The translations under genes and the position numbers were made by a program. Of a stretch of 20,105 nucleotides of DNA, positions 1 to 20,105 are shown one piece after another (position 1 is the first letter of the stretch; the number at the start of each line of letters is the position of its first letter). Under the pieces are notes generated by a model. That model was not told the origin of the DNA and made no database searches. It saw only the letters and a program-made list of their open reading frames with translations. This stretch comes from a virus, in the IMG/VR virus record IMGVR_UViG_3300008517_000015, positions 1 to 20,105 of that record; one strand, 5' to 3'.

Positions 1-98
1 GGCAGGTCTCGGTAGATGTCATAATCGCTGACTAGGCGGATGTAGCTGCGTAATGCGTTATGGTTTCGCTTGTTTAAATCAGATAGATATTTGTCCAT
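1..98 (-). CDS. Partial CDS at left edge, unknown function
   Basis: An open frame starts with ATG at 98-96 and runs off the left edge with 32 complete codons. The start is supported by a strong ribosome binding site, GGGAGGGG at 103-110, 4 bases before the ATG. The visible residues begin MDKYLSDLNKRNHN and contain RSYIRLVSDYDIYRDL, which looks helical and charged. I do not recognise a family. It follows the single-membrane-span gene 117-488, so a role in lysis or an early downstream function is possible by position only. Confidence 0.6.
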   Translation of the reverse strand, partial: MDKYLSDLNKRNHNALRSYIRLVSDYDIYRDL

Positions 99-116
99 AG
101 TTCCCCTCCCAGAAAA

Positions 117-488
117 CTACTTGTCTTTTTCTTGCTCCTTTTCTGTCTTTATCTCAAAAGCGTCCATAATCTTTGGCATGGCATAGTTTAGGATCAGCGA
201 GATCACTACTGCAGCTCCGATGCCTGACCAGAATTTCCGCCAGAATGCCTTTCGTGAATCGGCGGCTTTCTCCTGGCTCTCCAGCTTGCCCACCAGTTCC
301 TTGTATTTCTCTTCTCGATGTATGTTATTGACCGCCTCGATCTTCTGAATGATCTCTTCTTTCATCTTGTCCATCTCAGGCTTTATAGGACACGTCGCTT
401 CCCTGGTCCTGACAAATTCAGAGAATTGGATAGAGAGGGCCTGTACGCCTTCTTTCGCTGTGTTAAATGTAGGAATACCATTAGGCAT
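117..488 (-). CDS. Single-membrane-span protein with coiled-coil N-terminus; lysis/holin-like candidate
   Basis: This encodes 123 residues. Residues about 1-85 are charged and helical with a coiled-coil look (KMKEEIIQKIEAVNN, KYKELVGKLESQEK). One hydrophobic segment follows at about 89-109 (SGIGAAVVISLILNYAM), then a short basic/acidic tail ending EKEQEKDK. There is no signal peptide. The start codon directly abuts the stop of 489-713 (TAAATG), with GAAGGTG upstream as ribosome binding site. Small proteins with a coiled coil and one C-terminal membrane span, placed after tail fibre genes, resemble XhlA-type holin accessory proteins. That resemblance is architectural, not a sequence match I can verify, and a structural or superinfection role is equally open. 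Confidence 0.8.
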   Translation of the reverse strand: MPNGIPTFNTAKEGVQALSIQFSEFVRTREATCPIKPEMDKMKEEIIQKIEAVNNIHREEKYKELVGKLESQEKAADSRKAFWRKFWSGIGAAVVISLILNYAMPKIMDAFEIKTEKEQEKDK

Positions 489-713
489 TTATTTCACCTT
501 CACCAATTCGCTTTTGATTTGAGCGAGGGTCTTTCCCTGCTCAATCGACTCCAAGAGCCTGTCTATTTTCTGATCACGGATAGAGGGCGTTGTATCGGGT
601 TCTATCTGATACTCAGGAGGCAACACGTCAACAACGATGTCTTTGTATTCCTCTGGTACTCGATGATCCAGAAAGGATTCATAACCACCATCAAACAGTC
701 TGTATTTCACCAT
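489..713 (-). CDS. Small hypothetical protein, 74 aa
   Basis: It encodes 74 residues starting MVKYRLFDGGYESFL and ending QIKSELVKVK. The N-terminal half includes an acidic, proline-containing stretch (VPEEYKDIVVDVLPPEYQ); the C-terminal half is predicted helical. The ATG at 713-711 is preceded by TAGAGGTGC, in which the TAG is the stop codon of the upstream gene 720-1451, so translation is probably coupled. The gene abuts 117-488. Small proteins at this position, after a fibre gene, are often fibre assembly helpers or tail-associated accessories, but I recognise no family and assign no function. Confidence 0.75.
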   Translation of the reverse strand: MVKYRLFDGGYESFLDHRVPEEYKDIVVDVLPPEYQIEPDTTPSIRDQKIDRLLESIEQGKTLAQIKSELVKVK

Positions 714-719
714 GCACCT

Positions 720-1451
720 CTATTGCAAATATCCTATAGGATAAGGCACGTAGATTGTTATCGCACCAGAACTTATTGTTATCTGAACGGCACGACCAGA
801 ACTAAGCCAAAACACAAGTAATTTGGTATCAGTGCCCCCACTTCCAATTCTGTGAGAATATTCTTGACTTGCTTGTGGAGTATTAGAAATATTGCTATCT
901 CCTGATTTCCTATAATAGACAATTGTAGTAGCGTCTTTAGTAATGGAGCACCGAACAGCTAAAGAGCCAATTGGGGCTTCAGAAAAAGTAACAGATAATC
1001 CCGCACTAAAATCATCCCAATTAGCAGCCCATAATTTACTTGCCTTAGTTCCCGTAGCCGGATCATCAAACTTGTGCCAGTACGGAACGTTGCACTTGGC
1101 CCAGGCGGTGCCATCGGAAATAAACTCCGCCCAGTCGTCCTGCTGCAAAAGCTCGAAGCTCGCGAGCTCCCACTTCTCGTCGCCTGAGTAGACGAGGATC
1201 TTTGTCGCCCCAAACGGCAGCAACGTGACCTTGTTTGTGCCATTCCCTATGTTTCTGCATCGAATCTTGCGACCCGTTTTACTCGCCGGATTCGGAAACG
1301 TGTACGTGCGGTCTACCGTCGCTGGATTAGTCCAAATCTCATCGAACTTATCCGTATCCAGGCCGACATAGTTCGCATCGCCAGTCAGCTTGATGCCGTA
1401 GTTCTGGTCACTCGCCTTGGTTGCGGTTCCTACAACTACTTTTCTGTCCAT
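720..1451 (-). CDS. Putative tail fibre / receptor-binding protein
   Basis: The product is 243 residues. A longer in-frame start at 1520 exists but would overlap the hub gene by 68 bases. ATG 1451-1449 is preferred because GGGGAG at 1461-1466 lies 9 bases upstream and the preceding gene stops just before it (TAATATG). The protein is rich in beta-strand-like sequence, with a YTFPNPASKTGRK motif near residues 50-62 of a kind common in phage fibre domains, followed by W- and Y-rich segments. The C-terminal third is Ser/Thr/Gly rich, ending ITIYVPYPIGYLQ. The 5' part is GC-rich and the 3' part AT-rich (hand count 60% GC for 1081-1140, 35% for 721-780), as expected for an exchanged adhesin tip. 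It sits after the hub gene. Fibre is inferred from position and composition. Confidence 0.75.
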   Translation of the reverse strand: MDRKVVVGTATKASDQNYGIKLTGDANYVGLDTDKFDEIWTNPATVDRTYTFPNPASKTGRKIRCRNIGNGTNKVTLLPFGATKILVYSGDEKWELASFELLQQDDWAEFISDGTAWAKCNVPYWHKFDDPATGTKASKLWAANWDDFSAGLSVTFSEAPIGSLAVRCSITKDATTIVYYRKSGDSNISNTPQASQEYSHRIGSGGTDTKLLVFWLSSGRAVQITISSGAITIYVPYPIGYLQ

Positions 1452-1452
1452 A

Positions 1453-3468
1453 TTAGTTTGCTCCCCAGGTATTACCCATGTAACTTTCTGGATCAGTGGG
1501 ATCGATATATCCGGCGTCATCTATCCAGTATCCAAAATGAGTCTTGGCATATATCTTTTGCTCTTGTGTCCAATTTTTATCCCATGCAGAAGCATCTCCA
1601 CCGCCGAGCCATGCGGGAAAGGTCCAGCCCGCATCGGGTGCCCAATGTCCCGCAGGATAAAGGCCGACCTCCTCCATCGATTCGATAAATCGAAGTGTCG
1701 ATACAATCTCGAAATTGACCAGATCGTATTTGACTCCCACGAGCTCGCCCTTGATTAAGCCGAACCACGTCTTAGCCTTGCGGTTTATCCGCGCGGCAAC
1801 ATTATCGATAAGCTCTTGCTCTATGGGATTGATTTTGGTTTTCACCGTAAAGACGGGAGGAATTGTCTGTAGATAACCAAGCATTCTGGTTGCCAGCACT
1901 TGTGCGCTTGCCGAATCTATGAGAGCCGTCTCGAATTCTTTCTCTCTGTAGATCCCGAAAATCTCGAACGCATCCACCTCGCCCGTAGTATTGGGCAGTT
2001 CTTCGTATTCCTTTTCCGCCCGATCTTCGTTGTACTTTATGACCAGTCTCGACAAATACTCGCCTGTCGGGTAAGCACATGTAGGATCGGCTATCTGCTC
2101 ATCCTGCTCTATGATGATTTCTGCCTCTGCCGTTTCATCAGGTATGCGAAAGGTGTATTTGCCGCTGTTCTTCTCCAGAAAGTAACCGAAATTCGACAGG
2201 CAAATCTTTTCAATCATATTTGCGACTGTTTTTTTCTTGTCGATCCATAGGGCGGCATTTTTGATCTGCGCTCTCGCCGCAGTCCATTCAACCGTGTCAT
2301 AGTTGTCTGCACTGTAGGTGATATCCAGGTAGTTTTTCAGTATGTCTACGATTATATCCAGGCCGTTCTGAATCAAATCGCCCGAACCATCTTTTCCGGC
2401 TGAATCATCATATCCTTGAAAATCGACGGTCACCTTTTGACCTGGCGAATAATGCGCCAAAGCAAGGGTAAAAGTCGCGGTTGCGGGATCAAATCCGCCC
2501 TCGGCCTTTTCCACCCCATCAACACGCACCACGGGATCCTGGGCCTTGATGCTGTGATAGATCGTGTCGCAAATCTTAAAGCTATAGCTGGCGGGCACCC
2601 CCTCGTCTTCGTTCGTACACATAACGGGCGCATTCACAATCGAACCGTAACCGATCGGCTGGGGCTTGTTGGCGTTCCGGCTTTTGATATTCGGATACGT
2701 CGCCAGATCGAAAACGTTGATAGGAAGCTTGTGGGAGAATTGCGCCCTGCCGTCTCTCAGGCGAATGGATGCCTTCTCCGTCTTTATCTCAAAATCTTCG
2801 ACAAGCCCTTTCCACAGATCCATGTACTGGTTGTAAAGCAAATCGTCGCCGCCGATCTTCAACCGGGCCGCATGACCGAAGACGTTCAGATCTCCGAGCC
2901 TGTCAAGCATTCCATCTTTGTTGTCTAGCTCTATCGCGCCGCCTCCATACTGTATGACTCCAAAGGCCAGCGGATCTTTCTTTTTTGACAGATTGGGCAA
3001 AGAAGTAATGCGTCCGTCGTAAAGCTGATCGTCGAGATAAATGTCCTGATTGCTGTATTTGCTCGGCAAGCCGAACTCTATTATGATAAATAGGCTGTAG
3101 GATTTGAAATCATCGAAGTGGACATATATGATTGTCGACACCGGGTCAAACAGAAAGCTCTTGTTGGTGAGCCTGAGATTGCCTTTGGTCGTGACTTTGT
3201 TGTACTGCTTCTTGTTGACCATCAGACTGGAGATGTTCTTGTATACGCCATTCAGGCCGTAGTCGCCCGTGCCGGTACCCTTGAAAGGACCATAGCAAAA
3301 AGCACCGTTCATAAAATTGCAGGTCACGCCCTCGCGATAATTTTGATATGTGAACTTCCAAATACCCGGCTCGTCATTGAGAAAGAAAGACTGCACTTCC
3401 GATAGATCAACCTCAAAGAGCGTTATCTTGCGAGTAAAAGGCTTGTTTTTAAAAGTCGTAAAAGGCAT
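1453..3468 (-). CDS. Tail tip hub / tail-associated (Tal-like) structural protein
   Basis: It encodes 671 residues. Its position two genes after the Dit-like protein and before a fibre gene, together with its length, fits a baseplate hub or tail-associated protein (gp27/Tal class) at the tail tip. The N-terminal third looks like beta-rich hub sequence (DPLAFGVIQYGGGAIEL near 165-180). The centre contains WIDKKKTVANMIEKICLSNF followed by GYFLEKNSGKYTFRIP, typical of hub domains that bind the next ring. The last ~57 residues are rich in tryptophan and aromatics (GHWAPDAGWTFPAW, FGYWIDDAGYIDP). I see no peptidase or lysozyme motif. The ATG is preceded only by a weak site (AAGAGAAGAA). The family assignment is by order and general character, so medium confidence on role and high on the gene being real. 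Confidence 0.8.
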   Translation of the reverse strand: MPFTTFKNKPFTRKITLFEVDLSEVQSFFLNDEPGIWKFTYQNYREGVTCNFMNGAFCYGPFKGTGTGDYGLNGVYKNISSLMVNKKQYNKVTTKGNLRLTNKSFLFDPVSTIIYVHFDDFKSYSLFIIIEFGLPSKYSNQDIYLDDQLYDGRITSLPNLSKKKDPLAFGVIQYGGGAIELDNKDGMLDRLGDLNVFGHAARLKIGGDDLLYNQYMDLWKGLVEDFEIKTEKASIRLRDGRAQFSHKLPINVFDLATYPNIKSRNANKPQPIGYGSIVNAPVMCTNEDEGVPASYSFKICDTIYHSIKAQDPVVRVDGVEKAEGGFDPATATFTLALAHYSPGQKVTVDFQGYDDSAGKDGSGDLIQNGLDIIVDILKNYLDITYSADNYDTVEWTAARAQIKNAALWIDKKKTVANMIEKICLSNFGYFLEKNSGKYTFRIPDETAEAEIIIEQDEQIADPTCAYPTGEYLSRLVIKYNEDRAEKEYEELPNTTGEVDAFEIFGIYREKEFETALIDSASAQVLATRMLGYLQTIPPVFTVKTKINPIEQELIDNVAARINRKAKTWFGLIKGELVGVKYDLVNFEIVSTLRFIESMEEVGLYPAGHWAPDAGWTFPAWLGGGDASAWDKNWTQEQKIYAKTHFGYWIDDAGYIDPTDPESYMGNTWGAN
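1461..1466 (-). promoter_or_regulatory. Ribosome binding site GGGGAG that sets the start of the fibre gene 720-1451
   Basis: On the minus strand GGGGAG lies 9 bases before ATG 1451. It lies inside the last codons of the hub gene and favours this start over the upstream in-frame ATG at 1520. Confidence 0.55.
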
Positions 3469-3510
3469 TTCTTCTCTTAACCGTTCAGATATTTCGTCAA
3501 ACTGCTCATC

Positions 3511-4641
3511 TCATCTTTTAATTTTCTTGACTGCTACCATCTTGGGTTTTATTATTCGTCTTTTAACTGGTTGATCGCTTATGTTCAATCCAATCATAAC
3601 GTCTATGTCTGGATAATCACTCTTAGATTTCTCATCGACTTCAAACAACTCACAAAATGATTCCCAGAGAGATTTTGAAGGATCGAGCATACGATCTTCA
3701 GTCAAGCAGTTGTCTATGATTTCTTGCCACTCATCATCGGTTGGATTTAGCACAACTATTTCTTGTGTCTTCGAATCAAAATCAATGAAAGGATGTGGCA
3801 ATAATTGTGGATCACCACCATTCCCATAACAAGGATGATCTTCCGCCATATAAGTCGCAACAACTTGTTTTATCTTTTTGTCGCGTAGGAAAAAAATCCA
3901 CTTTATAGGACCAGAAGATGTCACATATCGTTGTTGAGCATATACAGTATTTCCTCCAGATGGCTGTAAGTGAATTGTTGTTGTGTACGAAGTAGCAGTT
4001 GTTCCATTAGCAATTTGGGCATCACCGCTACCAGCTGAGACCTTCGTACGAGGGTAAAAACCATATTCACCACCAGGAAGAGCAACATTACCTCCAGTAA
4101 CAGCTCTATTAACTTCACTTTGAGCTGTTTTTAGTTTAGCCTGAGCAACTGCGCCGTTCGCAATATTGATCGTTTCAATCCCTTGATCAGTAATCTCCAG
4201 AGAAGTAAGTTTTTCTCTCTGAGGATTCCTGAGAAAGTATTTTGCCGTATAGTCTCCAGCTCCATCCTTATAGAGTCCGCCGACGTATACATGGGTCGCC
4301 GCGCCACCAACCCCATACCAGCCTTGCTTTGTGTGGCTCCAAACCGGAACATCTGTCGTGAACTCAGCCGTTACGATCGGAGGAGCAGGCACGAGCTTGA
4401 TATACACGTCGTTATCGTTTCCGATCGCACCCCAGCCGGTGATCGGCTCGTTGATGTCGAACTTGGCGATTGCGCTACCTATCTCCTTAATAGATCCCGC
4501 CGCAATCTCCGGCTCGAGGGCATCGTCAAAATGAGTGAGAGAAATTGCTTGAAAGCCCGCCCGCTGCTTCTCAACTTGGACCGGAAAATCGCTCCAATCC
4601 GCTGCGCCGTTTGCCGGCGTAGGAATAATATCACCAGCCAT
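3511..4641 (-). CDS. Tail fibre-like / tail-tip structural protein
   Basis: The product is 376 residues and starts MAGDIIPTPANGAADWSDF. The ATG directly abuts the stop of the Dit-like gene (TAAATG) and has GGAGG 8 bases upstream. Residues ~1-140 are beta-rich with Gly/Ala repeats. Residues ~155-200 contain NIANGAVAQAKLKTAQSEV and LPGGEYGFYPRTKV, a linker and domain style seen in phage fibres. Residues ~245-285 hold WIFFLRDKKIKQ and EDHPCYGNGG. The C-terminus is strongly basic (VKRRIIKPKMVAVKKIKR). The 3' half of the gene is AT-rich (hand counts: 33% GC at 3541-3600, 57% at 4381-4440), suggesting exchange of the distal part. It lies between the Dit-like and hub genes, an unusual place for a fibre, so a tip-ring component is an alternative. 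Confidence 0.75.
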   Translation of the reverse strand: MAGDIIPTPANGAADWSDFPVQVEKQRAGFQAISLTHFDDALEPEIAAGSIKEIGSAIAKFDINEPITGWGAIGNDNDVYIKLVPAPPIVTAEFTTDVPVWSHTKQGWYGVGGAATHVYVGGLYKDGAGDYTAKYFLRNPQREKLTSLEITDQGIETINIANGAVAQAKLKTAQSEVNRAVTGGNVALPGGEYGFYPRTKVSAGSGDAQIANGTTATSYTTTIHLQPSGGNTVYAQQRYVTSSGPIKWIFFLRDKKIKQVVATYMAEDHPCYGNGGDPQLLPHPFIDFDSKTQEIVVLNPTDDEWQEIIDNCLTEDRMLDPSKSLWESFCELFEVDEKSKSDYPDIDVMIGLNISDQPVKRRIIKPKMVAVKKIKR

Positions 4642-5382
4642 TTATCGCGCCTCCAGAAAAGTTATGCTTCCCCTGTATTGCCAGTATGACAAATGAGAAT
4701 ATCCTGCGTGTTCCTCTATCCTGCAATACAACGGAGGGAGCTTGTCTTGATTGTTTTCATCGATGAGAAGAAAAAAAGTATCGACCATCTTCACAGATTC
4801 AAACATGGTTTTGATCTGTTCGACCATCGCGTGTGTCCATTTCTTGAACTCCAAGCTGTACCGCTTGAGCACGATTCCCTTATCGCCGTACACCTGGCCT
4901 GTCTGCGAAGTCGTCGCCCGGGACGTATCTATCGGCTCGTCAGTAAACTCTCTGTACGGTCCCTTTTCGATCGTCAGATAGGTGCCTAAAAACAGTCTCG
5001 ATATCTTGATATACAGATCCGTGTTTGTCGGATCATGTACAAAGAAACGCCAATCTTTGTAGCTCGCTCCGGGCGTGAAGAAGTGAACCATGTGTCCCGT
5101 GTTGTGGGGAATTACCGACTCAAAAGGTATCGCCACAAAGTCATTGTTGCTTGCCTGTATCTTTATCGTGGCTGCGGCGGTTATATTGTGCCCTGCAATA
5201 ACGCAGCAGGAAAACTCCAGCGCTGCTGTCATGTTGATTTTCCACGTTTGATTATCCACCGCCGTCGTGCGAGTATACCGCGAGAGGCGCGTATCCTGCA
5301 CGTTCGTTGCGGGATAGCCGCCGTGCTCGGAGGCCGGTGTGATCATGTGTTTATCGAACTCGTTATCCCAGAGTATACGCAT
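4642..5382 (-). CDS. Distal tail (Dit-like) protein
   Basis: The product is 246 residues, beginning MRILWDNEFDKHMITPASE. It is beta-rich, with NVQDTRLSRYTRTT and an internal stretch (AATIKIQASNNDFVA, YKDWRFFVHDP) resembling discoidin/galectin-like carbohydrate-binding folds common in distal tail proteins. The gene immediately follows the tape measure (TGATATG junction), the standard place of Dit in siphophages, where a hexamer caps the tube and anchors hub and fibres. No strong ribosome binding site is visible, so translation is likely coupled to the tape measure. The name rests on synteny plus fold-like sequence, not on a definite motif. Confidence 0.75.
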   Translation of the reverse strand: MRILWDNEFDKHMITPASEHGGYPATNVQDTRLSRYTRTTAVDNQTWKINMTAALEFSCCVIAGHNITAAATIKIQASNNDFVAIPFESVIPHNTGHMVHFFTPGASYKDWRFFVHDPTNTDLYIKISRLFLGTYLTIEKGPYREFTDEPIDTSRATTSQTGQVYGDKGIVLKRYSLEFKKWTHAMVEQIKTMFESVKMVDTFFLLIDENNQDKLPPLYCRIEEHAGYSHLSYWQYRGSITFLEAR

Positions 5383-5383
5383 A

Positions 5384-7354
5384 TCAATCAGTCACATTGG
5401 CGAATATTTTGTGATCTCGCACTCCCCTGTTTATGAAATCTACAATCTTCTCACCATCGAGATAGATATGATTATGAATTATGCTTTCTGGTCCTGCCTT
5501 GTTCGGACTGGAGACGGGCGTAACGTCCACCCGCTCACGCCCTCCTGGGTTATCTCCTACCATGATGAGCTCGGGGCCATGCGTCTCGAAAGAGCCGCCA
5601 CCTGCCAGGCCCTTAACATAGCCTGCTGCGATAGCTGCAACCGCAGACGCTGCAAGAGCGGCAAATCCTATAGCTGGTCTAAGCGTTGCAAACATCCAAG
5701 CGGCCTGAGCAATCAACTGCTTTGACAAAGTCATCAAAATAGTATGGCCCGTGTCTTTGAAAACTTCCTTTAGCTGTTCCCATCCTTCTTCGGCATCATG
5801 GATCATCGTACCCCATGCCTCAAAACCGGCTGTATAGGCATCTACTAATTCACCCGCCAAGAAATCCGCCCAATCGCGTCCTGACATCAGCATATCTTCA
5901 AAAGAAGCTTTAAGATCAAACTGTTTACTCGCGAGCTCATCCACTAAATCACTTTGCCGTTCATATTCGTCACTCATTTCGCGTGCCAGGTCGAGATTGA
6001 CATTTCCCACGTCGAGCAGATCGTAATAGTCCTTCGTCATGTCCTCTAGTTCCGTATCTAATTCAACTACACTGTCCTTTGTTTCTTTAAATCCCTCCAG
6101 TTGTGTCTGTAGATAATCCAGTGCCGCTTCCTTCATTTCAAGAAACGTTTCATTCGTTCCCTCTATTGCTTCGACCCGGGCGATGGTAGCAAGAAGCAGA
6201 TCCTTTTCGGCTTGCTCGGTTTTGTCGTATATCTCTTTTACAATTTCGAAATTGCTTTTCTCCTTTGCCATTCGATCCGCTTCAGCTTTATCTCCTTCGG
6301 CTTTTGCCGTTGCCATAGCTTTCTCTACCCTTATCACCTGTTCCAGCCATTCAATTTCTTCTTCTAGAGCAACGATACCGTCTTTGATCTGCGCTTCCCT
6401 TTGTGCCTCGACTCCCGTAACTCCTGCAACGGCCGCCTCGACGTCCTGCTGGGCGAGGGTCAGTGTACCTAGTAAACCCTTCTGCGTTTCCAACTGTTTC
6501 AAAAGGGCTTCTCTTGCCGTGTTCAGCTCATCAAGATCGCTTTTCTCGCCTTCGGCTATTTTCCCGAGGAGCTCAAAGGCTTCGTTCAAATCATTCATTT
6601 CGTTGACGCTGTCCGTTATTTTTTGAGTAACTAGCGTCAACCACTTGGTAACCGGCTTCATGCCTTCGGCTATACTTTCTCCAGCCGCCTCTTGCAAATC
6701 GCCAAACGCATTAGTCAACTGCTTCATGCTGCCAAGAGATGTTTCGGCAAGCGTTTTGCTCATTCCGCCGAATTTTTCATCCAGCGCTTCTGCAAGTTCG
6801 ACTAATTTTTCCTCTTTTGGAGCTGTTGCATCGATCACCACGCCATAACGAGAGAGGGCGTTCGTTGTGCTTCCGAGCGTTTTACCGACCAGACTGGCTG
6901 CCGTCTCTAAATCAACACCCATCGCAGAGGCAAAATCTTGCACTAAAGGCATTATTTTTACCAATCCCTCTTCGCTCAAATCACCCAACTGCTGCAACAT
7001 AGCCAGGGCGGAGAGCGTAGCTTCGTCGCCGTAAGTAGTCACGCCTTGCAACTCGCTGGCGAGATCTTGCAGCAACCTTGCAGAGACCTCACCTTCTTTG
7101 CCGGTTGCCCTGATTGCTGCTTCTAGTTTGGCCTCCGCCATTTCTTGTTCTTGATACGCCCGGATACAGTCCTGGACACCTCGATGTATGGCATACATAC
7201 CGGCAACCACTGCGCCTATGGCGACGGCATGATCCTTGAGAAACTTCTTGCCCTTGTTGATCTGTTTGTGTAAGCCGTTAAGACCTTGCTCAGATGTCTT
7301 TGCGGCCTTCGAGACTGTTTCTTGCCCTTCTATTCGGACCGTGGCTTTAGCCAT
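5384..7354 (-). CDS. Tape measure protein
   Basis: This 656-residue protein sets tail length and is ejected ahead of DNA. The evidence is a long alpha-helical, Ala/Glu/Lys/Leu-rich sequence with extended coiled-coil regions (about 290-500), a hydrophobic segment near 38-56 (FLKDHAVAIGAVVAGMYAI), and a second near 555-590 (FAALAASAVAAIAAGYVKGL) followed by GGGSFETHGPELIMVGDNPG, a C-terminal motif often seen in tape measures. At roughly 1.5 angstrom per residue (general rule for the family) the tail would be about 100 nm. The ATG overlaps the stop of the frameshifted chaperone extension by 8 bases (ATGGCTAA), and AAGGGA lies 10 bases upstream. It is preceded by the chaperone and followed by the Dit-like gene. 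Confidence 0.93.
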   Translation of the reverse strand: MAKATVRIEGQETVSKAAKTSEQGLNGLHKQINKGKKFLKDHAVAIGAVVAGMYAIHRGVQDCIRAYQEQEMAEAKLEAAIRATGKEGEVSARLLQDLASELQGVTTYGDEATLSALAMLQQLGDLSEEGLVKIMPLVQDFASAMGVDLETAASLVGKTLGSTTNALSRYGVVIDATAPKEEKLVELAEALDEKFGGMSKTLAETSLGSMKQLTNAFGDLQEAAGESIAEGMKPVTKWLTLVTQKITDSVNEMNDLNEAFELLGKIAEGEKSDLDELNTAREALLKQLETQKGLLGTLTLAQQDVEAAVAGVTGVEAQREAQIKDGIVALEEEIEWLEQVIRVEKAMATAKAEGDKAEADRMAKEKSNFEIVKEIYDKTEQAEKDLLLATIARVEAIEGTNETFLEMKEAALDYLQTQLEGFKETKDSVVELDTELEDMTKDYYDLLDVGNVNLDLAREMSDEYERQSDLVDELASKQFDLKASFEDMLMSGRDWADFLAGELVDAYTAGFEAWGTMIHDAEEGWEQLKEVFKDTGHTILMTLSKQLIAQAAWMFATLRPAIGFAALAASAVAAIAAGYVKGLAGGGSFETHGPELIMVGDNPGGRERVDVTPVSSPNKAGPESIIHNHIYLDGEKIVDFINRGVRDHKIFANVTD

Positions 7355-7640
7355 GTGATGGTTTTCCCTTTAGCACCTGCATGTATCTATTGCGGATAAT
7401 GCCGTAGATCTCCAGGTCTATCGCCGGCTGATCATTAAGAGCAAGATCGTATTTGAATCGCCTGAATCCACATCTCTCATCCAACATATATCTAACGCAC
7501 TCCCTCGCCCACGGACCCCACCGTCCGATTAGCTCGTATGGATTCGAGCCGTCCGGATAGTCTTCCGTCTCTTCATCAAAGCTCTCTCCCTTTACAATCC
7601 ATTCTGTGACGTCTCGAATGTCCCGGACGTCCTCGATGCT
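7347..7640 (-). CDS. Tail assembly chaperone extension made by -1 frameshift (T-like domain of a G-T type fusion)
   Basis: In the -1 frame relative to the chaperone gene there is a 97-codon open frame from AGC at 7640-7638 to TAA at 7349-7347. It begins SIEDVRDIRDVTEWIVKG, contains NPYELIGRWGPWARECVRYM, and ends RNRYMQVLKGKPSHG. In this frame a TAA stop lies 6 bases before the slippery heptamer, and the first ATG is deep inside, so the frame is reachable only by frameshift. The joined product would be 159 + 97 = 256 residues. In siphophages the long chaperone form binds the tape measure through the T-like part and recruits tube subunits. It overlaps the tape measure start by 8 bases. The open frame and slippery site are seen directly; the role is inferred from synteny. 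Confidence 0.85.
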   Translation of the reverse strand, partial: SIEDVRDIRDVTEWIVKGESFDEETEDYPDGSNPYELIGRWGPWARECVRYMLDERCGFRRFKYDLALNDQPAIDLEIYGIIRNRYMQVLKGKPSHG

Positions 7641-8116
7641 AAAGGGCGGTTATGCTCCTCAATCACATCGGACATCTCGAGCACAATATCCCGGGACTCG
7701 CATAGAGTCTTGACCAGCCCTTCGTCGATCTCGCACAGCTTTCCCTCGTCGTCCTTGAAATCGTGCTCACCTATTCCGTAGAGCAAGATGAGCTCATATA
7801 ATCGCGCCGTCTTTCTATTGCCGATTTCGCCGAGAGTCTCAAAAAAAGTTAACATCTCTTTTTCGCTCAGCTCGGCAGCGATCTGTTTTAATGTCAGGTT
7901 TTTGATTCCCTTTTTTTCGAGACGACCGAGTATCTTGAGAGCTTTAGGATTTTTGACGATCTTGCGAATTTCTGCCTGACAATTTGCGATTTCCTCCGCA
8001 CCCTGATAGCTGTACTTTCTCGGTCTGAACGAAAGACCGGGTAAAGCCGCAAGCTCGTGCTTCTCTCCCTGGATGCTTCGGCTAATCTTGTTTCTCAGAT
8101 CGTTGATTCCCGCCAT
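7592..8116 (-). CDS. Tail assembly chaperone (short, zero-frame form; G-like)
   Basis: The product is 174 residues, mostly alpha-helical, beginning MAGINDLRNKISRSIQG. It contains ELILLYGIGEHDFKDDEGK and ends in a low-complexity tail after the frameshift point at residue 159. Position between tail tube and tape measure, size, and the frameshift signal at its 3' end identify it as the gpG-type chaperone, a non-virion protein that keeps the tape measure soluble during tube assembly. The last 15 residues (ASRTSGTFETSQNGL) are read only when ribosomes do not shift. The start is well set: AGGAGG, fused with the TAG stop of the tube gene, sits 5 bases before the ATG. Confidence 0.87.
   Translation of the reverse strand: MAGINDLRNKISRSIQGEKHELAALPGLSFRPRKYSYQGAEEIANCQAEIRKIVKNPKALKILGRLEKKGIKNLTLKQIAAELSEKEMLTFFETLGEIGNRKTARLYELILLYGIGEHDFKDDEGKLCEIDEGLVKTLCESRDIVLEMSDVIEEHNRPLASRTSGTFETSQNGL
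7608..7631 (-). promoter_or_regulatory. Possible frameshift-stimulating stem-loop
   Basis: Two copies of GACGTC (7631-7626 and 7613-7608 on the minus strand) can pair to a 6 bp stem with a 12-base loop, starting 8 bases after the slippery heptamer. Each copy is self-complementary, so other pairings are possible. Confidence 0.45.
7640..7646 (-). promoter_or_regulatory. Slippery heptamer CCCTTTA for -1 ribosomal frameshift
   Basis: On the minus strand the zero-frame codons CCT TTA sit in C-CCT-TTA, a perfect X XXY YYZ heptamer. After a -1 slip both tRNAs re-pair on CCC and TTT. It lies near the 3' end of the chaperone frame and just after the opening stop of the -1 frame. Confidence 0.85.
7655..7660 (-). 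promoter_or_regulatory. Internal Shine-Dalgarno-like GAGGAG upstream of the slippery site
   Basis: GAGGAG ends 8 bases before CCCTTTA on the minus strand and has no start codon at useful distance. An internal Shine-Dalgarno element about 10 bases upstream is known to stimulate -1 frameshifting in E. coli dnaX, so it may act the same way here. Confidence 0.5.
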
Positions 8117-8121
8117 AGCGA

Positions 8122-8128
8122 CCTCCTA
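8122..8128 (-). promoter_or_regulatory. TAGGAGG: tube-gene stop codon fused to chaperone ribosome binding site
   Basis: The TAG stop of the tube gene is the first three bases of TAGGAGG, 5 bases before the chaperone ATG at 8116. A terminating ribosome would sit on the next initiation site, suggesting coupled translation. Confidence 0.6.
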
Positions 8129-10087
8129 ATAGGGGATGGAATCGGTAGTGACCAGAATCATCGTGACGGGATCGTTGTACAAAGTGCCTTTGGGATTCAG
8201 CGCCTTGTAGCTCATGTGTGCATCGATCACGCCCGCATTCTCGGGGAAGTCAAACAACGAAAGCACACAGTAGGGAAGCTCGACCAGCATTATCTCGGGA
8301 ATATTCGTCTCGATCTCTTTGCTTTTAAAATAGAATGACATCCCCGTCACCGTGCCATCGAACGATTTGACTCTCTGGGCATAAGTGGTGGCATCTAACC
8401 GAATGTTGAATTCGCCCTCCAGAGCGAATATCCCTTTCTGTTGATAAGCACGGTACATACTGGCGATCCCGTATCCATCGACCATGTGATTGTTGGCGAT
8501 GTTGACGGCGATGCTGCGCAGATAGTTATAGTCCGTCTCTTGCCAGGCGAAACCGCCTCCCTGGAATCGCATAGGATCTACGTCCTCGAGCGGCAAAGCT
8601 GAAAGCACCTGCCCGGTTGTCTCCTCAAAACCGATGAGCTCGACGTTTCCATCTGCAAAGCCCTTGAGAGCGGCACTGAGGGAAAGGTTGTTTGCTACGC
8701 AAGCGCTATAAAGAAAATTGTCGTGAAACCCGTCCTTCTGTATGGAATACACGGGCCTCTCGGCATCCGAAAGATCGCTCGTGAACACATGAGCGTATGC
8801 CGTGCTAGTATTGCCGACAAAGAGGATATAAGCCCATACATTCTTGCCCTGTTTCGCCGTGCTGGTGTAGGCAATGCCGAAAGTGTCATGACCGCTCGTA
8901 ACGACTATGGCGTCTCTTCCGGGGTTTGCTGCGACGAGTGTTATCACCGCGCCCGCATTCGAGGCGGTTACTCCCGGCACTCCGTAGGTCGGATCGTTGA
9001 TGCAGGTAACCAGCTCTCCGGCATCCGCCGTATCATCACCAGATATATCGAATTCCCGGTTTGCAGGCGTAGTCGTATCGACATGGGCGGTAAAGGTCAG
9101 TCCGTTGATGGTTATCGTCTCGTCGGCGAGAACCGTAGCTAGGGTTACAGTCATCTCTTCGATGTACATGAATACAACGATATTCTGGGTGTCCTGGGTG
9201 CCCGCACCGAAGAGTATCTCCGCTTCGTATCCGGTGTCAGCGGCGATCAGAGCTATAAGCTCGGCCATCGTATCGTTGGCGCCATCAGTAAGGTCATAAG
9301 ATCCCGCTACGCCGAAGTTGGCGGCATCAATCACCTCGGCGCCCTTGGCGCCTACGTAAGAATCAAGTGTAATGGCGGTTCCTGCGATGCCATCGACAGC
9401 CGCTTCGAAAGCTACAAAATCCGTAAGGGCGGCAAAAAGATCAGGACCTGTAACACCTGCAGCCAGAACTATTGTCGAACTCGCAGCCTCGCTTTGAGAG
9501 GTGCAACGCAGATCTCCGGCTACCAGGGAAAAGTAAGCGCCCGATTCGTTCATGGCCTCGTTCATCAATCGAATGATCACATCGTATGTCAGCACTGTTC
9601 CTGTCGTGATGTCATACTCGACCGCAGCTCCGCCGTCGACTGTCACTTTGAAATAATACTGCGTGGTGGCAGCCAGTCCGGTCGCCGTGGAAAGCGTTTT
9701 GCCGGTGAGATCGCATTCCTGAAAGCCATGAGTCCTATCGCTTGCAGCGACGAGCTTGCAGCTTGCAGATACTCCGGTATATCTCACCCGCATGATTCCA
9801 CCGATTCTTGTCGGTATGTCCTCCCTTCCCAAAAGACTTTTGAGAAGCGCGGCAAAGCCACCGCAAGGACGCGGAGAGAGTGGTATCGGGCCTCCGATAT
9901 CGAATGCGAGAGGATATTCCCCCGCAAGCATGTTGGATCCCACGACCGCAGGATCCTCTCCTCGCTCGACCTTTTTGTCCAAGCCCCCTAAAGCGGTAAC
10001 GGGTATCACGAATTTTCTCGCTTCCTCCGTCCCGGGAGTAAACTCCGGTCGGCTTATCGTATACTTAATGTTTTTTGATGAAGGCAT
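8126..10087 (-). CDS. Major tail tube protein with large nested insertion
   Basis: The product is 653 residues. The N-terminal part (to ~92) and the C-terminal part (from ~425) read as one tail tube protein: EYPLAFDIGGPIPLSPRPCG followed by GFAALLKSLLG, and later SIAVNIANNHMVDGYGIASM and KGIFALEGEFNIRL. Position directly before the chaperone supports this. Residues ~95-423 are an insertion, with GGIMRVRYTGVSASC at 96-110, a domain with LSTATGLAATTQYYFKVTV at 132-150, GAEVIDAANFGVAGSYDL at 249-266, a second domain with ADETITINGLTFTAHVD at 321-337, and KNVWAYILF at 415-423. The first, third and last pieces match the N-terminus of the connector 10967-11884. The insertion probably decorates the tube surface. 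AGGAGG lies 8 bases before the ATG. A sheath protein was considered and is less likely. Confidence 0.85.
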   Translation of the reverse strand: MPSSKNIKYTISRPEFTPGTEEARKFVIPVTALGGLDKKVERGEDPAVVGSNMLAGEYPLAFDIGGPIPLSPRPCGGFAALLKSLLGREDIPTRIGGIMRVRYTGVSASCKLVAASDRTHGFQECDLTGKTLSTATGLAATTQYYFKVTVDGGAAVEYDITTGTVLTYDVIIRLMNEAMNESGAYFSLVAGDLRCTSQSEAASSTIVLAAGVTGPDLFAALTDFVAFEAAVDGIAGTAITLDSYVGAKGAEVIDAANFGVAGSYDLTDGANDTMAELIALIAADTGYEAEILFGAGTQDTQNIVVFMYIEEMTVTLATVLADETITINGLTFTAHVDTTTPANREFDISGDDTADAGELVTCINDPTYGVPGVTASNAGAVITLVAANPGRDAIVVTSGHDTFGIAYTSTAKQGKNVWAYILFVGNTSTAYAHVFTSDLSDAERPVYSIQKDGFHDNFLYSACVANNLSLSAALKGFADGNVELIGFEETTGQVLSALPLEDVDPMRFQGGGFAWQETDYNYLRSIAVNIANNHMVDGYGIASMYRAYQQKGIFALEGEFNIRLDATTYAQRVKSFDGTVTGMSFYFKSKEIETNIPEIMLVELPYCVLSLFDFPENAGVIDAHMSYKALNPKGTLYNDPVTMILVTTDSIPY

Positions 10088-10095
10088 ATCTGTTT

Positions 10096-10102
10096 CCTCC
10101 TA
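10096..10102 (-). promoter_or_regulatory. TAGGAGG: stop codon of 10100-10567 fused to tube ribosome binding site
   Basis: TAG of the tail terminator candidate forms the start of TAGGAGG, 8 bases before the tube ATG at 10087. This is the same arrangement as at 8122-8128. Confidence 0.6.
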
Positions 10103-10567
10103 GACCAGTATTTCTTTAAGCATCTCTACTCTCACAGCTCCCGCACTCATGTCGTCCATAGCAGGATACCAGTTTATTTTCGTAGCCTGGGCGCGGAGCA
10201 CCGCTCCCCCCAGGGTATCGTTTTCGTTTATAACACCCCGGATCGCCTCGCCGTAGCGAAAATCCATCTTGACAAGGGTGTCTCGGTCTTTATGCTTGAG
10301 AACGTAAATCACTTGAGCGACAAATCTGTCGTATTCGGCACCGATTGCCGAATCCTCGATATCCGCATCGTCATGCATAAACATCACATAGGGATACAAG
10401 GTCTGGCCGAAGGGGTCGCGGTAGCCCATGCCATAGTTTTTAAAATCCGGTAATGCTATCCCATCGGCCTTGTCTGCTTTGATCAGCGCTAAACGTGCCC
10501 CTACGTTGGCAATAACGATGTCCTTGAGCGCCCACAGCATATCTTCGAAGGGCGTATAATCAGGCAT
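10100..10567 (-). CDS. Tail terminator / tail completion protein candidate
   Basis: The product is 155 residues and starts MPDYTPFEDMLWALKDIVIA. A long first helix is followed by a strand-rich section (YPYVMFMHDDADIED, DRFVAQVIYVLKHKDRD), the general pattern of small alpha/beta tail terminator proteins (gpU / gp17 class) that cap the tube and join it to the head. It sits between the gp10-like gene and the tube gene, exactly where terminators occur. Its ATG overlaps the upstream stop by 8 bases, with AAGGAAG as ribosome binding site. The role comes from synteny and size. Confidence 0.75.
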   Translation of the reverse strand: MPDYTPFEDMLWALKDIVIANVGARLALIKADKADGIALPDFKNYGMGYRDPFGQTLYPYVMFMHDDADIEDSAIGAEYDRFVAQVIYVLKHKDRDTLVKMDFRYGEAIRGVINENDTLGGAVLRAQATKINWYPAMDDMSAGAVRVEMLKEILV

Positions 10568-10970
10568 ATTTGAGCTTCCTTGTCACTTCACGCGAGATGA
10601 TTTCCTCTATGATCCTGTCTGCGACGCTGCCCGCTATGTCCTTTAATGCGGGCGTAGCCCACGGATGCGGCGAAATATGGACACCTCGACCTGCCGTCAT
10701 GCCCGTTTCAAATCCATGCGCCCAGTTGAAAAACTTACCGATCGGTCGTGTTTCCCAAACTCCCTGCTTGATCTTGTAATAGAATATTGCGTCCCGTAAC
10801 GCTCCGGTCCTCACCTGGAGAGCCTGACCGGAAAGATACTTGTCTTTCACCTGTTCCTTATGCGCTTTTGCGATGGACGCCACGATCAGGTTGAGTATCC
10901 GGGGCATCTCTGCGCCCACGTTCCGCAGAAGAGGAGAAAGCTGATCATCGATGGTTATCTTCATTTTCAT
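10560..10970 (-). CDS. HK97 gp10-like tail completion / neck protein
   Basis: The product is 136 residues beginning MKMKITIDDQLSPLLRNV. The central motif YLSGQALQVRTGALRDAI (about 45-62) matches the RTG-x-LR pattern of the HK97 gp10 / neck family. GVHISPHPWATPAL (about 95-108) and a basic helical C-terminus also fit. The ATG overlaps the connector's stop by four bases (ATGA), and GGAGG is 5 bases upstream, so translation is coupled. This class sits at the head-tail interface and is needed for tail attachment. An alternative start at Met3 is possible but has poorer spacing. Confidence 0.83.
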   Translation of the reverse strand: MKMKITIDDQLSPLLRNVGAEMPRILNLIVASIAKAHKEQVKDKYLSGQALQVRTGALRDAIFYYKIKQGVWETRPIGKFFNWAHGFETGMTAGRGVHISPHPWATPALKDIAGSVADRIIEEIISREVTRKLKYA

Positions 10971-11884
10971 ATCAGCCTCCGTGCGTAATGCTCGAAAACC
11001 CTCTGAGCGTTCAGTGGAGTGGTAATCTCAAAAGTGACGTTCACCCCTTCCCCGCTGCTCTTGCTTCGCTCGCCTATGCCAAGGCCACCCAGGATCCTTT
11101 TCGCATTCCAACCGACGGTCTCAAGTACGGCGAACTGCAGGTCCTCGGGAATCGCCATGCCTCCGTATCCGAGGCCGGCATCGAAGGGATCCGCCTTGAC
11201 GGTCTTGATCCCGAAGGGGAATGTGCCCGAATACAGCTTGACTCTTCCCGATTCTTTGTACAGGGCATAATCGGTTGCGGGAATCTCCGTGGCTGCTCCA
11301 AACACTCGCTGCGAATCCGCGTATAGATGTGTAAGCGTATTGACCGGGTATTCCGGAAGGACGATCGTGTCCGTTCCCGTGCCGTCGAGAATCTCGCCGT
11401 AGCTCCTAGCCTTCAGCCGGCGAGATGTCTCGCGATTGGCGGTCCGGCTTGATGCGTTGATGATCCGCTCTATGACGGTCTGCTGCGTATCCTCATATTC
11501 CAGCATCGCTTTGGCAAACGCCCAGCTGATGAGCGCATTCGCCGTGTCCAGCACGCTTGCTATGTCGAACAGCAGGTAAGCCCAGACGTTCTTTGCCTGA
11601 ATCTCGGCGTCCAGGATCCCGGCCGAGTCGATGTCGCTCTTGATGTAGTCATAGATCTCGGCGCTGTAATCCGCATAGCCGTTGATTATGGACTGAAGTT
11701 TTGCCACAGTGTTGTTGGCGACCAGGGTCAGATCCAGTACGCCTGCCACGCCGAAGTTGGCGTCTGGTGCCTCGGCACCTGCCGCGCCTATCGAGGAGGT
11801 AAGGGTATCCGCCGTGGTGTCCGCCGCAAGGACGCAGCTCGCCTGTGCGCCTGTGTATTTGATTCTGAGAATCCCTCCGAGCAT
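10967..11884 (-). CDS. Head-tail connector (gp6-like) with N-terminal module shared with the tail tube
   Basis: The product is 305 residues. The C-terminal half (~145-305) has the connector pattern: LPEYPVNTLTHLYADSQRVF near 176-195, TDYALYKESGRVKLYSG near 204-220, then AIPEDLQFAVLETVGWNAKR near 244-263. Such proteins form a ring under the portal. The N-terminus (3-106) is not connector-like: GGILRIKYTGAQASC, GAEAPDANFGVAGVLDL and KNVWAYLLF match three separate pieces of the tail tube insertion. The shared segment also keeps the 15-base identity ACGCCGAAGTTGGCG (+ strand) at 11748-11762 and 9309-9323. AGAGGT 5-6 bases before the ATG supports the start; its last base opens the upstream TAA stop. 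It overlaps the gp10-like gene by 4 bases. Confidence 0.82.
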   Translation of the reverse strand: MLGGILRIKYTGAQASCVLAADTTADTLTSSIGAAGAEAPDANFGVAGVLDLTLVANNTVAKLQSIINGYADYSAEIYDYIKSDIDSAGILDAEIQAKNVWAYLLFDIASVLDTANALISWAFAKAMLEYEDTQQTVIERIINASSRTANRETSRRLKARSYGEILDGTGTDTIVLPEYPVNTLTHLYADSQRVFGAATEIPATDYALYKESGRVKLYSGTFPFGIKTVKADPFDAGLGYGGMAIPEDLQFAVLETVGWNAKRILGGLGIGERSKSSGEGVNVTFEITTPLNAQRVFEHYARRLI

Positions 11885-11887
11885 GTG

Positions 11888-12049
11888 TTACCTCTTCGAC
11901 CTTCGCTTGACGGCCCTTTCCGGCGCTTCTTTCACCGCCATTTCATACTGCTCTTCTCTCCGCCTTGGCGGTCGTCGTTTCTGTGGAGACTTTTCATCAG
12001 CGGTTAAGGCTGTCGTCTCTTCTCTCGGCCTTCCGTTGATTATCAGCAT
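11888..12049 (-). CDS. Small arginine-rich protein, 53 aa, unknown function
   Basis: This short frame fills the otherwise empty 176 bases between the connector and the gene at 12061-12381. It runs from ATG 12049-12047 to TAA 11890-11888, with GGGAG 6 bases upstream. The product starts MLIINGRPREETT and is very basic in its second half (KRRPPRRREE, then ERAVKRRSKR at the C-terminus), with two acidic interruptions. No family is recognised. The strong ribosome binding site, and its stop overlapping the next gene's ribosome binding site, support a real gene. A DNA- or RNA-contacting role at the head-tail vertex is conceivable from charge alone, but this is a guess. Confidence 0.72.
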   Translation of the reverse strand: MLIINGRPREETTALTADEKSPQKRRPPRRREEQYEMAVKEAPERAVKRRSKR

Positions 12050-12060
12050 GTCTATCTCCC

Positions 12061-12381
12061 TTACGGCATCGCGGACCAGATGACTTCGAGACCGTAGGTC
12101 TTCGTGCCGGCGTTAGCCCAGGCAATCGCGAGCCCGTCTCCCGCTACAAAGTTATGGGGTCTTACCGGCTGCCAGACCAGATCTATGACCAGGGTCATAT
12201 CCTGAGTCAGAAACACCGCATCATAGTCCGCGCCGGTCAGGGCATCGAGGCTGATGGTAAGATCGCCCGCGCCGCCCGCTGCGCTGAGATGAATACGCAC
12301 TTCCTCGACCTGAAAAGCAACGCCGGGGATAAGAGAAAAGGCAATAGCTGCGGCTCCGGTTGCTCTACTAACTCGTCTCAT
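12061..12381 (-). CDS. Structural-type protein, tandem paralogue A (106 aa)
   Basis: The product is 106 residues starting MRRVSRATGAAAIAF. It aligns along its whole length with the neighbour 12395-12721: both have QVEE(V/M)RIHL near 24-32, ISLDAL near 43-48, VFLTQDM near 55-61, RPH(N/S)F(V/I)AGD near 74-82, and G(L/I)EV(I/V)WS at the end. The sequence is beta-rich without membrane spans. The ATG is preceded by GAGGAG 9 bases upstream, inside the end of paralogue B. Its place between the capsid and connector genes suggests a head decoration, spike or vertex protein. No catalytic motif is visible and the function is unknown. Confidence 0.8.
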   Translation of the reverse strand: MRRVSRATGAAAIAFSLIPGVAFQVEEVRIHLSAAGGAGDLTISLDALTGADYDAVFLTQDMTLVIDLVWQPVRPHNFVAGDGLAIAWANAGTKTYGLEVIWSAMP

Positions 12382-12394
12382 TTTTCATCACTCC

Positions 12395-12721
12395 TCATGG
12401 TATCCCGGACCAGACGACCTCGATGCCGAATGTTTTGTCATTCACATTGGCAAAATCAACCTTGAATATATCTCCGGCTATGAAAGAATGCGGTCTCGTA
12501 GGCAGCCAGCTCAGATCTGCGACGGCCGCCATGTCCTGCGTCAGAAATACCACGTCGTATACCGGACCCCCCAAAGCATCAAGACTGATTATGAGATTGC
12601 CTGCGCCCACACCGCCCACAGCATCCAGATGGATGCGCATCTCTTCGACCTGGTATGGGATAGTCGGAGAAAGCGCAATAGCCACCGCACCGTCGCCGGT
12701 CGCTCTTTCAAACCGTCTCAT
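12395..12721 (-). CDS. Structural-type protein, tandem paralogue B (108 aa)
   Basis: The product is 108 residues starting MRRFERATGDGAVAI. It is the second member of the duplicated pair with 12061-12381, sharing RIHL, ISLDAL, VFLTQDM, RPHSFIAGD and GIEVVWS blocks in the same order, with a two-residue longer loop after the AVGGVG stretch. Only 3 bases separate it from the upstream gene's stop. GAGG lies 11 bases before the ATG, a weak site, so coupling to the gene upstream is likely. Tandem related genes after the capsid gene could make a hetero-oligomeric decoration or spike. This is inference; I do not know a characterised member. Confidence 0.8.
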   Translation of the reverse strand: MRRFERATGDGAVAIALSPTIPYQVEEMRIHLDAVGGVGAGNLIISLDALGGPVYDVVFLTQDMAAVADLSWLPTRPHSFIAGDIFKVDFANVNDKTFGIEVVWSGIP

Positions 12722-12724
12722 GGT

Positions 12725-13186
12725 TTAAGCAGCCTCTACGGATGCGCCATCGTCGATGGGCACGTAGAACAGCGTCCACCTCACCGACCCGGTACTCGAT
12801 AAACTCAAGCGCAGATCCAGCGTACCGACAGGCAGCACAACCGGACTGCGTTGCATTTCGACACCACCAGCACTAACACCTAGCATGGCATCTCCTACAG
12901 CGCCGGTGATGCTGATAAGCGTACCCGCCTCCAGCGTCCCGGCAGCCAAGACAGTACACAGCGCAGCAAGAGTGCCTACAGTCGGATTCGCCTCTAGGCT
13001 CATATTGCCAACGGCACCCAGAACAGTTGTCACCTCTCCCAAAATGCCAAGCATGGCAACACGACCGCCCAGAATGTTGAAGATTGGAGCAGCGGTGGTC
13101 TGCGGCAAAGTTGCCGTCGCCCGCTCGACCTTTCTTCCCTTGAGCAGCTTTCTCAAGCCTGCCCCGTCAATAAATGCGTTTCCCAT
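12725..13186 (-). CDS. Hypothetical virion-type protein, 153 aa
   Basis: The product is 153 residues. A short basic N-terminus (LRKLLKGRKVERATATLPQT) is followed by a Gly/Ala/Val/Leu/Thr-rich beta-like body (ILGGRVAMLGILGEVTTVLG, ANPTVGTLAALCTVL, ISITGAVGDAML), and it ends WTLFYVPIDDGASVEAA. The body looks hydrophobic but its Gly/Thr pattern suggests strands, not membrane helices. AGGAGG 5 bases before the ATG is a strong site. It follows the only sizeable intergenic gap in the head region (13187-13271). By position it may belong with its neighbours to a capsid decoration or spike set. The function is unknown. Confidence 0.78.
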   Translation of the reverse strand: MGNAFIDGAGLRKLLKGRKVERATATLPQTTAAPIFNILGGRVAMLGILGEVTTVLGAVGNMSLEANPTVGTLAALCTVLAAGTLEAGTLISITGAVGDAMLGVSAGGVEMQRSPVVLPVGTLDLRLSLSSTGSVRWTLFYVPIDDGASVEAA

Positions 13187-13197
13187 ATAACCCTCCT

Positions 13198-13211
13198 GAG
13201 TAAAATTACTC
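13198..13211. repeat. 14-base perfect palindrome GAGTAAAATTACTC
   Basis: The arms GAGTAA and TTACTC flank an AA centre, and the AGGAGG of gene 12725-13186 abuts the repeat on the minus strand. It could be an operator or a small hairpin that affects access to that ribosome binding site. Confidence 0.55.
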
Positions 13212-13220
13212 TGTTAATCA

Positions 13221-13245
13221 GGATTGCCCCAAAAAGAGGCAATCC
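13221..13245. repeat. Inverted repeat, 8 bp stem GGATTGCC / GGCAATCC
   Basis: The perfect 8 bp arms at 13221-13228 and 13238-13245 are separated by 9 bases. In the direction of transcription the hairpin is followed by TGATTAACAG, not a T-run, so it is not a standard intrinsic terminator. Confidence 0.65.
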
Positions 13246-13271
13246 CGTTTCAATCTCAGTCCTTCGCCTAT

Positions 13272-13955
13272 TTAATCGTAATAGGCGCTTTTCTGCGGCT
13301 CTTCCTTGTAGCGCAGCTTGCTCAGCAAGTAGTTGATCGCCACGAGGTTTGCGCCTCCCGATCCACTTACTCCAGCCACCATGCAGTCGAAACCGTTGTT
13401 GATGTCGAGGGTAGCAGGGTCTATCTCGATCTCGTATGTCTCGCCGGCAATTGTCAAAGCAATGGTGTTGGCCGCTGCGGCCATAGGCACCCGGCAGTTG
13501 AGTCCGTACTCAAGCATCGCCGATGTTGCCGTTGCTTCCGCGGCACTGTCAGTTCCGGTCAGCACATCTCCCACTACGAAAACGCCGAGAATTTCGTATA
13601 TCACCATGTAGCCGTTGTGAATCTCATGGATCAGTCCGGTAGCACCCGAGCCAATTCCGGTGACGACCTCACCAACCTGGAAAGCTCCGGTTGTAACTCC
13701 ATGCGTGACTTTACCCCCCATCCGCCAGACGTGGGTAAAATTGAGCGCCTTCGCTCCTCCCGCAGCTACGTTCTGCGCCTGCAATAACTCGATTGTGATA
13801 GTACCGGCAGCCATAACCCCAAGACTTACAACAACTGTGCATCGTTGATGCCTTTTCAGGCTGATGTATGTGCCGGCAACTACCCCGCTGTTAGAATCTA
13901 TCGGATGCACCGACGGCAGGATTGTCATCAATCCCATTCTTTCGCCTACGTTCAT
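13272..13955 (-). CDS. Virion-type protein after capsid gene, with inserted two-fold repeat (227 aa)
   Basis: The product is 227 residues. The outer parts read as one beta-rich protein: GTITIELLQAQNVAAGGAKA near 51-70, then ANTIALTIAGETYEIEID near 162-179, NNGFDCMVAGVSGSGGANL near 186-204, and AINYLLSKLRY near 206-216. Between about 82 and 146 lies an insert holding two similar units, FQVGEVVTGIGSGATG (92-107) and FVVGDVLTGTDSAAEATAT (126-144). No enzyme motif is seen. AGGAGG sits 9 bases before the ATG, and only 24 bases separate it from the capsid gene stop, a common location for decoration or head-fibre proteins. Function inferred from position only. Confidence 0.78.
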   Translation of the reverse strand: MNVGERMGLMTILPSVHPIDSNSGVVAGTYISLKRHQRCTVVVSLGVMAAGTITIELLQAQNVAAGGAKALNFTHVWRMGGKVTHGVTTGAFQVGEVVTGIGSGATGLIHEIHNGYMVIYEILGVFVVGDVLTGTDSAAEATATSAMLEYGLNCRVPMAAAANTIALTIAGETYEIEIDPATLDINNGFDCMVAGVSGSGGANLVAINYLLSKLRYKEEPQKSAYYD

Positions 13956-13979
13956 TTTCTTTTTCCTCCTGCTCTTTTA

Positions 13980-15290
13980 TTAGCTTCTCGTAGCCAAAGC
14001 CACGAAAGGTGAAAGGGTATTCGATCCCTTTGCCGGGGTCAGGGCAATGCTCCAGAGCGGTTGCCCATCCACGCGGTAGACAAAGCGAAATGCCGTTTCG
14101 TCATACAAAAATTTGACGTGGATACTGGATGCGGTAGAAATTCCACCTTTGTCGATCATGATGTACTGGCTGAGATCTGCGAACATGATGTCTCCCACCG
14201 TGCCGAGGGTTTCCGAGTGCTCATTCGGAATTACCGGACGCCCGATAAGCGTACCGTAGGGGCTGGCCGAAAGTCCGCCGGCCGGCATATAAACCGGAAT
14301 GCCGCCCGCGCCAACCGCCATGCTCATGGTGAAAAGCTGTGGTTCAATATCCTGGTTGATCAACCATACTGCATTCGGCCTGGATCGACCCCACATGCGC
14401 GAATACATCTTGACGATGTTCTGATAGAGGATCGTATTCGCTGCCTGACCCGTTTCCTTGGCGACAGTCACCGAGGCTGGAGCATTCAAGATCCCCAGAG
14501 GCTGACCTACGCCGGTGCCGGTGAAAATGGCCTCATCGGCCATCCATGAAAACTCTTCCGTGAATGCTTGAGTGATAATTGCTTCAAGAGCTTCGGCATC
14601 CTGCAAGAGCTCGTCGGTCGTGTAGCAAAGTCCTATGAGTTTTTTGAGCTTGAGCTCGAGCTCGCCAAACGTCGGCGTTGATTTCGTCTTGGGTCCCGCT
14701 TCCGCAGCCCAATAAGCATGGACTCCACCCCAGCGAGATCCCGTCGCCCGGCTTTTTTCATCTACAGTCTTTAAGATGAGCCCGTTCGAATTAGGACCGA
14801 TTGGTATTCTGCGCACCCGCGATGCGAGTATGCTCGCCTCATAGGTCCGCTTGAGCAACTCCGTGATCACGTCTGTCTGAACGAGAAACCCGCCTTCTGC
14901 AGGGACTCCTTCGCTCAAGCCCATAGCCCTTTCTTCGGGGGCTGCGATCAATCTGGGATCCACTCTTCCCCCAGATGCTCCGGCTCGTACTACCGCCTGA
15001 AGGAACTCTCCGAAAGAAGTCCACTGCTGGTGATCTGCTTGGCTTTGCTCTGGATCGGTTGTCTGCGTTCCGGGTGTCTCCTGGTCTTCGGGAATCCCGA
15101 GGCGCTGCCGCTCGATCTCCTGGGCGTTGCGGATCTGCTCATCGTAATCTGCGATCTCTTTCTGGAGCTTCTCGTCCTCTTCCCGCTCCTCGTCGGTATA
15201 GCCGCGCCCCTCCTTGACGAGATTGTCCAAGATCGCCTGTCTCTTGCCAAGGAGCTCGTCTTTCTTTCGCATCAATAATCTAATGTCCAT
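13980..15290 (-). CDS. Major capsid protein, HK97 fold, with N-terminal delta (scaffold) domain
   Basis: The product is 436 residues. Residues ~1-75 form a charged coiled coil (MRKKDELLGKRQAILDNL, DEQIRNAQEIERQRLG), the delta domain that acts as internal scaffold and is removed by the prohead protease. A Gln/Thr/Pro linker (~70-90) follows, then HK97-type capsid blocks: VPAEGGFLVQTDVITELLKR near 129-148, AAEAGPKTKSTPTFGELELK near 196-215, FTGTGVGQPLGILNAPA near 258-274, and ILYQNIVKMYSRMWGRSRPN. The expected mature form starts near residue 90-105, but the cleavage site cannot be set from sequence. GGAGG 6-8 bases before ATG 15290 fixes this start over Met7. It overlaps the protease gene by 11 bases. 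Confidence 0.95.
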   Translation of the reverse strand: MDIRLLMRKKDELLGKRQAILDNLVKEGRGYTDEEREEDEKLQKEIADYDEQIRNAQEIERQRLGIPEDQETPGTQTTDPEQSQADHQQWTSFGEFLQAVVRAGASGGRVDPRLIAAPEERAMGLSEGVPAEGGFLVQTDVITELLKRTYEASILASRVRRIPIGPNSNGLILKTVDEKSRATGSRWGGVHAYWAAEAGPKTKSTPTFGELELKLKKLIGLCYTTDELLQDAEALEAIITQAFTEEFSWMADEAIFTGTGVGQPLGILNAPASVTVAKETGQAANTILYQNIVKMYSRMWGRSRPNAVWLINQDIEPQLFTMSMAVGAGGIPVYMPAGGLSASPYGTLIGRPVIPNEHSETLGTVGDIMFADLSQYIMIDKGGISTASSIHVKFLYDETAFRFVYRVDGQPLWSIALTPAKGSNTLSPFVALATRS

Positions 15291-16200
15291 TTATTTCCTC
15301 CATAAGTGATTTTCTCTGCATCTCGATGTTGTCCCTGACACTTTTCAGAATCTCCGGCGGCGCCCCGCCTGCCTCACCGGACGCCTCCGGTTGCGGCTTA
15401 TTCTTTGAGGCCAGGTCCTTCATGCGAGTCTGCAGAGTCGTGTCTGTATAAGCAGGAAACGTAACAGCGGAGAATTCGGGAATCTCCGCAAATCTCTTGA
15501 TGTAACGCTTCCAGAACTCCATACCGTCTATCGTTTCTCTCTTCCATTCATCATCCGCTACCCGGAAGGCAAAGGATTGTTTGTCCACCAGGCCGGATGC
15601 GATATCCTGATAATGGTCTTTGCCACTCTGCGTGTCTGGAAAGATCGCCTTGATAAACACCCCATCCTTATCTTCCTTCGCCGTGAGCGTGCCGATCTTC
15701 TTCCGCGCCAGGGGAATCGACGGATCATGCTGCCACAGGTAGTATTGATCCTCCACTTTGAGCGCTTCCGTAGCAGCTCCCGAGAGAATAATTTCTTTGT
15801 CACCCCAGATATCCCCCTCGCGGTTGTAAACGATGGCGTAACCTTCAACGACCATTTTGCCGTCTTCGTCTGTCACCGCTCGCATCTCTCCCATAGGAAT
15901 ATGGCGGACTTCAATCTCATTGTCTTTCACAGAATCCTCCTCTTTCTCAGCTGGCTCGAAAGTTCCATCGTTTTCTTTACAGTGAGCCCGTGCCGCGTCC
16001 TCGGTCCATATATCCGTCGGATATCTCATGGCTTGCAGCTCACTTTCGTCGGCGCTTATAATGCCGAAGATAAAGTCGATGCATTTATCGTCGTGCTTCT
16101 TGTAGCAGTTCTTGCGAGCATATTTCTTATAGTTGGGCGGCTTGAGCCGGCAACTGTGCTCGTTCGGGTAAGGTCTTGTCTCTAAATTTTCTTTAGACAT
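15280..16200 (-). CDS. HK97-type prohead protease with N-terminal extension
   Basis: The product is 306 residues. It cleaves capsid delta domains and itself during head maturation. The core (~95-262) has the U35/HK97 pattern: EGYAIVYNREGDIWGDKEII near 119-138, LWQHDPSIPLAR with candidate catalytic His158, GLVDKQSFAFRV with candidate Ser209, and PEFSAVTFPAY near 241-251. Before it lies an ~85-residue domain beginning PNEHSCRLKPPNYKKYARKN, with CIDFIFGIISADES, AMRYPTDIWTEDAARAHC and four cysteines (17, 32, 40, 74). The C-terminal tail (265-306) is Lys/Pro/Glu rich. AGGAGG, merged with the portal's TAG stop, is 5 bases before the ATG. The gene precedes and overlaps the capsid gene as in HK97. 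Confidence 0.9.
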   Translation of the reverse strand: MSKENLETRPYPNEHSCRLKPPNYKKYARKNCYKKHDDKCIDFIFGIISADESELQAMRYPTDIWTEDAARAHCKENDGTFEPAEKEEDSVKDNEIEVRHIPMGEMRAVTDEDGKMVVEGYAIVYNREGDIWGDKEIILSGAATEALKVEDQYYLWQHDPSIPLARKKIGTLTAKEDKDGVFIKAIFPDTQSGKDHYQDIASGLVDKQSFAFRVADDEWKRETIDGMEFWKRYIKRFAEIPEFSAVTFPAYTDTTLQTRMKDLASKNKPQPEASGEAGGAPPEILKSVRDNIEMQRKSLMEEINGH

Positions 16201-16205
16201 ACATT

Positions 16206-16212
16206 CCTCCTA
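16206..16212 (-). promoter_or_regulatory. TAGGAGG: portal stop codon fused to protease ribosome binding site
   Basis: The portal TAG is the first three bases of TAGGAGG, 5 bases before the protease ATG at 16200. This is the third junction in the window built this way. Confidence 0.6.
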
Positions 16213-18255
16213 AAAACTCGCCACCAGTCCGCACTCGCATCCATCGTGATAGGGCGGATGGCTGCAGCTGTGAGTTACGGTTAGCGGCGCTTCCGCACCA
16301 TCCGGTTGAAAATCTCCCTTCGGAAGAAACACCTGGTCTATCCCGATGATCGTTCCATCCAGGGCCACACAGAAAGGACAGGGCTTGCTACCGAGGGCGA
16401 CGGACATGATCTTGACGATTCCACTCAGGGCGAACACGGACCTGGCAAACGCATTTTCTCCCCGGATCGATTCGCGCATAGAGATCTTTCCCGGTCGCTT
16501 CTCTTCCCACTCAGCGAGACGTTCCTCCACCGCTTCGGCTTCGCTCTCTTCTGCTTTCTGGGCGTCTATCACTACTGCGCGGAGCTGACCTTTGGAAGAT
16601 TGTAGGTGCCTTTCGACCAGAGAGCCTTGATAGTCTTTCTCGAAACTCTGGTAACTCGTAGAAATATCCAGGTCGCTGTTTATCTCATCCTGGGCGACGG
16701 GAAGGATGGCATCCGCATAGGAAGAAAGAAGAGGAGCCGCGAGGCTGTCCACTTCCTGACCGAAACTCTCATAAAACTCATCTAGCCACTGTAGAAACTC
16801 TACGGTATCTCGACCGGAAAGCGTCTCCTTGATTGCGGCGAGAATCGCCTCGGTCTCTCGGCCTACGACTTCCTGACCGTAGCCGTCAAACTTTTTTTTG
16901 TAAGCATTCGTGAGTCGGCGCCTGAGAGATATGCTCCTGGATTCCGGCAAGACGAGTTGCCGCTGCGTCTCAGGAAAACTAAGCTGATTGTTATTGGGAT
17001 TGAGAAGCATAATGATCGGAGACCTGCCCTGGATTCCCGTAGGCTTTGAGGAAACGACCATCTCCTTGTTGACCATATTCAACGGCATGAAATAAGATTG
17101 GCCGAGTTGATTAGGCTGAGGATTCATGTCCTCGAGATCGAGCACTGTATCCGCATTAAAGACCCCCCGGTCGAGCATGGCCTTATAGAATTCGGTACGA
17201 GTCTTTATGTCTCCCTGAAGCAGGCCTTTGAGCTCGAACTTGACCAGATGGTCTTTTCTCTCCGCATCGTCAAAGAAAACGATGTTCATCTCCTGCTCGA
17301 TTTGCGTGGTTAGCGGGAGAAGGGAGTAGACGACCAGATCTATGCCCTGCTCTTCGATGTTGCTGTAGGTGGCCCGCGTGAGATCCCGAAGGATATGCGG
17401 AGGCAAATTGAGCCAACGCGCAACCTCGACTACTCCAAACTGCCGGGACTGAAGGGCCTGCGCTTTTTCGGCGTCCACTTCCAGCGGTTCGAATTTGGAG
17501 TTCTTCATAAAGATAACTTTCCAGATGTTCCCCAATCCGCCATATAGCTCGTTGAATTCCTTCTGCAGGCTTTTACGGGTTGCATCGTCCATCGAGCCTT
17601 CTATTTCGACGAAACCGCCCGGATGAGTGCCGTGTCCGAAAAATCCAGCGGCAAACTCGTCCATCGCCTTGGTGATCCCCAGAGATTCTCGGGCATAATG
17701 AATTACGCCCTTTCCTGAGAATCCGGCCAGGCTGATATGTGGGATGTGCAACATCTGACTGCGCGGTAGCTTCACCTGTTTGCCGTTGGTTTTCGTGATA
17801 TAGAGATCCGGATTGGCCGCATCCCGCCAGGTCCTGTCCGGCAGAAGAGGCATGAGCCGCAGATTTCCATGACTCGGTCTGTCGATGAATGTGTACCAGT
17901 TGCCCCAGAGATATTTATGGAAGAGAGAGGTATAGATCCACTGCCAGGCGGTAAGCCCCGAGTCATTCGGTTTATTATGCAAGCGGTCGTAAAGCGGATG
18001 ATCGAAGGCCCGTTCCTTGCCGCCGGTTCTCAATCGGCGATAGACTACCTTTGGCAGACTTGCGACCGTACCGGCAAGAATATTCATCGCAGCAAAGACC
18101 GCCGAAATGCTGAGCGAAGAGACCTCGCCGACCTGCGTTCCGGCCTTCGTCATGTTATCATGTATTTCCCACCACTTATCGTCGAATCCGGGATCGTCGG
18201 CTCTGAGAGCTCTGATTGCGCGGGAAATACGTTTAGTCAGTTTCATACGGCCCAT
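16210..18255 (-). CDS. Portal protein fused to Mu-F-type minor head domain
   Basis: The product is 681 residues; HK97-type portals are usually about 400-430. Residues ~1-395 match the portal: SISAVFAAMNILAGTVASLP near 49-68, LYDRLHNKPND, GVVEVARWLNLPPHILRD near 274-291, and YSNIEEQG near 297-304. After a linker, ~435-590 is helical and charged. The C-terminus resembles the Mu gpF / SPP1 gp7 minor head family: RGENAFARSVFALSGI near 598-613, CPFC at 626-629, then HSCSH at 662-666 and HDGCEC at 670-675, a likely metal-binding set. The frame is continuous, so the fusion is not a sequencing break within this read. The start at 18255 overlaps the terminase by 13 bases; Met4 (18246) gives an ATGA overlap and is equally plausible. 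Portal and gpF are normally adjacent separate genes. Confidence 0.92.
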   Translation of the reverse strand: MGRMKLTKRISRAIRALRADDPGFDDKWWEIHDNMTKAGTQVGEVSSLSISAVFAAMNILAGTVASLPKVVYRRLRTGGKERAFDHPLYDRLHNKPNDSGLTAWQWIYTSLFHKYLWGNWYTFIDRPSHGNLRLMPLLPDRTWRDAANPDLYITKTNGKQVKLPRSQMLHIPHISLAGFSGKGVIHYARESLGITKAMDEFAAGFFGHGTHPGGFVEIEGSMDDATRKSLQKEFNELYGGLGNIWKVIFMKNSKFEPLEVDAEKAQALQSRQFGVVEVARWLNLPPHILRDLTRATYSNIEEQGIDLVVYSLLPLTTQIEQEMNIVFFDDAERKDHLVKFELKGLLQGDIKTRTEFYKAMLDRGVFNADTVLDLEDMNPQPNQLGQSYFMPLNMVNKEMVVSSKPTGIQGRSPIIMLLNPNNNQLSFPETQRQLVLPESRSISLRRRLTNAYKKKFDGYGQEVVGRETEAILAAIKETLSGRDTVEFLQWLDEFYESFGQEVDSLAAPLLSSYADAILPVAQDEINSDLDISTSYQSFEKDYQGSLVERHLQSSKGQLRAVVIDAQKAEESEAEAVEERLAEWEEKRPGKISMRESIRGENAFARSVFALSGIVKIMSVALGSKPCPFCVALDGTIIGIDQVFLPKGDFQPDGAEAPLTVTHSCSHPPYHDGCECGLVASF

Positions 18256-20018
18256 ATCTCTACTTTCTTTTCCATGTTAATAACAGCCCTTCCCAGGCCC
18301 ATGATCGAGGCCGTCACCCCGTCGATCCGTTTCCCTGTCGTTTCCCGTCGTGGCTTCATCGGCATGATATTGCCTTGCCGGTCACTCTTGACCTCAGTAC
18401 AGGACACCATCCAGCTCATGACCGGATTCCCATCATGCGCGATTTCCTTTCCTAAAACCTTTTTTTCAAAAGTATCTGTATGCAGTGCCATGCCTGAATA
18501 TCGCTGATAGATCGGAACCATAGTAAAACCGGCCTCGCTCAGGTGATTGACGATCTCCTGGGCTTTCCAAGGATCGTAGGCGATCTCCTTTATTTCGTAC
18601 TCTTTTGCGTCGTTTAAAATCTGCTGTTCGATAAAGTCGTAATCTATGACGTTCCCTGGAGTCGCAATCACAAGGCCTTTCTCGATCCAGTAGGAATACG
18701 GGACTTTATCTTTGCGCTCCTTCTCGAGGATATTCTCTTCCGGGATGAAGAACCGATAAAGAAACTGATACAGGTTTTCGTCTTCCTCGGGAGGAAAACA
18801 TAAGACTTCGGCTGTTATGTCTTGAGAGGCCGACAGATCCAGGCCCAGGAAACAAATTCGTCTTTTGAGTATTTCTTCCTTGACAGGGAAACCGCAGGCC
18901 TTCCATACATCATCCAGAATCCAGCGGCTTTCGGCTTGAGTCCAGATGTTCAGATTCTTGGTCTTGATCTTATTTTGTTTTGCCGGCGATATGAGAGCTT
19001 CCTGGATTCTCTCCTCCAGATATCTCCATTTCACTGACACACCGAGATTGGGATTTGCTTTGATCCAAACTTTCGGATCGGTCCAGTCGTCCTCTTCGTC
19101 GATGGTATAGATGATACAGAAGAAACTCTCGGGTATCGGCTCCATCGACCGCTCGAGAACCTTCTCCGCTAGGAGATGCTCCTCTTGGTAGCAGGCGCAA
19201 CTTTTATCGAAACCGGATGTCGTAATGATATATATGAGCGGCTGTTGACGCGCTCCCATACCGGATTCCATGACTTCAAGCATCGAGTTATCCGGATGCG
19301 CGTGGTACTCGTCGACGATAACGAAATGTGGATTCAGAGCGTCTTCAGTCTTAGAATCCTTTCCGAGCATCCTTACAACGGATGCCGTTCCGGGAATGGT
19401 GATTGTGTGGTTTTGCTTGTAGATCCGGGTCTTGTTGTCCAGGAAGGGATGTTTCTCAATCTGTCCCTTCATTTCATCCCAGGCTTTCCTCGCCTGCTCT
19501 TTCTTCGTCGCGACACAGTAGACCTCGGGTCCGATCTCTCGCGGACTGTCCACGTAAAAGCAGTAGTTGGCCGTGGCAGCGGCGTCGACGGTCTTCCCGT
19601 TCTTTCGCCCAACGGTCACATAAGATTTCGTGAATCGCCGGCAGTCGTCTTCTTTCCGGCGCCATCCGAACAGATTCCAGTCGATGAACTGTTGCCAGGG
19701 TTCGAGCCGGATCCTCGGATCATGCAGGCGCGGATTCGCCCACTCGCCTTGTGTATGTTTGAGCTCCTGTTTGAAATCGATTGCCCTCTTAGCTTGCGCC
19801 TCATCGAAATAGTAGGGGAAATCCGGATCTCTTTTCTCTGCCTTCTCGAGATCGTTCAGATGTCTCTTGACAGCAAGCTTGACCCATTTGCAGGCAACCT
19901 GCTTGCCGGAGAGTACGTCCTCCATATATTGAGCAGCCGAATATTGTACCGTCACGACAACCGCCAGCAGAATGAGAATAAATAATACCAGCCCGCGCAA
20001 TACTCTCTCACTCCTCAT
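18243..20018 (-). CDS. terL: Terminase large subunit (packaging ATPase and nuclease)
   Basis: This is 591 residues from ATG 20018. The ATPase has GRKNGKT (137-143, Walker A), VIVDEYHAHPD (233-243, Walker B) and LIYIITTSGFD (261-271, coupling motif). The nuclease domain has FLGLDLSAS with Asp394, IAYDP with Asp482, and KRIDGVTA with Asp566. A conserved N-terminal pattern, YMEDVLSGKQVACKWVKLAV, starts at residue 31. The frame is open into adapter sequence up to 20069, but that start is artificial. ATG 20018 has AGGA 6 bases upstream and overlaps a TGA (ATGA), yet it adds a hydrophobic stretch (RGLVLFILILLAVVVTV) unusual for a terminase. GTG at 19955 (after GGCGG) or ATG at 19925 are alternatives. 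The protein packages DNA through the portal encoded next. The small subunit is beyond the contig end. Confidence 0.94.
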   Translation of the reverse strand: MRSERVLRGLVLFILILLAVVVTVQYSAAQYMEDVLSGKQVACKWVKLAVKRHLNDLEKAEKRDPDFPYYFDEAQAKRAIDFKQELKHTQGEWANPRLHDPRIRLEPWQQFIDWNLFGWRRKEDDCRRFTKSYVTVGRKNGKTVDAAATANYCFYVDSPREIGPEVYCVATKKEQARKAWDEMKGQIEKHPFLDNKTRIYKQNHTITIPGTASVVRMLGKDSKTEDALNPHFVIVDEYHAHPDNSMLEVMESGMGARQQPLIYIITTSGFDKSCACYQEEHLLAEKVLERSMEPIPESFFCIIYTIDEEDDWTDPKVWIKANPNLGVSVKWRYLEERIQEALISPAKQNKIKTKNLNIWTQAESRWILDDVWKACGFPVKEEILKRRICFLGLDLSASQDITAEVLCFPPEEDENLYQFLYRFFIPEENILEKERKDKVPYSYWIEKGLVIATPGNVIDYDFIEQQILNDAKEYEIKEIAYDPWKAQEIVNHLSEAGFTMVPIYQRYSGMALHTDTFEKKVLGKEIAHDGNPVMSWMVSCTEVKSDRQGNIMPMKPRRETTGKRIDGVTASIMGLGRAVINMEKKVEIWAV

Positions 20019-20028
20019 TCCACATCCT

Positions 20029-20105
20029 CTGTCTCTTATACACATCTCCGAGCCCACGAGACTAGGCATGATCTCGTATGCCGTCTTCTGCTTGAAAAAA
20101 AAAAA
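20029..20105. other. Illumina Nextera adapter, index and poly-A (sequencing artefact)
   Basis: CTGTCTCTTATACACATCT (20029-20047) is the Tn5 mosaic end. CCGAGCCCACGAGAC (20048-20062), an 8-base index TAGGCATG (20063-20070), and ATCTCGTATGCCGTCTTC plus TGCTTG (20071-20094) complete the Nextera i7 read-through, followed by 11 A bases. The index equals Nextera N706 as I recall it. Reverse translation of this stretch gives the false N-terminus MPSLVGSEMCIRDR. It is not phage DNA. Confidence 0.98.

Follow-up and report, generated by a model that had tools for sequence, protein, structure and literature searches.

The window, a 20,105-nt stretch of DNA from an uncultured bacterial virus corresponding to positions 1 to 20,105 of IMG/VR record IMGVR_UViG_3300008517_000015, almost certainly carries a tail assembly chaperone gene of the lambda G/G-T type, in which a predicted -1 ribosomal frameshift at C CCU UUA joins the chaperone to a 97-codon extension; the shift itself is inferred from sequence comparison and structure models. 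Frameshift-type control of phage tail chaperones is already known, and the main addition is an orphan chaperone-extension pair: neither half has a Pfam or PHROG profile, and with the pair the G/G-T frameshift class gains a tail chaperone family that is an orphan by sequence. The genes are ordered tube, chaperone, extension and tape measure, with two overlapping ORFs lying between the tube and tape measure genes. The features concerned are the following.

8126..10087, minus strand: tail tube protein, upstream neighbour of the chaperone (Pfam PF18906 Phage_tube_2, E 5e-10)
7592..8116, minus strand: predicted chaperone ORF, 0-frame product (lambda gpG-like), 174 aa
7655..7660, minus strand: GAGGAG, Shine-Dalgarno-like candidate stimulator, ending 8 nt before the heptamer
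7650..7652, minus strand: -1-frame TAA located 5' of the heptamer, which bounds the 5' end of the extension at the slip site
7640..7646, minus strand: predicted slippery heptamer C CCU UUA, in 0-frame phase (CG)C CCT TTA = X XXY YYZ
7347..7639, minus strand: -1-frame extension (lambda T-like domain), 97 codons plus stop
7608..7631, minus strand: candidate hairpin GACGTCCGG.....(T/C)CG.GACGTC, 9 bp with one bulge, beginning 8 nt after the heptamer
5384..7354, minus strand: tail length tape measure protein (PHROG 27166, E 2e-15)

The chaperone ORF and the ATG of the tape measure gene (7354) are separated by 237 nt; this apparent gap is coding sequence that gene callers would miss. The -1 frame is open from the TAA at 7652-7650 to a TAA at 7349-7347 and overlaps the tape measure gene by 8 nt. 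The first codon of the extension, AGC, begins at 7640, the last base of the heptamer, and tandem slippage would yield a product of 159 chaperone residues plus 97, or 256 aa. The coordinates, phases and distances that the sequence-only reading gave for the chaperone stop, the heptamer, the TAA, GAGGAG, the two GACGTC arms, the overlap and the 256-residue product were all correct on the minus strand.

Relatives were recovered from IMG/VR in two ways. A search with the -1-frame peptide returned 16 distinct contigs, the window included, as well as L001, nearly a copy of the window, from which it differs by 1 mismatch in 6297 nt. A search with the chaperone only, in which the extension was not used, added two more distinct contigs (L056, which equals L057, and L058), bringing the total to 18 distinct contigs from different metagenomes. 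The chaperones of the 16 aligned contigs share about 24-35% identity with that of the window. A tblastn search against 50,697 phage records found no relatives, nor did a first scan of genome contigs; a second scan found two spirochaete genome bins (L035 and L036), which carry versions of L005. Bin L036 contains an N-run within the extension and was excluded from most counts.

The heptamer is strongly conserved in this family as the site of the predicted programmed frameshift. Each of the 18 distinct contigs, among them both of those recovered through the chaperone only, has CCCTTT[A/G/C] in phase at the corresponding place. Given the 0-frame amino acids and the codon usage of each contig, the chance of a C CCT TTN is 0.004-0.05 per contig, and every member carries one; the log10 of the joint product is about -33 for 17 sequences, of which two are near-identical and whose shared descent is ignored. 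The first base of the heptamer, a wobble position, is C in 16/16 contigs versus 4.4 expected (p 1e-10), and the codon that holds it varies between Arg, Ala, Asp, Leu and Pro; base 7 is variable, as expected for Z. The motif is kept even in contigs whose GC content is 60-66% and which use CCT and TTR as minority codons, and in most members it is the sole XXXYYYN in 0-frame phase across the whole chaperone frame. L002 has a -1-frame stop (TGA) directly against the heptamer (0 nt upstream), and L014 has its 0-frame stop (TGA) immediately after it, so that the shift point can only be the heptamer itself; close upstream -1-frame stops are also present in L010 and L018 (3 nt) and in L032 (9 nt). None of the 18 contigs has an early -1-frame stop past the heptamer or a broken heptamer. 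Together with the open -1 frame, these observations bear out the proposal of a programmed frameshift at CCCTTTA. The heptamer had also been put forward as an addition to what is known, but as a motif it is not new: C_CCU_UUA/G/U/C has been measured as shift-prone in E. coli, where C_CCU_UUA and C_CCU_UUG give more than 0.10% shifting without stimulators and C_CCU_UUC is among the motifs with high-level shifting (PMC4066793).

Beyond the heptamer, the -1 frame stays open in 18/18 contigs and encodes a homologous domain some 90-130 residues long. In all contigs where this is checkable, no more than a few tens of bases separate the end of this domain from the beginning of a long downstream ORF. 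The extension of the window is some 34-44% identical at the amino acid level to those of 15 relatives, with no internal stops. Its first 16 residues align without gaps in 16 contigs (PFxxxDVxxIRDVTEW), the most conserved segment being IRDVTEW at codons 10-16, and 12 residues are invariant among the first nine divergent contigs. Past the 0-frame stop, the -1 frame is under purifying selection, with a dN of 0.11 versus a dS of about 4 (saturated) for the pair L016/L017 and a dN of 0.16 versus a dS of 0.93 for L014/L031. The extension is modelled as a compact three-helix domain with a pLDDT of 93. Homology, dN far below dS and the confident model all agree with the sequence-only reading that the 97-codon extension is real. 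Sequence-profile searches of Pfam, PHROGs and PDB gave no match to a known T domain, and fold searches with the extension alone returned weak matches only, which do not imply a new fold.

Two explanations would dispense with a frameshift, and both are highly improbable. According to one, the chaperone and the extension form a single continuous gene that was broken by a sequencing or assembly indel, a concern that is natural for a metagenomic contig with untrimmed adapter at one end. The relatives refute it, since the same frame relation recurs at the same heptamer in the 18 distinct contigs from different metagenomes and in the two spirochaete bins, and we regard its probability as vanishingly small. 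Scarcely more probable is a separate gene with its own start, translated by reinitiation or coupling near the chaperone stop: coupling of neighbouring phage genes is common and the -1 frame does extend past the chaperone stop, but in 16 of 17 sequences the -1 frame has no ATG, GTG or TTG before codon 17 (before codon 54 in the window), which places the first possible start after the IRDVTEW segment. Under such an arrangement there would also be no reason for the heptamer's wobble conservation. The -1 frameshift is therefore preferred to either.

The 0-frame product is, on the evidence of its modelled fold, a tail assembly chaperone. Its AlphaFold model (pLDDT 84) matches the HK97 tail assembly chaperone 2ob9 with a Z of 8.4 and an rmsd of 3.8 over 105/107 residues, all other chains scoring 4.4 or less, and its Foldseek matches include several viral models that bear the name tail assembly chaperone. 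The predicted fold resembles that of 2ob9 at only 5% sequence identity, and the HK97 protein has 107 residues versus 174 for the window chaperone. Searches of Pfam, PHROG and PDB sequence profiles with the chaperone returned nothing useful. The chaperone identity proposed from the letters of the window is thus upheld by the HK97 fold match and by the tube and tape measure neighbours. The last 15 or so residues, which lie after the shift site, have a pLDDT of 52-56 and are probably disordered in this model, as is expected of a tail that merely terminates the short form.

The -1 frameshift signal of E. coli dnaX comprises a Shine-Dalgarno-like element, a heptamer and a hairpin, and its shift truncates the protein. 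The window has an SD-like hexamer, a heptamer and a hairpin in matching order, and the sequence-only reading had proposed the full dnaX-like set; within the family only the heptamer is strictly conserved, and the shift would extend the protein rather than truncate it. The literal GAGGAG is found at the matching place in the window only and in no relative, and an SD-like core (GGAG, GAGG or AGGAG) is present in 7/16 contigs. What remains of this part of the proposal is a weaker G-rich tendency: the wobble positions at -9, -12 and -15 are G in 14/16 (6.1 expected, p 4e-5), 13/16 (8.9 expected, p 0.02) and 7/16 contigs (3.0 expected, p 0.014), respectively, in tests that tried several neighbouring positions on related sequences. 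The energy of the duplex with the anti-Shine-Dalgarno sequence has a mean z of -1.0 versus synonymous recoding. A G-rich SD-like tendency upstream of the heptamer is thus probable from the aligned sequences, and several members (L002, L007, L008, L032) show it weakly or not at all.

Downstream, the hairpin region of the window (48 nt) folds at -12.8 kcal/mol, with a z of -1.0 versus synonymous recoding. For the 48 nt counted from the last base of the heptamer, folding exceeds that of synonymous recodings with a mean z of -0.94 and a Stouffer value of -3.9 over 17 non-independent sequences; the excess is strong in L007 and L008. The 6-bp GACGTC stem, whose arms lie at 7631-7626 and 7613-7608 in the window, is intact in about half of the relatives. 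Its alignment has 67% of cells paired and displays no covariation beyond that of shuffles (41-140 of 500 shuffles reach the observed values), and RNAalifold found no consensus structure or shared longer stem in the 120 nt from the heptamer. Both arms encode a conserved DV..RDV peptide, which by itself favours the GACGTC repeat, so that the hairpin is partly explained by coding. It is unlikely that the three parts form a dnaX-type functional unit throughout the family, with all of them required. The presence of all three in the window, the wobble-G selection and the combined folding excess count in favour of such a unit; against it, a core of the kind searched for is missing from L002, L003, L005, L007, L008 and L032, excess folding is absent from L018, L028 and L032, and covariation and a consensus fold are both wanting. 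Tests for an SD-like core, folding, covariation and a consensus fold revealed no stimulator conserved throughout the family, which therefore does not bear out the proposed full dnaX-like set: the heptamer stands, the hexamer gives way to a G-rich tendency, and the stem is intact in about half of the relatives and lacks covariation support.

In the lambda-type G/G-T class, the fusion is made at a low ratio, is required for tail assembly and is absent from the virion. Many long-tailed dsDNA phages have conserved counterparts of lambda gpG and gpG-T (Xu, Hendrix and Duda 2004, reviewed in PMC5009743). As in lambda, the window gene is located between the tail tube and tape measure genes, its predicted -1 shift lies near the end of the first ORF, its extension reaches the tape measure gene, and a low-abundance fusion is expected. 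It differs from lambda gpG/gpG-T in having no detected sequence similarity, in its family heptamer C_CCU_UUA/G/C, and in its extension, a conserved domain of its own (IRDVTEW...W..W) that matches nothing in Pfam or PHROG. The G/G-T analogues 17.5 and 17.5* of SPP1 likewise involve a putative -1 frameshift, at a heptamer, UUUUUUC, that is unlike that of the window (PMC6316719); a similar in-phase U-run occurs in L042, L048 and L051, distant relatives of the extension from spirochaete genomes. In the literature on phage tail frameshifts, within a scope that took in few subscription papers, the only case of CCCTTTA/CCCUUU was that of Escherichia phage 9g, whose slip motif in the tail chaperone genes G/T begins with CCCUUU as in the window, but which has 5'-CCCUUUUUUU and a -2 shift (PMC4276943).

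By the preferred -1 frameshift reading, most ribosomes would produce the 174-residue chaperone (G). A minority, whose P and A sites are occupied at C CCU UUA by tRNA-Pro and tRNA-Leu, respectively, would move one base back and re-pair on the heptamer (CCU to CCC, UUA to UUU), adding 97 residues to give a 256-residue G-T fusion that ends at the start of the tape measure gene. By analogy with lambda, abundant G and rare G-T would both bind the tape measure, G would coat the tape measure protein (PMC5009743), and the T domain would recruit tail tube subunits, these binding partners being presumed. The G-rich upstream element, and in some members the hairpin, would raise the rate of shifting. The 18 contigs are natural variants that share a fixed heptamer and differ in the SD-like element, the hairpin and the distance to the 0-frame stop; they provide a series for testing what determines the shift ratio. 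Since the one heptamer C_CCU_UU[A/G/C] is kept across highly divergent phages while stimulators come and go, its tRNA-Pro/tRNA-Leu pair, rather than the hairpin, would set the ratio of G to G-T, and distant relatives would have swapped in a U-run at the matching place; we offer this as a tentative and somewhat doubtful possibility. If true, the U-run in distant relatives would show how slip sites get swapped.

These distant relatives came from a profile search of 393 spirochaete genomes, which gave weak, consistent matches to the extensions in other prophages (E about 1e-5 to 1e-7). In these prophages a -1-frame extension comes after a chaperone-like ORF and ends near a tape-measure-like gene, with a U-run in phase at the junction. 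The heptamer TTTTTTT is in phase in L042, L043, L044, L046, L048 and L051, whose extensions weakly match that of the window, and this prophage family seems to use the same system with another slip sequence. The comparison suggests that the slip sequence is exchangeable, homology at such a distance being tentative. A closer connection to these hosts is found in L005, a 40-kb viral contig: its tail module is nearly identical to that of the Spirochaetae bins L035 and L036, which makes it probable that one or more members of the family are phages or prophages of spirochaetes.

Several other characteristics of the window were recorded. The tail tube protein (8126-10087) is, with 653 aa, long for PF18906, whose match spans residues 425-577 only, and it may contain inserted domains. 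Between the capsid and connector genes, at 12061-12721, adjacent ORFs of 106 and 108 aa encode similar proteins, apparently as the result of a tandem duplication. The contig end at 20029-20105 carries an untrimmed Illumina adapter (a T run, CAAGCAGAAGACGGCATACGAGAT, an index and GTCTCGTGGGCTCGGAGATGTGTATAAGAGACAG), and the first residues (MPSLVGSEMCIRDR) of the terminase ORF called from 20069 are translated adapter.
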